Assembly (NCBI RefSeq): GCF_946886105.1
Contig: NZ_CAMPHV010000008.1
Span: forward strand, 62,001-126,000
Origin: an uncultured Pseudomonas sp.
Lineage (GTDB): Bacteria > Pseudomonadota > Gammaproteobacteria > Pseudomonadales > Pseudomonadaceae
DNA: 64,000 nt
Reading direction: 5' to 3'
Shown: positions 1 through 64,000 of the stretch, in pieces
Numbering within the stretch: the stretch's first letter is position 1
How the letters are laid out: every line of letters starts with the position of its first letter
Notes under the pieces: model-generated
The model's input: the letters and a program-made list of their open reading frames with translations, nothing else
The model's database searches: none
What the model was told of the DNA's origin: nothing
Position numbers and translations under genes: made by a program

Positions 1-1037
1 CGCAACACCCGCTCGAGCAGCAGCGGGTCGCTGCGCACCCACAGATCGGCGCAGTGCAGTTCCAGCTCGACGCCCTGCCCCTTGGCCTCGTCGCGGGTCT
101 CCACGCTGAGCCGTTCGAGCAGGGGCCGCAAAGGAAAGACTTCCGGTTTGACTTGCACGCCGCCCGGCAGGGTCAGACGGGTGTAATCGAACAAGGATTG
201 CAGCAGACGGCCGAGCTGCTCGACCGATATCGCCAGGCGGCTGCTGACCCGGCGGATTTCCGGCTCCTGGCTTTGTTCGAGCAGATGCTGGGCATACAGG
301 CCCATCGCGTTCAGCGGCTGGCGCAGGTCATGGCTGGCGGCCGCGAGCAGACGTAGTTTGCGCGCATCGTCGGCCTCCGCGCGCTGCCGCGCCAGATCGA
401 GCAGGCGCAGGTTGAGCCAGGCGCCGCGCTGGCCATGTTCCTGTAAATAGGCGCCGACGCTGCCGATCAGGTTCGCGCAAATCAGAAACAACCCCTGAAA
501 CGCCAGCGTCGGGCCGCCTTCACCGAACGACACGCCGATCAACAGGAACAACAGACAAAATCCCCAAGCCGCGACGCTGATCGCCCGGAACGAAACCCCG
601 AGCAGCACATAGCCGAACAACAGGATCAGAAACAGCCCGTCGTAAGGCATCGGCTCGCCGCGTGCCCAGGCCACGTAGATGATCAGCACGACACAGACGC
701 CATTCAGCGCGTAGACGCCGATATAGGCGAGCAAGGCCCGACGCGGCGGCGCCTGCGGGCGGCGGCAATAGAAATAGCCGGCGGCCACGCCGAGTATCGC
801 CAGCAGCCGTAGCGGGATGACCGATAGGCTCACCGTCAGCGGCAACAACCATAGATCGAGCGCGGTATAGATGAGCTGAAAGGCAATCGCGGTGCCGACG
901 ATCAACAACAGTCGGCGGCGCATGCGCTGCACCCGGTGTTCGAGGAACCCCGCTTCCAGCATCCGGGTGAAGCGCAGGTTGCGATAGCCACGGCGCTGCT
1001 GGGACAACAGCAAGCGCTCCTCGCGCGTCTGGGTCAT
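1..1037 (-). CDS. Membrane sensor histidine kinase (partial, C-terminus outside window)
   Basis: The first 345 residues of a histidine kinase run off the left edge. About six hydrophobic segments lie between residues 43 and 198, followed by a HisKA phosphoacceptor region with the motif ASHDLRQPLNAMGLY, in which His236 is the expected phosphorylated residue. The missing part should hold the ATPase domain. Kinases with this HDLRQPLNA box often carry a C-terminal receiver, but that cannot be seen here. The start at 1037 is 18 bp downstream of lifO on the same strand, so the gene may be co-transcribed with the lipase genes. The signal sensed is unknown; no periplasmic sensor domain is visible, only the membrane helices. 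Confidence 0.85.
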   Translation of the reverse strand, partial: MTQTREERLLLSQQRRGYRNLRFTRMLEAGFLEHRVQRMRRRLLLIVGTAIAFQLIYTALDLWLLPLTVSLSVIPLRLLAILGVAAGYFYCRRPQAPPRRALLAYIGVYALNGVCVVLIIYVAWARGEPMPYDGLFLILLFGYVLLGVSFRAISVAAWGFCLLFLLIGVSFGEGGPTLAFQGLFLICANLIGSVGAYLQEHGQRGAWLNLRLLDLARQRAEADDARKLRLLAAASHDLRQPLNAMGLYAQHLLEQSQEPEIRRVSSRLAISVEQLGRLLQSLFDYTRLTLPGGVQVKPEVFPLRPLLERLSVETRDEAKGQGVELELHCADLWVRSDPLLLERVL

Positions 1038-1055
1038 CACGCCCGCTCCCAGCGC

Positions 1056-2132
1056 TTACATCTCGGAGTCTTGCGGGTCCTGCTGTTTGGCGGCGATGGC
1101 GTCATAGGTATCGACTCGGTGCTGGTCGGTGTCGCTGAAGAGACGTTGGCGCAAACGCTGCTGCTCGCGCTGCCGATCCGCCGCACTCAGGCCATCGCCT
1201 TGCAGCTTGGCCAGCTCGTCGCGGTAAACCGCATAGCGTTGCTGCCAGTCGCGCTCCTGTCGTTGCTCGACGAGCAAGCGCTCCACCGTCTCTGCAGCAT
1301 AGGTCTGCGTCAGAAATTCGCGTTGCTGCTGCTCGCTGGCGCCTTGTTGCCATAGTCGCTCGCTCTGCGCCTGTTGCGCGAGCGCCTGTTGCTGCCGCTC
1401 TTCGCTGGCGCGCATGGCGTCCGGCAGTTGTGCGCGCAACTGTTCCTGCAAATCGGCTTTGCCCTGCTCGCTCAAATCCTCACGCGCCTGCAGCGCCAGG
1501 CTGTCGAGGGTGTAACGCGCATAGGCCTCTTCGGCACCGAACAGCGCTTCGGTCTCGGCGGACGAAAAATGCGCCCGGCGCAATTGCGCCAAACCGTCGA
1601 ACGCCTGCTGCAGGGCCGCCAGCTGGTTTTCCGGGCGTGCTTGCTGTTGCGCGCTCAAGGGTTGCTGCATCAGCGCCAGGCTGGCCCGCTTGTAATCCAG
1701 GTAATTGCCGAGCAAACCGAACAACTGCCCCAAGGCCGGCTCCTGCAAGCGCGAGTTGGCATCGGCCAGCAAGGCTTCGACCGCTGCTTCCAGTCCGGCC
1801 TGATCGGCGGCGCTGAGAAAGTAATCGAAGTAATCGCGTAGCGCCAGTTGCAACACCAGGTTGCCGGCGGCATCGGTTTTCAGCTCGCCGTCCACCTCGG
1901 TGCCTTGCAGACCCGGCAGTTGCGCAGGCCCGGCGACGGGGCTCGGCGACGGGGCCTTGGGCTGGCTGCGCAGCAGCGCACCGGCGGAGACCTCATCCAG
2001 CACCCGGGTAGGCGCGGTGGCAGCCTTGAATTCGCCCGTCGGCGCTGTGGGCCATTGCCAGTAGAGCGTGGCGGCGCTGGCGGCGATCGCCAGCCCGGCA
2101 ACCGAGCAGATGGTGCGATAAGGCAGAGTCAT
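1056..2132 (-). CDS. lifO: Lipase-specific foldase (lipase chaperone) LifO
   Basis: This 358-residue steric chaperone is anchored in the inner membrane and folds the secreted lipase encoded just upstream before its export by type II secretion. Residues 9-26 form the N-terminal membrane anchor and residues 30-75 a Pro/Ala-rich linker. Residues 99-108 read RDYFDYFLSA, a full match to the Lif signature RxxFDY(F/C)L(S/T)A. The rest is a long Gln/Ala/Leu-rich helical region, as in Lif proteins that embrace the lipase. The usual order lipA-lif is kept, with a 93-bp gap that holds a hairpin. Confidence 0.96.
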   Translation of the reverse strand: MTLPYRTICSVAGLAIAASAATLYWQWPTAPTGEFKAATAPTRVLDEVSAGALLRSQPKAPSPSPVAGPAQLPGLQGTEVDGELKTDAAGNLVLQLALRDYFDYFLSAADQAGLEAAVEALLADANSRLQEPALGQLFGLLGNYLDYKRASLALMQQPLSAQQQARPENQLAALQQAFDGLAQLRRAHFSSAETEALFGAEEAYARYTLDSLALQAREDLSEQGKADLQEQLRAQLPDAMRASEERQQQALAQQAQSERLWQQGASEQQQREFLTQTYAAETVERLLVEQRQERDWQQRYAVYRDELAKLQGDGLSAADRQREQQRLRQRLFSDTDQHRVDTYDAIAAKQQDPQDSEM

Positions 2133-2166
2133 GCGTCCTCCGGAAAACTATCGACGACAAACGCAG

Positions 2167-2200
2167 AGCGCCTGGCACGATGCAAGATCGGCCAGGCGCT
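2167..2200. other. Intercistronic hairpin between lipA and lifO
   Basis: A perfect 10-bp inverted repeat, AGCGCCTGGC and GCCAGGCGCT, with a 14-nt loop lies in the lipA-lifO gap. There is no U-run after it on the coding (minus) strand. It looks more like an mRNA-stability or attenuation element that sets the lipase:foldase ratio than like a complete terminator. The role is inference. Confidence 0.5.
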
Positions 2201-2225
2201 TCGCGTCGCAATGGTCTGATGGCAA

Positions 2226-3155
2226 TCAGACGCCCTTGTTTCTCAGGCGATTGGCATGTTGACGATACAGCGACACCGGATCGGTCCAGCCGCGGATGCC
2301 GAACAGATGGTTGATCGCATCGACGTGGTTCAGGTTGTAGCTGTCGCCCAATACCTGGCCCAGGTAGGTGGAGCAGACGCCGACCAGACCATCGTTCTTC
2401 TCGCTACCGAACGCCAGGCCGGTGATGGCAAGGAACGGGTCCACGGCATCGAAGACGTTGGTGTAAGAGGTGTTGCCGGTCCAGGAGAAGTAGCGAATGT
2501 TGTGCCCGCGTACGTTGTGCACTTCGGTGGACTTGGCGCAGTAGCTGCTGGTGTTGACGCCCCACGGGTGGCGGCTGTTGAGCGCAGCGGTGCCGGCGGT
2601 GGTCAGGGTTTTCAGGGCATCGATGCCGCTCTGCGGGTTGCTGGAGCCGGACAGCAGGTTGATCACCGCGCCCAGGGCATTGGCCAGGGCATTGGCGCCG
2701 CCTTCGATAGCGCTGTTGGGCGGAATCACCCCGCGCAGCACGTCGGCCACCTTCGAACCCTTGTTGACGCCATTGATCGAGGTCACCGAGGCGACCAGAT
2801 CCGGGCGCAAGGAAGCGGCGACACGCGAGGTCGGCGAACCCTGGCTGTGGCCGATCAGGTTGACCTTGCCGCCGTTGGCACCGGCCCACGGCACTATCTG
2901 CTGCGCCAGCGCGGCCCCGCGCTGCTCGCTGTCGTTCAGCGCGGAAACGCTGGCGACATAGACCTTGGCGCCGTCGCGCTCGAGGTTCCAGGGGATGGTG
3001 TGGAAATAGTTGATCAAGCCGCCGATGGTGTCGAAACCGGTGACACCGTGCACCAGCACGATCGGATACTTGGTTTGGGTATAGGTGCCGGCTTGGGCCT
3101 CGACGGCGCCAAGCAGAGCCAGACCGGCAAGAGCAGTAGTGAAGGTACGACGCAT
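2226..3155 (-). CDS. lipA: Secreted triacylglycerol lipase (family I.1/I.2)
   Basis: This extracellular lipase has 309 residues, including a signal peptide of about 23 residues ending near AQA. The catalytic triad is readable by comparison with P. aeruginosa LipA: Ser104 in GHSQG, Asp255 in NDGLVG and His277 in NLNHVD. Cys206 and Cys261 are placed to form the family disulphide. The nucleophile elbow is GHSQG rather than the GHSHG of many family I.1 lipases. The frame is open far upstream, but the start at 3155 has an AGGAGG ribosome site and directly precedes the signal peptide. The cognate foldase follows downstream. Confidence 0.96.
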   Translation of the reverse strand: MRRTFTTALAGLALLGAVEAQAGTYTQTKYPIVLVHGVTGFDTIGGLINYFHTIPWNLERDGAKVYVASVSALNDSEQRGAALAQQIVPWAGANGGKVNLIGHSQGSPTSRVAASLRPDLVASVTSINGVNKGSKVADVLRGVIPPNSAIEGGANALANALGAVINLLSGSSNPQSGIDALKTLTTAGTAALNSRHPWGVNTSSYCAKSTEVHNVRGHNIRYFSWTGNTSYTNVFDAVDPFLAITGLAFGSEKNDGLVGVCSTYLGQVLGDSYNLNHVDAINHLFGIRGWTDPVSLYRQHANRLRNKGV

Positions 3156-3267
3156 GGGATGCCTCCTGATTATTATTGTTGGCGCCGGGAGACTGCGTCC
3201 GACGTGCAACAAGTGTAAGCAGGAGGGAAAACCTATCCCATCGCCCAGATGGGTGACTGGCGATGGG

Positions 3268-3834
3268 CTATTGGCGATTCGCCGCTGGCGCCGAGGCGAT
3301 CGCCTGCTCGACCGCGGCGAGCAACGCCGGATCATCCGCCAGGGTGGTACTGGGGAAGCTGGCGAGCACCCGGCCCTGGCGGTCGACCACGTATTTGAAG
3401 AAGTTCCAGCCCGGCGCCTGACTCTGCGCCGCCAGGCCCTTGAACAGGCCGATGGCATCGGCACCGCTGACCCGCTGCGGTTCGCTCATGGCGAAGGTCA
3501 CGCCGTAATTGACATAGCAGACCTTGGCGGTTTCTTCGCTACTGCCGGCCTCTTGCTTGAAGTCGTCGGACGGCACGCCGAGCACCTCCAGGCCTTCCCC
3601 CTTGTAGCGCTGATAAAGCGCCTCCAGCCCTTTGAACTGCGGGGTGAAACCGCAGAAGCTGGCGGTATTGACCACCAGCAACGGCTTGCCGGCGAAGCGC
3701 TCGCACAGATCGATGCTGTCCTTGCTACGCAACTGGGTCAGCTCGCCCTGCAGCAGCGCTGAGCATTCATCGGCCAGCGCGGGGACGGCGATAGCGCTCA
3801 ATAACAGCGAAATGGCGAAGGCGCGCAGCAACAT
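3268..3834 (-). CDS. Periplasmic glutathione peroxidase-like thiol peroxidase
   Basis: The protein has 188 residues with an N-terminal signal peptide (about 1-21, ending ALA), so it is probably periplasmic. It has the glutathione-peroxidase fold signature: a peroxidatic Cys61 in [12 protein letters not shown], followed by the GWNFFKY segment carrying the family Trp/Asn. Such bacterial enzymes reduce hydroperoxides and often use thioredoxin-like donors rather than glutathione. The lipase gene starts 112 bp downstream on the same strand with its own ribosome site, so no operon link is obvious. Confidence 0.88.
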
Positions 3835-3905
3835 GGCGAGCTCCTGAACGAAGGCGAAAACCCGACGCTACGCGCCTGCCAAGGCAGTGGCAACAGGCAT
3901 CGGGC

Positions 3906-4031
3906 TTAACACACGCCTATGCCCAACTGCATAAATGCCAAGCCGCTTTGCAGCCAAGCCCACCAGATCAAGCCGAGCAAGGCTGCGCCGGCCAGCGCCA
4001 GTGCGCTATTCAACCAGTAGTGTGTGTTCAT
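3906..4031 (-). CDS. 41-residue single-span membrane protein coupled to the MFS gene
   Basis: The product starts MNTHYWLNSALALAG and is one hydrophobic helix with an LIWWAWLQ centre, ending at a Cys. Its ATG overlaps the TGA of the upstream MFS gene as ATGA, a translational-coupling layout that strongly suggests a real gene. It is too short for ordinary ORF calling. A small partner subunit of the MFS transporter is a reasonable reading; similar short proteins downstream of such transporters have been annotated as small subunits. No enzymatic motif is present. Confidence 0.7.
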   Translation of the reverse strand: MNTHYWLNSALALAGAALLGLIWWAWLQSGLAFMQLGIGVC

Positions 4032-5236
4032 GCCCCGACCTCGAGATTGCGCAGACGCGCGACCGGCTGCTCGCGCACCGGCCAGTTCAGCGCCGCGGCC
4101 ATCAGGCTGAGCAGGATCGCGATCTGCCAGACCAGTTCGTAGCTGCCCGTGCGGTCATATAAATAACCGCCCAACCAACCACCCATAAACGCCCCGAGCT
4201 GATGGAACAGGAAGACGATGCCGCCGAGCATCGACAAGTTGCGCACGCCGAACAGAGTCGCCACCGTACCGTTGGTCAAAGGCACCGTGGATAGCCACAA
4301 CAACCCCATGGCGATGCCGAACGCATAAGCGCTCCAAGCCGTCAGCGGTGTCAGCACGAACAACGTGATCACCACCGCGCGCGCCAGGTACAGCGCACTG
4401 AGCAGGCGCGGCTTGGATATCCGTCCGCCGAGCCAGCCGGCGCCATAGGTGCCGAAGATATTGAACAACCCGACCAGCGCCAACACCGTGGTGCCGACCA
4501 GCGCCGGCAAATGTTGATCGACCAGATACGCCGGCAGGTGCACGCCGATGAACACCACCTGGAAGCCACAAACGAAGAACCCCAGGCCCAGCAGCCAGAA
4601 CCCGGAATGCCCGGCGGCTTCGCGCAACGCCTCGCGCAGTGTCTGTTCCTGGCCCAGGCTCGGCAACGGCCGGTCCTTGACCATCGTCGCCAACGGCAGG
4701 ATCAGCGCGACCAGCAGAGCGAGGGCGAACAATGCCGCCGACCAGCCCAACCAACTGATCAACCCGAGGGTACCGGGCAACATGGCGAACTGACCGAAGG
4801 AGCCGGCCGCCGCGACTATGCCCATCGCCAGGCTGCGTTTTTCCACCGGCACCGCGCGGCCGACCGCGCCGAGAATCACCGAAAACGAAGTGCCGGACAG
4901 CCCCAGGCCGATCAACAAACCCGCGCTCAGCGACAGCGACCATGGCGAATCCGCCAACCCCATGGTCAGCAGGCCGAGGCCGTAGAGGATGCCGCCGAGA
5001 ATGATCGTGCGCCGCGCCCCGAAGCGATCCGCCACAGCACCGGCGAACGGCTGGGCCAGGCCCCAGATCAGGTTCTGCAGGGCGATGGCGAAAGCGAACA
5101 CCTCGCGCCCCCAACCGAATTCGGCGCTCATCGGCGGCAGAAACAAACCGAAGCCATGACGAATGCCCAACGACAGCGCCAGGATCAACGACCCGCCCAG
5201 AAGTATCCCCAGCCCGGCGCGTCCTATTGTCCTCAT
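4028..5236 (-). CDS. MFS transporter (OxlT-like branch)
   Basis: This is a 402-residue major facilitator with about 12 hydrophobic helices. The loop between helices 2 and 3 reads GAVADRFGARRT, the standard MFS motif GxxxDRxGxRR. The N-terminus (LSLGIRHGFGLFLPPMS) resembles the monocarboxylate/oxalate-formate antiporter branch, so the substrate may be a small organic acid; this is inference. A perfect palindrome overlaps the likely promoter, and a 41-codon gene overlaps the stop codon. Confidence 0.88.
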   Translation of the reverse strand: MRTIGRAGLGILLGGSLILALSLGIRHGFGLFLPPMSAEFGWGREVFAFAIALQNLIWGLAQPFAGAVADRFGARRTIILGGILYGLGLLTMGLADSPWSLSLSAGLLIGLGLSGTSFSVILGAVGRAVPVEKRSLAMGIVAAAGSFGQFAMLPGTLGLISWLGWSAALFALALLVALILPLATMVKDRPLPSLGQEQTLREALREAAGHSGFWLLGLGFFVCGFQVVFIGVHLPAYLVDQHLPALVGTTVLALVGLFNIFGTYGAGWLGGRISKPRLLSALYLARAVVITLFVLTPLTAWSAYAFGIAMGLLWLSTVPLTNGTVATLFGVRNLSMLGGIVFLFHQLGAFMGGWLGGYLYDRTGSYELVWQIAILLSLMAAALNWPVREQPVARLRNLEVGA

Positions 5237-5262
5237 GTTCCAGTCTCCAGGCTGCTCAATCT

Positions 5263-5276
5263 TGATCGAACGATCA
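5263..5276. promoter_or_regulatory. Candidate operator upstream of the MFS gene
   Basis: The sequence TGATCGAACGATCA is an inverted repeat of TGATCG around two bases, 27-40 bp upstream of the MFS start. The size and position fit a dimeric repressor site of TetR type. No local TetR gene is seen, so the regulator is unknown. Confidence 0.4.
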
Positions 5277-5325
5277 GGTCGCTAAGATTGACGCCCGGCA
5301 ACACTTAAAACAAGTCGACCATCGA

Positions 5326-6213
5326 CTAATCGAGAACCAGCGCGGAGGCCGCCGCGCGCTGCTGAAAGAAGCGCAATAGCTCTTCGCGGTAGTGACCATA
5401 AACCTGCGGCGGTAGCCAGCGCCGGTAAAGCGCCAATAGCGTCTCCGGTTGCGCGGAAATCTCACGTATGGCGTGGTCCAAATGCATGGCCATACGCGCG
5501 CCCCAGGCGTTTCGCGGGCAATAGATACCCACCTGCACCAAATGCGGACTCTCGCGCAGCGGCACGCTGACCAGTGGCTCGCTGAGACTGAAGTGTCGCG
5601 CGACCTCGGTGTAGATCAACGGGTAATCGAATACATAATCCAAACGCCCATGGCTGACCATCAGCAGCAAATTTTCGCCCGCCATACTGCCGCCCAGTGC
5701 CTGAATGCGCCCCTCGACCTGAGCCTGATGCAGCCGCTCGCGAATTTCCTCGGGATACACCCGACTCTTCGCCAAGGCACCGCGTAGATAGGTTCTGCCG
5801 AATAACCAGTCGAGGCTGACCTTGCCGTCCTCGATCAACAATTGATCGAGGGTTTGTCGACGGACCAACACATGAATGGGCGTAAAGAGCATGAGGGGCA
5901 CGAAATAGCCAACGCGGTCACGCTCCGCGCTTTGCAAATGCCCGTTGCTGCATAGGTTATCCAGCGCATCCATGTGCTGTTTGATACGACTCATGGGCAA
6001 TACCTTGTAGCGCATCTGCAACTCGGGCAATTGCGCTTCGAGCAAACGCATGGAATCGAACAGGATGCCGCCGGTCACCTGGCCATTGTGCACGTTGAAT
6101 GCACCGGGCAACGGCACCACGCCCCAGACCAACGGCTCGGCCTGTACCAGCGGCACCGCGGGCAACAAGCCGAGTGTCATGGCCAGCAGTGCGAACTTAA
6201 ATGACCTGATCAC
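5326..6213 (-). CDS. Periplasmic solute-binding-like protein (TIGR02285-type)
   Basis: The protein has 295 residues and a clear signal peptide (MIRSFKFALLAMTLGL to about AQA), followed by a type II periplasmic-binding fold like those of amino-acid binding proteins. No transporter genes are adjacent, which is usual for this family of orphan binding proteins in Pseudomonas; the ligand is unknown. The frame is open 11 codons further upstream to a TTG. The GTG at 6213 is preferred because it has an AAGG site nine bases ahead and gives a clean signal peptide. Confidence 0.8.
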   Translation of the reverse strand: MIRSFKFALLAMTLGLLPAVPLVQAEPLVWGVVPLPGAFNVHNGQVTGGILFDSMRLLEAQLPELQMRYKVLPMSRIKQHMDALDNLCSNGHLQSAERDRVGYFVPLMLFTPIHVLVRRQTLDQLLIEDGKVSLDWLFGRTYLRGALAKSRVYPEEIRERLHQAQVEGRIQALGGSMAGENLLLMVSHGRLDYVFDYPLIYTEVARHFSLSEPLVSVPLRESPHLVQVGIYCPRNAWGARMAMHLDHAIREISAQPETLLALYRRWLPPQVYGHYREELLRFFQQRAAASALVLD

Positions 6214-6360
6214 ACAAAAGCGCCTTTTCCGGATAGCCACTTTCAAACGTTAGCAGCTCGTCATAAGAAGTGCCTGGCACCTGGTTTTCCCGGAAAAAAC
6301 CTGAACGTGCCCGCCCGCGCGCCGGTCAACCGCAAGTCACCCATGATTGGAGAATCGAGC

Positions 6361-6693
6361 ATGAGTTCGCCCGAATACGCATCCTGCATGCAAGCGTGCA
6401 GCGCCTGCGCCATCGCCTGCGAGGTCTGCGCGTCGGCCTGCCTCCGGGAAGACGACGTGACCGCAATGGCCACCTGCATTCAACTCGACCGCGACTGCGC
6501 GGACATGTGTCACCTGGCGGAAGTACTGATGGCCCGCGAAAGCGGCTTGGTCGACGAGTTCTGCAGGCTCTGCGCGATCGTCTGCCAGGCCTGCGCCGAA
6601 GAGTGCCTCAAGCACCATCACGAGCATTGCCAGCAATGCGCCCAGGCTTGTCAGCGTTGCGCCGACGAATGCAATTCGCTGACCCTGGCTTGA
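6361..6693 (+). CDS. Four-helix-bundle copper-binding protein (Csp/DUF326 type)
   Basis: This 110-residue protein has 19 cysteines, mostly in CxxC or CxxxC spacing along predicted helices (for example CMQACSACAIACEVC and CQQCAQACQRC). That is the hallmark of the Csp copper-storage family, whose Cys-lined core holds many Cu(I) ions. No signal peptide is seen, so it is the cytosolic Csp3-like type. The start at 6361 is supported by GGAG nine bases upstream; the frame opens earlier at 6307 without a ribosome site. It ends 8 bp from cobS, convergently. Confidence 0.87.
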   Translation: MSSPEYASCMQACSACAIACEVCASACLREDDVTAMATCIQLDRDCADMCHLAEVLMARESGLVDEFCRLCAIVCQACAEECLKHHHEHCQQCAQACQRCADECNSLTLA

Positions 6694-6701
6694 GCCAGTG
6701 A

Positions 6702-7439
6702 TTACAGGCTGAGAGCCAAGGCCAGCAGAACCACGCATTCGAGCGTTTCCAACAGGGCGCCGGCGGTATCCCCGGTGGTGCCGCCGAGGCGCTGGCACAT
6801 CAGCCGCCGCAATAGCCAGAACGCTCCGAGCGCCGCCGCGATAGCCAGCAGCCCTGCACGCCCACCCAATAGCAGGCAGAACAGCGCGCTGGCGATCAGC
6901 ACGCGCCAGCCGATTGTGCGCGGCAGATTATCGGCCATGGCCTGGCCCAAACCACCGGGACGCACATAAGGCGTGACGAGAAACAGCGCCAGCAGTGCGC
7001 CGCGGCCGAGCAGCGGGGCCAGCAGCAACGCGCTGAACGCAGCCCCGGCGTCGAGCAACGTGGCCAGGGCGACGAATTTGAGCAACAGCAGCAGCACCAA
7101 CACGACCACCGCAATCGGTCCGCTGCGCGGGTCCCGCATGATCGTCAGGGTGCGTTCGCGATCGCCGAAACCGCCAGCCCAGGCGTCTGCGCTGTCGGCC
7201 AGGCCGTCGAGGTGCAGGCCGCCGCTCAGCGCCACCCAGAACGTCAGCAGCAAAGCCGCCTGCAACAGCGCCGGCGTGTCGCCGAGCAACCCGTGCGCGG
7301 CGACCAGCAACAGGCCGATCAGCAGCCCCACCAGCGGAAACCAGAGCAGCGAGCGGCCCATCTGCCGCGGCGTCGGCATACCGGCCAGGCGGATCGGCAG
7401 GCGGGTGAGAAATTGCAGGGCGATCAGTAACGGCGTCAT
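6702..7439 (-). CDS. cobS: Adenosylcobinamide-GDP ribazoletransferase (cobalamin synthase)
   Basis: CobS (CobV in Pseudomonas naming) is the inner-membrane enzyme that joins adenosylcobinamide-GDP and alpha-ribazole to give adenosylcobalamin. It has 245 residues and several membrane helices. The segments GGLHLDGLADSADAWAGG and MRDPRSGPIAV match the conserved Asp-rich and DxxxG motifs of the family. It is the last gene of the cobalamin operon, and its start overlaps the stop of the alpha-ribazole phosphatase gene by 4 bp. Confidence 0.95.
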   Translation of the reverse strand: MTPLLIALQFLTRLPIRLAGMPTPRQMGRSLLWFPLVGLLIGLLLVAAHGLLGDTPALLQAALLLTFWVALSGGLHLDGLADSADAWAGGFGDRERTLTIMRDPRSGPIAVVVLVLLLLLKFVALATLLDAGAAFSALLLAPLLGRGALLALFLVTPYVRPGGLGQAMADNLPRTIGWRVLIASALFCLLLGGRAGLLAIAAALGAFWLLRRLMCQRLGGTTGDTAGALLETLECVVLLALALSL

Positions 7440-8011
7440 ACCAACTCCTTCAGCGCACCCGTGCCATCGAGGCTCAAGCGGAAACGCTCAGCATAGCCAA
7501 CGTTGACCTGCAGCAAATCGCTGCGCGGCAGACCACGGGCCCGCGCCAACAGCAGGCGCATCACCCCGCCGTGGGTGATCAGCAGCAGACGCTCGCCGGC
7601 ATGCCGCTTGTGCAAACGCTGCAACGCGCCGAGCACGCGCGCCTCGAATGCCGGCAAGGGTTCGCCTTGCGGCGGGGTGAAGGCATAGGGGTCGGCCCAG
7701 AAGCGCCCGAGGTCCTCGGCCGCGGTCTGCATCAACTCGGCTGTGCTGCGCCCTTCCCAGGTGCCGAAATGCAGCTCCTGCAAGCCGGGCTCCAGGCTCA
7801 GCGGCAACGACTGCTGCGCGGCCAGCTCCTCGGCGAAACGCGCGCAACGCTGCAACGGCGAGCTGATCAGCCGATCCCAGGGCCCGCCGCCGATCACCGC
7901 GGCGCGCAATTGCGTCCAGCCGCCGGTGGTCAGGGCGTCATCGAGGCTGCCGCGCAAGCCGCCGCCCAGTTCGGTCTCGCCATGGCGCAGCAATTCCAGA
8001 TAAACCGTCAT
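7436..8011 (-). CDS. cobC: Alpha-ribazole phosphatase (histidine phosphatase)
   Basis: The enzyme has 191 residues in the histidine phosphatase superfamily. It has the RHGET catalytic motif at the N-terminus ([11 protein letters not shown]) and the second catalytic His in LITHGGVMR. In the operon it would dephosphorylate alpha-ribazole-5'-phosphate or the cobalamin phosphate made by CobT and CobS. It overlaps cobT and cobS by 4 bp on each side, implying translational coupling. Confidence 0.92.
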
Positions 8012-9063
8012 GCCGGCGATTCGGATACCGCCGCCTCGGCGAAGGTGGCCATTTCGTTATGCAGGCCGCAGGCCAGTTGCAGCAGCGGCACCGCCAAGGC
8101 TGCACCGCTGCCCTCGCCCAGGCGCAGGCCGAGGTCGAGCAAGGGCTCGGCCTGCATTTCGCCCAGCACGCGCTTGTGACCGGGCTCGGCGCCGCAGTGG
8201 GCGAACAGCAACCAGTCACGGCATGCCGGGTTCAGGCGCACCGCCAACAGCGCGGCGACGCTGCAGATAAAACCGTCCACCAGCACCGCGATGCCCTGCT
8301 GCGCGCAGGCGATATAGGCGCCGGTGAGCGCCACGATCTCGAAGCCGCCCAGGCGGCGCAGCGCCTCCAGTGGGTCGCCGCTGGCCGAACGGTGCAACTC
8401 CAGCGCCCGCTCGATAACCGCGGCCTTGCGCACCACCCCGGCGTGATCCAGGCCGGTACCGGGGCCGACCAGCTCGGTTGCGGCGCAATCCAGCAGCAGA
8501 CAGGCCAAAGCCGTGGCCGCGGTGGTATTGCCGATGCCCATCTCGCCGCCGATAAACAGCTGGCTACGCACCTCGCGGGCGCGCACGGCGGCGGCCTGGC
8601 CGGCGCCCAGGGCGAGCGTCAGCTGGGCGGCGCTCATCGCCGCTTCATGGAGGAAGTTGCGCGTGCCCGCGCCGATCTGCAGGTGACGCACACCACGCAG
8701 CGGCTCCAGCGGCGTGGCGGTGCCCAGGTCGATCACTTCCAGGGTCGCACCCAGTTGCCGCGCGAGCACGCTGATGGCCGCGCCCCCGCCGACGAAATTC
8801 GCCAGCATCTGCCCGGTCACCGCCTGGGGAAATGCCGAAACCCCCTCGGCGACCACGCCATGGTCGCCAGCGAAGATGCTGATCGCAATGCGCTCGACGC
8901 CCGGCCGTTGCTCGCCTTGCAGCGCCGCCAGTTGCACCGCCAAGTGCTCCAACCTGCCGAGAGAGCCGGCCGGCTTGGTCAGTTGCTGCTGACGGGCCAG
9001 GGCCTGCTCGCGTACCCGCTCATCCGCCGCCCAGCAGCTGTGTTGCCACCATTGCTCGCTCAC
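8008..9063 (-). CDS. cobT: Nicotinate-nucleotide--dimethylbenzimidazole phosphoribosyltransferase
   Basis: CobT (CobU in Pseudomonas naming) activates 5,6-dimethylbenzimidazole to alpha-ribazole phosphate. It has 351 residues, the usual length. The family motif [10 protein letters not shown] lies near residue 31, [15 protein letters not shown] follows in the N-terminal half, and GEGSGAALA near the C-terminus holds the catalytic Glu. Its substrate base is supplied by BluB, encoded upstream in the same operon. Both ends overlap neighbours by 4 bp. Confidence 0.96.
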
Positions 9064-9581
9064 AGTGCCGCTCCTTTCAAAACCATCGGCAAACCCGCCA
9101 CGCTAAAGACCACACGCCCACAGCGTTCGGCCAGCGCCTGATGCAACCAGCCGGCTTCGTCGACATAGCGCCGGCTCAACTCGCCCATGGGCACCACGCC
9201 CAGCCCGGTTTCGTTGCTGACCAGAATGATCCGCCCCGGCAACTCCTCCAGGCACGCGAGCAGCGCATCGCGCTCGGCGGCCAGGCGCGCCTCGTCGTCG
9301 AGCATCAACAGATTGGTCAGCCACAGCGTCAGGCAATCGACCAGCAGGCAGCGCTGCGGCGCGGCCAGTTCGCCGAGCACCTGGGCCAGCGCCAGCGGCT
9401 CCTCGACCAACGCCCAGTGCTCGGGCCGGCGGGCGCGATGCTGTTGGATGCGCGCGCTCATCTCGCCATCCAGGGCCTGGCTGGTGGCGATATAGGTCAC
9501 CGCCAGGCCCGACTCGCCCGCCAGCTTCTCGGCCAGACGGCTCTTGCCGGAACGGGCACCGCCCAAAATCAGTTCAAGCAT
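9060..9581 (-). CDS. cobU: Adenosylcobinamide kinase / phosphate guanylyltransferase
   Basis: This bifunctional enzyme (CobP in Pseudomonas naming) has 173 residues. It phosphorylates adenosylcobinamide and then transfers GMP to it, making the GDP-activated corrin ring for CobS. The N-terminal P-loop GGARSGKS is at residues 7-14; DCLTLWLTN and [11 protein letters not shown] are conserved family segments. The gap to cobQ upstream is filled by two palindromic repeats, the only large gap within the operon. Confidence 0.95.
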
Positions 9582-9598
9582 GGTTCACCTTGCCTCCC

Positions 9599-9672
9599 GT
9601 AGGGTGGATGTCGTTTTTTACATCCACCATCACGCCCTAAATGGTGGATCGATAAAGCGTGATCCACCCTAC
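9599..9672. repeat. Palindromic intergenic element, GTAGGGTGGAT type
   Basis: Ends GTAGGGTGGAT and ATCCACCCTAC form inverted termini over 74 bp, with inner copies of the TGGAT/ATCCA arms. It lies between cobQ and cobU together with a second, different palindrome. It resembles the REP-like elements common in Pseudomonas intergenic spaces. A related short copy (GGCGGGT/ACCCGCC) is at 29278-29299. Confidence 0.7.
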
Positions 9673-9681
9673 AGGCTCTTC

Positions 9682-9748
9682 GTAGCCCGGATGCAATCCG
9701 GGGAATCGTCTCGGCGCACATACCATTCCCGGATTGCATCCGGGCTAC
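9682..9748. repeat. Palindromic element, GTAGCCCGG family, overlapping the cobQ stop codon
   Basis: Inverted termini GTAGCCCGGATGCAATCCGG and its complement enclose about 25 bp. The right end supplies the TAG stop of cobQ (9745-9747), so the element has inserted into, or replaced, the very end of that gene. Related copies in this window are at 19080, 28338, 49164 and 49285, with a more distant array at 44626. Confidence 0.8.
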
Positions 9749-11196
9749 AGGCCACATAGCTCGCGTAATTTCCGCGTATCCAGATGCGCCTCGACCATAT
9801 CGGCCAGGCGCTCGATATCGCGCTCGCGCAGGGCGTGATAGTCGACCGTCTGCACCTCGCGCAGCCCGGCCCAGCGCAACAATGCGGCGCAGGCCTCGCT
9901 GGATTCGAACAGGCCGTGCAGGTAGGTGCCGAGCACCTGGCCATCGACACTTAGGGCACCATCGCAGCGGCCGTCGTCGAGCTGCACCGCCACGCGCTCC
10001 AGGGCCGGCCCGGCGCTGACCCCGGCGTGGATTTCGTAGCCGCCGACCGCGGCATTCTCCAGGCACAAACGCCCTTGCACATTGCGCAGCTGCTTCTCGG
10101 GCTCGAGCGCGGTGGCGAATGCCAGCAACCCCAGGCCATCGCTGCTGCCAGCGGAGCCTTCGAGGCCGTGGGGGTCGTCGATGCGCTCGCCGAGCATCTG
10201 CAAGCCGCCGCAGATGCCCAGCAACTTGCCGCCATAACGCAGGTGCTTGTGGATCGCCGCCTCCCAGCCCTGCGCGCGCAGAAACGCCAGGTCGGCGCGC
10301 ACACTCTTCGAGCCGGGCAGGATGATCAGATCGGCGGGCGGGATCGCCTGGCCGGGACCGACGAAGGTCAGCTCGACCTGCGGGTGCAGGCGCAGCGGAT
10401 CGAAATCGGTGTGGTTGCTGATGCGCGGCAGCACCGGCACCACCACCTTGAGGGTTTCGCTGGTTTTGGCGGTCTGGCGCACGTCGATCGCGTCCTCGGC
10501 CTCCAGATGGAAATCCATCAGATAGGGCAACACCCCGAGCACCGGTTTGCCGGTGCGCTGTTCGAGCCAGTCCAGCCCTGGCTGCAACAGTGCGATATCG
10601 CCGCGAAAACGGTTGATCACAAAGCCCTTGACCCGCGACTGCTCGCTCTCCGAGAGCAACGCCAGGGTGCCGACCAAGTGGGCGAACACCCCGCCCTTGT
10701 CGATATCGGCGATCAGGATCACCGGGCAATCCACCGCCTCGGCAAAACCCATATTGGCGATATCGCCGGCACGCAGGTTGATCTCCGCCGGCGAGCCGGC
10801 GCCCTCCACCATCACCACCGGATAGGCGGCGGACAGGCGCCGGTGCGACTCCAGCACCGCGTTCATCGCGACCTTCTTGTAATCGTGGTAGGCCACCGCG
10901 TCCATGCTGCTCAGCGCGCGGCCATGGATGATTACCTGGGCGCCGATATCGCTGTTGGGCTTGAGCAGCACCGGATTCATATCGGTGTGCGGCGCCAGCC
11001 CGGCGGCCTGGGCCTGCACCGCCTGGGCGCGGCCGATCTCGCCGCCATCGGCGGTCACCGCACTGTTGAGCGCCATGTTCTGCGGTTTGAACGGCACCAC
11101 GCCGACGCCCTGGCGCTTGAGCCAGCGGCACAGCGCGGTCACCAGGGTGCTTTTGCCGGCATCGGAGGTGGTGCCCTGCACCATCAAACTAGTCAT
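9745..11196 (-). CDS. cobQ: Cobyric acid synthase (glutamine-hydrolysing)
   Basis: CobQ amidates adenosylcobyrinate a,c-diamide at four side chains using glutamine and ATP. It has 483 residues. The N-terminal ATP-binding loop is GTTSDAGKS (residues 8-16). The C-terminal glutaminase domain has its nucleophile Cys in [10 protein letters not shown] and its His in TYLHGLFES. The stop codon is provided by a dispersed palindrome, so the last residues may differ from homologues. The start overlaps cobD by 4 bp. Confidence 0.96.
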
Positions 11197-12185
11197 CGGG
11201 ACTCCTTGGCGAATAAGGCCAGCGCCTGTTGCAAACGCTGCCAGCCCGGCTCGTCCGCCGGCAGGCCGAAGCGCAAGCTGCTGGGGCTGTCGAACAACCG
11301 GGTGAGGATGCCGTTGGCGGCGAGAAACTCATGCAGCAACGCGGCCGCCGGGGTGCAACAGAACTGGAACAGCGCGCAGCCACCGGTCGGCGCCAGGCCC
11401 TGATCGCCGAGCAAAGTCGCTAGACGTTCGCCATCGGCGAGCAGGCGCTGGCGCTGCACCTGCTGACCGCCGCGGTCCTGCAACAAAGCCGTGGCCACCG
11501 CCCGGCTCGGCCCGCTGACGGCCCAGGGCCCGAGCAGTTCGGCCAATTGATCGAGCAGCGTCTGCTGCGCCAGGACGAAGCCCAGACGGATACCGGCCAG
11601 GCCGAAGAACTTGCCGAACGAGCGCAGCACGATCAGCCCCGGCAAGTCGCTGTGCGGCGCCAGACTCTGCTCGGGTGTGCAGTCGATAAAGGCCTCGTCG
11701 ACCACCAGCCAGCCGCCCCGCTCGGCCAGGCGCGCATGCCAGACCAGCAACTGCTCGCGCTCGAAACGCCGCCCGCTGGGATTATTCGGGTTGATCAGCA
11801 GCAACACATCGAGGCGATCCAGGGCGCGGTTGACCGCCGCCTCGCTGAGCGCCAGCACCTTATGGCCCTCGCGCTGCCAGGCCGCGGCATGCTCGGCGTA
11901 AGCCGGCGAGACGATGCCAACCCGGGCGTTGCGGACCAACCGCGGCAACGCCTGAATCGCCGCCTGGGAGCCGGCCACCGGTAGCAGGCTGGCCACGCCG
12001 TAGTAGTCGCGGGCGGCGGCTTCCAGGCCGTCGTCGGTCTCGGGCAAGCGCGACCAGGCCGTAGCGGGAATCTGCGGCAACGCCCAGCCGTAGGGCGCGA
12101 TGCCGGTGGACAGATCCAGCCAATCCGCCAGGGCTATACCGTGGCGCAGCGCTGCCGCGCGCAAGCGACCGCCATGCTCAAGCAC
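11193..12185 (-). CDS. cobD: Threonine-phosphate decarboxylase (PLP enzyme)
   Basis: This enzyme (CobC in Pseudomonas naming) makes (R)-1-amino-2-propanol phosphate for the nucleotide loop linker of cobalamin. It is a class I/II aminotransferase-fold protein of 330 residues. [10 protein letters not shown] is near the N-terminus, NPNNPSGR follows in the middle, and the PLP lysine is in [15 protein letters not shown]. The GTG at 12185 ([11 protein letters not shown]) is chosen over the longer open frame because it matches the family N-terminus and overlaps the end of cbiB by 8 bp. Confidence 0.93.
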
Positions 12186-13086
12186 GGAAAAGCGCCCACA
12201 CCAGCAACAGCGCGAGCCACAGCAGCACGCCGCCATAGACCAAGTTCAACGCCCGCTCGATATCCCGCGCGCGCGGCGGCGGGCCTTCGCCCAATTGCGG
12301 GCGCTCATGCAGCTCGCCGTGGTATTCGGCCGCACCGCCGAGGCTCACGCCCAGGGCGCCGGCACCGGCGGCCATCACCGGCCCGGCGTTGGGGCTGTCC
12401 CACTGGCGGGCTTGGGCGTACCAGCATTGCAACGCCGACCAAGTGCGCCCGAGCAGCGCGTAAGTCAGCGCCACCAACCGCGCGGGCAGGTAATTCAAGA
12501 CGTCGTCGATTTTCGCCGCGGCCCAGCCGAAACGTTCGAAGCGCTCGTTGCGATAGCCCCACATCGCATCCAGGGTGTTGCTCAGGCGGTAGAACACCAC
12601 GCCCGGCGCCCCGGCGATAAGGAACCAGAACAACGCGGCGAACACCGCATCCGAACCATTTTCCAGCACCGACTCGGTACCGGCACGCGCCACGCCGGTG
12701 GCGTCCAGCTCGGCGGTATTACGGCTGACCATATAACCGACCCGCTCGCGCGCCAGCGCCAGGTCGCCCAAACGCAGGGCCTGGGCCACCGGCAACGCAT
12801 GTTCGCCGAGGCTCTTCAAACCGAGGGCCAGATAGAACGCGATGATCTCCACCGCCCAGCCCAGCGCCGACACCTGGCTGAGCAGCCAAGTCAGCAGTGT
12901 CAGCGGCAACACCGCCAGGCACCAGGCGCTCACCCCATGGCTGCGCCAACCGCCGCCGGCCGGGTTGAAACGCTGCTCCAGTCGCTCGGCCATGCGCCCG
13001 AACGCCACCAGCGGATGCCAGCCCTTCGGCTCGCCGAGGGCCGCGTCCAGGGCCACGCCGGCGACGCTGGCCAGCACCAGGCTCAC
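12178..13086 (-). CDS. cbiB: Adenosylcobinamide-phosphate synthase
   Basis: This membrane enzyme (CobD in Pseudomonas naming) attaches the aminopropanol arm to adenosylcobyric acid. It has 302 residues. Typical segments are [16 protein letters not shown] near the N-terminus and [18 protein letters not shown]. The GTG at 13086 gives the usual family length and N-terminus; the longer open frame upstream overlaps bluB and is rejected. It lies 46 bp after bluB. Confidence 0.93.
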
Positions 13087-13132
13087 CGCCCCGCCCTCGG
13101 GGCGAGCGGGTGTCGATTGGCTTGCGGGTGTT

Positions 13133-13786
13133 TCACGTTTGTTCTTCTCCCCAGCGATTCTCGAATAGCAGCTCATGCAGCGGCCGCGGCCTGGCCCAGC
13201 CCTGCTGCACCAGCATCGGCGCCTCATAGAAGGCCTCGACCGGCCCCAGGCAGAGCACCGCCAACGGCTTGCTACCGGGCGGCATGGCCAGTAACTCGGC
13301 CAGGGCCTGGGGGTCGAACAGCGACACCCAGCCCATCCCCAAACCTTCGGCGCGGGCGGCCAGCCAGAGATTCTGAATGGCGCAGGCCAGAGATGCCAGG
13401 TCCATTTCCGGCAAAGTACGGCGGCCGAACACATGGGCCTCGCGGCCATCCATCAACGCCACCACCAGCAACTCGGCGCAATCGCGGATGCCCTCGACCT
13501 TGAGCCGCATGAATTCGCTGCCGCGCTCGCCCAGGGCTTCGGCGGTGCGCAGCCGCTCCGCCTCCACCAGGCCGTGGATCGATTCGCGCAGCGCCGGGCG
13601 GGTGATGCGGACAAACCGCCAAGGCTGCATCAAGCCGACGCTGGGCGCCCTATGCGCCGCTTCGAGCAGCCGCGCGAGCAGTTCCGGGGCCACCTCGCCG
13701 CCGCTGAAATGGCGCATATCGCGGCGCTCGGCGATGACCCGGTACACCGCCGCGCGTTCTTCGGCGCTGAAGGCATGCTCGCTCAT
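13133..13786 (-). CDS. bluB: 5,6-Dimethylbenzimidazole synthase BluB
   Basis: BluB is a flavin-destructase that fragments FMNH2 with oxygen to give 5,6-dimethylbenzimidazole, the lower ligand activated by CobT. It has 217 residues in the nitroreductase fold. It shows [10 protein letters not shown] near residue 22, [12 protein letters not shown], and [12 protein letters not shown] near the C-terminus. The start at 13786 overlaps the cobB stop as ATGA; the frame runs open upstream inside cobB and is not used. Its presence implies aerobic cobalamin assembly. Confidence 0.95.
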
Positions 13787-15102
13787 AGAAATTCTCGAGG
13801 CAGAAAGAGCGCGGCCACCGCCCGCGGGTCGGACGGCAGATAGAAGTGGATATAAGACGCGGTCAGCCGCCCGCTTCGGTAGACCGCCTCGGCGGTACGC
13901 CGGTAGTTCGGGCACTCGCCTTGGGCGATGGGCGCAAGCGCGCTGGTCAGCGCCGAATGGTGAAAGCTATGGCCGCGCAAACGCCCTTCCGGCAGTTCGA
14001 CTTCCTGCAAGGCCAAGGCGATCAGCCGCGGTTGCAGGGTCGCCTCGCCGCTGAGCAGGCCGAGCATCCGGCCGCTGGCGCCCTGCTGGTCGGTGAGTCG
14101 GTCGAGCAGATAGAGCATGCCGCCGCACTCGGCCAGGATCGGTTTTCCCGCGGCATGATGGGCGCGGATCGCCGTCGCCATGGCGTGATTGGCTTCGAGC
14201 TGCGCCAGGTGCAACTCGGGATAACCGCCGGGCAGGTACAGGCTGTCGACTTCGGGCAATTGGCTGTCGGCCAACGGCGAAAAGAATCGCAGCTCGGCGC
14301 CCAGCTGGCGCAAGAGATCCAGGTTCGCCTGGTAAATAAACGCGAAGGCGCTGTCGCGCGCCACGCCGATCCGCACGCCTTTAAGCAGCTGCTCAATAGC
14401 GCGAGAGTTCGGCGCGGCGAAGGCCACCGGCGGCGGCAACTCTACATCGGCGCTGGCCGCCAGGGCATCGGCGGCGGCATCCAGACGCGCATCCAGATCG
14501 CTGAGTTCCTCGGCCTGGATCAAACCGAGATGACGGCTCGGTAATTCGACCTCGGCGCTGCGTGGCAAGGCGCCGTACCAGCGGATCGACGGCGGCAACG
14601 AAGCGCGCAGAATTTCGCCGTGGCGCGTACTGCCAACGCGGTTGCCAAGCACCCCGGAGAACGGCAAGTCCGCCTGAAAGGTCGCCAAGCCATGGGCCAG
14701 GGCGCCGAACGTCTGGGCCATGGCCGAGCCATCGATCACTGCCATGATCGGCACGCCGAAACGTCGCGCCAGATCGGCCGCGGACGGCGAGCCATCGAAC
14801 AACCCCATCACCCCTTCGATCAGGATCAGCTCAGCCTCGCCCGCCGCGTCCCAGAGCAAGCGCCGGCTCTCGGCCTCGCCGACCATCCACAGATCCAGCT
14901 GATAAACAGGCGCGCCGCTGGCGCGGGCGAGGATCATCGGGTCGAGAAAATCCGGGCCGCACTTGAATACCCGCACGCGCCGCCCCTGATTCCGGTGCAG
15001 GCGCGCCAGGGCCGCGGTGACCGTGGTCTTGCCCTGGCCGGACGCCGGCGCGGCGATCAATAACGCCGGGCAGTGACGCGGAGCGGGCACGGGCTCGCTC
15101 AT
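13783..15102 (-). CDS. cobB: Cobyrinate a,c-diamide synthase
   Basis: CobB (CbiA type) amidates the a and c side chains of (hydrogeno)byrinate using glutamine. It has 439 residues. The N-terminal P-loop is APASGQGKTT, followed by FKCGPDFLDP and EGVMGLFDG. The C-terminal glutaminase domain has its Cys in LAECGGMLYLLDR and its His in the HSFHHS region. The ATG at 15102 overlaps the stop of the upstream membrane-protein gene. This is a corrin gene, not the CobB sirtuin, which is encoded separately at 21151. Confidence 0.95.
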   Translation of the reverse strand: MSEPVPAPRHCPALLIAAPASGQGKTTVTAALARLHRNQGRRVRVFKCGPDFLDPMILARASGAPVYQLDLWMVGEAESRRLLWDAAGEAELILIEGVMGLFDGSPSAADLARRFGVPIMAVIDGSAMAQTFGALAHGLATFQADLPFSGVLGNRVGSTRHGEILRASLPPSIRWYGALPRSAEVELPSRHLGLIQAEELSDLDARLDAAADALAASADVELPPPVAFAAPNSRAIEQLLKGVRIGVARDSAFAFIYQANLDLLRQLGAELRFFSPLADSQLPEVDSLYLPGGYPELHLAQLEANHAMATAIRAHHAAGKPILAECGGMLYLLDRLTDQQGASGRMLGLLSGEATLQPRLIALALQEVELPEGRLRGHSFHHSALTSALAPIAQGECPNYRRTAEAVYRSGRLTASYIHFYLPSDPRAVAALFLPREFL

Positions 15103-15671
15103 CTGCGCGCCTCGCGGCTGGGCGCCAATCGCGCCGCGCGAATGCCGCTGTACAACAATGCCGCCAGGCCGACATAGAGCGCCAAACCGCCCAGGTAACG
15201 CGGGTAGTAAATACCGATGCGCTCGGCCAGCAACTCCAGGCTCGGCTCCGGGTAACGCCCGGAGAAATACAGAAAACCGCCGCCGGAAAACAGGTAGCAG
15301 ACCAGGGCCGCGATCATTACCGTGGCCATCAGCAGCGCCAGGCTGCTCAGGTGCTCGCGATGCCAAGCGGCATACAACCGCCCGCCCAGCCACAGCGAGC
15401 CGTAGGCCGGCAGCAGCATCCAGTAAGCCGGCGACAGGCACCAGTCACTGACCCCGGCCCACTGCACCGCCGCGAAGTCGAGCAACGACGCCTCGATAAA
15501 CAGCGCCGGGAACAGCCAACGCGGCCGCAGCAGCGCACCGGCGAGGAAGAACACAGCCCAGGACGCGCTGGGCAGATTGAGCGTGGCGAAATGTTGGCCG
15601 CGGGTCATGGCCATCAGCAGCGCCAGGGCCAGGCCGATCGCCAATTGGGCGCGGGGGGATAACTTGAGCAT
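15099..15671 (-). CDS. Polytopic membrane protein of the cobalamin operon
   Basis: The protein has 190 residues with about six hydrophobic segments and no enzymatic motif. It lies between btuB and cobB, overlapping cobB by 4 bp, so it is in the B12 riboswitch regulon. In several Pseudomonas the adenosyltransferase gene cobO is near this place. The location suggests inner-membrane uptake of a corrinoid or precursor, or an accessory role for CobS/CbiB; this is inference from context only. It starts MLKLSPRAQLAIGLALAL. Confidence 0.7.
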   Translation of the reverse strand: MLKLSPRAQLAIGLALALLMAMTRGQHFATLNLPSASWAVFFLAGALLRPRWLFPALFIEASLLDFAAVQWAGVSDWCLSPAYWMLLPAYGSLWLGGRLYAAWHREHLSSLALLMATVMIAALVCYLFSGGGFLYFSGRYPEPSLELLAERIGIYYPRYLGGLALYVGLAALLYSGIRAARLAPSREARR

Positions 15672-15692
15672 CGGGGTTTCCTCTCGGCTCGA

Positions 15693-17570
15693 TCAAAGCG
15701 CCTGGTAGCGCACAGTGAAATAAACCGCCTGGCCAGGCTGGTTGAAGCCCTCGGCGGTCTGGTAATCGGCATCCAGCAGATTGGCCACCCGCGTTTGCAG
15801 ACGCCACTCGGGGTTCAGGCGGTATTCGCCGCGCAGGTCGAGGGTGGCGAAGCCGGCCAGCTCGCTCTGGTTTTCCAGGTCGTCGTAGGTGGAGTTCTGC
15901 GCGTGCAGGCTGGCACCGACGCTGAAGTCGCCGATGGCACGGTCGATATCCAGGTTGAACAATTGACTCGGCCGGCGATTGAGCTCCTTGCCGTAGTAGG
16001 GAATACCGGTGCGGCTGGCACGCTGCGAGCGGTTTTCGGCGTCCATCAGCGTGTAGTTGGCATTCCATTGCCAGCCCAGCAGCTCGCTGCCGACCAGCAA
16101 CTCAAGGCCACGAATACGCGCCTGGTCGACTCCTTGGGCCTGGCTGATGCCGTTGACCCGCACCGTGGCGATCAGGTTGTCGATCTCGCTGCGGTAGGCG
16201 TTCACCGCCCAGTGGCCCCAGGCGTGCTTCCCGGCCAGACCGAGTTCGACGCTCTGCGACTCCTCGGCTTGCAAGTCCGGGTTACCGAAATTGGGGAAGT
16301 AGAGCTGGTTGAAGGTCGGCGCCTTGAATGCCGTGCCGTAGCTGGCGGTCAGCCGTAGCGCCTCGCTCAAGGCATAGCCCCAGGCGATATTACCGGTATC
16401 GTGGCGGCCGAATTGCTCGTCATCGTCGCGGCGCAGGGACAGCTGCCAGTCATGGCGCCCGTATCCGCCGAGGTATTGGACAAAGGCGCCCTTGTTGTCG
16501 CGGTTGTCCACGGCGTAGGCGGTGGTGCCGTTAACCTCGTCGCGCTGGTAATCAACACCGAGGCTTAGAGTATGGCCGTCGGCCAGGCTCAGGTCGTTCT
16601 GCCAACTCAGGCTGTCGCGGCGGCTGTCGAAGCGCGAATCGAATTCGCCGTCCTGATAATGATCGGCCTTGTCTTCGCCGCGCCCGGCCTGCAGCGTGAC
16701 GAGCCAGGCATCCAGCGGCGCGAAGCGTGCGCGGCCACCGACGACGTTTTGCACGCCATCGGAGTTGGCGCCAAAGCCACTGGTGCGCTTGCTGCTAACC
16801 TGGTCGTAGTCGCTATGGGATTTGCTGCGCAGCAGGTTGCCGTCCAGCTCCAGGCCATTGTCGAAGCGATAACCAGCGCTCAGCGTCCCGGACAGGCTGC
16901 GAAAGCCGTCGGCATCGTTCTCATAACCGCTGGCGCCCGGCTGCTTGACGTTGATGCCGTCGGTATCCAGCCCGCTGAGGCCGACGCTGTACCAGCCCCG
17001 CTCGCTGCCACCGCTGACGCCGGCGCTGCCGCTGTAGCTGTCATGGGTGCCATAGCCGGCGGAGAAGAACGGCTTGGCCCCTTCGCCGCGACCCTTGCGG
17101 GTGAAAATATGGATCACCCCGCCAATGGCTTCCGAACCGTACAGACTGGAACGCGGCCCGCGCACCACTTCTATGCGCTCGACCAACTCCACCGGCAGCT
17201 CCTGCAGCGCAGCGCCGCCGGACGTCACCGAGCCGACCTTGATGCCGTCGATCAGCACCAGCACATGGTTGGAATTGCTGCCGCGCATATACAGCGCCGT
17301 GGACTTGCCCGGCCCGCCGCTGTTGCTGAGAGACACGCCGGGCACCTGCCTGAGCAGCTCCGGCAGCGATTGTGCCTGGCTGCGCTCGATCTGCGCGCGG
17401 TCGATCACGCTCACCGCGGCAAGGCTCTGCTCGGCGGTTTGCGCGGTGCGCGTGGCGGTCACCAGCTGTTTATCCAGCGTCAGCGCCTGGCTGGCGGCAA
17501 AGGCTGAAGAAAAGGGAAATAGGCTCAGCAACGCACAGGCTGCCGATTGCGCAAAAGGTTTGCGAATCAA
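15693..17570 (-). CDS. btuB: TonB-dependent cobalamin receptor BtuB
   Basis: This outer-membrane receptor has 625 residues. A signal peptide (about 1-25) is followed by a TonB-box region (LDKQLVTATRT), a plug domain with RGSNSNHVLVLIDG and RGPRSSLYGSEAIGG, and a 22-strand-type barrel ending in an aromatic strand (YFTVRYQAL). A TTG at 17570 is the best start, because GGAG lies upstream and the signal peptide begins there; an upstream in-frame ATG would add a poorer leader. The B12 riboswitch directly ahead supports corrinoid as substrate. Confidence 0.93.
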   Translation of the reverse strand: MIRKPFAQSAACALLSLFPFSSAFAASQALTLDKQLVTATRTAQTAEQSLAAVSVIDRAQIERSQAQSLPELLRQVPGVSLSNSGGPGKSTALYMRGSNSNHVLVLIDGIKVGSVTSGGAALQELPVELVERIEVVRGPRSSLYGSEAIGGVIHIFTRKGRGEGAKPFFSAGYGTHDSYSGSAGVSGGSERGWYSVGLSGLDTDGINVKQPGASGYENDADGFRSLSGTLSAGYRFDNGLELDGNLLRSKSHSDYDQVSSKRTSGFGANSDGVQNVVGGRARFAPLDAWLVTLQAGRGEDKADHYQDGEFDSRFDSRRDSLSWQNDLSLADGHTLSLGVDYQRDEVNGTTAYAVDNRDNKGAFVQYLGGYGRHDWQLSLRRDDDEQFGRHDTGNIAWGYALSEALRLTASYGTAFKAPTFNQLYFPNFGNPDLQAEESQSVELGLAGKHAWGHWAVNAYRSEIDNLIATVRVNGISQAQGVDQARIRGLELLVGSELLGWQWNANYTLMDAENRSQRASRTGIPYYGKELNRRPSQLFNLDIDRAIGDFSVGASLHAQNSTYDDLENQSELAGFATLDLRGEYRLNPEWRLQTRVANLLDADYQTAEGFNQPGQAVYFTVRYQAL

Positions 17571-17696
17571 GATAGGTTCTCCGTCGTGCCACCCGCGCGA
17601 CATAGGCTGGGATAGGCAGGCGGAGAACAGGCACGCAGGCACCGCAATTACTGCGGCGCCTACGCCAAGCAACGCCCTCCGCGATGCCATGGACTG

Positions 17697-17898
17697 CGAC
17701 AGGCCGGTCTCCGGGCTTGCGAGTGAACCCGAAGGTTCCAACCGCGCCTTCCCATGCGTGAGCACAGTGGCTGTGATGCGGTCGTTGACTCGCCTACCGT
17801 TGCGGGGGCAGCGTCGGAATAGTTGGCCTGCAGGGCACAACGCACCGACTTCCCTGTTTCACCCCTTGAACGCACAGCGTCAGGGGCACCTGTTGCAA
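17697..17898 (-). promoter_or_regulatory. Cobalamin (AdoCbl) riboswitch
   Basis: Read on the minus strand, the conserved blocks occur in order: CAGGTGCCC, GAAACAGGGAAGTCGGTG, GCTGCCCCCGCAACGG, CACTGTG with GGGAAGGCG, and the B12 box AAGCCCGGAGACCGGCC near 17703-17719. The element ends about 127 nt before the btuB start, leaving room for an expression platform. It should repress btuB and the downstream cob genes when coenzyme B12 is abundant. Confidence 0.95.
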
Positions 17899-17905
17899 GG
17901 CGCGA

Positions 17906-17934
17906 AGGGTAGAGAGTTCGGGTTTAGGCGTCAA
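17906..17934 (-). promoter_or_regulatory. Sigma70-like promoter of the cobalamin operon
   Basis: On the minus strand, TTGACG (17934-17929) and TACCCT (17911-17906) are separated by 17 bases. The predicted transcript would begin at the 5' end of the riboswitch. Confidence 0.65.
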
Positions 17935-18109
17935 ACGAGGATTGCTTTGGGGCGTAGATGGAGGTCCCACCATCGGAAAAGAAAACCATGGGTTGCGATC
18001 AATCTATATACAGACCATATTCAGCCCACCAAAATGCAAGCGGTTCACTCTCTTGAAGGCAGCCATGCCCATTTCGGGCCTTCCTTCCTTCCACCACCAG
18101 GAGACAGCC

Positions 18110-18397
18110 ATGAAAGTCCAAACCATTAGTTACCTGAAGCAGCATGCTGCTTCGCTGGATTTAAGCGAGCCGATGGTGATTACCCAGAATGGCGTGCCGG
18201 CCTATGTGGTCGAGTCCTACGCCGAGCGCAAGCGCCGCGATGAGGCCTTGGCGCTGATCAAACTGCTGTCTTTCGCCGAGCGCGACAAGACTGAAGGCCG
18301 CTTGATCTCGGGGGATACCCTGCTGGAACGCCTGAAACAGCGCAGCCCAACTGTCCAGGGAATGGCAGGAGCCTCCGCAGATGAGCAAGACGATTAA
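18110..18397 (+). CDS. Type II antitoxin, Phd/YefM-like
   Basis: The protein has 95 residues. The N-terminal pattern [33 protein letters not shown] is typical of Phd/YefM antitoxins, which fold as DNA-binding dimers and neutralise the toxin through a C-terminal tail. AGGAGA lies 6 bp before the ATG. The toxin gene overlaps its end by 17 bp. As in this family, the complex probably represses its own promoter in the 200-bp space before the gene. Confidence 0.87.
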
Positions 18398-18722
18398 GAT
18401 CGCCTACGCAACCACCGCCGAAGAAAGCCTGATTTCACAGATTCACCATCTGGCCCCTTACCTGGGTGTCGAACTGGCACAGGCCAGATTGGCTACCTTG
18501 ATCGACACGCTGGAAAAGCGTCTCAAGGCTCACCCGTTGGCCGCCCCAGTTTGCCAGCAAGCGGCCTTGCTGGGTATCAGCCATTACCGCGAGCTGAATG
18601 TAGACGAGTACCGCATTCTTTACAGCTACGGCGAAGTCGCGCAGTTGTTGATAGTCGCGTTGATCCTGCGGCAACGCCAAAGCATCGAAGAGCAGTTGAT
18701 CAATTACTGCCTGATCCGCTGA
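18381..18722 (+). CDS. Type II toxin, RelE/ParE-like
   Basis: The protein has 113 residues in the RelE/ParE fold, with [20 protein letters not shown] and [17 protein letters not shown] forming the characteristic central strands. RelE members cut mRNA on the ribosome and ParE members poison gyrase; sequence alone does not settle which applies here. The gene starts inside the antitoxin ORF, so the two are translated as a pair. Confidence 0.87.
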
Positions 18723-18730
18723 AAGAACTC

Positions 18731-19051
18731 TCAGTGCCTGGGTGTGAACCCAGGCGGTTTGGCCGCCAACCATTCGACGAACGTACGCAGGCGCTCATCG
18801 CCGAGCAATGCCTCGCGGCTGTTGTAGGTCAGGGCCAATTCCTTCTCGCTGAACAGCCGGTGTATCTGGTTATGGCAGGCGCGGCATACTCAGAGAGTCG
18901 CAGTGATGCGCTGGCTCTTGCCATAGCGCTTTTGCACGTAGGGCTTGTCGTGCAGGGCCTTGGGGATCAGATGATGGCGGGTCAGCGGCACGGCGCGGGC
19001 GCAGAGTTCGCACACATCGGGTTGAGGCGGAAGGCGAATGGGTTCGGGCAT
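18731..19051 (-). pseudogene. HNH endonuclease-like gene interrupted by an in-frame TGA
   Basis: A 107-codon reading frame from ATG 19051 encodes an HNH-type protein: CELCARAVPLTRHHLIPKAL, then CRACHNQIHRLFSEKELA, then VEWLAAKPPGFTPRH. Codon 54 (18890-18892 on the minus strand) is TGA, directly before VCRACH. From memory, relatives often carry Trp there, so TGG to TGA is the simplest event. The halves remain in the same frame with no other damage, which points to a recent inactivation, a sequencing error or readthrough. The intact first half lacks the second Cys pair. Confidence 0.75.
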
Positions 19052-19079
19052 AGGAAACGATTAAACGGCGGTCTGAACA

Positions 19080-19100
19080 GTAGCCCGGTGCAATCCGGGG
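19080..19100. repeat. Half copy of the GTAGCCCGG palindrome
   Basis: GTAGCCCGGTGCAATCCGGG without the matching right arm lies between the broken HNH gene and the O-methyltransferase gene. Confidence 0.6.
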
Positions 19101-19158
19101 AAGCGCGCAAGTCTAACGTGAAAGGTTCACAGCGACGCCGGCTTTGTACCCGCCGCAC

Positions 19159-19821
19159 TTAGCGCTTGCGACACAGCGTCAGGCCGTCGCCGAGCGGCAA
19201 CAGCGACAAATCGATACGTTGGTCGTCCTTCAGCGCCCGATTGAGCGCCTGGATCGCGCGGGTGTCGGCACTCTGCGGATCTTCCTCGAGTACGCGGCCA
19301 CTCCACAGACTGTTGTCGAACAGCACCAAACCGCCTTGGCGCACCAGGCGCAAGGCATGTTCCAGATAGGCCGGGTAGTTGGCTTTGTCGGCGTCGATAA
19401 AGATCATGTCGAAGCACCCCGCCAGGCCTTGCGCTTGCAGCGCGGCCAGGGTTTCCAGGGCCGGTGCCAGACGCTGCTCGATACGTGCGCTCACCCCCGC
19501 TTCGCGCCAATAGCGCTCGGCTATGGCGTTGTAGTCGCCAGGGATGTCGCAGCAGATCAACCGCCCCGCCTCGCCCATGGCTTGGGCCATGCACAGCGCG
19601 CTGTAGCCGGTGAAGGTGCCGACTTCGATAATCCGCTTGGCGTCGATCAACTGCACCAGCAGCGCCATGAACTGGCCCTGCTCCGGAGCGATCTGCCAAC
19701 GCGCATTGCTCAATTGCGCGGTTTCGGCGCGCAGGCGCTCGAGCAGCGGCGTCTCGCGCAAGGAGACATCGAGCAGGTATCGATACAGGTTGTCGTCGAG
19801 ATTGAGGGTGCGGTTGGTCAT
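19159..19821 (-). CDS. SAM-dependent O-methyltransferase (caffeoyl-CoA OMT-like)
   Basis: The protein has 220 residues with a Rossmann methyltransferase fold. The SAM-binding motif is IIEVGTFTGYSALCMA, the acidic strand-2 end is LICCDIPGD, and the metal/catalytic segment is FIDADKANYPAY. It belongs to the class of cation-dependent O-methyltransferases; the acceptor is unknown. The ATG at 19821 has GAGAGG upstream and matches family length; the longer frame runs into the next gene's end. Confidence 0.88.
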   Translation of the reverse strand: MTNRTLNLDDNLYRYLLDVSLRETPLLERLRAETAQLSNARWQIAPEQGQFMALLVQLIDAKRIIEVGTFTGYSALCMAQAMGEAGRLICCDIPGDYNAIAERYWREAGVSARIEQRLAPALETLAALQAQGLAGCFDMIFIDADKANYPAYLEHALRLVRQGGLVLFDNSLWSGRVLEEDPQSADTRAIQALNRALKDDQRIDLSLLPLGDGLTLCRKR

Positions 19822-19852
19822 GGCCTCTCCATGGATGACGCGCGCCTGACGA

Positions 19853-20377
19853 TCAGGGGTTGCTGGCCAGATCCGCGCTGAACACCCGCTTGGCATTCAG
19901 ATAGCTGCGCTGCCAGTAACTGTTGCTCAGGCTGTCCAGGCGCACGGTGCCGCCGCTGGAGGGGGCGTGCACGAAGCGCCCTTCACCGACATAGATGCCG
20001 GCATGGCTGACCTTACCCCCGCCGTTGGTCGCGAAAAACAGCAGATCACCACTGCGCAACGCATCGCGGCCCACGCTGGGTGCGCGCATGACGATCAACT
20101 CGCGGGTCGAACGCGGCAGGCTGATACCCGCTGCATCGCGATAAACGAAACCGATCAGGCCGCTGCAATCGAAGCCGCCCGCCGGGGTATTGCCGCCATA
20201 ACGGTAAGGCGTGCCGACCAGCCCCAACGCACGGAACAACACATCTTCGGCACCGCCGCGATAGTCACTATCGGAGGAATAAACGGGTGCTTGCGCGATG
20301 GGCGCACGACCGGGACTGGAGCAGGCGCCCAGCAAGGCTAGAAGCAACAGCAGGACAACACGGGTCGTGACGGGCAT
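19853..20377 (-). CDS. NlpC/P60 lipoprotein, putative peptidoglycan endopeptidase (copy 2)
   Basis: The protein has 174 residues with a lipoprotein signal ending LLGACSS (lipobox LGAC). The NlpC/P60 cysteine peptidase domain shows its nucleophile in GGFDCSGLIGF, the catalytic His in VSHAGIYVG and the third residue near RFVHAPSS. Such enzymes cut the D-Glu-mDAP bond in peptidoglycan peptides. The next upstream gene, on the same strand, is a paralogue with the same architecture, so the pair probably arose by duplication. Confidence 0.92.
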   Translation of the reverse strand: MPVTTRVVLLLLLALLGACSSPGRAPIAQAPVYSSDSDYRGGAEDVLFRALGLVGTPYRYGGNTPAGGFDCSGLIGFVYRDAAGISLPRSTRELIVMRAPSVGRDALRSGDLLFFATNGGGKVSHAGIYVGEGRFVHAPSSGGTVRLDSLSNSYWQRSYLNAKRVFSADLASNP

Positions 20378-20461
20378 GAGCGAGGCGATCCAGAGCCTGT
20401 GAGTGGGCTCTACTCTGCCGGCTTGGCGAGCGCCGCGCAACCTTTGCGGTTAGGCGGCGAC

Positions 20462-21076
20462 CTAAGGCTGCCGGGCCGGCGACTCGCTCGGGGCCAGCGC
20501 CAAGGCGCGTTTGGCCTCGATAAAGGTGCGGTTCCAGTAGCGGTCTTCCAGGCTATCGACGCGCACCCCACCGCTGCGGCTGCTGGAGGAATGGATAAAC
20601 TGGTTATCCCCCATATAGATACCGGCATGACTGACGCGATTACGGCCATTGGTGCTGAAAAACAGCAGATCACCCGGTTCCAGCTCATCACGCTCGACCA
20701 GCGGCGCATCGATGTTGATCATGTCGCGGGACGAGCGCGGCAATTGCATGCCCAGCTCTTCCTTGAACAAGTAACCGATAAACCCGCTGCAATCGAAGCC
20801 CGACTTCACCGAACTGCCGCCATAACGGTAACGAGTACCAACCAGCGACAAACCGTGAGACAGGATGCTTTCGGCCAACTGCGGCAGTTTGTAGGATTTT
20901 TCTTCAGTGAAGTCGCCCAGGGCAGCTTCTTTGGCTTGTTCGTCGAACTCGGCAAGCTTTGTCGAGGAGAACACTTCGGGCTGGGTTGCCAACTCCGATT
21001 GCGGTGCATGGCCAGCGCAGGCGGCCAAAACCAGGGTAAGTGCAAGAGGCACGAGGGGTGCGAGGCGTTTGAGCAT
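20462..21076 (-). CDS. NlpC/P60 lipoprotein, putative peptidoglycan endopeptidase (copy 1)
   Basis: The protein has 204 residues; the signal ends LVLAACAG, giving a lipidated Cys. An extra region of about 45 residues separates the lipid anchor from the NlpC/P60 domain, which carries SGFDCSGFIGYLF, RVSHAGIYMG and QFIHSSSS. The tandem paralogue follows 84 bp downstream. The ATG at 21076 is chosen because the signal peptide begins there. Confidence 0.92.
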   Translation of the reverse strand: MLKRLAPLVPLALTLVLAACAGHAPQSELATQPEVFSSTKLAEFDEQAKEAALGDFTEEKSYKLPQLAESILSHGLSLVGTRYRYGGSSVKSGFDCSGFIGYLFKEELGMQLPRSSRDMINIDAPLVERDELEPGDLLFFSTNGRNRVSHAGIYMGDNQFIHSSSSRSGGVRVDSLEDRYWNRTFIEAKRALALAPSESPARQP

Positions 21077-21150
21077 GGGCACGACCGTGTCGAGAAGCGA
21101 AATTTGAGCGGCGACTATGCCTTCCATGGCCGCCATTTGCAAATTTCATG

Positions 21151-21912
21151 TCATTGGATGTGACGCAGTAGCTCCGGCAAAACATCTAAGGCCCGACTCT
21201 GCAGATGCACATCCACCGCAGCGCTCAGGTCGGTGCGGGTCGGATTTATTTCGGCGGTAAAGCCGCCGGCCTGACGGGTGCGCAGCACGGGCTCGACTAT
21301 GTAGGGGAAACTCGCGCTGGTGCCGATGCTGATGACCACCGCAAAGCCTTTGCGCAGCTCGGCGTAGAGCGTGCCGATGGCCCGCTCGGGCAGCATTTCC
21401 TCGAACAGCACCACCGGCGGACGCAATACGCCACCGCATTGCCGACACTTGGGCGGCAAAGGCCGGCTCAGGTGCTCGGCCAACTGCGGGTCGACGGCGC
21501 CGCAGGACTGGCAATACAGCGGCGCCAGCTCACCATGGATCTCGATCAGGCGCTCCGCCGGGCTGCCGGCGGCGCGGTGATAACCGTCGATATTCTGGGT
21601 CAGTAGCCAGCACTCGGGTTTACGCCGCTGCAACTCGGCGATGGCCCGGTGCCCGGCATTCGGCTGCGCACTCAAGCAGGCTTTTCCCAACTCGGCCAAG
21701 TACTTCCAACACAACGCCGGATCGCGTTGCAGCATGCTGCCGGACAACGCCGCCTCGATCGGCAAACCTTCGTCGGTATGACCGTTGTACAGGCCGCCCA
21801 GGCCGCGGTATGTGGGCAATCCCGAATCGGCGGACAGACCGGCGCCGGTGATCATCAGAATGCGTTCGGCCTGTTCGATGGCCTGAGCGACGCGGATGAT
21901 GGCCTGTTCCAT
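21151..21912 (-). CDS. Sirtuin-type NAD-dependent protein deacylase
   Basis: The protein has 253 residues. NAD-binding motifs GAGLSADSGLPTYRG (residues 23-37) and TQNIDGYHRAAGS are present, with the catalytic His in EIHGEL. Four zinc cysteines form CQSCG and CRQCGG pairs. It removes acyl groups from lysines with NAD+. The motif GLSADSGLPTYRG differs slightly from the common GISAESGIPTFR. The ATG at 21912 has AGGAGAG-like purines upstream. Confidence 0.92.
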   Translation of the reverse strand: MEQAIIRVAQAIEQAERILMITGAGLSADSGLPTYRGLGGLYNGHTDEGLPIEAALSGSMLQRDPALCWKYLAELGKACLSAQPNAGHRAIAELQRRKPECWLLTQNIDGYHRAAGSPAERLIEIHGELAPLYCQSCGAVDPQLAEHLSRPLPPKCRQCGGVLRPPVVLFEEMLPERAIGTLYAELRKGFAVVISIGTSASFPYIVEPVLRTRQAGGFTAEINPTRTDLSAAVDVHLQSRALDVLPELLRHIQ

Positions 21913-21978
21913 CGCACTCTCCTCGATCTCTCGCAGGGTGCACCGTGCGCCAGAGCCCCTCGCTTGCAGCACCTGCTG

Positions 21979-22650
21979 CTAATGATTGACCGTATGCGCC
22001 AGCATCACCGACAGCTGGCACAGCGGCCGGCCGCTCTGCGCGTGCCACTGGTTGAACGCCGCCTGCACGGCGGCGCGGTCGCGCTGGCTGGTCGGCGCCT
22101 TGTCGATGATGTTCTGCGCCTTGAGCGCGGCGACCATGTCGTCGCTGGGGATAAAGGTGTCCTTGCCGACCATGCGCAGAAAACGCGGCGCGGACAGGCC
22201 GCCGAGCTGACTGCCGTGCTTGGCCAAGTACTGCCACAGGCCGACGATATCGGTCACCGGCCAGTCGGCGATCAGTGCGGCGAAGCTGCCTTTTTCCTTG
22301 GCCACGTCGAGCATGAACTGCGCATTGCGCGGCACGCTTTTGAGCTTGCCCAGGTGGCGGATGATGCGCGCGTCCTGCATCAGATTTTCCAGGCGCTCGG
22401 CGCCCATCAGCACGACTTTCTCCGGATCGAAGCCGAAGAACACTTCCTCGAAAGCCGGCCATTTGGCGTCGACCAGGCTGTGTTTGAGGCCGGCGCGGAA
22501 GATCCGCAGGCTCAGCAGCGACAGGTAGCGATCATCGCTCAGGGCGCGCAGCTCATCCGCGCTGCGCGGCTGCGGCAGACGCGCCTCCAGGGCCTCGGCC
22601 GAGCCGAAGCGGTTCAGGCAGTATTCGTTAAGCCATTTGTAGTCGCGCAT
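21979..22650 (-). CDS. DNA-3-methyladenine glycosylase I-family protein
   Basis: This 223-residue helical protein is of the Tag/HhH glycosylase family. KWPAFEEVFFGFDPEKVV and a downstream helix-hairpin-helix-like region are visible. The classical Tag zinc-binding N-terminus (a Cys and His pair around residues 4-17) is not evident, so it is a divergent member whose base specificity is uncertain. It starts 15 bp after ttcA on the same strand and is probably co-transcribed with it. Confidence 0.75.
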   Translation of the reverse strand: MRDYKWLNEYCLNRFGSAEALEARLPQPRSADELRALSDDRYLSLLSLRIFRAGLKHSLVDAKWPAFEEVFFGFDPEKVVLMGAERLENLMQDARIIRHLGKLKSVPRNAQFMLDVAKEKGSFAALIADWPVTDIVGLWQYLAKHGSQLGGLSAPRFLRMVGKDTFIPSDDMVAALKAQNIIDKAPTSQRDRAAVQAAFNQWHAQSGRPLCQLSVMLAHTVNH

Positions 22651-22665
22651 CGTCTGTCGCCGTCT

Positions 22666-23490
22666 CTACAAATTCATCACATTGACGAAGCGCGGCGTGG
22701 CGCTGTCGTCGATTTTCAGGCTCTGGAAGTCGAACAGATTGCGGTCGGCCAACTGCGAGGGCACCACGTTCTGCAAGGCGCGGAACATGATTTCGGTGCG
22801 GCCGGGGGTTTTCCGTTCCCACTCCTGCAGCATCTCCTTGACCACCTGACGCTGCAGATTTTCCTGGGAGCCGCAGAGGTTGCAGGGGATGATCGGAAAC
22901 TGCTTGAGCTGGCTGTAGGCCTCGATATCGGCCTCGCTGCAATAGGCCAAGGGGCGGATCACCACGTTGCGGCCATCGTCGGCGCGCAACTTGGGCGGCA
23001 TTGCCTTGAGCGTACCGCCGTAGAACATATTGAGGAAAAAGGTCTCCAATATGTCGTCGCGGTGATGCCCCAGGGCCATTTTGGTCGCGCCTATCTCGTC
23101 GGCGAAGGTATAGAGCGTGCCGCGGCGCAGGCGCGAGCAGAGCGAGCAGGTGGTCTTGCCTTCCGGGATCAGCTCCTTGACCACCGAGTAGGTATCCTTC
23201 TCGACGATGTGATAAGCCACGCCGATGGATTCCAAGTAGGCCGGGAGCACGTGTTCGGGGAAGCCCGGCTGCTTCTGGTCCATGTTCACCGCGACTATCT
23301 CGAACTTGATCGGTGCGACCTTTTGCAGGTGCAGCAGCACGTCGAGCATGGTGTAGCTGTCCTTGCCGCCGGATAGGCACACCATGACCTTGTCGCCGTC
23401 TTCGATCATGTTGAAATCGGCAATGGCTTCGCCGGCCTGACGACGCAGGCGTTTTTGCAATTTGTTCTGACTGACCGAGAGGCTGCCCAT
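22666..23490 (-). CDS. ttcA: tRNA 2-thiocytidine(32) synthetase TtcA
   Basis: The enzyme has 274 residues. It carries out ATP-dependent thiolation of cytidine 32 in certain tRNAs using an Fe-S cluster. The PP-loop [13 protein letters not shown] is at about residues 40-52. The two CxxC pairs expected of TtcA are [10 protein letters not shown] and CNLCGSQ. Length and motifs match the Pseudomonas enzyme. A DnaJ-like gene diverges 97 bp upstream. Confidence 0.97.
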
Positions 23491-23587
23491 GGTGCGCTGA
23501 AATCCGGAAGCTTACGAAAGTGCGGCATTTTACGCAGAAAGCTCCGCGAGCCCTACCCTATTAAACCTGAAATGTTAGGCTCGACCG

Positions 23588-24184
23588 ATGAACGACGAAC
23601 TCTATCCTTACGACGATCTAGCCCAGCAGTTGCATCGCTTACTGCGCGAAGCGCCCGGCGGAATCAGCGAGTACCAGTTGATTCAACACCTTAAAGATCG
23701 CCATTGCACGCACATCCCCAACCTACCGCTGACCGACAAGCTGGTGCTGTTCCGCACCCATTTCCTGGTGTTCAACGCGCTTTACCGGCTGCGTGACCAG
23801 CTGCTGGCCGAGCAAAGCGCCTTTCTTCATATCAGCCCCCTGTGCGTCCAGCTGCTGCCCTACCAGACCGGCAGCAGCGAGGTCAGCGAGCACGACCCGC
23901 TGCGCGACTACTACCTGGACATGAGCCAGTTGAGCAGCACCGACGAGCAGGACGTGGAGAAGCTGCTGGCCAGTTTCTGGACGCGTATGCAGGGCGGCGA
24001 GGAAAAGCGCGCGGCGCTGGAACTGTTCGAACTGGCCGACGACGCACAAGCGCTCGACTTCAGCGTGATCAAGCACCGCTATCGCCAGTTGGTGAGCATC
24101 CATCATCCCGATCGGGGCGGCAGCACTTCGCGCCTGCAATCGATCAATAAGGCGATGGAAATCCTAGAACGCTATTACGGGTGA
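23588..24184 (+). CDS. DnaJ-related protein with C-terminal J domain
   Basis: The protein has 198 residues. Residues 1-130 match the 'DnaJ-related' N-terminal module (EAPGGISEYQLIQHLKDR, FRTHFLVFNALYRLRDQL). The C-terminal 50 residues form a J domain with the invariant HPD (SIHHPDRGGS). It would recruit a DnaK-type chaperone to unknown clients. It is a single gene divergent from ttcA. Confidence 0.88.
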   Translation: MNDELYPYDDLAQQLHRLLREAPGGISEYQLIQHLKDRHCTHIPNLPLTDKLVLFRTHFLVFNALYRLRDQLLAEQSAFLHISPLCVQLLPYQTGSSEVSEHDPLRDYYLDMSQLSSTDEQDVEKLLASFWTRMQGGEEKRAALELFELADDAQALDFSVIKHRYRQLVSIHHPDRGGSTSRLQSINKAMEILERYYG

Positions 24185-24349
24185 GTTTGAGAGTCCAATT
24201 TGCTCTAAAACCGCCCCCTCCACCCGAACAATCCCCACCTATACTGCGGCATAAGGTCGCATAAGTTCGGCCCAGTACCCGGTCACGCTGTCCACGCGCG
24301 CCGGGCACTTCGCTGGGGGGCGATCATTATAATAAATGGAGGTATTAGC

Positions 24350-24949
24350 ATGATTCATCACGTTTTGGGGCTCTTCACCCACCCCGACCAGGAGTGGCAA
24401 GAAATCCGTGGCGAAGAAGAAAGCATCAGCCACATGTACCTCACCCATGTCTTGATTCTCGCGGCTATTCCCGCACTCTCGGCCTTTATCGGCACCACCC
24501 AGGTCGGTTGGTCGATCGGCGACCGAACGCCGGTGATGCTGACCGAAGCCAGCGCCATGCAGATGACCATCATGTCCTACCTGGCGATGCTCGCCGGTAT
24601 CGCCGTGATGGGGGCCTTTATCCACTGGATGGCGCGCACCTACGATGCCAGCCCCAACCTGACCCAATGCGTGGTATTCGCGGCCTATACCGCCACCCCG
24701 CTGTTTATCGGCGGCCTCGCGGCGCTCTACCCCAACCTGTGGCTGGCCATGGCGGTGGGTACCGCGGCCATCTGTTACACGGTCTACCTGCTCTATGTCG
24801 GCATACCGACCTTTATGGGCATACCGAATGATGAGGGCTTCATGTTCTCCAGCTCGGTACTGGCCGTGGGCCTGGTGGTACTGGTCGCAATGATCGCCTG
24901 CTCGGTGATCCTCTGGGGCTTCGGTGTAGGCCCGGTCTACACCAGCTAA
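24350..24949 (+). CDS. Yip1-family membrane protein (first of a pair)
   Basis: The protein has 199 residues with five or so membrane helices of the Yip1/DUF1282 type. The N-terminus MIHHVLGLFTHPDQEWQEI is typical, in that a short amphipathic helix precedes the first span. The function is not established in bacteria. A paralogue follows after a terminator, sharing the motifs VGWS, FVMGAF-like and CVGF/CVVFAAY. Confidence 0.85.
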   Translation: MIHHVLGLFTHPDQEWQEIRGEEESISHMYLTHVLILAAIPALSAFIGTTQVGWSIGDRTPVMLTEASAMQMTIMSYLAMLAGIAVMGAFIHWMARTYDASPNLTQCVVFAAYTATPLFIGGLAALYPNLWLAMAVGTAAICYTVYLLYVGIPTFMGIPNDEGFMFSSSVLAVGLVVLVAMIACSVILWGFGVGPVYTS

Positions 24950-24976
24950 ACGTCAGCCGAGCATCCATCTCTCGGC

Positions 24977-24999
24977 AGGCCGCCTTCGGGCGGCCTTTT
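24977..24999 (+). terminator. Intrinsic terminator after the first Yip1 gene
   Basis: The stem AGGCCGCC / GGCGGCCT with a stable TTCG tetraloop is followed by TTT. It separates the two Yip1 paralogues into independent units. Confidence 0.85.
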
Positions 25000-25118
25000 G
25001 CTGCCCGCCGCGCGACCGCCACAGCGCCCTGCGATTACAGGGAACCGACGCCGGCATCCACCATTCAAAACTCCATCGTTTGCGTATCGCATGCCTGTAC
25101 GACAGATGGAGACTTCCT

Positions 25119-25784
25119 ATGATTTCGCATTTTTTCGCCCTGCTGACCCGTCCCGAGCGCGCTTGGGTCGAAATAGATCGCGAAGAGACTCGCAGCAACT
25201 TCGGCCATCTCGTCTATCTGCTGCTCTTCGCCCTGCTCCCTGCGGTCTGCCTGTTCGTCGGCACCCGTTGGGTCGGTTGGAGCCTGGTCGAGGACGAGCG
25301 TATCCGCCTGGATACCCCCAGCGCCCTGCAACTGAGCCTGTTGTTGTATCTGACCATCATCGCCGGCGTATTCGTTATGGGCGCTTTTCTGCGCTGGATG
25401 TCGCGCACCTTCGAGGCCCACCCCAGCTACCAACAATGCGTGGGTTTCGTCGCTTACCTGTGCACGCCGTTTTTCATCGCCGGGCTCGGTGCGCTCTACC
25501 CAACGCGCTGGGTGGCCATCACGGTTCTGCTGCTCGCCGGCCTGTACGCCAGCTACTTGCTGCATGTCGGCCTGCCGAAGTTCATGCACATCGGCTACCA
25601 ACAAGCCTTTCTCTACGCCGTCTCGAGTTGGAGCGTCGGCTTGCTGGTGTTGGTCAATCTGCTGGTCGGGATGATTCTGCTTTGGCTGTTGGCGCTCGAA
25701 CCCGACTACCAACGCACCGTGCAGCAGGACCAGAGCTACGGCACCCAGGAGCAGCGCCCGCAGGACGGACCCGGCGAACGGTAA
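25119..25784 (+). CDS. Yip1-family membrane protein (second of a pair)
   Basis: The protein has 221 residues and is clearly a paralogue of the gene before it: both start with M-I-x-H-x-x-x-L-x-T-x-P and keep the VGWS, MGAFLRWM and GALYP segments. It has a longer hydrophilic Gln-rich tail after the last span. The ATG at 25119 is chosen because it aligns with the paralogue start. It may share a transcript with sprT. Confidence 0.85.
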   Translation: MISHFFALLTRPERAWVEIDREETRSNFGHLVYLLLFALLPAVCLFVGTRWVGWSLVEDERIRLDTPSALQLSLLLYLTIIAGVFVMGAFLRWMSRTFEAHPSYQQCVGFVAYLCTPFFIAGLGALYPTRWVAITVLLLAGLYASYLLHVGLPKFMHIGYQQAFLYAVSSWSVGLLVLVNLLVGMILLWLLALEPDYQRTVQQDQSYGTQEQRPQDGPGER

Positions 25785-25843
25785 CTGCCCGGCACAAGCG
25801 ATTACGGCATAATCGCCCGCACACTCAAGCCAGCAATGACCTT

Positions 25844-26338
25844 ATGCCCGAACATCTGCACGCCCGCGTCGAAGCCTGCTATCAACAGGCCGAAGCCTTT
25901 TTCAAGCAAACCTTCGTACGCGCCGAAGTCAGCTTCAAGTTACGCGGGCAAAAGGCCGGGGTGGCGCACCTCACGGAAAACAAGCTGCGTTTCAACCCGC
26001 AGCTGTATGTGGAAAATCGCGAGGACTTCCTCAAGCAGACGGTGCCCCATGAGGTGGCGCATCTGATCGCCCATCAGTTGTTCGGTTTGAAGATTCAGCC
26101 CCACGGCGAGGAATGGCAGTTGATCATGCGCGGCGTCTACCATTTGCCGCCAAACCGTTGCCACAGCTATGCGGTCAAACGCCGCAAAACCAGCCGTTTT
26201 ATCTACCGCTGCGACTGCCCGCAAGGCGAGTTCCCCTTCTCCGCCCAGCGCCATGCTTTGGTCGCCAAAGGGCGACGCTATTTCTGCCGACGTTGCAAGG
26301 AAACCCTGAGTTTTACCGGCGAACAGCGCGTCGAATAA
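25844..26338 (+). CDS. sprT: SprT-family zinc metalloprotease-like protein
   Basis: The protein has 164 residues. The metal-binding active-site motif HEVAH is in VPHEVAHLIAHQ (near residue 70), followed by HGEEWQLIM with the third ligand His. A C-terminal zinc ribbon has CDC and CRRC pairs. It is related to the SprT/Spartan domain; the bacterial role is poorly defined. It is in the frame starting at 25844; a competing ATG three bases earlier in another frame leads to a short shadow. Confidence 0.92.
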   Translation: MPEHLHARVEACYQQAEAFFKQTFVRAEVSFKLRGQKAGVAHLTENKLRFNPQLYVENREDFLKQTVPHEVAHLIAHQLFGLKIQPHGEEWQLIMRGVYHLPPNRCHSYAVKRRKTSRFIYRCDCPQGEFPFSAQRHALVAKGRRYFCRRCKETLSFTGEQRVE

Positions 26339-26358
26339 GCGGGTAAACGAACGGCCTG

Positions 26359-26976
26359 CTAGAGCACGTAGAACAGCACAGCAATGAAGTGGGTCAGGCT
26401 GCCGGCCATCACGAACAGGTGCCAGATACCGTGCCAGTGGCGGAAGCGACTGTCGTAGGCGAAAAAGATGATGCCCACCGTATAGAGCACGCCACCGCCG
26501 GCCAGCCAAGCGAAACCCGCCGTACCCAGCGCAGCGATCAGCGGTTTGACCGCCACCAGTACGATCCAGCCCATCACCGCGTAGATCACGATGGACAACA
26601 CCCGCGCTTCGGAACGCGGCTTGATCTCCTGCAGCATGCCGATCAGCGCCAACGTCCAGACCACCCCGAATAGCGACCAACCCCAGGCGCCATGCAGCGT
26701 CACCAGGCAAAACGGGGTATAGCTGCCGGCGATCAGCAGGTAGATGGACAGGTGATCGAGCTTGCGCATCAGCACTTTCGCCGCGCCTTGCAGGCTGTGG
26801 TAGAGCGTCGAGATGCTGTACAGCAGGATCAAGGTAACGCCGTAAATCGCCACGCTGACGATCTTGCGCGGCTCGCCGTCCAGGCTCGCCAATACCAATA
26901 ACCAGACCGCCCCGATACAGGCCAGCACAGCGCCGACCAAATGGGTCCAGGCGTTGAGTCGTTCACCGTGATACAT
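26359..26976 (-). CDS. trhA: TrhA / hemolysin III family (PAQR) membrane protein
   Basis: The protein has 205 residues and seven predicted spans. The conserved PAQR residues are all present: STLYHS near residue 56, the Asp in RKLDHLSIYLLIAGSYTPF, and the final HxxxH in FRHWHGIWHLFVMAGSLTHF. These three His and the Ser/Asp form a zinc site. In E. coli the homologue affects membrane fluidity homeostasis; the older label 'hemolysin III' is misleading. It is convergent with sprT, 20 bp away. Confidence 0.9.
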   Translation of the reverse strand: MYHGERLNAWTHLVGAVLACIGAVWLLVLASLDGEPRKIVSVAIYGVTLILLYSISTLYHSLQGAAKVLMRKLDHLSIYLLIAGSYTPFCLVTLHGAWGWSLFGVVWTLALIGMLQEIKPRSEARVLSIVIYAVMGWIVLVAVKPLIAALGTAGFAWLAGGGVLYTVGIIFFAYDSRFRHWHGIWHLFVMAGSLTHFIAVLFYVL

Positions 26977-27122
26977 GTTTTTCCACTTCGACCAGAATCA
27001 TGGCGATGGCAAAAACTGCTGCCAACAAGGCGCTCGTGCGCGTTCGGCCGACAGGCTACCGGAAAGCGCAAGGTGATGCCTAGGCGCCAGCTTGTGTTTG
27101 CCCTGCGAAGTCCGCGCTCTGG

Positions 27123-28304
27123 TCAGCCAACCACTTTTGCCGCGCGCAGTTCGGCGATGCGCGCGGGCGAACAACCCAGTTCGGCGAGCACCTCATCGGT
27201 ATGTGCGCCCAGGGCCGCGCCTATATGCCGGGGCGCGGGCAGGCCGGAGGAGAATTTGATCGGGCAGGCGATCTGCCGTTGCGGCTGGCTGCCGGCGCGC
27301 GGCACTTCGCAGACCGACTCGCGGGCGACGAGTTGGGGATGCTCGGTCGCTTCGCTCAGCGTGAGCATCGGTTCGACGCAAGCATCCAGTTCGGCGAATA
27401 CCCGGCTCCAGTCGGCGAAATCGCGTTTCTCGAACTCGCTGGCGATCTCGCGCTTCAGCGCCTGCTGCTCGTCCGGTTTGGCCGATAACCCGCGCGGCGC
27501 CAGCTCGGGGCGGCCGATGGCGGCGCAGAGCTGCTGCATGAATTGCGGCTCCAGGCTGCCCACGGCGAACCAGCGGCCATCGCGACTGCGGTAGTAGTCG
27601 TAGAAGCTGCCGCCGTTGAGCGCCTGGTTTTCCATCTGCGGCTCGGCACCGGTGGCGAGCAAGCCGGCACCGGCCATGCCGTTCAGGCTGAAGGCGCAAT
27701 CGGTCATGCTGATATCCACATGCTGACCCAGCCCCGTGGTTTGCCGCTGGATCACCGCGGCCAGCAGGCCGATCGCCCCGTGCAGGGAACCGCCGGCGAT
27801 ATCGGCGGCCTGGATACCCAGCGGCAACGGGCCGCTGTCGCGGCGCCCGGTGTAGCTGGCGACGCCAGACAGCGCCAGGTAATTGATGTCGTGGCCGGCG
27901 CGGTCCTTGTAAGGCCCGGTCTGGCCGTAACCGGTGATCGATACGTAGATCAGCCCGGGGTTGATCGCCTTGAGCGCCTCGTAACCAACGCCGAGCTTGT
28001 CCATCACGCCCGGACGGAACTGCTCCAGAACGATGTCGTACTCGGCGACCAGCTGCTTGACCAACGCCACCGCCTCGGCTTGTTTCAGGTCCAGGGCGAT
28101 GCTGCGTTTGTTGCGATTGAGGTAGGCGTGGCTGGCGGAGACGCCGCCGTCATAGGGCGGCAGCAGCCGCACCAGGTCGACCCGGCTGGGCGACTCGACG
28201 CGCAGCACCTCGGCGCCCATATCGGCGAGCAGCAGCGAGGCGAATGGCCCCGGCAGCAAGGTGGAGAAATCGAGGATTTTCAGCGCGGACAACGGGCCGT
28301 TCAT
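27123..28304 (-). CDS. CaiB/BaiF family CoA-transferase
   Basis: The protein has 393 residues of the class III CoA-transferase/racemase family. The start MNGPLSALKILDFSTLLPGPFAS and the segment GHDINYLALSG hold the family's catalytic Asp region. It could be a formyl-CoA-type transferase or an alpha-methylacyl-CoA racemase. It is last in a minus-strand set with an amidohydrolase and an acyl-CoA dehydrogenase, so it probably activates or epimerises a branched or aromatic acid for beta-oxidation. The ATG at 28304 has AAGGATC upstream. Confidence 0.88.
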   Translation of the reverse strand: MNGPLSALKILDFSTLLPGPFASLLLADMGAEVLRVESPSRVDLVRLLPPYDGGVSASHAYLNRNKRSIALDLKQAEAVALVKQLVAEYDIVLEQFRPGVMDKLGVGYEALKAINPGLIYVSITGYGQTGPYKDRAGHDINYLALSGVASYTGRRDSGPLPLGIQAADIAGGSLHGAIGLLAAVIQRQTTGLGQHVDISMTDCAFSLNGMAGAGLLATGAEPQMENQALNGGSFYDYYRSRDGRWFAVGSLEPQFMQQLCAAIGRPELAPRGLSAKPDEQQALKREIASEFEKRDFADWSRVFAELDACVEPMLTLSEATEHPQLVARESVCEVPRAGSQPQRQIACPIKFSSGLPAPRHIGAALGAHTDEVLAELGCSPARIAELRAAKVVG

Positions 28305-28337
28305 AAGGGATCCTTGATGCGAATTAGCGTTTGGCAG

Positions 28338-28405
28338 GTAGCCCGGGTGCAATCCGGGGCAGCGATGGCGCCTGTTACAAAATTCCCGGATTGCATCCGG
28401 GCTAC
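28338..28405. repeat. Palindromic element, GTAGCCCGG family
   Basis: GTAGCCCGGGTGCAATCCGG and its near-complement at the right end enclose about 26 bp. It fills the gap between the CoA-transferase and amidohydrolase genes and could act as a stem-loop in their transcript. Confidence 0.8.
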
Positions 28406-28416
28406 GAAAAGCTTCT

Positions 28417-29247
28417 TCAGAGCTTGAACACCCGCCGGGCATTGTCGTGAAGAAACTTGGCCTGTACCGCGGCGCTCAGCCCCAGCTCGCGAACCTGATT
28501 GATGCAGCGCTCCAGCGACAGCTGCGGGAAGTTGGAACCGAACAGCACCTTGTCCTGGCCGTAACTCTGCATGAATTGCAGCAGCTGCGCCGGGTAATAA
28601 CGCGGCAGGTAAGCCGAGGTATCGATATAGACGTTATCGTGCTTCCAGGCCACACCGATCATCTCGTCGGTCCAGGGGTGGCCGATATGCCCGGCGACGA
28701 TGCGCAACTCGGGAAAATCCAGCGCCACCTCGTCCAGATAAGGCACCGGCCGCCCGGTTTCCGAGGGCATCAGCGGGCCGGTATGGCCGACCTGGGTGCA
28801 GAACGGGATATCCAGTTCGATGCACTTCACGTAGAGCGGGTAGTAGAGACGGTGATTGGGCGGCAACTTCCACAGCCAGGGCACGATGCGCAGCGCCTTG
28901 CAGCCGAATTCGTGCACCGCCCGTTCCAGCTCGCGCACCGCAGCCAGCGGCTTGCTCAGGTCGACAGTGGCGACGCCGACGAAACGCTCGGGGTAGGCGC
29001 GCGTGTATTCGCCTATTTCATCGTTGCTGAAAACCCAGCCCTCGGGCCGGCACCAGGCGGCGAGCATCAGCTTGTCCACCCCGGCCCGGTCCATCTCAGC
29101 GACCGTTTGCTCCGGGCTCAAGGGCTGGTCGAGCAACTGGGCGGAACCGGACTTCTCGAATAGCCGAACGACTTCCGGCAACAGTTGGCGCGCGCGCCCG
29201 TTGGCGGGCTGAGCCCAGGCGTCTATGGCGCCGATGGCAGTGGACAT
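28417..29247 (-). CDS. Amidohydrolase-family protein (ACMSD-like TIM barrel)
   Basis: The protein has 276 residues of the amidohydrolase-2 family. Metal-site candidates are CTQVGHTG, VAGHIGHPWTDE and FGSNFPQ (Asn in place of the usual catalytic Asp in FGSDxP). The N-terminal HxH metal pair usual for the superfamily (typically IDxHxH) reads IDAWAQ here, so metal binding may be altered. It lies in the same operon as the CoA-transferase and acyl-CoA dehydrogenase, suggesting a hydrolytic or decarboxylating step in acid degradation. Confidence 0.8.
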   Translation of the reverse strand: MSTAIGAIDAWAQPANGRARQLLPEVVRLFEKSGSAQLLDQPLSPEQTVAEMDRAGVDKLMLAAWCRPEGWVFSNDEIGEYTRAYPERFVGVATVDLSKPLAAVRELERAVHEFGCKALRIVPWLWKLPPNHRLYYPLYVKCIELDIPFCTQVGHTGPLMPSETGRPVPYLDEVALDFPELRIVAGHIGHPWTDEMIGVAWKHDNVYIDTSAYLPRYYPAQLLQFMQSYGQDKVLFGSNFPQLSLERCINQVRELGLSAAVQAKFLHDNARRVFKL

Positions 29248-29277
29248 AGCGGTCTCCTTGACGGCGGGGATGTCGGC

Positions 29278-29299
29278 TGGCGGGTTGCACCCGCCCTAC
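29278..29299. repeat. Short palindrome GGCGGGT/ACCCGCC
   Basis: The hairpin GGCGGGT-TGC-ACCCGCC followed by CTAC lies between the dehydrogenase and amidohydrolase genes. It is related to the element at 9599 and to a well-known Pseudomonas intergenic repeat type. Confidence 0.6.
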
Positions 29300-29305
29300 C
29301 TTTGT

Positions 29306-30445
29306 TCAGAGCTTCATGCCGCGGCTGATGATCTCTTTCATGATCTCCGAAGTGCCGGCGAAGATGCGTTGGATACGCGCATTCGCGTACATCTTGCAGA
29401 TCGGGTATTCCCACATATAGCCCCAGCCGCCGTGCAGTTGCACGCCCTCGTCGACCACCTTGCCGAGCAGTTCGGTGGTGAACAGTTTGGCCTCGGCGGC
29501 CACTTCCGGGGTGAGCTTCTTCTGGTTGTGGTCCATCACGCAGCGGTCGACGAAAACCTGGGCCACGTCGATCTGGGTACGCATTTCGGCGAGCTTGAAG
29601 CGGGTGTTCTGGAACTGCGAGATCGGCCGGTCGAACGCCTTGCGCTCGCGCACGTAGTCGAGGGTCACCTGCAACGCCGCTTCGGCGCCGGCCACAGCCG
29701 CGCAGGCGTTGGTCAGGCGCTCCTGGGCGAGCATGTTCATCAGGTAGAAGAAGCCGCCCTTGGCGTCGCCCAGCAGGTTTTCCTTGGGCACCTTGACCTT
29801 GTTGAAGAACAACTCGGCGGTGTCCTGGCTCTTCATGCCGAGCTTTTTCAGTGGCGTGCCGCGCTCGAAACCGGGCATGCCGCGCTCGACCAGGAACAGG
29901 CCCATGGCATGCTTGTTGGCCGGATCGGTCTTGGCCGCGACTATCACCAGGTCGGCCAGGATGCCGTTGGAGATAAACACCTTGGAGCCATTGAGTTCGT
30001 AGTGACCGCCCTTGTCCACCGCTGTGGTGCGCATGCCGGCCAAATCGGAGCCGGCGCTCGGCTCGGTCATCGCCACCGCGAGTATGGTCTCGCCACTGAC
30101 GATGCCCGGCATAAAACGCGCCTTCTGCTCGGTATTACCGTATTCGGCGATATAGGGGCCGCACAGCGACGAGTGCAGCGGCAGCATAAAGCCCGCCTCG
30201 TTGATCAGCGCCAGTTCCTCGCACATGATCTGCTCGTAGCGAAAATCCTTGAGCCCGGCGCCGCCGTATTCCTCGTCAGCCCAGGGCAGCAGGAAGCCCA
30301 TCTCGCCGGCCTTTTTCCACACCTCGCGGCTGACCATCCCGGCCTCTTCCCACTGCTCCTGATAAGGCAGCACTTCCTTACGCAGAAAGGCGTTGAATGC
30401 GTCGCGGAACATCCTGTGTTCGCTGTCGAAAATAGTGCGCTGCAC
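29306..30445 (-). CDS. Acyl-CoA dehydrogenase
   Basis: The protein has 379 residues and is a FAD-dependent acyl-CoA dehydrogenase. It shows EEYGGAGLKDFRY, AMTEPSAGSDLAGMRT (flavin/substrate binding), and the C-terminal RIFAGTSEIMKEIISRGM signature. A GTG at 30445 (VQRTIFDSEHRMF) gives the family N-terminus with GGAG upstream; the longer frame is rejected. It is the first gene of the operon; a GGDEF-EAL gene diverges 200 bp away. Confidence 0.92.
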   Translation of the reverse strand: MQRTIFDSEHRMFRDAFNAFLRKEVLPYQEQWEEAGMVSREVWKKAGEMGFLLPWADEEYGGAGLKDFRYEQIMCEELALINEAGFMLPLHSSLCGPYIAEYGNTEQKARFMPGIVSGETILAVAMTEPSAGSDLAGMRTTAVDKGGHYELNGSKVFISNGILADLVIVAAKTDPANKHAMGLFLVERGMPGFERGTPLKKLGMKSQDTAELFFNKVKVPKENLLGDAKGGFFYLMNMLAQERLTNACAAVAGAEAALQVTLDYVRERKAFDRPISQFQNTRFKLAEMRTQIDVAQVFVDRCVMDHNQKKLTPEVAAEAKLFTTELLGKVVDEGVQLHGGWGYMWEYPICKMYANARIQRIFAGTSEIMKEIISRGMKL

Positions 30446-30647
30446 GGCAGAGTCGCTCCCCTGATGAGTCGTCCCGCAGGTTAGGCGCCGTCGCCCCGCC
30501 GGCTCAATGACCCATACGCTCAGGCTCGATTGACCCATTCGGTCAGCCCGCGCAGGCTCTAAGCATTTAGTGGCAGGGACATCTCAGCAAGCAGAAAAAC
30601 CCTATACTCACCAGGGTTTATCGCGCCCATTTATCGGCGAGACAGTC

Positions 30648-32852
30648 ATGCCCAAACAGTCGTCGCTCCACATTCCCCCTTCCAGCAATCGCTTGCCCAT
30701 CCTCTTGCTCGGTGGTCTCTCGCTATTGCTGCTGGCGGTGTGGATGCTGCCGTCGGGCGCCAAACAGTGGCTGGACATCGCCTGGTTTCCGGTTGCGCTG
30801 CACACCATAGCCGAGTCCTTCGCGGTGGCCGTGGCCATCCTGGTATTCGCCGTCACTTGGCACGCCTATCGCCCGGAGCGACCGGCCAACCTGATCGTGC
30901 TGGCCTGCGGCTTTCTTGCCGTCGGCCTGCTGGATTTTGCCCACACGCTGTCCTACCTGGGCATGCCGACCTTCGTCACCCCGGCCTCGGTAGAAAAAGC
31001 CATCGACTTCTGGCTGGCCGCGCGCCTGGTGGCTGCCGCAACCCTGCTGGTCATCGCCTTTCGCCCCTGGCAACCGCTGGCTGCGGCGAACAGCCGCTAT
31101 CTGCTGCTGGCAGCGGCGCTGCTGCTGGTTGCCGGCGTCTACATACTGCAACTGGGCTTCCCGCACCTGTGGCCGCGCACCTTTATTGCCGGTTCCGGAC
31201 TGACCCCATTCAAGGTCGCCATGGAATGGTTGATCATCGCGCTGCTCGTGGTGGCAGCGCTGCGCTTCAACCGGCTGCAAAGCGAGGAGCAGCCCTATGA
31301 TGCCCAAGGCATGCTGGTAGCGGTGCTGCTGTCGATTCTCTCGGAGCTGTGCTTTACCGCCTACAGCAACGTCCACGACCTATTCAGCTTGCTCGGCCAC
31401 GTCTACAAAGTCATCGCTTACTGCTTCATCTACCGCGTGGTGTTCATCTCCAGTGTGCGCGCCCCCTATGAACGCCTGAGCATCGAAATCGCCGAACGCG
31501 AAGCGGCCGAGCAGCGGGTCGAAGTGCTGGCGTTCTACGACGGCCTCACCGGCCTGCCCAACCTGACCCTGCTGCAGGATCGCACCGAGCAGGCACTGAC
31601 CGCCTCCGCCCGCGACCGTAACCACGTGGCGCTGCTCTATCTCGATCTCGATCGCTTCAAACTGATCAACGACTCGCTCGGCCACTCCTGCGGCGACAAC
31701 CTGCTGCGCGGCGTCGCCGGACGCCTGCAGTGTTGCGTGCACAGCACCGACACCATCTGCCGGCCGGGTGGCGATAAGTTCGTCATCCTCCTGACCGATA
31801 TGGACGACACCGAAGAAATCGCCGCGGTGCCGGAAGCCATCGCCGCTCAGTTGACCCTCCCCTTCAGCGTCCTTGGCCAGAACATCAGCATCTCGGCCAC
31901 TATCGGTATCGCCGTGGCACCGAGCGATGGCCAGGATTTCGAAACCCTGCGGCGCAACGCCGAAACAGCCATGTACAAAGCCAAGGGGGCCGGTGGCCGG
32001 ACCTGGTGCTTCTACGACTCGACCATGAACGATGAAATGGTCGAACGGCTCAACCTGATCAATGGCTTACGCCATGCTCTCGAACGCCGGCAACTGCTGC
32101 TGCACTATCAATTGCAATTCGATCTGCACAGCGGCCGCGTCGTCGGTGCCGAGGCGCTGGTGCGTTGGCAACACCCGGAGTGGGGCCTGGTGCTGCCGAT
32201 GCGCTTTATTCCAGTGGCTGAAGAAAGCCAACTGATCATTCCCATCGGCGAGTGGGTCATTCACCAGGCCTGCCATCAAGCCATGGCCTGGCGCCGGGAG
32301 GGGCTGCCGATCCCGCGGATCGCGGTCAATCTGTCGCCCCTGCAACTGCACAAGGGCAATATCGAGCAGGTGGTGATCGCCGCCCTCGCCGCCAGCGGCC
32401 TGCCCGCCTCGGCGCTGGAACTGGAGCTGACCGAATCGAGCCTGATCGACGACACCGAGCAGGTGTTGATCACCATGCAGCGACTCAAGACCCTGGGGGT
32501 GATGTTGTCGATCGACGACTTCGGCACCGGCTATTCCAGCCTTGCCTACCTGCGCCGCCTGGCAGTGGACAAGCTGAAGATCGATCAATCCTTCATCCGC
32601 GACCTGCTCAATAGCAGCGATGGCATCACCCTGGTCACCGCCATCCTGCACATGGCCCAGTCGCTGGGGTTGAAGACCCTCGCCGAAGGTGTGGAGGACG
32701 AACGTACCGCCGATGAGCTGCGACGCCTGGGCTGCGCCGAAGTACAGGGCTACCTGTATGCGAAACCGTTGCCGGCGAATGAGGTGACGGCGGTACTGAA
32801 AGCGCAAACGCAAACCCAAAACGTGGCGCAAACCCCCTCGTCTCGGGCCTGA
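30648..32852 (+). CDS. MASE3-GGDEF-EAL protein, probable c-di-GMP phosphodiesterase
   Basis: The protein has 734 residues. Residues 15-270 hold about eight spans with a MASE3-like pattern (HTIAESFAVAVAILVFAVTW). A GGDEF domain follows (YDGLTGLPN, LDLDRFKLINDSLGH) but its active site reads GGDKF, with Lys replacing the catalytic Glu. The EAL domain is intact in its main motifs: AEALVRW, NLSPLQL, LTESSLID, DDFGTGYSSL and EGVED. It should therefore hydrolyse rather than make c-di-GMP; the GGDKF domain may bind GTP as a sensor. The start at 30648 is chosen by the first hydrophobic segment. Confidence 0.92.
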   Translation: MPKQSSLHIPPSSNRLPILLLGGLSLLLLAVWMLPSGAKQWLDIAWFPVALHTIAESFAVAVAILVFAVTWHAYRPERPANLIVLACGFLAVGLLDFAHTLSYLGMPTFVTPASVEKAIDFWLAARLVAAATLLVIAFRPWQPLAAANSRYLLLAAALLLVAGVYILQLGFPHLWPRTFIAGSGLTPFKVAMEWLIIALLVVAALRFNRLQSEEQPYDAQGMLVAVLLSILSELCFTAYSNVHDLFSLLGHVYKVIAYCFIYRVVFISSVRAPYERLSIEIAEREAAEQRVEVLAFYDGLTGLPNLTLLQDRTEQALTASARDRNHVALLYLDLDRFKLINDSLGHSCGDNLLRGVAGRLQCCVHSTDTICRPGGDKFVILLTDMDDTEEIAAVPEAIAAQLTLPFSVLGQNISISATIGIAVAPSDGQDFETLRRNAETAMYKAKGAGGRTWCFYDSTMNDEMVERLNLINGLRHALERRQLLLHYQLQFDLHSGRVVGAEALVRWQHPEWGLVLPMRFIPVAEESQLIIPIGEWVIHQACHQAMAWRREGLPIPRIAVNLSPLQLHKGNIEQVVIAALAASGLPASALELELTESSLIDDTEQVLITMQRLKTLGVMLSIDDFGTGYSSLAYLRRLAVDKLKIDQSFIRDLLNSSDGITLVTAILHMAQSLGLKTLAEGVEDERTADELRRLGCAEVQGYLYAKPLPANEVTAVLKAQTQTQNVAQTPSSRA

Positions 32853-32911
32853 ATCCACCTTGTCCTCGGCAGCCCAAGCTGCCTACCATCGCGCAACCCC
32901 AAGGAGCAGTT

Positions 32912-33910
32912 ATGCGCGAACGCACCATCGCCAGCCATTTTGTCCGCGCCGCCATATGCGGGGCCGAGCGCCAGGGCCACGACTGTGCGGCGCTACTGCG
33001 CCAAGCCGGAATCCAGCCGGCCTTGCTCGACGAGCCGCGCGCCCGGGTCGCGCCGGAGCAATTCGCCCGTCTGCTGCAATTGCTCTGGGAAAGCCTCGAC
33101 GACGAGTACCTGGGCTTTAACCGACAGCGCAGCAAGCGCGGCACCTTCGCCATGATGTGCCATGCGATCATCCACTGCCATTCGCTGGAAAAAGCCCTGA
33201 GCCGCGGCGCCTTGTTCTACGGCCTGTTTCCCGAGGCGCCGAGCATCGTTCTGCAGCGCGAGGGTGACTGGACCCGCCTGTCGCTGGACCACTCGATGCT
33301 CTGCGACCCGGACCATTTCCTGGTGGAAAGCCTGCTGGTGATCTGGCACCGCCTCGGCAGTTGGCTGATCGGCCAGCGCATCCGCCTGGAGGAAGCCACC
33401 TTCGCCTATGCCGAACCGCCCCACTCGAGCGAATACGAGTTGCTGTTCCCCTGCAGCCGACGCTTTTCCGCCGGGGGCACCAGCCTGCTGTTCCACGCCC
33501 GCTACCTGGCGATGCCGCTGCTGCAGGACGAACGCACGCTCAAGCAGTTCCTGCTGCACTCCCCGGCCGACCTGCTCTCCCGCCCCGATGGCGGCGACAG
33601 CCTGATCAGCCAGATCCGCCGCCAACTGGGCCGCGACTGCTGCAACTGGCCGGACCTCGAAGCGGTCGCGCAACAGCTGCATATGAGCCCACAAACCCTG
33701 CGCCGCCATCTGCGCGAAGAAGGCTCGAGCTTTCAGGAACTCAAGGACCATCTGCGCCGGGATTTGGCGATTTACCACCTGGGACGCGACGAACTGGCGA
33801 TTCAGGATATCGCCGAGCATCTGGGGTTCTCCGAGCCTTCGGCATTTCATCGGGCGTTTAAGAAATGGACGGGGCTGACGCCGGGCGCTTATCGGGCGCA
33901 GGAGGGTTAG
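32912..33910 (+). CDS. AraC-family transcriptional regulator (OruR/ArgR-like architecture)
   Basis: The protein has 332 residues. An N-terminal effector domain of the 'arabinose-binding domain' type (residues 10-200) is followed by a double helix-turn-helix: DLEAVAQQLHMSPQTLRRHLREEGSS and IQDIAEHLGFSEPSAFHRAFKKWTG. It might regulate the acyl-CoA operon or a distant target. No dedicated operator was recognised. AAGGAG lies just ahead of the start. Confidence 0.9.
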   Translation: MRERTIASHFVRAAICGAERQGHDCAALLRQAGIQPALLDEPRARVAPEQFARLLQLLWESLDDEYLGFNRQRSKRGTFAMMCHAIIHCHSLEKALSRGALFYGLFPEAPSIVLQREGDWTRLSLDHSMLCDPDHFLVESLLVIWHRLGSWLIGQRIRLEEATFAYAEPPHSSEYELLFPCSRRFSAGGTSLLFHARYLAMPLLQDERTLKQFLLHSPADLLSRPDGGDSLISQIRRQLGRDCCNWPDLEAVAQQLHMSPQTLRRHLREEGSSFQELKDHLRRDLAIYHLGRDELAIQDIAEHLGFSEPSAFHRAFKKWTGLTPGAYRAQEG

Positions 33911-33958
33911 GGCTAAAGGGACTTGTCGCATAGCCCGAACAGAAGCATCAACAGCAAA

Positions 33959-33986
33959 AGCTCGCGGCTAAAGCCCCTCCTACAAG
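33959..33986. repeat. Pseudomonas-type intergenic repeat (GGCTTTAGCC arm)
   Basis: CTCGCGGCTAAAGCCCCTCC, read on the other strand, is the familiar Pseudomonas GGAGGGGCTTTAGCCGCGAG repeat. It lies in the 239-bp gap between the AraC gene and the 7TMR-DISM gene, in which I see nothing else definite. Confidence 0.6.
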
Positions 33987-34149
33987 GCCGGTGGCGTGCC
34001 TTAAGTCCGTAGGATCGGGCCGCGCAGGTGGCACAACGCGATACCCTTCAGATTGCTGCGGTGGAAAACGCTTCGCAGTTTTCAACCCTACGCCGATGCG
34101 CAAGGCTGTTGCTTTTGATTAACAGAACAGCATGCGAGAACGGGCTGAC

Positions 34150-36750
34150 TTACAGAAGCAAGGAGCTAGCCGCGCGTTCTTCTGCGTCGAAGTCTTTCAA
34201 CCACTGTTTGAGCTCAGCGATCGGCTTGGGCGTGCACAGCCAAAAACCCTGCAGTAAATCGCAGCCCTTTGCCTTTAAACGGCTGGCGGTCTCGGCGGCC
34301 TCAATGCCTTCGCCCACGACCCGGTAACCGAGGCTGCGCGCCATCTGAATGGCGGTGGACACGATCACGTCGGCGCTTTCGCTGATGCAGATATCGTGAA
34401 TCAGCGAGCGATCCAGTTTCAGCTCCGAGGCTGGCAGTTGCTTGAGGTAGGACAACGAGGAATAGCCGCTACCAAAATCATCGATGGATATCCGATAGCC
34501 CAGATCGGCCAAGACGTTCAGCGCCTGCAGGCTGCGGGCAGGGTCGAGCATGGCGGCTGTCTCGGTGATTTCAAGGATCACCGAGCAAGCCTGCAATCCA
34601 CTCTGCTGAAGTGCCGACTCCAATACGCCCTTAAGCTCGGCGGACTCCAGGTCCCGCGCAGAAATATTGATGGCGACCGTCAATTCCCGGTTGTCGTTGT
34701 GCAAGTCCGCCAGGTCTTTCGTGGCCTGCCCGATGACCCATCGGGTCAGTTGGGTGATGACGCCCGTTTCTTCCGCCAGGGGGATGAAATCTGCCGGGCT
34801 TACCCAGCCGCGCTCATCGTGGCGCCATCGAATCAAAGCCTCCACGCCGACAATTTGCCCGGTCTCGAGCTCCTGTTTGGGCTGGTAATAGAGCATGAGC
34901 TGGTTCTGTTGCAGGGCTTTGCGCAAGTCCGCCATCAACGTCAGCCGACTCTCGTTGTAAATATCGTGTGCAGGGGAATAGATGCCGGTTTCGTTACCGC
35001 CTTGGGGCGTGATCTCCATGCCAACATGAGCGTTGCGGATCAGCTCGGCGGCGGAGCGACCATGCTCCGGGTAACTGGCGGCGCCAAAGCGCGGGTGCAG
35101 TTCTATGGCCAGGTGGTCCAGCGAGATAGGTTCGGTCAACTGCCTTAGCGCGGTGTTGAGAGCTGAGAAATCGTTCCCCGCTTTATCCACGTCGACCAGC
35201 AAGCAGAAACAATCGCCCGACAGCTGATAAACCCGCTCTTCCCGGCCTTGATCGTCGCGAACGGCCTGAATGAAGGGTAGGCCGGCGGCCAGTTCTAGCA
35301 TTTGCTCAGCCACGCGTTTCATTATCCATTCGCTCCTGGCCAGGCCCAGGGTGCGATTGATCTCATCGAGCCGCGTGATCCGGGCCAACCCCACCATATA
35401 ACGGCGCTCAGGGGCCTGTTGCAGTTGCTGCCCCACCATCCATTCGAAACGGTTGCGGTTGGGCAGCCCGGTAACCGGGTCGTGGGTCAAGGCTTCGGTG
35501 AGCAGGTTCTGCGCGATGTTGCGCGACTGCGCCTCCTGCAGGCTGGCGGCCTGGGCGATGATTTTGTCTTCGCGCTCGCGATAAAGCCGATCAGCCAGCG
35601 CCAACGTCAGGATAAAGGCTTCGAGTGCAGAACCGATCTGCATGGCGTTCTCGGTAAAGAAGTGCTCAGGAAAGACCCCGAGCGCCCTGCCGGCCGTTGC
35701 CAGTACGCCGATGGTCAGCGGGGTCCAGGCCAGGGTAAAAAATGCTCCGGCCCGCACGCCTTCTATCCAGACGACGGGACCGGCGACCAGCAGCAACGAA
35801 AAAAAGATCAGCGCGGAAAACGACGCCAGTTGGATGCCCGTGTGATAGTCGAGAAAAGGCGCCGAGAAGAGATACAGCAACTCGAACACCATCATCGCGA
35901 TCAGCACTTTATCCAACCGCGGGCTATGAACTCTGGTGTTGAGAAACTCCCGGCAGAAAAGCAGTGAAAACAGCGCCAGGGCGGGTATCGACACGAGCAG
36001 CGCCCTGGCATGCAGTTGCGGTGCATAGGGGTAGAGGTGCTGGAAACTGAAGCCTTTGATGGAGGCGAAAAACAGCAGATAGCCGAACAGCGCCAGGGCG
36101 TAGTAGAGATAGAGTTTCTCGCGCAGGCTCAGGTACACCGCGAGATTGATCAGGATGATGACGAAGATGCAGCCATAGTAGAAAAAATGCAGTTTCAGCT
36201 CATAGGCGGCGCTTTCAAAAAACGCCTGCTCGCGCCAGATACGCAGCGGCACGATCATCGAGCCGCCCGTCGCGACCCGAACGAAGACAGTCTTCATTTC
36301 TTCAGGAGCCAGGGCCACACGCAACAACATGCTCGGATGGTCCACGTCACGTGGATAAAAAGGCCGGCTGTCGCCAGTTTTCAGCTCTTTTAGCAGGGTG
36401 CTCCCCGCATACTCGTAGAACACCACGTCATCCAACTGGGAATAGCCCAGTTCGGCAATCAAGTTCAGGTTGAGCGGCGTCTGATTTCTGATAGCGAAGC
36501 GCAGCCAGTATGCGGACTCTGTAAGACCGAAGGTGTCGCTGCCAGTGGCTACCAACGACCAGCGCTCATCGGGCAAGGCGATAACCTGATCAATCGAGGC
36601 CTCGCCCGTGGTGTCTTCCCAGAACTGGAAATGCGCCTGGATGTTTGCCGCTGGAGTGATCTCGATCGGCTCTGGTTGCGCCAAAGCCCTGAAACTCAGG
36701 CACGTAACCAGAATGGCGGTCAGGATGGTAAATGCCCGGTTCAGATGCAC
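34150..36750 (-). CDS. 7TMR-DISM receptor with degenerate GGDEF and EAL domain
   Basis: The protein has 866 residues. A signal peptide (about 1-24) precedes a periplasmic DISMED2-type beta-sandwich (about 30-175) and a seven-helix 7TMR-DISM region (about 185-390). A GGDEF domain follows (HDPVTGLPNRNRFEWM) whose active site reads SGDCF, so cyclase activity is unlikely. The EAL domain has VEALIRW, EITETAAML, DDFGSGYSSLSYL and GEGIE intact. It probably degrades c-di-GMP in response to a periplasmic ligand; DISMED2 domains often bind carbohydrates. It is transcribed alone. Confidence 0.92.
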   Translation of the reverse strand: MHLNRAFTILTAILVTCLSFRALAQPEPIEITPAANIQAHFQFWEDTTGEASIDQVIALPDERWSLVATGSDTFGLTESAYWLRFAIRNQTPLNLNLIAELGYSQLDDVVFYEYAGSTLLKELKTGDSRPFYPRDVDHPSMLLRVALAPEEMKTVFVRVATGGSMIVPLRIWREQAFFESAAYELKLHFFYYGCIFVIILINLAVYLSLREKLYLYYALALFGYLLFFASIKGFSFQHLYPYAPQLHARALLVSIPALALFSLLFCREFLNTRVHSPRLDKVLIAMMVFELLYLFSAPFLDYHTGIQLASFSALIFFSLLLVAGPVVWIEGVRAGAFFTLAWTPLTIGVLATAGRALGVFPEHFFTENAMQIGSALEAFILTLALADRLYREREDKIIAQAASLQEAQSRNIAQNLLTEALTHDPVTGLPNRNRFEWMVGQQLQQAPERRYMVGLARITRLDEINRTLGLARSEWIMKRVAEQMLELAAGLPFIQAVRDDQGREERVYQLSGDCFCLLVDVDKAGNDFSALNTALRQLTEPISLDHLAIELHPRFGAASYPEHGRSAAELIRNAHVGMEITPQGGNETGIYSPAHDIYNESRLTLMADLRKALQQNQLMLYYQPKQELETGQIVGVEALIRWRHDERGWVSPADFIPLAEETGVITQLTRWVIGQATKDLADLHNDNRELTVAINISARDLESAELKGVLESALQQSGLQACSVILEITETAAMLDPARSLQALNVLADLGYRISIDDFGSGYSSLSYLKQLPASELKLDRSLIHDICISESADVIVSTAIQMARSLGYRVVGEGIEAAETASRLKAKGCDLLQGFWLCTPKPIAELKQWLKDFDAEERAASSLLL

Positions 36751-37348
36751 GGAATGACGTCTCCGTTAGCGGCCAGTCGGCGGCATTTTTTATTTTCGTT
36801 GTTGCTCGCAGTGTAGTCTCTCGATGCCTTAAGAGAAGCGGCGCGGACAGGCATATATGCTGCGATTTGTAATGCGAAATGCAGGTATTGCATGGGATTG
36901 CGCATCGCCTGGCGGGACTCGGGTACGAGCTTGCGACATCGCCATAGCGTCAAACACGGCGGCGCCTGGTTCGTCCCTTTTACGCCGCGCCCGTGCGGAC
37001 GAGCGAAAATTTCTTTCAGCAGATCGAAACGCAGCGACGAACTCTAGGGTCAACTCCGTTCAGCATCGCGGCGCTCGACCGGCGCGACGGATACCGCGCC
37101 CAGAAGAACCGATATCGACCGCCCGTCCTGATCCAGGCCCAGTGCTATGCCTTTAACCCATGCCCGGTCTAGCCTGGAATCAATAGTCCTATGGAGTCAG
37201 CTGCGCTGCCTGCCGGGCCTGACGACCAGTCGTCCAGAGGTAAGGAAACCTGCCGTCCCTGTCGTTCCTCTGCGTGATCATCTGCCTTCCCCTTGCATGC
37301 GGACTGCGCTGAGTTACCTCACACCGGAACACGCAGGAGAACCCGATC
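36751..37348. other. Long intergenic region between divergent genes
   Basis: This 598-bp stretch separates the 7TMR-DISM gene (leftward) and the DUF900 hydrolase gene (rightward). No ORF with family resemblance was found on either strand. A perfect inverted repeat GACGACCAGTCGTC at 37221-37234 lies 115 bp upstream of the hydrolase gene and could bind a regulator. The piece next to the leftward gene (36780-36850) is AT-richer and may hold its promoter. Confidence 0.5.
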
Positions 37349-38353
37349 ATGAACGATTTCGTGGTGAGCGCCCGCCAAGTCAGGCGGGGCATTTTCAAAG
37401 CCGAACCCGGCCCTTCGCGCATGCTCTTGGTACCCGATGACGCGCGAGCGCCTTTACCCAGCCATGGCCGCACGGGCGCCATCTGGACAAATGCATGGGT
37501 GCAGCGACTGCTGGACGAGGCGATCTGGGGCACCGACGAGCGCACCGGTACCCCGCGCGGCGACATCCTGGTGTACGTACACGGCTACAACAACAGCGCC
37601 GAGGTGGTATTGGCGCGCCACCGCCGCCTCGAGGCCGACCTCAAAAGCATCGGCTGGAAAGGCGCGATGGTTTCCTTCGACTGGCCGAGCGACAAACGTA
37701 CGATCGGCTATCTGGAGGACCGCCACGATGCCAAGCGCTCGGCGATGCGCCTGGTCACCGACCTGATCGCCCTGCTGGCCGCCAAGCAAACCCACGATTG
37801 CGCGGTGAACACCCACATAATCGCCCACTCGATGGGGGCCTATGTGGTCCGTGAAGCCTTCGATGACGCCGACGATGCGCAGCTGGCCGACAACAGCTGG
37901 ATGATCAGCCAACTGTGCCTGATCGGCGCCGACGTCTCCGCCGCCTCGCTCAGCGCGGGCCATGCCAGCAGCGACTCGCTGTACCGGCACTGCACCCGCC
38001 TGACCAACTACTTCAGCCTCGGCGACAGCATGCTGAAATTATCCAACGTCAAACGCGTCGGGGTCGCACCGCGCGCAGGCCGCATCGGTTTAGCGACGCC
38101 TACGCCGATCAAGGCGGTGGATATCGATTGCACGGCTTATCACCAGGCCTTGTTGCTCGACCCGACCCTACAGCGAAGCGATCAGCCCCAGGGCTTTCTC
38201 GGTAACCCGAATCACTCCTGGTTTATCGGCAACCGGGTTTTCACCCTGGATCTGTTCGAAACCCTCAGGGGCGACCTGGACCGCCGCCTTGTCGCCACCC
38301 GCAGCCGGATCGAGCAATCGCCCCGGTTGCGCCTGGTGCCGGTCGAGCTTTAA
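37349..38353 (+). CDS. Alpha/beta hydrolase (DUF900 type)
   Basis: The protein has 334 residues. The oxyanion region VYVHGYNNSAEVVLAR and the nucleophile elbow AHSMGAYVVREAF (Ser in HSMG) are those of the DUF900/Aes-like alpha/beta hydrolases. A final catalytic His candidate is in NPNHSWFIGNR. No signal peptide is seen; the substrate is unknown. GGAG lies 11 bp before the ATG. It is a lone gene. Confidence 0.85.
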   Translation: MNDFVVSARQVRRGIFKAEPGPSRMLLVPDDARAPLPSHGRTGAIWTNAWVQRLLDEAIWGTDERTGTPRGDILVYVHGYNNSAEVVLARHRRLEADLKSIGWKGAMVSFDWPSDKRTIGYLEDRHDAKRSAMRLVTDLIALLAAKQTHDCAVNTHIIAHSMGAYVVREAFDDADDAQLADNSWMISQLCLIGADVSAASLSAGHASSDSLYRHCTRLTNYFSLGDSMLKLSNVKRVGVAPRAGRIGLATPTPIKAVDIDCTAYHQALLLDPTLQRSDQPQGFLGNPNHSWFIGNRVFTLDLFETLRGDLDRRLVATRSRIEQSPRLRLVPVEL

Positions 38354-38372
38354 AAATTGCGGGCAAAAAAAA

Positions 38373-38394
38373 CGGGACCCCTATCGGGCTCCCG
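38373..38394 (-). terminator. Hairpin with U-run only on the minus strand
   Basis: The stem CGGGA / TCCCG with extra inner pairs is preceded on the plus strand by A8, so the minus-strand transcript would read stem then eight U. Both neighbouring genes are on the plus strand, which makes this an oddly oriented terminator. It may stop antisense transcription, or work weakly for the hydrolase gene. Confidence 0.4.
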
Positions 38395-38568
38395 CATTTA
38401 AATCGGAACCGGAGCTCCAACAAATAACCTCACCTGCGTTTCGAAAAACGCGGCGCTAGTGTGACAAAAGCGCCGCCTACAAACCGTTTTGCTTTGTTAG
38501 CGCTTTGCAAAGAAATGTAAATGCAGCATTGGCTGGCCGCGCGCGGCGGTGCACGGCAGAATGCCGGC

Positions 38569-39279
38569 ATGAACGACTTCTACCTACCGGCGTATTGCAG
38601 CGCCCTGAGCGCGGATTGGCCGCAACCCCTGCGCCTGCCCGAGGTGCACATGCTCAGCACGCGATTCGATGTGGCGCTGCTGCACCCCGAGGATTTTCAG
38701 CGCTGCGGCGTCCCAAGCGTGAACGGCGTGGCCAAGCGCCAGGCCGAGCACCTGGCCGGGCGTTTGTGCGCGCGCGAGGCGTTGCGCGCCCTGACCGGCG
38801 TAGCGCAAATACCGGCCATTGGCGAGGATCGCGCACCGCAATGGCCGGCCGGCATAGCCGGCTCCATCACCCACGGCGCCGGTTGGGCCGGCGCCGTGGT
38901 CGCTCAGCGCAGTGCATGGCGCGGCCTGGGGCTGGATGTGGAAAAGCACTTGCCGGAGCAACGCGCCGAGCGCCTGGCCGAGCAAATCCTCACCCCGGCC
39001 GAGCTGTCGCGACTGGAGAACTTGCCCGCCGCGCAACGCGCCGCGCGCATCGGCCTGACCTTCTCGCTCAAGGAAAGCCTGTTCAAAGCGCTCTATCCCC
39101 TGGTACTGCGCCAATTCTATTTTCACGATGCCGAACTGATCGACTCGGACCCGAACGGCCGCGCCAGCCTGCGCCTGTTGATCGACCTGCACGCCGACTG
39201 GCCAGCCGGTAGCCAGCTGCAAGGGCAGTTCGCCGAGTTCGACGGCCATTTGCTCAGCCTGGTCGGGATTCCCGCCTGA
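38569..39279 (+). CDS. pcpS: 4'-Phosphopantetheinyl transferase PcpS
   Basis: The enzyme has 236 residues. It transfers phosphopantetheine from CoA to carrier-protein serines; in Pseudomonas a single enzyme serves fatty acid and siderophore synthases. Family motifs are present: RQAEHLAGRLCAREAL, GEDRAPQWP, GSITHG, GLGLDVEKHL (metal Asp/Glu) and FSLKESLFKALYP (WxxKEA-like). The ATG at 38569 matches the P. aeruginosa start (MNDR..); an in-frame ATG at 38521 would add 16 unrelated residues. Confidence 0.93.
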   Translation: MNDFYLPAYCSALSADWPQPLRLPEVHMLSTRFDVALLHPEDFQRCGVPSVNGVAKRQAEHLAGRLCAREALRALTGVAQIPAIGEDRAPQWPAGIAGSITHGAGWAGAVVAQRSAWRGLGLDVEKHLPEQRAERLAEQILTPAELSRLENLPAAQRAARIGLTFSLKESLFKALYPLVLRQFYFHDAELIDSDPNGRASLRLLIDLHADWPAGSQLQGQFAEFDGHLLSLVGIPA

Positions 39280-39381
39280 GGATTTCCGCCTGATATCGCT
39301 TTTCCCCGGCCGATTGCAGCGCGCGGCCCCTTGCGACGGCCAATTCCGATAAACTCCGGCGATTGCCGCCTGGAGTGCCCC

Positions 39382-40671
39382 ATGCACGAAGAACTGAACC
39401 AAGGCCTGATCGATTTCCTCAAGGCCTCGCCCACCCCTTTTCACGCCACCGCCAGCCTGGCCCAGCGCCTCGAAGCCGCCGGCTTCCAGCACCTCGACGA
39501 GCGCACAACCTGGCATACCGAAGCCGGTGGCCGCTATTACGTGACCCGTAACGACTCCTCGATCATCGCCTTCAAGCTCGGCAAACGCTCGCCGCTGGAA
39601 GGCGGCATCCGCCTGGTCGGCGCGCACACTGACAGCCCCTGCCTGCGGGTCAAGCCACAACCGGAATTGCAGAAACAAGGGTTCTTCCAACTCGGTGTGG
39701 AAGTCTATGGCGGCGCGCTGTTCGCCCCCTGGTTCGACCGCGATCTGTCGCTGGCCGGACGGGTGACCTACCGCCGCGCCGGCAAGGTGGAAAGTCAGCT
39801 GATCGACTTCCAGGCGCCAATCGCGGTGATCCCCAACCTGGCGATTCACCTCAACCGCGAAGCCAACCAGGGTTGGCCGATCAACGCGCAAACCGAATTG
39901 CCGCCGATTCTCGCCCAGCTCGCCGATCCCGAAGCCGCCGACTTCCGCGCCCTGCTCACCGAACAACTGGCGCGCGAACACGACTTCAACGCCGATGCGG
40001 TGCTCGACTTCGAACTGAGCTTCTACGATACCCAGGCCGCCGCGGTGGTGGGTTTGAATGGCGACTTCATCGCCGGGGCGCGGCTGGACAACCTGCTGTC
40101 TTGCTACGCCGGGCTGCAAGCCCTGCTCGCCGCGCCGGACGAGGAAAGCTGCGTGCTGGTCTGCACCGACCACGAGGAGGTCGGCTCCTGCTCGGCCTGT
40201 GGCGCCGACGGCCCGATGCTCGAACAGGTGCTGCGCCGCGTGCTGCCGGAAGGTGATGGTTTCGTCCGCACCATTCAGCGCTCGCTGCTGGTCTCGGCCG
40301 ACAACGCCCATGCCGTGCACCCCAACTACGCCGACAAGCACGACGGCAACCACGGCCCCAAGCTCAACGCCGGCCCAGTGATCAAGATCAACAGCAACCA
40401 GCGCTACGCCACCAACAGCGAAACCGCCGGTTTCTTCCGCCATCTGTGCCTGGAAAACGAAGTGCCGGTGCAGAGCTTCGTCACCCGCAGCGACATGGGC
40501 TGCGGCTCGACCATCGGCCCGATCACCGCCAGCCAGCTCGGCGTGCGAACTGTGGACATCGGCCTGCCGACCTTCGCCATGCACTCGATCCGCGAACTGG
40601 CCGGCAGCCACGACCTGGCGCATCTGGTCAAGGTGTTGAGCGCCTTCTACGCCAGCGCCGAGTTGCCCTGA
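39382..40671 (+). CDS. apeB: M18 family aspartyl aminopeptidase
   Basis: The protein has 429 residues, the exact usual length. It is a dinuclear zinc aminopeptidase that releases acidic N-terminal residues. Metal ligands are visible in [11 protein letters not shown] (His, Asp), [13 protein letters not shown] (Asp), DHEEVGS (Glu-Glu) and FAMHSIRE (His). GGAG is 6 bp before the ATG at 39382. Its place beside pcpS and a GntR/ABC cluster is recalled from other Pseudomonas genomes. Confidence 0.95.
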
Positions 40672-40680
40672 CGCAGACGC

Positions 40681-41643
40681 TTAGCGCTTGAACTGTTGCC
40701 GATAGGTCGCCGGAGTCATCCCGGTGACCTGTTTGAACGTCCGGCGAAAGCTGGACTCGTCGCTGTAGCCCAGTGCGCCGCTGATGCGGCCGATCGAATC
40801 GGTGGTCATGGTCAGGCGCTCCGCGGCTTGATTGAGCTTGATCAGGCGCACCTGATCGGACACCGCATTACCCGTCAGCGCCTGGACTTTGCGGGCCAGC
40901 GTGCGAGCGGAAACCGCGAGCTCGTCGGCGAGGCGCTGCACGCTCAGTTGCTGCGCCGGCAAGCGTTCCACCAACAGGTGCAACCGGCGTAGCAGCGGGT
41001 CGGCATTCTCCAGCAGTCCGATGGCGCGGAACACCGAAGTAGTGGGCTCGGGGCGCGGCAACACCATCAGCCTGGCGATATCGCGGTAGATCGCCTCCCC
41101 CAGCTGCCGCTCTATCAGCGCCCGGGCAATCGACAGGTAACCGCTGACACCGGATGCCGTCATATTCAGGCGATTGGTCACCTGGGCCTGCTCGAATTGC
41201 CAATCCACTTTGGGAAAGCGCGTTTGCAAGCTCGACGCCAGCCACCAAGTGGCCGTCGCCGACTCGCCATTCAAGCGTCCGCTTTGCGCCAACAGGCAGA
41301 CGCCGGTGCAGTAGCTCCATAACTGAGTCGTGCGCGGCAACTGGGCCAGGCCGCGAATCACCTCACGATTGGCCTCCAGCGCCTGCGCGATCATGGCCTC
41401 CGAGTCCGCCCAGAGCCCTGGAATCAGCACGGCGCTGCACGCGCCCTCCGCCAGGCGGCTTTGCGGCTGCAAACGCAGACCCTGGGCGCACTCCACCAGC
41501 TGGGTATCGAACCCCAACCAGCGCAGTTGAAAATGCCGCTGGCCGACACGTTGGTTGGCGGCGACCAACAAGTCGGCGAAGGCGAACAGGCCCGCAGGCA
41601 TGCAACCGGGATACAACAAAAGGCCGATGTTCTGGGTAGGCAT
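40681..41643 (-). CDS. GlxA-like AraC regulator (PfpI domain plus AraC HTH)
   Basis: The protein has 320 residues. The N-terminal DJ-1/PfpI-like domain (residues 5-170, IGLLLYPGCMPAGLFAFADLL, with SYCTGVCLLAQSG at the nucleophile elbow position) serves as effector domain. The C-terminal AraC DNA-binding domain has VQRLADELAVSARTLARKVQALTG and IGRISGALGYSDESSFRRTFKQVTG. It diverges 84 bp from an MBL-fold hydrolase gene, its likely target. Confidence 0.92.
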   Translation of the reverse strand: MPTQNIGLLLYPGCMPAGLFAFADLLVAANQRVGQRHFQLRWLGFDTQLVECAQGLRLQPQSRLAEGACSAVLIPGLWADSEAMIAQALEANREVIRGLAQLPRTTQLWSYCTGVCLLAQSGRLNGESATATWWLASSLQTRFPKVDWQFEQAQVTNRLNMTASGVSGYLSIARALIERQLGEAIYRDIARLMVLPRPEPTTSVFRAIGLLENADPLLRRLHLLVERLPAQQLSVQRLADELAVSARTLARKVQALTGNAVSDQVRLIKLNQAAERLTMTTDSIGRISGALGYSDESSFRRTFKQVTGMTPATYRQQFKR

Positions 41644-41727
41644 GAAATGTCCGCTTTATGGCAATCCTCGCCATCTTTATGCCGCCGCGCAATTTTTACA
41701 ATGGTCACTCCTATCCCGGAGTTCGCC

Positions 41728-42525
41728 ATGAAGATCACTCAACTGCGCAATGCCACCCTGATCGTCGAGTTCGGCCAAGTACGCCTGCTGGTCGACCCCA
41801 TGCTGGCCGCCAAGGGGCAATTACCGGCCCTCAAGTATCTCGCCCGCCGTCGGCGCAACCCGCTGGTCGAGCTGCCGGACAATGCCAACGAACACCTGCA
41901 AGGCGTGACCCATTGCCTGATCACCCATTGCCAGAAAGGCCATTTCGACCACCTCGACCGCGCCGCGATCCGCTGGCTGCGCGCTGGCAACATTCCGGTG
42001 TTGTGCATGGCGGAGGATGCCGACTACCTGCGCAAGCGCCGACTGAACGTGCAGGTGCTGCCTGACCGCGCGGGCGGCGCCTTCTTCAATGGCAGCATCC
42101 AGGCGATCCCCTGCCTGCATGGCGAGGGTCTGATTGGCCGCCTGATGGCCCACGGTTACGGTTACTTTATCCAGATACCCGGAGAACCCAGCCTTTATAT
42201 AGCCGGCGACACCCTGCTCACCGCCAAGGTGCGCCAATGCCTGACCGAGCTGGCACCGGCGCTCAGCGTGCTGCCGGCGGGCGGGGCGCGGTTCGATGTC
42301 GGCGGCGAAATCATCATGGGCCAGGCGGACATACTCGCGGCGCTGCAACTGAGCGAGGGCATCGTGATCGCCAACCACCTGGAAGCCCTCGACCATTGCC
42401 CGACGACCCGCGCTGGGCTGTTGCAAGCGGCCGCTCAGCGAGGTCTTGAGCAGCGTTTACGGGTGCCGCTGGATGGGCAGACCCTGGAGTTCTCGGTAGA
42501 AATGTCAGGGCTGATCGCGGTGTAA
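41728..42525 (+). CDS. MBL-fold metallohydrolase
   Basis: The protein has 265 residues with an UlaG-like metallo-beta-lactamase fold. The metal motif reads THCQKGHFDHLD, in which HFDH fits the second half of HxHxDH while the first His is displaced or replaced. Later ligands are GDTLL (Asp) and NHLEALDHC (His). The substrate is unknown. An in-frame ATG at 41701 exists, but the one at 41728 has GGAG eight bases ahead. It is divergent from the GlxA-like regulator. Confidence 0.82.
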   Translation: MKITQLRNATLIVEFGQVRLLVDPMLAAKGQLPALKYLARRRRNPLVELPDNANEHLQGVTHCLITHCQKGHFDHLDRAAIRWLRAGNIPVLCMAEDADYLRKRRLNVQVLPDRAGGAFFNGSIQAIPCLHGEGLIGRLMAHGYGYFIQIPGEPSLYIAGDTLLTAKVRQCLTELAPALSVLPAGGARFDVGGEIIMGQADILAALQLSEGIVIANHLEALDHCPTTRAGLLQAAAQRGLEQRLRVPLDGQTLEFSVEMSGLIAV

Positions 42526-42530
42526 GCGGC

Positions 42531-43247
42531 TCACTCCGGCACCTCGACGCTGACATGCAGGGCGTCGTGGCGCCAGAACTCCAGGTCGCAATCGATGATG
42601 CGGCCGTGCTGGTCGCGGTTGACCCGCACGATGCGCAACGCCGGGCTGCCGACCGCGACCCTGAGGGCCGCCGCCGCTTCGCTGTGCAGCGCGGTGGGCA
42701 CCATGTCGAAACGCACCCGGCCGTAGTGGATGGCGTATTCGCTGGCGTACAGCTCGGTCAGGGACAGGGTCAGGTCGAAATCCAGAATACCGGGAAAGTA
42801 GGCCGGGTTCAGGTAATGCTCGACGTACAGCACTAGGCGCCCGTCGATGCGCCGCGCACGGCGTATCTGGTAGACGCTCGATAACGCCGGCAACGCCAGG
42901 ATCTGGCAGATTTCCGCGCTGGCCGGTATCAGCCGCGCGCTCAGCACCTCGGTCGCCGGCACCCGCCCCTGTTCGCCGACCATGGCATGGAAGTGCGAAC
43001 GCACCAGCGGGTTGTAGGTGATGCGCGCCGGGGAAACGAACCAGCCGCGACGCTCCTCGCGATAAATCAGCCCTTGGGCTTCCAACTGGCCGAGCGCTTC
43101 GCGCAGGGTAATGCGGGTGGTGTCGAATACTTCGCTGAGCTTACGCTCGGCGGGTAACTGGCTGCCCGAGGGCAATAAGCCGTGTTCGATCTGTTCTTGC
43201 AAAGCCCGGCAAATAGCGGTGACCGCCCGAGGCGCTGTATCGCCCAT
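42531..43247 (-). CDS. GntR-family repressor with UTRA domain (HutC/PhnF type)
   Basis: The protein has 238 residues. The winged helix at residues 8-75 has the motif LPAERKLSEVFDTTRITLREALGQLEAQGLIYREERRG split over two helices and a wing. A C-terminal UTRA effector domain follows (SSVYQIRRARRIDGRLVLYVEHYL). It diverges from the ABC operon across 309 bp carrying two operator-like palindromes, so it is probably the repressor of that operon and of itself. UTRA ligands are often small sugar phosphates or phosphonates. Confidence 0.92.
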   Translation of the reverse strand: MGDTAPRAVTAICRALQEQIEHGLLPSGSQLPAERKLSEVFDTTRITLREALGQLEAQGLIYREERRGWFVSPARITYNPLVRSHFHAMVGEQGRVPATEVLSARLIPASAEICQILALPALSSVYQIRRARRIDGRLVLYVEHYLNPAYFPGILDFDLTLSLTELYASEYAIHYGRVRFDMVPTALHSEAAAALRVAVGSPALRIVRVNRDQHGRIIDCDLEFWRHDALHVSVEVPE

Positions 43248-43260
43248 TGATTACCCTCTA

Positions 43261-43274
43261 TTGGACTAGTCCAA
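43261..43274. promoter_or_regulatory. GntR operator candidate 1
   Basis: TTGGACTAGTCCAA is a perfect 14-bp palindrome ending 14 bp upstream of the GntR start. The TGG..CTAG..CCA layout matches HutC-subfamily sites such as TGGTCTAGACCA. It is a probable autoregulatory site. Confidence 0.65.
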
Positions 43275-43520
43275 ATTAATAAATGTGCTGTAGCGAGGCT
43301 GTTAGAACGCACTTTGTGGCGATCCTAAGCAGTTTGGATGACTGATAGATGACAGTTTTCGACAGACGGCACGCTGGCTCCGTGGAATTACCGGCGTTGC
43401 TTGGCGCTAACAGTAGTCTACGCTGGGTATGTTTAGTCTGCCCTGGCGTAAAAGCGAGGCGCAAGGCGAGAGACGACATAAAAATGTCATGCCGATGGCT
43501 TAGATTGGCTGGGTTCTTGC

Positions 43521-43532
43521 TGATCTAGACCA
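43521..43532. promoter_or_regulatory. GntR operator candidate 2
   Basis: TGATCTAGACCA has one mismatch in a TGGTCTAGACCA-type palindrome and ends 24 bp before the ABC binding-protein gene, in place to block transcription or translation initiation. An additional inverted repeat GACAT-AAAA-ATGTC lies at 43475-43488. Nothing else definite is seen in this 309-bp intergenic region. Confidence 0.6.
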
Positions 43533-43556
43533 ACACTCACCGTAACGGAGTTTTCG

Positions 43557-44615
43557 ATGAAAAAACGACTGCTGGCTTCATTGATAGGTTCGACCATCGC
43601 CCTCGCGGCATCGGCCATGGCGAGCGAAACGGACGTAAAAGCGCTGGAACAAGCCGCTCGTGCGGAAGGCGCGGTGAACAGCGTAGGCATGCCAGACAGC
43701 TGGGCCAACTGGAAGGACACCTGGGTCGACCTGGAGAAACTCTACGGCCTCAAGCATATGGACACCGACATGAGTTCGGCCCAGGAGATCGCCAAATTCG
43801 CCGCCGAGAAAGACAACGCCAGCGCCGATATCGGTGACGTCGGTGCGGCCTTCGGCCCCATTGCGGTGCAACAAGGTGTTACCCAGGCCTACAAACCGAG
43901 CACCTGGGAACAGATCCCGAGCTGGGCCAAGGATGCCGATGGCCACTGGATGCTCGCCTACACCGGCTCCATCGCCTTTATCGTCAACAAGCAGTTGGTC
44001 AAGGATGTGCCAAAAAGCTGGGCCGATGTGAAAGCCGGTAAATACCGTGTCGCCATTGGCGATGTCAGCGCCGCGGCGCAGGCGGTCAACGGCGTGCTGG
44101 CAGCGGCCATCGCCAACGGCGGCGACGAGACGAATATTCAGCCGGGCCTCGACTACTTCGCCGCCATCGCCGAACAAGGCCGCCTGTCGCTGGCCAACCC
44201 GACCATCCAGACCCTGGAGAAAGGCGAAGTGGAAGTCGGTGTGGTCTGGGACTTCAACGGCCTGAGCTACCGCGACCAGATCGACCCGAGCCGCTTCGAA
44301 GTGCTGATCCCATCCGACGGCTCGGTGATCTCCGGCTACAGCACCATCATCAACAAATACGCGAAGAACCCCAACGCCGCCAAACTGGCGCGCGAGTACA
44401 TCTTGAGCGACGCCGGCCAGATCAACTTGGCCAAAGGCAACGCCCGGCCGATCCGCGCCGAGCACCTGACCCTGCCGGCCGAGGTTCAGGCCAAGCTGTT
44501 GCCGAACGAGCAATACGCCAAGGTTCAACCGATCAAGGATGCCGCCGCCTGGGAAGCCACCTCCAAGGCTCTGCCGCAGCAATGGCAGGAAAACGTCATC
44601 ATCAATATGGAGTAA
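43557..44615 (+). CDS. ABC transporter periplasmic substrate-binding protein
   Basis: The protein has 352 residues: a signal peptide (MKKRLLASLIGSTIALAAS to about MAS), then a type II binding fold of the iron/thiamine/2-aminoethylphosphonate class (GAVNSVGMPDSWANWKDTW, SWADVKAGKYRVAIGD, VEVGVVWDFNGL). It is the first gene of a six-gene operon with permeases, ATPase and two phosphatase-fold enzymes, which suggests a phosphorylated or phosphonate substrate. AACGGAG precedes the ATG. A 379-bp gap with four repeats separates it from the rest. Confidence 0.9.
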   Translation: MKKRLLASLIGSTIALAASAMASETDVKALEQAARAEGAVNSVGMPDSWANWKDTWVDLEKLYGLKHMDTDMSSAQEIAKFAAEKDNASADIGDVGAAFGPIAVQQGVTQAYKPSTWEQIPSWAKDADGHWMLAYTGSIAFIVNKQLVKDVPKSWADVKAGKYRVAIGDVSAAAQAVNGVLAAAIANGGDETNIQPGLDYFAAIAEQGRLSLANPTIQTLEKGEVEVGVVWDFNGLSYRDQIDPSRFEVLIPSDGSVISGYSTIINKYAKNPNAAKLAREYILSDAGQINLAKGNARPIRAEHLTLPAEVQAKLLPNEQYAKVQPIKDAAAWEATSKALPQQWQENVIINME

Positions 44616-44625
44616 CGCCAGATCC

Positions 44626-44966
44626 GTAGCCCGGGTCGAGCACAGCGACACCCGGAAATCTGCCCTGGGTATCGCTCCGCTCAACCCAGGCTACGGCCTC
44701 GAGGAATGCGGTACCGTAGCTCGGGTCGAGCGCAGCGACACCCGGGAATCTGCCCTGGGTATCGCTTCGCTCAACCCAGGCTACGCCCTTGAGGAATGCG
44801 GTACGGTAGCCCGGGGCGAGCGCAGCGACACCCGGGAAACCTGCCCTGGGTATCGCTTCGCTCAACCCAGGCTACGCCCTTGAGGAATGCCGTACCGTAG
44901 CTCGGGTCGAGCGCAGCGACACCCGGGAAATCTGCCCTGGGTATCGCGGCGCTCAACCCAGGCTAC
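44626..44966. repeat. Four tandem 90-bp repeats with double hairpins
   Basis: Copies start at 44626, 44716, 44806 and 44897 with periods of 90, 90 and 91 bp; the last is shorter. Each has two inverted repeats: GTAGCCCGGGTCGAGC with ACACCCGGG, and CCTGGGTATCGCTTCGCTCAACCCAGG (positions vary slightly), joined by a GAGGAATGCGGTACC-like spacer. It lies inside the operon between the binding-protein gene and the phosphatase gene, so the mRNA would carry eight stem-loops there. Confidence 0.9.
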
Positions 44967-44994
44967 GACTCACTTAGCGATCACAGGACAATCC

Positions 44995-45801
44995 ATGGCG
45001 TGCAACGTCATCCTCGTCATTCTCGATGGCCTGAACTACGAGGTGGCCCGCCATGCGCTGGGGCATCTGCAGGCCTACTGCGGCGCCGAGCGCGCGGCCT
45101 TGTACAAGCTCGACTGCGAGCTGCCGTCGCTGTCGCGCCCGCTGTACGAATGCATCCTCACCGGCACCCGGCCTATCGACAGCGGTGTGGTGCATAACCA
45201 GGTGGTGCGCCTGTCCAACAAGCGCAGCATCTTTCATTACGCCCGCGATGCCGGCCTCTGTACCGCCGCCGCGGCTTACCACTGGGTCAGCGAGCTGTAT
45301 AACCGCGCGCCTTTCATTGCGGTCCGCGACCGCCATACCGATGACCTCGAACTGCCGATTCAGCATGGCCACTTCTACTATGCCGATCACTACCCCGATT
45401 CCCATCTGTTCGCCGACGCGGAAAGCCTGCGTCTGCGCCACAGCCCGAACTTCCTCCTGGTACACCCGATGAATATCGACGACGCCGGTCACAAGCACGG
45501 CCTCGACAGCGCGCAGTACCGCAACAGCGCGCGGGTCGCCGATATCCTCCTGGCCGACTACCTGCAAGGCTGGCTCGAGGCTGGCTACCAGGTGCTGGTC
45601 ACCGCCGACCACGGCATGAACAACGACCGTTCGCACAACGGCCTGCTCGCCGAAGAACGCGAAGTACCGCTATTCGTGCTGGGTTCGGCGTTCAGCCTAA
45701 ATCGCGATGCCCAGCCCAAACAGACCGAGCTGTGCGGCACCGTCTGCGAACTGCTCGGCGTGGCCCACGACAAACCCGTCTGTAGAGAGTTACTGAAATG
45801 A
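44995..45801 (+). CDS. Alkaline-phosphatase-superfamily hydrolase (NPP-like)
   Basis: The protein has 268 residues with metal ligands of the nucleotide pyrophosphatase/phosphodiesterase group: Asp in VILDGLN, nucleophile Ser/Thr in LPSLSRPLYECILTG, NIDDAGHKHG, TADHGMN and a final His in RSHNG. No signal peptide is seen, so it acts in the cytosol. It could cleave a phosphodiester or a phosphonate (phosphonoacetate hydrolase is in the same superfamily) brought in by the transporter. The frame is open through the repeats, but AGGA before 44995 marks the start. Confidence 0.87.
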   Translation: MACNVILVILDGLNYEVARHALGHLQAYCGAERAALYKLDCELPSLSRPLYECILTGTRPIDSGVVHNQVVRLSNKRSIFHYARDAGLCTAAAAYHWVSELYNRAPFIAVRDRHTDDLELPIQHGHFYYADHYPDSHLFADAESLRLRHSPNFLLVHPMNIDDAGHKHGLDSAQYRNSARVADILLADYLQGWLEAGYQVLVTADHGMNNDRSHNGLLAEEREVPLFVLGSAFSLNRDAQPKQTELCGTVCELLGVAHDKPVCRELLK

Positions 45802-46712
45802 GCGCGCCACTCGAACAAAGCGCCAAACTACCCGGTGAGGCGCAGCCGCTGGCCGTGCCACGCGCACGTCTGTCGCCACAGCTCAGGGGCAAATGGCTGG
45901 CGGCGCTGTGCCTGCTGCCGTTCGCGATTTTCTTTATCGTCTTTCAGATCGCGCCGCTGGTATGGGTGGCGATCAACAGCCTGAACAGCGCCGAAGGTTG
46001 GGGCCTGGCCAACTTCGCCAAGATACTCGGCTCCAAGTTCTACCTGCAGGCGATCAAGCACAGCCTGCAGATCGCCTTCTGGTCGAGCCTGTTCGGCATG
46101 GCCATCGCCATCGTTGGCAGCTATTCGCTGCACCAGGTGGACTCCAAGCTGCGCGACTTCGTCATGGCCTTCTCCAACATGACCAGCAACTTCGCCGGGG
46201 TGCCGCTGGCCTTCGCCTTTATCATCCTGCTCGGCTTCAACGGCGCGCTGACCCTGCTGCTGATCAAGGCCGGGCTGATCGAGAGCTTCAACCTCTATTC
46301 GAAGAACGGCCTGACCGTGCTCTACACCTACTTTCAGATTCCCCTCGGCGTGCTGCTGCTCTACCCGGCCTTCGACGCCCTGCGCGAGGACTGGCGCGAG
46401 TCCGCCGCGCTGCTCGGCGCGGGCACCTGGGACTTCTGGCGGCATATCGGCCTGCCGGTGCTGACCCCGGCGCTGCTCGGCACCTTCGTCATCCTCCTGG
46501 CCAACGCCCTCGGCGCCTACGCCACCGTGTACTACCTGACCACCGGCAACTTTAACGTGATGCCGATCCGCATTGCCGGCCTGGTTTCCGGCGACATTTC
46601 CCTCGACCCGAATCTGGCCAGCGCCTTGGCGATGATCCTGGTCGGCCTGATGGCGGTAATCACCGTGGCCCATCAACTGCTGCTGAAGAGGAACCGCCAT
46701 GTCGCGCGCTGA
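45798..46712 (+). CDS. ABC transporter permease 1
   Basis: The protein has 304 residues: a hydrophilic N-terminus of about 30 residues, then six spans. The EAA-type coupling loop DWRESAALLGAGTWDFWRHIGLPVLTPAL is present near residue 215. It forms a heterodimer with the next permease. It overlaps the phosphatase gene by 4 bp (ATGA) and the next gene by 14 bp. Confidence 0.92.
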   Translation: MSAPLEQSAKLPGEAQPLAVPRARLSPQLRGKWLAALCLLPFAIFFIVFQIAPLVWVAINSLNSAEGWGLANFAKILGSKFYLQAIKHSLQIAFWSSLFGMAIAIVGSYSLHQVDSKLRDFVMAFSNMTSNFAGVPLAFAFIILLGFNGALTLLLIKAGLIESFNLYSKNGLTVLYTYFQIPLGVLLLYPAFDALREDWRESAALLGAGTWDFWRHIGLPVLTPALLGTFVILLANALGAYATVYYLTTGNFNVMPIRIAGLVSGDISLDPNLASALAMILVGLMAVITVAHQLLLKRNRHVAR

Positions 46713-47496
46713 CGCCATCCCGGCAGCGCTGTACCACCGCATCGTGGTCTGGCTGCTGTTTCTGATTTTGCTGACGCCGCTGGCCGGCACCCTGCTCTAT
46801 TCGCTGTCGACCAGTTGGTCGGCGACCATCCTGCCGGACGGCCTGACCTTCAAGTGGTACCTGGCGCTGTGGAGCGACGCGCGCTTTCTCGACGCCTTCG
46901 GCCAGTCGTTGCTGGTGTGTTTCAGCGCCCTGGCGCTGTCGGTGCTGTTGATCCTGCCGCTGCTGTTTGTGGTGCATTACCACTTCCCCAAGCTCGACGG
47001 GCTGATGAACATCCTGATTCTGCTGCCGTTCGCCGTGCCGCCGGTGGTGTCGTCGGTGGGCCTGCTGCAGCTGTATGGCTCGGGGCCGCTGGCGATGACC
47101 GGCACGCCGTGGATTCTGATCGGCTGCTACTTCACCATCGCCCTGCCCTTTATGTACCGCGCGATCACCAACAACCTGCAGGCGATCAATCTGCCGGACC
47201 TGATGGACGCCGCCCACCTGCTCGGCGCCAGCACCTGGAAAGCGGCGTTTCTGGTGGTGCTGCCGAACCTGCGCAAGGGCCTGATGGTCTCGCTGTTTCT
47301 CTCCTTCAGCTTCCTGTTCGGCGAGTTCGTGTTCGCCAACATGCTGGTCGGCACCCGCTACGAGACGCTGCAGGTCTACCTCAACAACATGAAAAACAGC
47401 AGCGGCCACTTCAACAGCGCCCTGGTGATTTCCTACTTCTTCTTCGTGCTGGTCTTCACCTGGGCCGCCAACCGCCTGAACAAGGACAAGTCATGA
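46699..47496 (+). CDS. ABC transporter permease 2
   Basis: The protein has 265 residues with six spans. The EAA loop is DLMDAAHLLGASTWKAAFLVVLPNLRKGL, followed by SLFLSFSFLFGEFVFANMLVG. It pairs with permease 1 in the inner membrane. Its stop overlaps the ATPase start by 4 bp. Confidence 0.92.
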   Translation: MSRADAIPAALYHRIVVWLLFLILLTPLAGTLLYSLSTSWSATILPDGLTFKWYLALWSDARFLDAFGQSLLVCFSALALSVLLILPLLFVVHYHFPKLDGLMNILILLPFAVPPVVSSVGLLQLYGSGPLAMTGTPWILIGCYFTIALPFMYRAITNNLQAINLPDLMDAAHLLGASTWKAAFLVVLPNLRKGLMVSLFLSFSFLFGEFVFANMLVGTRYETLQVYLNNMKNSSGHFNSALVISYFFFVLVFTWAANRLNKDKS

Positions 47497-48497
47497 GTTA
47501 CCTGAGCATCCGCGGCTTGCACAAAAACTACGGCGACACCTCGATCTTCAGCGATATTAATTGCGAGATCGGCAAGGGCGAATTCGTCACCCTGCTCGGC
47601 CCCTCGGGTTGCGGCAAATCCACCCTGCTGCGCTGCATCGCCGGCCTCACCGAAGTGGGCGGCGGGCAGATCCTTCTGGATGGCGACGACCTGGTGCCGC
47701 AAGCACCGCAGAAACGCGGCATCGGCATGGTGTTCCAGAGCTATGCGCTGTTCCCCAATATGACCGTGCAGCAGAACGTCGCCTTCGGTCTGCGCATGCA
47801 GAAGGTCGCCAAGGAAGAGAGCGCCGAGCGCGTGCGCGAAGCCCTGGCCATGGTCGAACTCGGCGACTTCGCCACGCGCTACCCGCATCAGTTGTCCGGC
47901 GGCCAGTGCCAGCGCGTGGCCCTGGCCCGCTCGCTGGTCACCCGCCCGCGCCTGCTGCTGCTCGACGAACCGCTGTCGGCCCTGGATGCACGGATTCGCA
48001 AACACCTGCGCGAGCAAATCCGCAGCATCCAGCAGGACCTCGGCCTGACCACCATCTTCGTCACCCACGATCAGGAAGAAGCGCTGGTGATGTCCGACCG
48101 GATCTTCTTGATGAACGCCGGCAAGATCGTCCAGAGCGGCGATGCGGAAACCCTCTACACCGCGCCTGTCGACGCCTTCGCCGCCGGCTTTATCGGCAAC
48201 TACAACCTGCTCGACGCCGACGCCGCCAGCCGCTTGCTCGACCGGCCGATAAACAGCCGTATCGCCATCCGCCCCGAGGCTATCCGGCTCGACGGCGAAG
48301 GCGGCGCAAACGGTATAGGTATAGAGGGGCAGATCCGCAGCCACAGCCTGCTCGGCAACGTCATCCGCTACCGGGTCGAGGCCCGCGGCGTGGAGTTGCT
48401 GGTCGATGTACTTAATCGCACCGCGAGCGACATGCACGGCAGCGGCCAGCGCATCGCGCTGAGCATCGACGCCGACGCGATCCGGGAGGTGGCGTAA
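47493..48497 (+). CDS. ABC transporter ATP-binding protein
   Basis: The protein has 334 residues. Walker A GPSGCGKST, Q-loop VFQSYALFP, signature LSGGQCQRVALARSL, Walker B LLLLDEPLSALD and the switch His in FVTHDQEEAL are all present. A C-terminal TOBE/OB-like region (residues 240-330, INSRIAIRPEAIRL) is typical of spermidine, iron and aminoethylphosphonate importers. The ATG at 47493 is coupled to permease 2. Confidence 0.94.
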   Translation: MSYLSIRGLHKNYGDTSIFSDINCEIGKGEFVTLLGPSGCGKSTLLRCIAGLTEVGGGQILLDGDDLVPQAPQKRGIGMVFQSYALFPNMTVQQNVAFGLRMQKVAKEESAERVREALAMVELGDFATRYPHQLSGGQCQRVALARSLVTRPRLLLLDEPLSALDARIRKHLREQIRSIQQDLGLTTIFVTHDQEEALVMSDRIFLMNAGKIVQSGDAETLYTAPVDAFAAGFIGNYNLLDADAASRLLDRPINSRIAIRPEAIRLDGEGGANGIGIEGQIRSHSLLGNVIRYRVEARGVELLVDVLNRTASDMHGSGQRIALSIDADAIREVA

Positions 48498-49150
48498 TGG
48501 CCCTGGCGATTTTCGACCTCGACGAAACCCTGATCCACGGCGACTGCGCCAGCCTGTGGAGCCAGGAGATGGCCAAGCTCGGTTGGGTCGACGGCGACAG
48601 CTTTCTTCAGAAAGACCATGAGCTGATGGCGCTCTACGCCGAGGGCAAGCTGGCCATGGAGGACTATATGACCTTCAGTCTCTCGCCGTTGGTCGGGCGC
48701 AGCGCCGAGGAAGTCGCCTTCGTCGTCGAGCCCTATGTCGAGGATGTGATCGAGCCGCTGTTCTACAGCGACGCCACCCGCTGCCTGGCCACCCACCGCG
48801 CCGCCGGCGACCGCATTCTGATCATCTCCGCCTCCGCGCACTTTCTGGTCAGCGCCATCGCCGCACGCCTGAAAGTCGACGATGTGCTGGCCATCGACAT
48901 CGAAGAGCAACACGGCACCTACAGCGGCCGCACCCGCGGCGTGCTGACCTACCGCGAGGGCAAGGTCACGCGCCTGCAGGCCTGGCTCGAAGAACAGGGC
49001 GAAAGCCTCGACGGCGCCTACTTCTACTCCGATTCGCGCAACGACCTGCCACTGCTGCAACTGGTCAGCCAACCCTATGCGGTCAACCCGGACCCGGTGT
49101 TGCGCCGGCACGCCGAACAAGCCGGCTGGCCGATTCTCAGCTGGAAGTGA
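48497..49150 (+). CDS. HAD-IB family phosphatase (SerB-like)
   Basis: The protein has 217 residues. HAD motifs: DLDETL (nucleophile and acid Asp, motif I), IISASAHFLV (motif II Ser) and YFYSDSRNDLPLL (motif IV). The helical cap after motif I is of subclass IB, like phosphoserine phosphatase. Its start overlaps the ATPase stop by one base. With the NPP-like enzyme it suggests stepwise dephosphorylation of an imported phosphoester. Confidence 0.9.
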   Translation: MALAIFDLDETLIHGDCASLWSQEMAKLGWVDGDSFLQKDHELMALYAEGKLAMEDYMTFSLSPLVGRSAEEVAFVVEPYVEDVIEPLFYSDATRCLATHRAAGDRILIISASAHFLVSAIAARLKVDDVLAIDIEEQHGTYSGRTRGVLTYREGKVTRLQAWLEEQGESLDGAYFYSDSRNDLPLLQLVSQPYAVNPDPVLRRHAEQAGWPILSWK

Positions 49151-49163
49151 TCCGTTAGCTTGT

Positions 49164-49233
49164 GTAGCCCGGATGAAATCCGGGGGAGCTCAAACGACCG
49201 CTCCCGGATTGCGCTGGCGCTTATCCAGGCTAC
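49164..49233. repeat. Palindromic element, GTAGCCCGG family
   Basis: GTAGCCCGGATGAAATCCGGG at the left (20-odd bases) and CCCGGATTGC...AGGCTAC at the right. It lies directly downstream of the HAD gene and may act as the operon's 3' stem-loop. Confidence 0.7.
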
Positions 49234-49284
49234 AACAGCACGCGGTGGGAGGCGTTTCAGCGGCAAGCTTCCTAGCAGCACTGG

Positions 49285-49362
49285 GTAGCCCGGAGACAAT
49301 CCGGGAAAAGCTTGCGCATGCACCACCGCTCCCGGAGTGCACCAAAGGCCAATTCGGGCTAC
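49285..49362. repeat. Palindromic element, GTAGCCCGG family (diverged)
   Basis: GTAGCCCGGAGACAATCCGGG is paired with CCCGGAGTGC...TTCGGGCTAC over 78 bp. It is the second copy in the 392-bp gap before the diguanylate cyclase gene; the remainder of the gap holds no recognisable gene. Confidence 0.65.
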
Positions 49363-49542
49363 CGAATTGCAGGTTTCCGTGGATTCGGATGCGGCGAGAG
49401 CGGCTTTACCCTGACTGCTCGTCTATAACTGCCACTTCACCCGCCGTTTGGCACAAATACTGGCAATTTGCTCAACTTTCGCCCTTGCCAGGCATCGACA
49501 AAGCTCGGCATCCTTGAGCGCATAACAACTACAGAATCCGCT

Positions 49543-50592
49543 ATGGCAATGCTGATCCGGCGAATGCTTACGCGCCTGCGCAATGACTTCCAGCTGTCCA
49601 TCATCACCTTGATGGGGCTGATCGGCGTCCTGGGCATTTCGCCCTACGCGATTTACCGGCTGCTGGAGGGCAACTATCTGGTTGGCTTGGCCGACTGCGT
49701 GATCGTGTTCTCGACCCTGGTCGCGGTGATTTACGCCTGGCGTAGCGGCGATACGGAAAAGCCCGGCATCTATCTGGCCACCGTACTCACAGTGGGAGGA
49801 ACCCTGGTGGCGACCAACCTCGGAGTCAACGGGGTGTTCTGGCTGTACCCGCTTATTCTCTTCAACTTCTTCATGGTGACACCCGGCAAAGCGGTATTGG
49901 CCACGGCACTGGTATTGCTGGCCCTGGTGAGCCATGCCCTGCTGGTACCGGGTTCGGTGTTCGAGAGCAGCTACCAGATGACTTCATTTCTGGTCACCAG
50001 CTCGGTCGCTGGCCTGTTGGCCTTTATCTTCGCTTACCGCACCCGTCGCCAACGCGATCAGCTGCAGATTCTGGCGATCCAGGACCCATTGACCGGCGCG
50101 CGCAATCGCCGGGCGATGAACGAAGAACTGAGAATCGCCGTGGCGCTGAATCGCCGGCACGGCAGCATGTTCGCGATTTTGGTGATGGACCTGGATCACT
50201 TCAAACGGATCAACGACACCTTCGGCCACCAGGCCGGCGATCAGGTGCTGATGGACTTCGTCAAACTGATCAGAAAGTCCTCGCGCAAGGAGGATCGGCT
50301 GTTCCGCTTCGGCGGCGAAGAATTCCTCATGCTCCTGCCGAACACCGACAAAGCCGGCCTGCTGGCGGCGGCCAAGCACCTGCACAGCCAGGTCGCGCAA
50401 CACCTGCTCGGCCCGGGTGGGCCGGTAACCATGTCGATCGGCGGCGCCATTCTACGCACCGGTGAGGACTGGGAAAGCTGGCTGCTACGGGCCGATCAAC
50501 GCCTCTATCGCGCCAAGGCCGCGGGCCGCAACTGCACCGTTGCCGACGACGCCTCGCAAGCCCTTCCACCCGTGCTGTCGAACCTGTTCTAA
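49543..50592 (+). CDS. Membrane diguanylate cyclase (GGEEF)
   Basis: The protein has 349 residues. About five to six spans at residues 17-165 are followed by a GGDEF domain with DPLTGARNRRAM, MDLDHFKRINDTFGHQAGD and the intact active site FRFGGEEFLMLLP. No RxxD inhibitory site is present before GGEEF (RKEDRLFRF lacks the spacing), so product inhibition may be weak. It is the only c-di-GMP synthase candidate among the three GGDEF proteins of the window. Confidence 0.93.
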   Translation: MAMLIRRMLTRLRNDFQLSIITLMGLIGVLGISPYAIYRLLEGNYLVGLADCVIVFSTLVAVIYAWRSGDTEKPGIYLATVLTVGGTLVATNLGVNGVFWLYPLILFNFFMVTPGKAVLATALVLLALVSHALLVPGSVFESSYQMTSFLVTSSVAGLLAFIFAYRTRRQRDQLQILAIQDPLTGARNRRAMNEELRIAVALNRRHGSMFAILVMDLDHFKRINDTFGHQAGDQVLMDFVKLIRKSSRKEDRLFRFGGEEFLMLLPNTDKAGLLAAAKHLHSQVAQHLLGPGGPVTMSIGGAILRTGEDWESWLLRADQRLYRAKAAGRNCTVADDASQALPPVLSNLF

Positions 50593-50678
50593 GCGTGGCG
50601 AACGACGTCAACGCCACGCTGTAACAAACGGACAACTGCCCAGTCTATTCAGCACACTCCCCCCACCTGGGAATCGCG

Positions 50679-51203
50679 ATGAAACGACGTAACTTTATCC
50701 GGGGCCTGGCCCTGCTTCCCGCCCTGCCGTTGCTCGGCAGCCATGCACCCTCGAGCCTCGCCGCGGCCATCAGCGGCGCGACCAGCGTTACCCCGCTGGA
50801 CAAACCGCACAGCGCCTGGCGCGAACTGCTGTCGCCGCAGGCCTATGCGGTGCTGTTCGAAGAAGACACCGAACGCGCGGGCAGCAGCCCCTTGAACCAT
50901 GAGAAACGCAGCGGCACCTACGTCTGCGCCGCCTGTTACCTGCCGCTGTTCGACAGCCAACACAAGTACGAAAGCGGCACCGGCTGGCCGAGCTTCACCC
51001 AGCCGATCGAAGGCCATGTCGGCCTCAAGAGCGACCGCACACTGTTCTTCCCGCGCACCGAGTATCACTGCGCCCGTTGCGGCGGGCACCAGGGCCATGT
51101 GTTCGACGACGGCCCGAAACCGCGCGGCGAGCGTTGGTGCAACAACGGTCTGGCGCTGCGCTTTATCGTCGCGGGCGAAAGCCTGCCGGAATTGAGGAGT
51201 TGA
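50679..51203 (+). CDS. msrB: Exported peptide-methionine (R)-S-oxide reductase
   Basis: The protein has 174 residues. The N-terminus MKRRNFIRGLALLPALP has twin arginines followed by a hydrophobic stretch, consistent with Tat or Sec export. The MsrB domain has zinc pairs CAAC and CARC, GTGWPSF, and the catalytic Cys in GERWCNNGLALRF. It repairs methionine-R-sulfoxide in periplasmic proteins. It is followed by msrA after 2 bp, covering both stereoisomers. Confidence 0.92.
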   Translation: MKRRNFIRGLALLPALPLLGSHAPSSLAAAISGATSVTPLDKPHSAWRELLSPQAYAVLFEEDTERAGSSPLNHEKRSGTYVCAACYLPLFDSQHKYESGTGWPSFTQPIEGHVGLKSDRTLFFPRTEYHCARCGGHQGHVFDDGPKPRGERWCNNGLALRFIVAGESLPELRS

Positions 51204-51205
51204 GT

Positions 51206-51865
51206 ATGCGCATGCCCTCGTTCACCCGCGCGCCGACTGTCGCCGCCGCGCTGATCCTCGCTTCGCTGCTGGTCGCCTGCGGGCAGAGTTCGGCGCAAGC
51301 CCCGAAAACCGCGGCCAGCGCCAGCGAAATACCGGCGAATAGTGCAGTCGCGGTGTTCGCCGGCGGCTGCTTCTGGTGCACCGAATCGGACTTCGACAAA
51401 GTCCCCGGCGTATTCGAAACCACCTCCGGCTATATCGGCGGCAACGTCGACAACCCCACCTACGAACAAGTGTCGGCCGGCACGACCGGGCATATCGAAG
51501 CGGTGCAAGTGCGTTATGACGCCAGCAAAACCAGCTACGCCAAATTGCTGGAAGCCTACTGGCCCACCATCGACCCCATCACCGCCAACGCTCAGTTCTG
51601 CGACCACGGCCCGCAATACCGCAGCGCGATCTTCTATGCCAACGCCGAGGAACAGGCCCAGGCCGAGGCGTCGAAAGCCGCGCTACAAGCCTCCGGGCGC
51701 TTCAAGCGGGACATCGTCACCGAGATTTTGCCGATGACGACTTTCTATCCTGCGGAGGACTACCACCAGGACTACTACCAGCGAAACCCGCTGCGCTACG
51801 CCTACTACCGCAACGGTTGCGGCCGCGATGCACGGCTGGAAAGGCTCTGGGGCAAAAAGCCCTGA
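51206..51865 (+). CDS. msrA: Lipoprotein peptide-methionine (S)-S-oxide reductase
   Basis: The protein has 219 residues. The lipoprotein signal ends SLLVACGQ. The catalytic motif GCFWC is in FAGGCFWCTESDF near residue 55; GGNVDNPTYEQVSAGTTGHIEAVQV and DHGPQYRSAIFY are family segments. Export to the periplasm, together with the adjacent MsrB, makes an extracytoplasmic methionine-repair pair. GAGGAG lies directly before the ATG at 51206. Confidence 0.93.
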   Translation: MRMPSFTRAPTVAAALILASLLVACGQSSAQAPKTAASASEIPANSAVAVFAGGCFWCTESDFDKVPGVFETTSGYIGGNVDNPTYEQVSAGTTGHIEAVQVRYDASKTSYAKLLEAYWPTIDPITANAQFCDHGPQYRSAIFYANAEEQAQAEASKAALQASGRFKRDIVTEILPMTTFYPAEDYHQDYYQRNPLRYAYYRNGCGRDARLERLWGKKP

Positions 51866-51871
51866 CCTGCT

Positions 51872-51904
51872 CGGCATCAGCTGGCGAAACGGCGGCTGAT
51901 GCCG
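51872..51904. other. Hairpin after msrA
   Basis: A perfect 10-bp stem CGGCATCAGC / GCTGATGCCG with a 13-nt loop, 7 bp after the msrA stop. No U-run follows, so it is a transcript-end stabiliser or a weak terminator. Confidence 0.45.
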
Positions 51905-51987
51905 AAGTATTCAGCCGCTGATTCGAAGCGGCATTGCGCCTGCGCCTGGGTTAGTTTCACTACTTACCCGCTTCGCGAGCAGCCCCT

Positions 51988-52425
51988 ATGCCTTCCTTGA
52001 AACCCCTGTTCAAACTGGCCACCTTCGTCGCCCTTGGCGGCTGGCTGCTGCTCGTCTGCCTGCCCTTCTGGCAGCTTGCCGACGAAGTGGTACTGGGCAT
52101 CGCCGTGGTGCTGCTCGGGCTGATCTACAGTTGGCTGCTGATCGCCGCCATGCGCCAACGCCCCGAGCCCGGCAGCGGCAGACCGGGCTTCTTCAGCCTC
52201 AGCGGCGTACTGGCATTGCTGCGCCAACCCACAGCCGCACTGGCGGCCTGGGTGCATATCCTGGCGTTCGACCTGATGGTGGGGTTGTACATCCGCAGCG
52301 AAGGCACCATCGCCGGCATCAGCCATTGGGCGCTGCTGCCCTGCTACCTGCTGACCCTGATGTTCGGCCCCTTGGGCCTGCTGGCGTTTCTCGCGTTGCG
52401 TTGGTGGGTTGGCTTGGCGGCCTAA
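51988..52425 (+). CDS. ABA4-like membrane protein (DUF4281)
   Basis: The protein has 145 residues and four hydrophobic helices. The C-terminal half, AWVHILAFDLMVGLYIRSEG and CYLLTLMFGPLGLLAFL, matches the bacterial ABA4-like/DUF4281 family related to plant neoxanthin-synthesis proteins. The bacterial function is unknown. Its stop codon shares bases with the stop of the convergent gene (CTAA at 52422-52425). Confidence 0.75.
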   Translation: MPSLKPLFKLATFVALGGWLLLVCLPFWQLADEVVLGIAVVLLGLIYSWLLIAAMRQRPEPGSGRPGFFSLSGVLALLRQPTAALAAWVHILAFDLMVGLYIRSEGTIAGISHWALLPCYLLTLMFGPLGLLAFLALRWWVGLAA

Positions 52426-52763
52426 CGGCTGCGCTGGTATTGCTGGCTACCCTGCCCCGGCAATGTCTGCACCTCATAACCGTTGGGATACTCGATGCTC
52501 TGACGAATAGCGCCGCGGCTTTCTACCGATTGGCTGCTTGAGTGGCTTTCATAACGCCTGAGCGTACCGTCGCCCGGCAAGCGTTGGCCGCCATACAGAT
52601 TATGTTGCTCGTAGTGCTGCGAGCTGCCGATGCTGCCACTGGCACCTGGGCTGATGTAGGTTTTCGGGATGACACGAATCTCCTGTGGGGCCTGGGAGTC
52701 GGCATAAACCGGCGATACCAGCGCCACGCCGAGAATGACCAATAGGCGAACAAAAACTGTCAT
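52422..52763 (-). CDS. Exported protein of unknown function
   Basis: The protein has 113 residues: a signal peptide (about 1-21, ending VYA) followed by a Gln/Ser/Tyr-rich region with GQRLPGDGTLRRYES and GYEVQTLPGQG. I do not recognise the family. Codon use is like its chromosomal neighbours, so I place it outside the integron. The convergent neighbour shares its stop bases. Confidence 0.65.
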   Translation of the reverse strand: MTVFVRLLVILGVALVSPVYADSQAPQEIRVIPKTYISPGASGSIGSSQHYEQHNLYGGQRLPGDGTLRRYESHSSSQSVESRGAIRQSIEYPNGYEVQTLPGQGSQQYQRSR

Positions 52764-52919
52764 GGCAACCTCTGCATCATGCGATCTGGAGTGTGGCTAC
52801 CTGCTCATTGCGTAGCTGGGTGAGCGAACAGAGCAACGCGCAATACCGACACCAGCCATAGCCTATAAGGGCAAAGACTACTTGAGCACTTCGCGAAAGA
52901 ATAGCAGCTTGGCGAGCGC

Positions 52920-53249
52920 TTAAACCGGCACTGAAAGCATTAAATGAATAGGATACATGGCATACACCATCAGGCCCGTAATTAAACAGGCTGCCAGCGA
53001 AACACGCCCCAAGTAAGCCCTTAGATTGTTATTAAAGAAAGTAGCGATCAGAAAGGCGCCAATAAGCAGCGGCGAGACAAGCCAGCCAGGCCCGATGGAA
53101 AATGCCATAGCGGACCAAGCTGGAACACCGCCGTACATTGAGGCGAATACATTTTCAAATTGCCTAACAGTCACTTCCGAACAATACCAAGCGATCAAGG
53201 ATTGGGCAGCAGCAAATAGTATCGATAGAAGTACGGCTATTATTTTCAC
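52920..53249 (-). CDS. Small membrane protein of unknown function
   Basis: The protein has 109 residues with three or four hydrophobic segments (MKIIAVLLSILFAAAQSLIAW, MAFSIGPGWLVSPLLIGAFLI, ACLITGLMVYAMYPIHLML). The GC content is visibly lower than that of the genes to its left. It reads in the same direction as the integron cassettes and may be the most distal cassette, but I could not find a convincing attC after it. Confidence 0.55.
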   Translation of the reverse strand: MKIIAVLLSILFAAAQSLIAWYCSEVTVRQFENVFASMYGGVPAWSAMAFSIGPGWLVSPLLIGAFLIATFFNNNLRAYLGRVSLAACLITGLMVYAMYPIHLMLSVPV

Positions 53250-53294
53250 TTTGATTACCTAGGATTGTCTTTAAGACAAATAACAAACTACAAA

Positions 53295-53357
53295 CATCAA
53301 CAATAAAGTTAAGGGAGTGTGTCAGCGCGCCCCAGTGAACGACCGATTAGATCAAGC
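53295..53357 (-). other. Degenerate attC-like site after the GFA cassette
   Basis: The plus strand reads CATCAAC core, then GTTAAGGGAGTG, CGCGCCCCAGTGA and GATCAAGCC, aligning block by block with the clear attC at 54908 (GTTAAGGGGCGG, CCGTCCCAGTGA, GATTTGAACC). The cores are imperfect. It immediately follows the GFA stop codon. Confidence 0.5.
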
Positions 53358-53711
53358 CTAAATGGACGCACCATCGTATACCTGAAAAGGCAGCGCTGAT
53401 GAATCCATTCCCTCTATGCATCCGAGATTTATGCGATAGTGACCTGGCTTTCTCATTGTTTGGTGAAATGGATAGATCCCACACTTGCTACAAAAGTGGT
53501 GCTTTGCAATGTGGCTACCGAATTCGTAGGTTGACAGAGAGCCTGGAGTTGCAGTGATAAGCAAATCATTAGGTGCCAAAATGAATGCACTCATAATGGC
53601 ACCTTTTCGCTGGCAAATAGAACAGTTGCAGCGCAATCCGCTTTCAATGGTTGGGGCCGAGAACTCGAATTTTACTGCACCGCAATGGCAACTTCCCTTG
53701 TATTGCTGCAT
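53358..53711 (-). CDS. GFA family (glutathione-dependent formaldehyde-activating-like) protein, cassette gene
   Basis: The protein has 117 residues. The zinc-binding cysteines of the GFA/CENP-V fold are present: GSCHCGAV, LRCNCSICQRKG and HFCSKCGIYPFH. The enzymatic role is uncertain; most members are of unknown substrate. AGGAGG lies 6 bp upstream. It is flanked by attC-like sites on both sides and reads leftward with the other cassettes. GFA proteins are, as far as I recall, common integron cassette cargo. Confidence 0.82.
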   Translation of the reverse strand: MQQYKGSCHCGAVKFEFSAPTIESGLRCNCSICQRKGAIMSAFILAPNDLLITATPGSLSTYEFGSHIAKHHFCSKCGIYPFHQTMRKPGHYRINLGCIEGMDSSALPFQVYDGASI

Positions 53712-53721
53712 ATAACCTCCT

Positions 53722-53807
53722 GCGTGATCGGACAGTTTAAGGGACGCAAGCGAAGCTTGTGGGCGTTTTGGGTGAGAAAAACGAACAGCCTTGAACACTT
53801 GCCCAGC
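53722..53807 (-). other. Degenerate attC-like site
   Basis: The plus strand shows GTTTAAGGGACGC, a short AAGC-GAA-GCTT stem, GGGTGAGAAAAACGAAC and CTTGAACAC, in the order seen in the clean attC at 54908. The GTTRRRY cores are eroded (GCGTGAT). GCATAAC-like heptamers also occur further right, at 53933-53939 and 53976-53982. Confidence 0.42.
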
Positions 53808-53976
53808 TGCGCGAACGACAGAGTGGCCAGGGCTAAAAGCCCAAAACAGGCCAGATATACGAATGCAACCGCGCTGACGACAGGCTCGAAAAGCTATTCC
53901 TCACCGCTTGCGGGGAGAGTCCATATACAATTGTTATGCTGCTCAAATTTCTGATTGGTAATTTAGAATTGTTATG

Positions 53977-54372
53977 TTATGCATTTTTTGGAAGCCGAAA
54001 TTTTCCCAGTGCAGTGGAGTACCACTGGCCTAAATATTTTACCCAAATAGAGCTAAATGATGTCTTGGTTTGCTCATTATAATAAACTGAGTATTCAACT
54101 TTTATTGCTGGATTAGAACCGTATAATTCTGATTTTGGATGAAACTCCGCAATTTGAAAAGCTCCCAATTCTGCAGTTTCGATTGAAGCTAAAAAATCTG
54201 TGATTGAATCTATTGTCAGCTGAGGCTCATCGGTTCGCTCCCGCTCTCGTTTCTCGCGTATGGCCGGCAAGATAAGATCATATAGCGCGGCAGCATCCCC
54301 TGTGACTTCAGCCTGAATCTGTTCTTGAATTCGGGCTTCAATTTCTATTTTGTAATTTTCTGGTGGCTTCAT
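53977..54372 (-). CDS. Cassette gene of unknown function
   Basis: The protein has 131 residues, is AT-rich compared with the chromosome and has no signal peptide. It resembles a small NTF2-like or alpha+beta protein (DAAALYDLILPAIREKRERE, KVEYSVYYNEQTKTSFSSIWVKYLGQWYS), where the last part looks like an NTF2/SnoaL beta sheet; this is only an impression. It begins 13 bp after an attC core, as cassette genes do. Confidence 0.65.
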   Translation of the reverse strand: MKPPENYKIEIEARIQEQIQAEVTGDAAALYDLILPAIREKRERERTDEPQLTIDSITDFLASIETAELGAFQIAEFHPKSELYGSNPAIKVEYSVYYNEQTKTSFSSIWVKYLGQWYSTALGKFRLPKNA

Positions 54373-54384
54373 TTTTTTGATTAG

Positions 54385-54467
54385 GCATAACGTTGTAGGT
54401 AAGGGGCGCTGCGCGGCGCTTTATCGCGCAGCGTCCAGAGGGAGCGGCCTTGACCGCGGTGTTAGGC
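54385..54467 (-). other. Integron attC site (between cassettes)
   Basis: The 83-bp imperfect palindrome is bounded on the plus strand by GCATAAC (54385-54391) and GTTAGGC (54461-54467), i.e. GTTATGC and GCCTAAC cores in cassette orientation. The inside holds GGTAAGGGGCG, a GCTGCGCGGCG / CGCGCAGCG arm and CCTTGACC. This is the standard attC layout. Confidence 0.82.
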
Positions 54468-54485
54468 CGAGTGCTGGATTGCACG

Positions 54486-54902
54486 TTATTTCCCTGCTCT
54501 GTCCTTGATAAGCTCACGGCAACGATATGCAAGCCAGTGGTTTTTGTCAGCCAATCCTGAAAGCACTGCTTCCATCTCGTGTTCGTCGATAAACGGGTAG
54601 ACCTCCAAATGAAGGGCAATACGCAGTTTTCGGTTGTCTAGGCCCTCTCGAAGCCAGTCTTCAATGGCGCGCGTGACGCTTGCGCCATTGTCGTTGGTGC
54701 GCCACGCAAGCAGGTCGAACAGGTCACAAACTACTTCGTAACGCACAGAACGGGGAATTTCGCTATACAAACGGTCTGCGAGACCATCCTCGCCAAATTC
54801 CTCAACTAACGCGGACAAGACGTCCTCATCAAGCGATTTCCAGCCGCCCTCATCTCGACTCAGGCAAACCGTGTCGATTGCTTGCGCTACCAGTGGGTGC
54901 AT
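54486..54902 (-). CDS. Cassette gene of unknown function (helical protein)
   Basis: The protein has 138 residues, is strongly acidic and predicted mostly helical (LDEDVLSALVEEFGEDGLADRLYSEI, RAIEDWLREGLDNRKLRIALHLE). It has a HEAT-repeat or immunity-protein appearance but no recognised motif. It starts 6 bp after the attC core at 54908 and ends 19 bp before the next attC, the compact spacing of a gene cassette. Confidence 0.7.
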   Translation of the reverse strand: MHPLVAQAIDTVCLSRDEGGWKSLDEDVLSALVEEFGEDGLADRLYSEIPRSVRYEVVCDLFDLLAWRTNDNGASVTRAIEDWLREGLDNRKLRIALHLEVYPFIDEHEMEAVLSGLADKNHWLAYRCRELIKDRAGK

Positions 54903-54907
54903 GAGAG

Positions 54908-54983
54908 GCCTAACGTTTGGTTAAGGGGCGGGCTTTAGCCCGTCCCAGTGAGCGAAGCGAACGATTTGAACCAGTTGTTATGC
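54908..54983 (-). other. Integron attC site after the HEPN cassette
   Basis: A 76-bp imperfect palindrome. Plus-strand ends are GCCTAAC (54908-54914) and GTTATGC (54977-54983). Inner arms are GGTTAAGGGGCGGGC, AAGCCCG-like pairing, CCCAGTGAGCGAAGCGAACG and TTGAACCAG. This is very like attC sites of chromosomal integrons of Pseudomonas such as P. stutzeri. It overlaps the TAA stop region of the HEPN gene within 1 bp. Confidence 0.88.
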
Positions 54984-55604
54984 TTACCAAGGACTCTTGC
55001 CGATAACAAGGACGGCTTTTTCACCGACTTTTTCATCAAGTTTTTTTGCAAGAGTTTCGATGAACTGCTTAAGTGATGTAACTTTTTGCTTTGTTATTGC
55101 TTCTTTCTTGCCGTGAGCAATCTTATTTCTTGTTTCCAAGTAACCTGTTAGGCGTGACTTTACAGACTTGTTGTCACATTTCTGCCAGCTGATTGAGTCC
55201 ATGACTTCGTATATAGCTAGCCCTGAAAACATTTGATTGATGACATTTACATGCGGATTGCTGCGCGGCGGTTTGATTAGTTTTATGACAGCTGTAGGAT
55301 CGTTTGCCTTACCCTTTAGAATTACAGCTCCTGCCTCTGCATGGAGGTCATCTACGAAGCCTTGGAAATGTGCGGTTAGTAGCACAAAAGCAGCTCTATT
55401 AATTGCATCTACCTCTTTGGGTTTTCCGCGGCCAGGGTCAGTTACTAGCGCATGCATGACCGAAGATATTTTGGCGAGCTCTCCACCGGCCTTTTGAGCC
55501 GCAGACTCTGCATTATTAAATTTCGTAATGGCAGAGTGCGCCTTGATCAATTGATCGATATCTTTTAGGCGCTCATGGAGGCTGCTCAGTGCTTTAGATG
55601 TCAT
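54984..55604 (-). CDS. HEPN-domain protein, first integron cassette gene
   Basis: The protein has 206 residues, is low in GC and rich in Lys. The motif ETRNKIAHGKK (near residue 168) is the Rx4-6H signature of HEPN domains, here in the RiboL-PSP/MAE-like type; an upstream helix pair (FVLLTAHFQGFVDDLHAEAG) matches their N-terminal core. HEPN proteins are often RNases in toxin-antitoxin or phage defence; the RNase activity here is inference. It occupies the attI-proximal position, where a cassette is expressed most. Confidence 0.75.
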   Translation of the reverse strand: MTSKALSSLHERLKDIDQLIKAHSAITKFNNAESAAQKAGGELAKISSVMHALVTDPGRGKPKEVDAINRAAFVLLTAHFQGFVDDLHAEAGAVILKGKANDPTAVIKLIKPPRSNPHVNVINQMFSGLAIYEVMDSISWQKCDNKSVKSRLTGYLETRNKIAHGKKEAITKQKVTSLKQFIETLAKKLDEKVGEKAVLVIGKSPW

Positions 55605-55617
55605 CGGATTTCCTTAT

Positions 55618-55654
55618 GCATAACTATAAATATAGACACCAATTGGTGCATAAC
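55618..55654 (-). other. attI-like recombination region
   Basis: Two GCATAAC cores (55618-55624 and 55648-55654; GTTATGC in cassette orientation) lie 30 bp apart, enclosing the palindrome CACCAATTGGTG. The one at 55618 is the junction with the first cassette. The region to 55756 ahead of the intI-like stub fits attI, with cassettes leftward and integrase rightward. Confidence 0.55.
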
Positions 55655-55756
55655 CTGCCGAACGGGACTGGTGGATAACATTCCTTGTCCTTTCTGGCGA
55701 GCGCTCTAGCCTGGGCCTTGCAGCGGCCGAATGACCCTATAAGGGAGTTATACACC

Positions 55757-55861
55757 ATGGACGGAAAGCCCCGGTTGCTCGCGCAGATGCGCGAGCAGAT
55801 TCGTCCGAACACTACTCTATTCATGCCGAATGCGTCTATTGAGAATGGGGAATGGCCTTAA
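55757..55861 (+). pseudogene. 5' remnant of an integron integrase gene (intI)
   Basis: A 34-codon ORF with GGGAG ahead of its ATG starts MDGKPRLLAQMREQIR, which resembles the N-terminal arm of tyrosine recombinases of the IntI class (K..LLDQ.RE.IR..HYS..TE). The resemblance stops after about 16 residues and the next sequence (PNTTLFMPN) is unrelated, so the gene is truncated. It faces away from the cassettes with attI between, the canonical intI position. No catalytic residues remain. Confidence 0.55.
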
Positions 55862-56103
55862 CTGCACAGCCCTGCATATGCAGGCTGGATAGGCCGACTG
55901 GAAGATCTATATTCAAGGCCACAGGCTTTCAAGCGAAGCCGGCTGGGTGGCTGTGTCTAGGGGGTAGAAGATTCGAGGCTAATCGCGGTCTTCTGCTGGG
56001 CCAGCTGCAAACATAGGCAGCGTGCATTTCTTTGATAAGCCTTTGTCCCGCATAGCGCTGTACGGAAATGTGTACGATTCGCGCTGCTGATCAGCCTTCA
56101 AAG
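55862..56103. other. Non-coding scar region between intI remnant and carbonic anhydrase
   Basis: About 240 bp with no ORF that I recognise; a palindrome CTGCATATGCAG is at the left. It is presumably the filler left after loss of the integrase body. Confidence 0.4.
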
Positions 56104-56135
56104 TAAAAGGGGCCGTTATAAACGGCCCCCTTTTA
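56104..56135. terminator. Bidirectional terminator after the carbonic anhydrase gene
   Basis: AAAAGGGGCCGTT and AACGGCCCCCTTTT form a long stem with A and T tracts on both sides, 17 bp downstream of the carbonic anhydrase stop. It would insulate that gene from the integron region. Confidence 0.9.
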
Positions 56136-56151
56136 CTCAGCTTCGAGCCGA

Positions 56152-56880
56152 TTATTCCAACACAGGACGTGCGTTAACAGCCTGTACGGGGCGGTTGTTG
56201 TGATGATGAATCACATGCAGGAACTGATCTATTTGTTCTTTGGATGCGGAGATCGGTTGTTTCATTACCAGCCAGCGCACGCCTTCAGAGCAAGGCGGTG
56301 TGGTCAGCGAACCATTGAAGCGGTAGTAGTCGCGCTTAGCAGGCAGGATTTCCAGGGGGGAGATATCTGACGACAGCGCTACTTTTTCGCCCTTCTTCGG
56401 CATTTGCGCCCAGGCTTTTGCAAGTGCCTTGTTTGCCTCTCCTTCGGTAACCATCACGGCGACTACGGCCAGGTTGCCATTCTTATCGGCATGGACGAGA
56501 TGCCCTTCCATGGGATAGGACTTGCCATGTATCTGATTTTCGCTCGGCACATGGAAGTGGAATTGTTTCAATTCGAATTCGATGTCATCGACGGTGATGG
56601 TGCTGCCCGGGGTAGCGTTTACCTGAACGGTGTGGCCGTTATTGAGAATCTCCGAACTGCCAGCCTTGTAGTTGAAAACAATGGGCTTCAGTTTGGCATC
56701 GATAAAGCCAGTCAAGTTGATCGGCGACTGATTGCTCCCGGCACATGAGCTGTACTCGGGGCTGAGTTTTGCCCAGTTATCGGGCCCTGCGTCGCCAGTG
56801 TAGTCCCAAGCGGCGCCATCACTGGAAAATGCGAAACTTGAAAACAACAACATACCGGCTGCAATCAATGCTCTTTTCAT
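56152..56880 (-). CDS. Periplasmic alpha-carbonic anhydrase
   Basis: The protein has 242 residues: a signal peptide (about 1-19), then the alpha-CA fold. Zinc ligands are the two His of QFHFHVPSENQ and the His in MEGHLVHAD; other conserved parts are NQSPINL and GSLTTPPCSEGVRW. It interconverts CO2 and bicarbonate in the periplasm. The two cysteines (SSCAGS and PPCSEG) fit the usual disulphide. The adjacent two-component system may control it, which is inference from position. Confidence 0.95.
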   Translation of the reverse strand: MKRALIAAGMLLFSSFAFSSDGAAWDYTGDAGPDNWAKLSPEYSSCAGSNQSPINLTGFIDAKLKPIVFNYKAGSSEILNNGHTVQVNATPGSTITVDDIEFELKQFHFHVPSENQIHGKSYPMEGHLVHADKNGNLAVVAVMVTEGEANKALAKAWAQMPKKGEKVALSSDISPLEILPAKRDYYRFNGSLTTPPCSEGVRWLVMKQPISASKEQIDQFLHVIHHHNNRPVQAVNARPVLE

Positions 56881-56946
56881 GGTTCTACCTCGTGAATGCC
56901 TTATCGACGGAAGCGGCACGATAGAAGGACGGGCGTTAAGAACACG

Positions 56947-58197
56947 TTAAGAATCGCGCACTATCGGAAACGTCAGGACGAAGCGAGTGCCCCCTGCTTG
57001 CGGAATTTCCAGGCGTACGTCCCAGCCGACATGGTCGACCACACGTTTGACGATCGACAGGCCCAGGCCAGTGCCTTCGTGTGCCGGCAAGTCGTCGCCG
57101 TGGACAAATCGTTCGAACAGCCGCTCGCGCACCTTCTGGGGAATGCCCGAGCCAGTGTCTTCAATCACCAACCGACCAGCAGCGAGCTGAACCAGGACCT
57201 GGCCCTGCTCGGTGTGTCGACAGGCATTGCGCAGCAGATTGCCGATCACGATGCCAGCCAGCTCGGGCCGCACATGGACCGAGACCTCCTCGCTCCAATC
57301 CAATCTGCATTCGACCGGTTTGCCGTGCAACAGAGGCCGGCAGCGCTCGATTTCCGACTTGATGATGCTGTTGAGAACGATGCGTGGCGCATCCAGAGAT
57401 TCGGGAACACGCGCAAGCAGGAGCAATGCACTGACCCCTTGCGCCGCTTCGGCCGCGACGCGCCGGATGCGTTCCGCCGTGGCCAGTTGTGCCGGGCGGT
57501 CGGCCAGCTGCGCGGTCAGTACCTCGGCTGCGCCTAACATGATGGTCAAGGGCGTGCGTAGCTCATGGCTGACATCGCCTGTGAACAGTCGCTCGCGCTG
57601 CAAAAACTGTTGGAGTTCGTCGGTGCGCTTGGCGAAGGCGCGCGCCAAGATACCGATTTCGTCTTGCGCGGAAAGGGAAGGCAATTCAGTCGGCCCGGCG
57701 TTGCGACCGACCGCTTCGGCAAGCGCCGCTACCGGGGCGATTATCCGCTTAGCGCACACTACCCCGAGTACAGCGGCGAGCAGCAGACTGACGGCAAAGC
57801 CGATTGCCAGAGACAGGAGAATCACCAGTTCCGTGTGCTCGAGTTCGTCGACCTCCTGCACCACCGCGTAGCGGCTGGAGCCGTGATCGCGTAGCAGCAC
57901 ATGCACGTGTCGATTGCCGAGCCCCACTTCATGGGAACCGGCGGGTAGCTGGCGCAACTCGGCGGGAATCCTGTCGTCGATCATGAAGCGTATGTCCGGC
58001 GGCGCATCCGGCATGCGCCCACCCGGCTGGAGTTCGATCAACCTGTCCGCCATCTTGGACAAGCGCGCATCGATTACCTGCTCTTCGATGACCTCCACCG
58101 AAATATAGGAAACCAGGCTGAAGGCGCCGGCCACTATGACCGCCAACAGAATATAGGTGAGCGAAATACTCTGTTTGAGCGAAAGTCTAGGTTTCAC
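56947..58197 (-). CDS. Sensor histidine kinase (OmpR-partner type)
   Basis: The protein has 416 residues. One span is at about residues 14-34, then a periplasmic region of about 100 residues, a second span (about 127-150), HAMP, HisKA with VSHELRTPLTIMLG, and HATPase with NLLRNACRHTEQG, EDTGSGIP and GTGLGLSIVKRV. It pairs with the response regulator encoded upstream, whose end it overlaps by 11 bp. The carbonic anhydrase gene lies 66 bp downstream on the same strand. Confidence 0.92.
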   Translation of the reverse strand: MKPRLSLKQSISLTYILLAVIVAGAFSLVSYISVEVIEEQVIDARLSKMADRLIELQPGGRMPDAPPDIRFMIDDRIPAELRQLPAGSHEVGLGNRHVHVLLRDHGSSRYAVVQEVDELEHTELVILLSLAIGFAVSLLLAAVLGVVCAKRIIAPVAALAEAVGRNAGPTELPSLSAQDEIGILARAFAKRTDELQQFLQRERLFTGDVSHELRTPLTIMLGAAEVLTAQLADRPAQLATAERIRRVAAEAAQGVSALLLLARVPESLDAPRIVLNSIIKSEIERCRPLLHGKPVECRLDWSEEVSVHVRPELAGIVIGNLLRNACRHTEQGQVLVQLAAGRLVIEDTGSGIPQKVRERLFERFVHGDDLPAHEGTGLGLSIVKRVVDHVGWDVRLEIPQAGGTRFVLTFPIVRDS

Positions 58198-58885
58198 CGG
58201 GTGCCGCCAGTCGATAGCCGGTGCCCGGCAGGGTCAGCAGCATGGGATAGGGAAACGGCTTGTCGAGCACCTGACGCAAGGTATGGATATGGGTACGCAA
58301 GGCATCGCTATCCGGCGGGCTATCGCCCCAAACCTCACGCTCGACCGCTTCACGCGTCATCAGTGTCGGTGCGGCACGCATCAGCGCGGTGAGTATCTTG
58401 TAACCCGTCGGCGTCAGGTCGAGCAACTGCCCGGCACGTGTCACCCGGCCGGTGCCCGCGTCCAGCCGCAGCTCGCCGAAGCTCAGCACCGATTGCACAT
58501 GCTCGTTGCGCGAGCGGCGCACTAGAGCCTTCAGGCGCGCATCCAACTCGGGGAGGGAATAGGGCTTGACCAGGTAATCGTCGGCGCCGACCTCGAAACC
58601 CGTCAATTTGTCGTGTTCCGTATCGCGCGCGGTCAACATCAGGATCGGCGTCGCCAGCCGATATTCCTGGCGGAGCGTTCGGCATACCTCCACGCCATCC
58701 ATGCCCGGCAACGACAGATCGAGAATGATCGCGTCGTGAAAGGCAGCCGTTGCGCGGGCCACACCGGCATTGCCATTGCGCACCACATCCAGCGTATAGC
58801 CGAGTGGTTCCAGATATCCGAAGAGGTTCGCGATGATATCCGGGTTGTCCTCGACGATCAGCACATGCATCAGTTTCCCGTCCAT
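58187..58885 (-). CDS. OmpR-family response regulator
   Basis: The protein has up to 232 residues. Receiver domain: acidic pair in LIVEDNPD, phosphoacceptor Asp in ILDLSLPGMDG, Thr/Ser in MLTARD and Lys in LVKPYSLPEL. The C-terminal winged helix (FGELRLDAGTGRV, LTPTGYKILTALM, SDALRTHIHTLRQVL) is of OmpR/QseB type. The ATG at 58870 (MHVLIVEDN) has GGACGGG at good spacing and may be the true start rather than 58885, where the purine site is too close. Confidence 0.92.
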   Translation of the reverse strand: MDGKLMHVLIVEDNPDIIANLFGYLEPLGYTLDVVRNGNAGVARATAAFHDAIILDLSLPGMDGVEVCRTLRQEYRLATPILMLTARDTEHDKLTGFEVGADDYLVKPYSLPELDARLKALVRRSRNEHVQSVLSFGELRLDAGTGRVTRAGQLLDLTPTGYKILTALMRAAPTLMTREAVEREVWGDSPPDSDALRTHIHTLRQVLDKPFPYPMLLTLPGTGYRLAAPGET

Positions 58886-59347
58886 CTTCCTATACCGTAC
58901 TCGGCCTGACTGCTATGAGGGGAATGCATGATTTTGGCTCATTATCATGCGGATCTGCCAGGCAAGCCCCTGCCCTTTCCATTCAGCAGTTCGGCTATTT
59001 GAGAACCATGACAGGAAAACAATGATCGTCCGTTTAATTGTTCGGCGTCCATCTGGGCGCCTTTTTAGCTAACTCATTGTTGTGAGTGCCAAAAAAAACC
59101 AGTTATTCAACCACTTCCGAGCCCGCCGGTAGGGGGCACCCTACCGACATCATCATTAGGCTTACTTAAATTCAGTATTCCCCGATAGGCACTGTGTCTT
59201 GGCACCTTCATCATAAGCCACTGTTTCGACATTACTGATTCCGAATACGGAAAAGCTAAGCAGTGTCGCTAACGGGTTGATTCACTCGAATGGCTTGGAT
59301 GTCGGCTCATGGCTTTTTCTTGGGATAACGAGTGACTCCCCCGGGCA
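58886..59347. other. Intergenic region with two hairpins
   Basis: About 460 bp of lower GC. A terminator-like stem GGCGTCC / GGGCGCC followed by TTTTT is at 59044-59066 on the plus strand, and a perfect stem CGGTAGGG-GGCA-CCCTACCG is at 59127-59146. No real gene is seen; the plus-strand terminator has no obvious gene to serve, which suggests lost sequence. Confidence 0.5.
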
Positions 59348-59728
59348 TTGAAAGGGGAGGTGTGTATGTTTGAGTCATGTTCGTTTAGCCGTCCGGGACA
59401 TTCCGGACGAGCAGCTATCGATACGTCCTGGTGGCCTGTATTGGGTGGCGTCGACCGCATCGACGATGCCGAAAACCCTGGCGGTACAGGCGTGATGGCA
59501 TTACCCGCGCAGCATCGGGCGCCCTTGGTATGGCCAGCCTGCGCCGATTCGGCGATATCGCCGCCATGGTGGATGGCGCTTTCTATTCGTTCCCGTTCGC
59601 TTGGCGCAGCAATGGCCTGGGGTAGCCCCTTGAGCGATAGCTGGCGATTGCCGTGGCGCGACCTTGGCCACAGGACTTCACGCAGTCAACCGCCACCATC
59701 GGGAGATGGCGGTAGAGGAGTTCGATAG
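59348..59728 (+). pseudogene. Possible decayed coding region (BcsE-like fragment?)
   Basis: After a GGGGAGG site at 59356, one frame reads HVRLAVRDIPDEQLSIRPGG then LYWVAS, resembling the start of BcsE-like proteins (a 'RPGGLYW' segment); it ends at a TGA, and a neighbouring frame continues with VMALPAQHRAPLVWP, which would fit the next helix after a frameshift. A 126-codon ORF in another frame covers the region but resembles nothing. I read this as weak evidence for a frameshifted remnant upstream of the sensor kinase gene. Confidence 0.25.
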
Positions 59729-62224
59729 ATGGTGCGAGACAATCCCAACGTCGTATCCCATAAGCATTCATTGACCACACGCGCCCTGCGCCTTGCTGTA
59801 ATACGCATTGGTCTGGTGTCCCTGGCCGCGGGGGCGATTTCCTACCACGTCAATTCATCCTCGATCGAGCGAGAAGTGACTGGGCAACTGCTGCTGTCTA
59901 CCGAGCAATCCTTGCAACGCGAGTCCTTGCCGTTTCGTGAAATCAAGGACCTGCAGCAGAACTTCCTCATGGAGTTCAAGGAGACTCTGAGCCGTCCGGG
60001 CATGGAGGCCACGCTGGTCAACGACTTTCGACAGATTTTCTATCGTCACGAGGATGGTTCTTATACGCAACGTCCGCAGCTGTTCGAAGGCCAGCCGCTG
60101 GCCGACGGGCGGCGTTTTGCTGGAATGTCGGCGACCTACGCGCCCGATATTGCGCCCGACGAAAACACCCAGGCGCGATTTGCCCTGTCGTATCTGCTAT
60201 CCCACAAGTACGGTTCGAGCGCCAAGGGCCGGTTGTTCAACTTCTACGGCGTGGTGCCGGAAAAAGGCTTCCCCATCTACCAGGAGGCCGATATCGCCAA
60301 GGTGTTCACCTACTCGGGGCCGGACGCCCTGGAACTTGAAACCTATGAATTCTATGCGCGGGGTTTCGGTACGCCGGCAAACGACACGCTGTTTACTCGC
60401 ATGTATTGGGACTACTCCAATAACGCCTGGATGACGACCGTCGCTACCGCCGACGTGGCCGATGCCTCTGGAAAGCACGCTATTCTGGCCTGTGTCGATG
60501 TGCTGCTTGATGATCTGATGGAACGGATTGCCAAGCCCGCGATACAGGGTGCGTACAGCTCACTGTTCATCGCCGACGGGGACGGCACGCTGATTTACCA
60601 TCCCACCGCGATGGAACAGGTCAAAAGCACCGCGGGCGAGGCGTCCATCCGCTCGCTCAAGATGGCTAAGGATTACCCGCTGCTCGACGCCGTTGCTGGT
60701 CTCACGCCTGGCCAGGCGCGAATCGTCCAGACAGAGGACAACATCGTCGCGATGGGTTTCATTCCCGAGACCCCCTGGGTGCTTGCCGTGCACTATCCGC
60801 GGACGCTGATGACACCGGCCATTTACGACAACTTGGTTATCGTCGTCGCTCTCGGTTTGCTGACCCTGCTGGTGGAAATTTTTATCCTGCGATCCATTTT
60901 GCAAAAGCAGGTGGCCCTCCCACTGTTCCGGTTCGTCCAGGCTACACGGCTCTTGGGCGTCGGCAAGACGCGCCTGTGCCCTGAGCACCTCCCCATCCAG
61001 TCCGAAGACGAAATCGGTGAGCTGGCCCGTGCCTTTGCCAAAATGGCCGAGCGGGTCCAGGACGCACAGGAGCATCTGGAACTCAAGGTACAAGAGCTTA
61101 CACGTCAGACCAGCCACCTGACTGCGATTGCCAAGGAACGTGAGCGTGCCGAGACGTTGCTGCTGGCCCGCGAGCAGGAATTCCGGGCCTTGGTGGAAAA
61201 CACCCCCGATGTTATCTCACGCTTTGATCTGCAGTGCCGTTGCCTCTATGCAAACCCCGCAGCGCAAAAAGTACTTGGCCATTCGCTGGACTTCCTGCGA
61301 AACAAGAATTTGCACGAGGTTTTCCCGGATTCGGATGTAGCGCGCTTCTTTCAGCACAAGCTCGAACATCTTATCGGTACGAATAACGCGTCCGAAGAAG
61401 AAGTATCGATCAGCATCCCGGTAAAACGGCGCACGGAGATTGCCAGTTACCAAGTACGCCTGGTGCCGGAACGCGATCAACACGGGGCATTGGTGAGTAT
61501 CCTTTCCGTCGGACGCAACGTCAGTGCCATGCATGCAGCCGAACAGCGCCTCAAGGAGTCCCATGCACAACTGCGCCAGCTATCCACTCACCGGGAAGCC
61601 ATGCGTGAAGAAGAGCGTAAACGCATCGCGCGGGAAATCCATGACGAACTGGGCCAGCAACTCACCGCGCTGCGCATGGGCCTTTCGCTACTGCGCCTGC
61701 AATTCGGCGAAGGCCAATCGTTATTGGTAGAGCGGATCCAGATATTGATGGGGCGGATCGACGAAATCATTCAAGTCGTTCGCAACGTCGCCACCGCCTT
61801 GCGGCCCTCATCCCTCGATATGGGGTTGACGTCAGCACTCGAATGGTTGGTCTCCGAGTTTTCGAACAACACTGGCATCACCTGTCGGCTCAGGGCACCC
61901 GAGGCCAGACTGGAGCTGGATGACGAGCGCGCCACTGCGGTCTTTCGTGTCATCCAGGAATCGCTGACCAACGTCGCCCGACATGCGCAGGCGAGCCGGG
62001 TGGACATTCACCTGGAATGTTCTACCGAACACGTCCTGATTAAAGTCGCCGACAATGGCAAAGGCTTCGATCCAAGTCAGTTGCCCAAGGGCACGCTGGG
62101 AATGCTCGGCATGCATGAGCGCGGACACATGCTCGGCGGAACGGTGACCATCGACAGCACCCCGGGGCGGGGAGTCTGTGTGCAGGTGTGTATTCCCTTT
62201 CAAATAGACCCCGAAACCCCATGA
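59729..62224 (+). CDS. NarL-type hybrid-free sensor histidine kinase with Cache, HAMP and PAS
   Basis: The protein has 831 residues. A span at about 15-35 is followed by a large periplasmic Cache-like domain (to about 355, including SSLFIADGDGTLIYHPTA), a second span (about 365-388), HAMP, and PAS (EFRALVENTPDVISRFD). HisKA_3 shows KRIAREIHDELGQQLTALRMG with the phosphorylated His, and the HATPase shows DNGKGFD and GTLGMLGMHERGHMLGG. AGAGGAG lies before the ATG. Its cognate regulator is truncated directly downstream, so this kinase may now signal to another regulator or to none. Confidence 0.9.
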   Translation: MVRDNPNVVSHKHSLTTRALRLAVIRIGLVSLAAGAISYHVNSSSIEREVTGQLLLSTEQSLQRESLPFREIKDLQQNFLMEFKETLSRPGMEATLVNDFRQIFYRHEDGSYTQRPQLFEGQPLADGRRFAGMSATYAPDIAPDENTQARFALSYLLSHKYGSSAKGRLFNFYGVVPEKGFPIYQEADIAKVFTYSGPDALELETYEFYARGFGTPANDTLFTRMYWDYSNNAWMTTVATADVADASGKHAILACVDVLLDDLMERIAKPAIQGAYSSLFIADGDGTLIYHPTAMEQVKSTAGEASIRSLKMAKDYPLLDAVAGLTPGQARIVQTEDNIVAMGFIPETPWVLAVHYPRTLMTPAIYDNLVIVVALGLLTLLVEIFILRSILQKQVALPLFRFVQATRLLGVGKTRLCPEHLPIQSEDEIGELARAFAKMAERVQDAQEHLELKVQELTRQTSHLTAIAKERERAETLLLAREQEFRALVENTPDVISRFDLQCRCLYANPAAQKVLGHSLDFLRNKNLHEVFPDSDVARFFQHKLEHLIGTNNASEEEVSISIPVKRRTEIASYQVRLVPERDQHGALVSILSVGRNVSAMHAAEQRLKESHAQLRQLSTHREAMREEERKRIAREIHDELGQQLTALRMGLSLLRLQFGEGQSLLVERIQILMGRIDEIIQVVRNVATALRPSSLDMGLTSALEWLVSEFSNNTGITCRLRAPEARLELDDERATAVFRVIQESLTNVARHAQASRVDIHLECSTEHVLIKVADNGKGFDPSQLPKGTLGMLGMHERGHMLGGTVTIDSTPGRGVCVQVCIPFQIDPETP

Positions 62225-62340
62225 TCAAACTAATGATCGCCGACGACCACGCCGTCATGCTTGAAGGCTTTAAGCAATTGTTCGCACTGCCCGGTGATGT
62301 TCAGGCGTGGCCGCAGCGGAAAACGGCGTCCTGTAGCTGA
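62221..62340 (+). pseudogene. Truncated NarL/FixJ response regulator
   Basis: The ATG overlaps the kinase stop (ATGA). The product reads MIKLMIADDHAVMLEGFKQL and ends after about 39 residues; the DDH acidic pocket of a receiver is present, but the phosphoacceptor Asp and the LuxR-type HTH are absent. After GDVQ, a one-base deletion would explain the loss of frame: the shifted frame reads VAAAENGVL, typical of NarL receivers, then stops at TAG. The gene is therefore both frameshifted and cut off, about 100 bp from a tRNA 3' end. Confidence 0.85.
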
Positions 62341-62368
62341 AACGAAAACGACGGAACGCCAAAACGAG

Positions 62369-62393
62369 AAAACCTGCCAGAAGGCAGGTTTTT
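62369..62393. terminator. Terminator of the tRNA-Thr gene
   Basis: The stem AACCTGCC / GGCAGGTT with an AGAA loop is flanked by A and T tracts on both strands. It lies downstream of the minus-strand tRNA gene. Confidence 0.85.
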
Positions 62394-62436
62394 CGGGGGG
62401 TTCAGAGACTTTGCTGGCTTTCTCTGGAACTTCAAA

Positions 62437-62512
62437 TGGTGCCGGAGATAGGAATCGAACCTACGACCTTCGCGTTACGAGTGCGCTGCTCTACCGACTG
62501 AGCTACACCGGC
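62437..62512 (-). tRNA. tRNA-Thr (anticodon CGT)
   Basis: On the minus strand a 76-nt cloverleaf begins GCCGGTGTAGCTCAGTCGG and ends TCCGGCACCA with encoded CCA. The anticodon loop is CTCGTAA, giving CGT, and the T-arm has GGTTCGATTCC. It is close to E. coli thrW. The acceptor stem GCCGG(T)G / (A)TCCGGC pairs. Its 3' end faces the truncated response regulator. Confidence 0.96.
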
Positions 62513-62587
62513 ACGGGTGCCGGCGTATTATTCAACGTTGCTAGGCGAGGCTCAAGCGGGTTTTACCAACCAGGCAAGCGGAATCCC

Positions 62588-63430
62588 TTACTTGTCGACC
62601 AGTTCGATACGGTCTTCGTGGATCAGGATGCGGCCCTGCTTGTACAAACCGCCGATGGCCTTTTTGAAGTTGCCTTTGCTCACGCGGAACAGCGCGCTGA
62701 TGGCTTCCGGCGAGCTTTTGTCATTGAGGGCGAGCACCCCGCCCTGCTCGCGCAGTTTGCCGAGGATCTGCTCGCCGAGGCTGCTCGCGGCCTCCTGGCC
62801 GACCGGCTGCAAGCTCAGGCTGATCTTGCCGTCGACGCGCACTTCTTTGATAAAGCCCTTTTCCTGCATACCGCTGCGCAGGAACTTGAACAGTTCGTTC
62901 TTGTGAATCAGGCCCCAGTGCTTGCCGTTGATGATCGCCTTGAAACCCAGGTCGGTGGCATCGGCCACCAGCAGGTCGACTTCCTGGCCGGCCTTGTAGG
63001 TGGCGGGCAGGTTATCGAGGTAACGATCCAGGCGCGCGGTGGCGGTGATGCGCTTGCTGCGCTTGTCGAGAAACACATGCACCACGCAGTAGTCGCCGAT
63101 CTGCAGCGGACGCTTCTCTTCGGAATGCGGCAGCAGCAGGTCTTTCGGCAAGCCCCAGTCGAGGAACAGGCCGACGCGGTTGATATCCACCACTTTCAGA
63201 CTGGCGAATTCGCCGACCTGAACTTTAGGTTTTTCCGTGGTGGCGATCAGCTTGTCGTCGCTGTCGAGGTAGATGAATACGTTGAGCCAGTCTTCCACCT
63301 CGCTCGGCGTGTCCTTGGGAATGTAACGCTTGGGCAGAAGTATTTCGCCATCCGCGCCGCCATCCAGATACAAGCCGAAGTCGGTGTGTTTAACGACTTG
63401 CAAACTATTCATTCGTCCAATTACAGCCAT
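62588..63430 (-). CDS. CvfB-like S1 RNA-binding protein
   Basis: The protein has 280 residues. Tandem S1-like beta-barrel modules (MNSLQVVKHTDFGLYLDG, VVDINRVGLFLDWG, VDLLVADATDLGFKAIING) are followed by a C-terminal winged-helix (SPEAISALFRVSKGNFKKAIGGLYKQG). It matches the CvfB/YitL family of RNA-binding regulators. The ATG at 63430 (MAVIGRM) agrees with Pseudomonas homologues; the track-style extension by three codons is not needed. Confidence 0.93.
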   Translation of the reverse strand: MAVIGRMNSLQVVKHTDFGLYLDGGADGEILLPKRYIPKDTPSEVEDWLNVFIYLDSDDKLIATTEKPKVQVGEFASLKVVDINRVGLFLDWGLPKDLLLPHSEEKRPLQIGDYCVVHVFLDKRSKRITATARLDRYLDNLPATYKAGQEVDLLVADATDLGFKAIINGKHWGLIHKNELFKFLRSGMQEKGFIKEVRVDGKISLSLQPVGQEAASSLGEQILGKLREQGGVLALNDKSSPEAISALFRVSKGNFKKAIGGLYKQGRILIHEDRIELVDK

Positions 63431-63745
63431 GGTGCCCACCCTCGTTGCGAGGCCGGCATTCTACCTGAGTTACCGCCGGGTTTCTCGGCCTCGCTCGCTG
63501 GAGGTAGAACCCCGTTCGCACCGCACCCACGCCCCACCCCACGAAAAAAATAGCGACGCACCCGACAAACGACGCAATGCCGATATGCCAAGACTAAACA
63601 ACAACTTAAGCGGCCTATTGGCCATATATAACGGCATATCGCCGATTATTCGCATGATATAAAAGCGACATCGGCCATTATCAACCAAGCAATTGTCAAG
63701 TAATTCGCGTACAATCCCCGACCAATTTAATTTTGAAAAAGGTTA
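63431..63745. other. Intergenic region between cvfB-like gene and small ORF
   Basis: This 315-bp region is GC-rich near the left gene and AT-rich on the right. A TACAAT box (63710-63715) 31 bp before the small gene is a plausible -10 element, but a good -35 is lacking. Nothing else is recognised. Confidence 0.4.
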
Positions 63746-63934
63746 ATGACTGCCATGCGCGTAAAAGCCTCCAACAGCAAGCCGAAACCCGCCCCAGCCG
63801 TTGAAACCAGCGCCTCGATCGATGCGCAGGTCGCGGCCTTTCTGAAGTCCGGCGGCGAGATCCAGCAGATCGCCAAGGGTGTCAGCGGTCAGGTCTACGG
63901 CACGTCCAAGCAAATCACCATCGGCAAGAAGTAA
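63746..63934 (+). CDS. Small basic conserved-type protein of unknown function
   Basis: The protein has 62 residues (or 59 if it starts at ATG 63755). A Lys/Pro/Ala-rich N-terminus is followed by a helical stretch, DAQVAAFLKSGGEIQQIAKG. It is cytosolic by appearance, with no membrane segment. AAAAAGG lies upstream of both ATGs. Similar small ORFs are seen in pseudomonads, but I know no function. The last 66 bases of the window contain nothing recognisable. Confidence 0.6.
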   Translation: MTAMRVKASNSKPKPAPAVETSASIDAQVAAFLKSGGEIQQIAKGVSGQVYGTSKQITIGKK

Positions 63935-64000
63935 TCTCGCCTATCGAGCCCCACAGCGCTTTGCCGTTTCTACAAAGCGCTGGGTCGCCTCCCGCTACTC

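Follow-up and report, generated by a model that had tools for sequence, protein, structure and literature searches.

In the window (the whole 64-kb stretch of DNA analyzed), a cassette array was identified which includes four or five leftward open reading frames (ORFs), two intact attC sites, one eroded attC site and one site ending in a remnant of an insertion sequence (IS). At this locus, attI and approximately 31 codons of the integrase gene intI remain, and the remainder of intI is absent. The G+C content is 46.9% in the region 52764-55660 versus 61.7% in the whole window. The coordinates, orientation and layout given in the original prediction (intI pointing rightward, attI, and cassettes pointing leftward) were correct, as was the low G+C content ascribed to the genes. 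The range proposed (53295-55861) covers the array but leaves out a possible fifth ORF on its left (52920-53249), and the IS remnant was missed. Rfam, promoter and terminator scans of the array yielded nothing above chance.

The two attC sites predicted to be clear were matched at exactly these positions by a covariance model built from the attC sites of other integrons. The first of them, attC1 (54385-54467), has intact core boxes (GCATAAC ... GTTAGGC) and scores 30.6 bits (E 5.1e-6) in the 64-kb search. The second, attC2 (54908-54983; intact GCCTAAC ... GTTATGC), scores 100.8 bits (E 3.5e-26) in the same search, a value which is not independent, since BLAST relatives of attC2 served to train the model. 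These are the sole full-length model matches in the window at E values of up to 10; a third match listed (13.4 bits) lies on the reverse strand inside 54908-54983. The alignment score of attC1 (39) was reached by none of 1000 shuffles, and a BLAST search of the plasmid collection gave no match to this site. The sequence of attC2 is of the Pseudomonas type, which we take to be that of Pseudomonas stutzeri; 82 distinct look-alikes of attC2 were counted across 15 of the 20 intI loci fetched. Matches to this site also occur in 81 plasmid records (at 95-99% in 54), and one at 87.7% (locus L082) sits between ereA and blaSIM-2 in a class 1 integron. Single-strand folding added little to the case for the sites: the fold of attC2 is no better than that of shuffles (z -0.92 and -1.74).

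Two eroded attC sites had also been proposed. One of them, attC4 (53301-53363), located after the GFA cassette, was recovered by alignment: its core boxes are lost, and its best aligned part (53308-53351) has a score of 38, which was reached by none of 1000 dinucleotide shuffles. Its model score is weak (8.0 bits, E 0.85 in a 3.4-kb search) and its fold has gone (each of 200 shuffles folds equally well; z +2.11). The other (attC3, about 53727-53939) is interpreted as an attC site that a remnant of the IS1111-attC type interrupts. The inner part of attC3 (53727-53796) has the arms GTTTAAGG (53735-53742) and CCTTGAAC (53789-53796), both read by eye, and the surviving core box GTTATGC (53933-53939) lies directly 3' of the IS right end. 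The half-site alone is not significant (52 of 1000 shuffles reach its score; 4.3 bits with the covariance model; fold z -0.22), and the reading of attC3 as a putative attC site is based mainly on the fact that this half-site adjoins the remnant of an attC-targeting IS.

This remnant, which belongs to the IS110 family (53791-53933, plus strand; matched at 84-86%), comprises the right end together with some of the 3' noncoding region. It has the same 3' noncoding region, right end and attC-core junction as ISPa21 and ISPa62, and the form of the junction (the IS end, then AATTGTTA...) is common to the window and to loci L072, L073 and L082. Unlike ISPa21, ISPa62, ISKpn4 and ISPst6, the copy in the window has neither a transposase nor a left end: two such transposases searched against the window gave nothing better than E 0.54, and the left-end probes found only a short inverted repeat within the right end (53909-53929). 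An IS1111-attC element with its transposase and both ends is therefore reduced here to a remnant, which should be immobile since the transposase and the left end are absent. ISKpn4 and ISPst6 are described in PMC11187229 as targeting attC and as encoding a seekRNA downstream of the transposase gene.

The first cassette gene (54984-55604, minus strand) encodes a 206-aa protein with a HEPN domain (RiboL-PSP-HEPN, PF18735; E 4.3e-13, 50 bits versus a gathering score of 28.4). This protein carries R-x4-H in the form RNKIAH, which fits R-x4-6-H, presumably the RNase motif of HEPN proteins; with the domain above the gathering score and the motif present, it can be assigned on its sequence to the putative HEPN RNases. 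A homolog in genome G711, located on a Pseudomonas-type chromosome where no attC was detected, is 96% identical (197/206 residues), and the comparison of this single gene pair gave dN 0.019, dS 0.52 and a dN/dS of about 0.04. The HEPN gene thus appears to have been kept by selection. PADLOC returned only weak HEPN-level matches for this protein (best E 0.013). The idea that the cassette might be a single-gene phage-defence or toxin unit of the HEPN-RNase type, circulating as a cassette and stabilised in the host by the loss of intI, is tentative, and we consider it rather unlikely.

The other cassette genes all lie on the minus strand. The 138-aa product of the gene at 54486-54902 is unassigned to any family (no Pfam, PADLOC or PHROG family, and no NCBIfam match above the cut-off) and has 34 homologs, up to 93% identical. 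The 131-aa product of the gene at 53977-54372 is likewise unassigned (no Pfam match above the cut-off and no NCBIfam, PADLOC or PHROG family); five database proteins were found, including itself, and the other four are encoded on contigs no longer than about 2.1 kb. The gene at 53358-53711 encodes a 117-aa GFA-family protein (PF04828, E 2.3e-16 in Pfam) and shows 75% DNA identity to a stretch of genome G452, near which no attC was found within the 6.5 kb fetched (L164). The ORF at 52920-53249 (109 aa), an open frame of low G+C content with no Pfam, NCBIfam, PADLOC or PHROG family, is possibly the last (fifth) cassette gene; the stretch that follows it, 52764-52920, yielded no attC (349 of 1000 shuffles score as high).

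At the proximal end of the array, the attI-like region that had been predicted was confirmed by DNA homology: the stretch 55621-55849 is 82% identical to the attI and intI start of the platforms in G452, G765 and G611, with attI and the region upstream of intI at 55621-55756. Among the 19 intI loci with upstream DNA, the best match is 82% over 234 columns of attI-intI; ten match through attI, seven match at the intI start only, and two (L124 and L125) have no DNA in common with the stub. The homology begins at 55618 or 55621 in eight of the ten long alignments, at 55610 in L130 and at 55632 in L116, which places it at the core of the attI/cassette junction (GCATAAC, 55618-55624). The divergent ORF, which was said to begin like an integrase, does contain the start of intI (55757-55849, plus strand), amounting to about the first 31 of approximately 320 codons: MDGKPRLLAQMREQIR aligns with the N-termini of IntI proteins, after which the homology continues in a different frame with a stop and ends at 55849 or 55852. 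Since the integrase-derived sequence ends around 55849, the rest of the ORF, up to 55861, is not recognisably intI. At E values of up to 0.1, 17 of the 19 IntI proteins match 55600-55900, and none of the 19 queries detected further intI in the window outside this region. The relic indeed has no working integrase at the locus, where the codons left of intI are frameshifted, interrupted by a stop and truncated at the 3' end.

For comparison of the locus, a sample of 398 genomes from a single genus-level group was screened for relatives that carry the flanking ABA4-like gene (E no higher than 1e-50). This gene is present in 11 of the 398 genomes, and stretches of 6-16 kb from all 11 were compared; a weaker match, L081 (G406), which has only the ABA4-like gene of the locus, was left out of the counts. 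Nine of the 11 are syntenic, with the gene order SelR, PMSR, ABA4-like, 113-aa gene and a CvfB-like S1-domain gene beyond, while L080 and L177 have the ABA4-like gene alone in common. Neither intI (tblastn, E 1e-10) nor attC (covariance model, E 1) was detected in any of the 11 fetched stretches, and the array genes are absent from those of all nine syntenic relatives. Since intI and attC are missing at the locus in these nine, the array is accessory, and the synteny check proposed for ordinary core genes gave the opposite result. No full integron was found at the locus in the relatives examined.

The best reading of these data, which we hold with great confidence, is that a sedentary chromosomal integron of a Pseudomonas-like genome has decayed, by attC decay, IS insertion and intI deletion, and that its cassette array is frozen. 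Sites of the attC type lie between the cassette genes (two model matches, one eroded site found by alignment and one disrupted site that we infer), attI lies at the proximal end, and a complete divergent intI is lacking at the locus. With at least two attC sites and no complete integrase nearby, the array within the 64-kb window is a CALIN by the usual definition, as the original prediction had it, but this label fits its present state and not its origin: because attI and the intI stub are retained, it is a decayed platform rather than a detached cassette cluster. The other name put forward, In0-like, was rejected, as the array has cassettes and its intI is incomplete, and it is unsuitable because In0 denotes an integrase without cassettes, according to PMC12444791.

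It is possible, though we would not favor it, that the platform came within a larger mobile island along with the neighboring module and decayed later. This module, which lies outside the integron (56107-58912, minus strand), comprises genes identified by family matches as an alpha-carbonic anhydrase, a sensor kinase and a response regulator, and the candidate island would run from the 113-aa gene (52422-52763) to tRNA-Thr (62437-62512). Neither the array nor the module is present in the stretches fetched from the syntenic relatives, loci of Halomonas and Litchfieldella share 80-82% DNA identity with the module, and a tRNA-Thr-like match occurs at the same place in several relatives. However, no duplicate tRNA end in the window was present among the matches listed, the other long ORF of the stretch encodes the sensor kinase, and the intI loci fetched, each 3-11 kb long, all lack the module. 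The carbonic anhydrase gene, which had been suggested as one border for the comparison of synteny, led to Marinobacter, Halomonas and others, none of them with the locus, because the gene itself is mobile.

A far less probable explanation is that the array formed off any platform, by IntI-driven insertion at a secondary chromosomal site where no integron ever existed. There is no intact intI inside the window; among the 11 relatives that carry the flanking gene, nine have their intI on a different contig or at a distance of at least 1.8 Mb, and the remaining two (G575 and G644) gave no intI match at E 1e-40. CALINs at several loci are also reported for Xanthomonas in PMC12444791. Insertion at a secondary site would not, however, bring in attI and the start of intI, which are collinear with the array over 229 bases. 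As for ordinary host genes separated by chance REP-like palindromes, such repeats are intergenic in the window and in relatives, but this explanation can practically be dismissed in view of the 100.8-bit model match, the attC matches in intI arrays, the attI-intI homology and the absence of the genes from the syntenic relatives.

If the locus is a decayed chromosomal integron, IntI would once have added the cassettes singly at attI, the HEPN cassette being the most recent. An IS1111-attC element would have inserted later at the core end of the attC of the third cassette. The left end of this IS and its transposase would have been lost in a subsequent deletion, whose end points may have been a TTGAAC in the attC arm and another within the IS. 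A separate deletion would have removed most of intI, so that reshuffling of the array in cis would have ceased. Decay would go on in the older attC sites, with selection holding the HEPN gene at least. We infer the order of these decay steps. The core boxes of the HEPN and 138-aa cassettes are intact, so that excision by IntI acting in trans could still occur, and the cassettes may possibly be mobilisable in this way.

The array resembles the intI arrays fetched from the genus-level group, which we take to be chromosomal integrons of the type reportedly described in Pseudomonas stutzeri and its relatives, in its attC type and its attI-intI layout; it differs from them in having an intI of only about 31 codons and only two intact attC sites. 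In Xanthomonas, PMC12444791 describes integrons inactivated by a frameshift, a stop or a large deletion in intI, with stable arrays; the loss of intI with the array kept is common to both cases, whereas the host and the locus (ilvD in Xanthomonas) are different. Decayed intI genes and arrays without intI have been described previously (PMC2426708 and PMC12444791), and a genome survey (PMC2426708) counted about one third of intI genes as pseudogenes. Unlike such intI pseudogenes and 'pseudo-integrons' in general, the present locus has lost most of intI by deletion and also contains an IS remnant damaging one attC.

Integron relics are a well-known kind, and the present array is a solid, ordinary further example. 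The view of cassettes as carriers of phage defence would gain a further instance if the HEPN gene serves in defence; if it does not, the array is one more case of a common fate. The locus provides a clean snapshot of the death of a chromosomal integron, in which intI is mostly deleted, the attC sites are decaying singly, an attC-targeting IS is cut down to its presumed RNA-coding end, and one cassette gene is apparently retained by selection.

The degenerate chromosomal integron predicted at 53295-55861 was borne out by attC sites, an attI region and a stub of the integrase gene intI. The low-G+C genes said to run leftward are indeed open reading frames (ORFs) on the minus strand, the G+C content amounting to 46.9% in 52764-55660 vs 61.7% across the window. 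From right to left, they encode a HEPN protein of 206 aa (54984-55604; PF18735), products of 138 aa (54486-54902) and 131 aa (53977-54372), a GFA protein of 117 aa (53358-53711; PF04828) and, outside the range originally given, a product of 109 aa (52920-53249); family searches with the 109-, 131- and 138-aa products gave no match above the cut-off. The HEPN protein has 102 homologues in the protein search, and the copy in another sampled genome, G711, is identical at 197 of the 206 residues (dN 0.019, dS 0.52). No attC match to the covariance model described below was found in the 8 kb surrounding the G711 gene; since the same search found none in intI locus L166 either, the model misses some arrays. 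In the G711 locus (L163), the HEPN gene (3338-3958) lies between a pair of direct repeats that resemble each other and are each about 95 bases long (3225-3318 and 4025-4121; local alignment score 76); a different mobile unit may have left them.

Both sites predicted to be clear attC, at 54385-54467 and 54908-54983, were matched by an attC covariance model. With the latter site as a BLAST query against 20 intI loci from other genomes, 82 distinct look-alikes remained once short, end-cut and identical matches were removed, and they were spread over 15 of the loci; the model was trained on 60 of these, hand-picked to thin near-duplicates and then aligned. In the 64-kb window, it scored 54908-54983 at 100.8 bits (E 3.5e-26), a value that is not independent because the training set was gathered with that very site, and 54385-54467 at 30.6 bits (E 5.1e-6), which is more independent because BLAST of the plasmid collection gave no match for that site. 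The third match (13.4 bits) lies on the reverse strand inside 54908-54983. This site was matched by 81 plasmid records, 54 of the matches listed being 95-99% identical; the one checked with its annotation (L082, 87.7%) is located between ereA and blaSIM-2 in a class 1 integron.

Two further attC sites had been described as eroded. With filters off over 52764-56151, the model gave 8.0 bits (E 0.85) at 53301-53363 and 4.3 bits (E 9.8) at 53727-53807. Upon direct alignment to the attC consensus, taking the better strand, the scores of 38 at 53285-53370 and 39 at 54380-54470 were each reached by none of 1000 dinucleotide shuffles, that of 25 at 53712-53800 by 52 and that of 19 at 52764-52920 by 349, no attC being found there for the leftmost ORF by this alignment. 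The model and alignment scores together thus yield two intact sites, one that is eroded but real (53301-53363) and one half-site (53712-53800), which is not significant alone and needs other evidence. Single-strand folds are weak evidence: the z scores were -0.92 (minus strand) and -1.74 (plus) for 54908-54983 and -2.61 and -1.52, respectively, for 54385-54467; computed for the minus strand alone, 53300-53365 gave +2.11 and 53712-53800 gave -0.22.

The half-site adjoins part of an IS1111-attC-type insertion sequence (53791-53933; the longest alignment reaches 53942), which is 84-86% identical to DNA located downstream of the IS110-family transposase genes of L072, L073, L074 and L082, at a distance of about 120 bases. 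intI1 is in view in L072 and L082, L073 carries cassettes with qacE-delta1 and sul1, and in L074 ISPa21 adjoins a dndB gene. The remnant was matched by 51 plasmid records at 80-90% and occurs in many sampled chromosomes, at up to 88%. Two such transposases gave no match better than E 0.54 in the window, where probes for the left end matched nothing but the short inverted repeat (53909-53929) contained in the right end. GTTATGC (53933-53939) directly follows the right end, in the same form as in L072, L073 and L082, not L074. To the left, GTTTAAGG (53735-53742) and CCTTGAAC (53789-53796) are read as the putative arms of a disrupted attC. Since TTGAAC at 53791 is common to the attC arm and the insertion sequence, the remnant may plausibly have arisen when DNA between short repeats was deleted. 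With this remnant and the conserved HEPN cassette, the locus is slightly richer than first described.

ABA4-like protein searches identified 20 of 390 genomes in an order-level sample (E 0.001) and, in two genus-level samples drawn from one and the same group, 7 of 149 (E 0.001) and 11 of 398 (E 1e-50); the stretches of all 11 genomes in the last set were compared with the window. Nine carry SelR (msrB), PMSR (msrA), ABA4-like and 113-aa genes and then, either adjacent or separated by further genes, a CvfB-like S1-domain gene (family names assigned on the window copies), and the other two (L080 and L177) have only the ABA4-like gene in common. A full integron, sought at this syntenic locus as originally proposed, was not present in the 11 stretches, which showed no intI (E 1e-10), no DNA match to the array (E 1e-3) and no attC match to the model up to E 1. 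At this locus the array is thus accessory, and its genes are not ordinary core genes by synteny. intI occurs elsewhere in nine of these genomes, none being found in G575 and G644 at E 1e-40. When 52764-56151 was searched as DNA, at least 131 of 398 genomes showed matches (two candidates scored per genome). The best-scoring matches listed were to attC, the insertion sequence, attI-intI, the HEPN gene (in G711) and the GFA gene (in G452); the longest covered 647 bases, and none spanned the whole array. In L075 (G500), the S1-domain gene is partly duplicated (4856-5419 and 14421-15263) around about 9 kb in which transposase and glycosyltransferase-like genes were recognized by eye; this is another insertion at the same place.

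Right of the array, the genes for an alpha-carbonic anhydrase, a sensor kinase and a response regulator form a module (56107-58912) whose grouping recurs in other genera; the DNA identity is 80-82% to Halomonas heilongjiangensis and to two species of Litchfieldella, and 77% to Marinobacter iranensis and to Billgrantia bachuensis. Like the array, it was not seen in the syntenic relatives' compared stretches. Both observations favor arrival of array and module together within a larger island, which we consider rather unlikely. Further right lies a tRNA-Thr (CGT) gene (62437-62512). It is matched closely (93-97%) at the corresponding position in L174, L175, L173 and L076; the match in L075 is weaker and that in L077 just partial. 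ARAGORN found no tRNA in L075-L079, so that some copies may be degraded. The window also contains a cobalamin riboswitch (17685-17908; Rfam RF00174, 104.7 bits).

When 55500-56300 was compared as DNA with 19 intI genes and their upstream DNA (L117 of the 20 loci was left out, its intI frame being too short), the matches were long in 10 loci, short and confined to the intI start in seven, and absent in L124 and L125. The predicted attI-like region is supported by the best platform match, in G452 (L131), with 82.5% identity over 234 columns (55621-55849). The long matches begin at 55618 or 55621 in eight of the 10 (55610 in L130, 55632 in L116), at a GCATAAC core, as expected for a cassette inserted there by IntI. 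The divergent ORF indeed starts like an integrase: 55757-55804 translates into MDGKPRLLAQMREQIR, resembling the IntI N-terminus, and 17 of 19 IntI protein queries match inside 55600-55900 at E <=0.1 (13 at 0.001). Past 55804, the homology picks up again in a different frame, which contains a stop, and extends to 55849 or 55852; the stub lacks about 290 of some 320 codons. The 19 queries had no match at E <=0.1 in the rest of the window; an intact intI may exist elsewhere in the genome of the host, which, judged from the relatives found, is probably Pseudomonas-like, beyond these 64 kb. A 17-base stretch with the palindrome CCTGCATATGCAGG (55868-55884) recurs in L113 about 80 bases past the end of intI and could represent what is left of the distal flank of the deleted gene. 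The attI-intI homology contradicts the reading of the array as a detached CALIN.

These findings agree with an integron whose cassettes were captured at attI, whose intI was lost by deletion and which is now decaying. Pseudogenes were reported to account for about a third of the intI genes in one survey (PMC2426708), and inactivated integrons with stable arrays have been described in Xanthomonas (PMC12444791). An array with a lost intI is an already known kind of integron.
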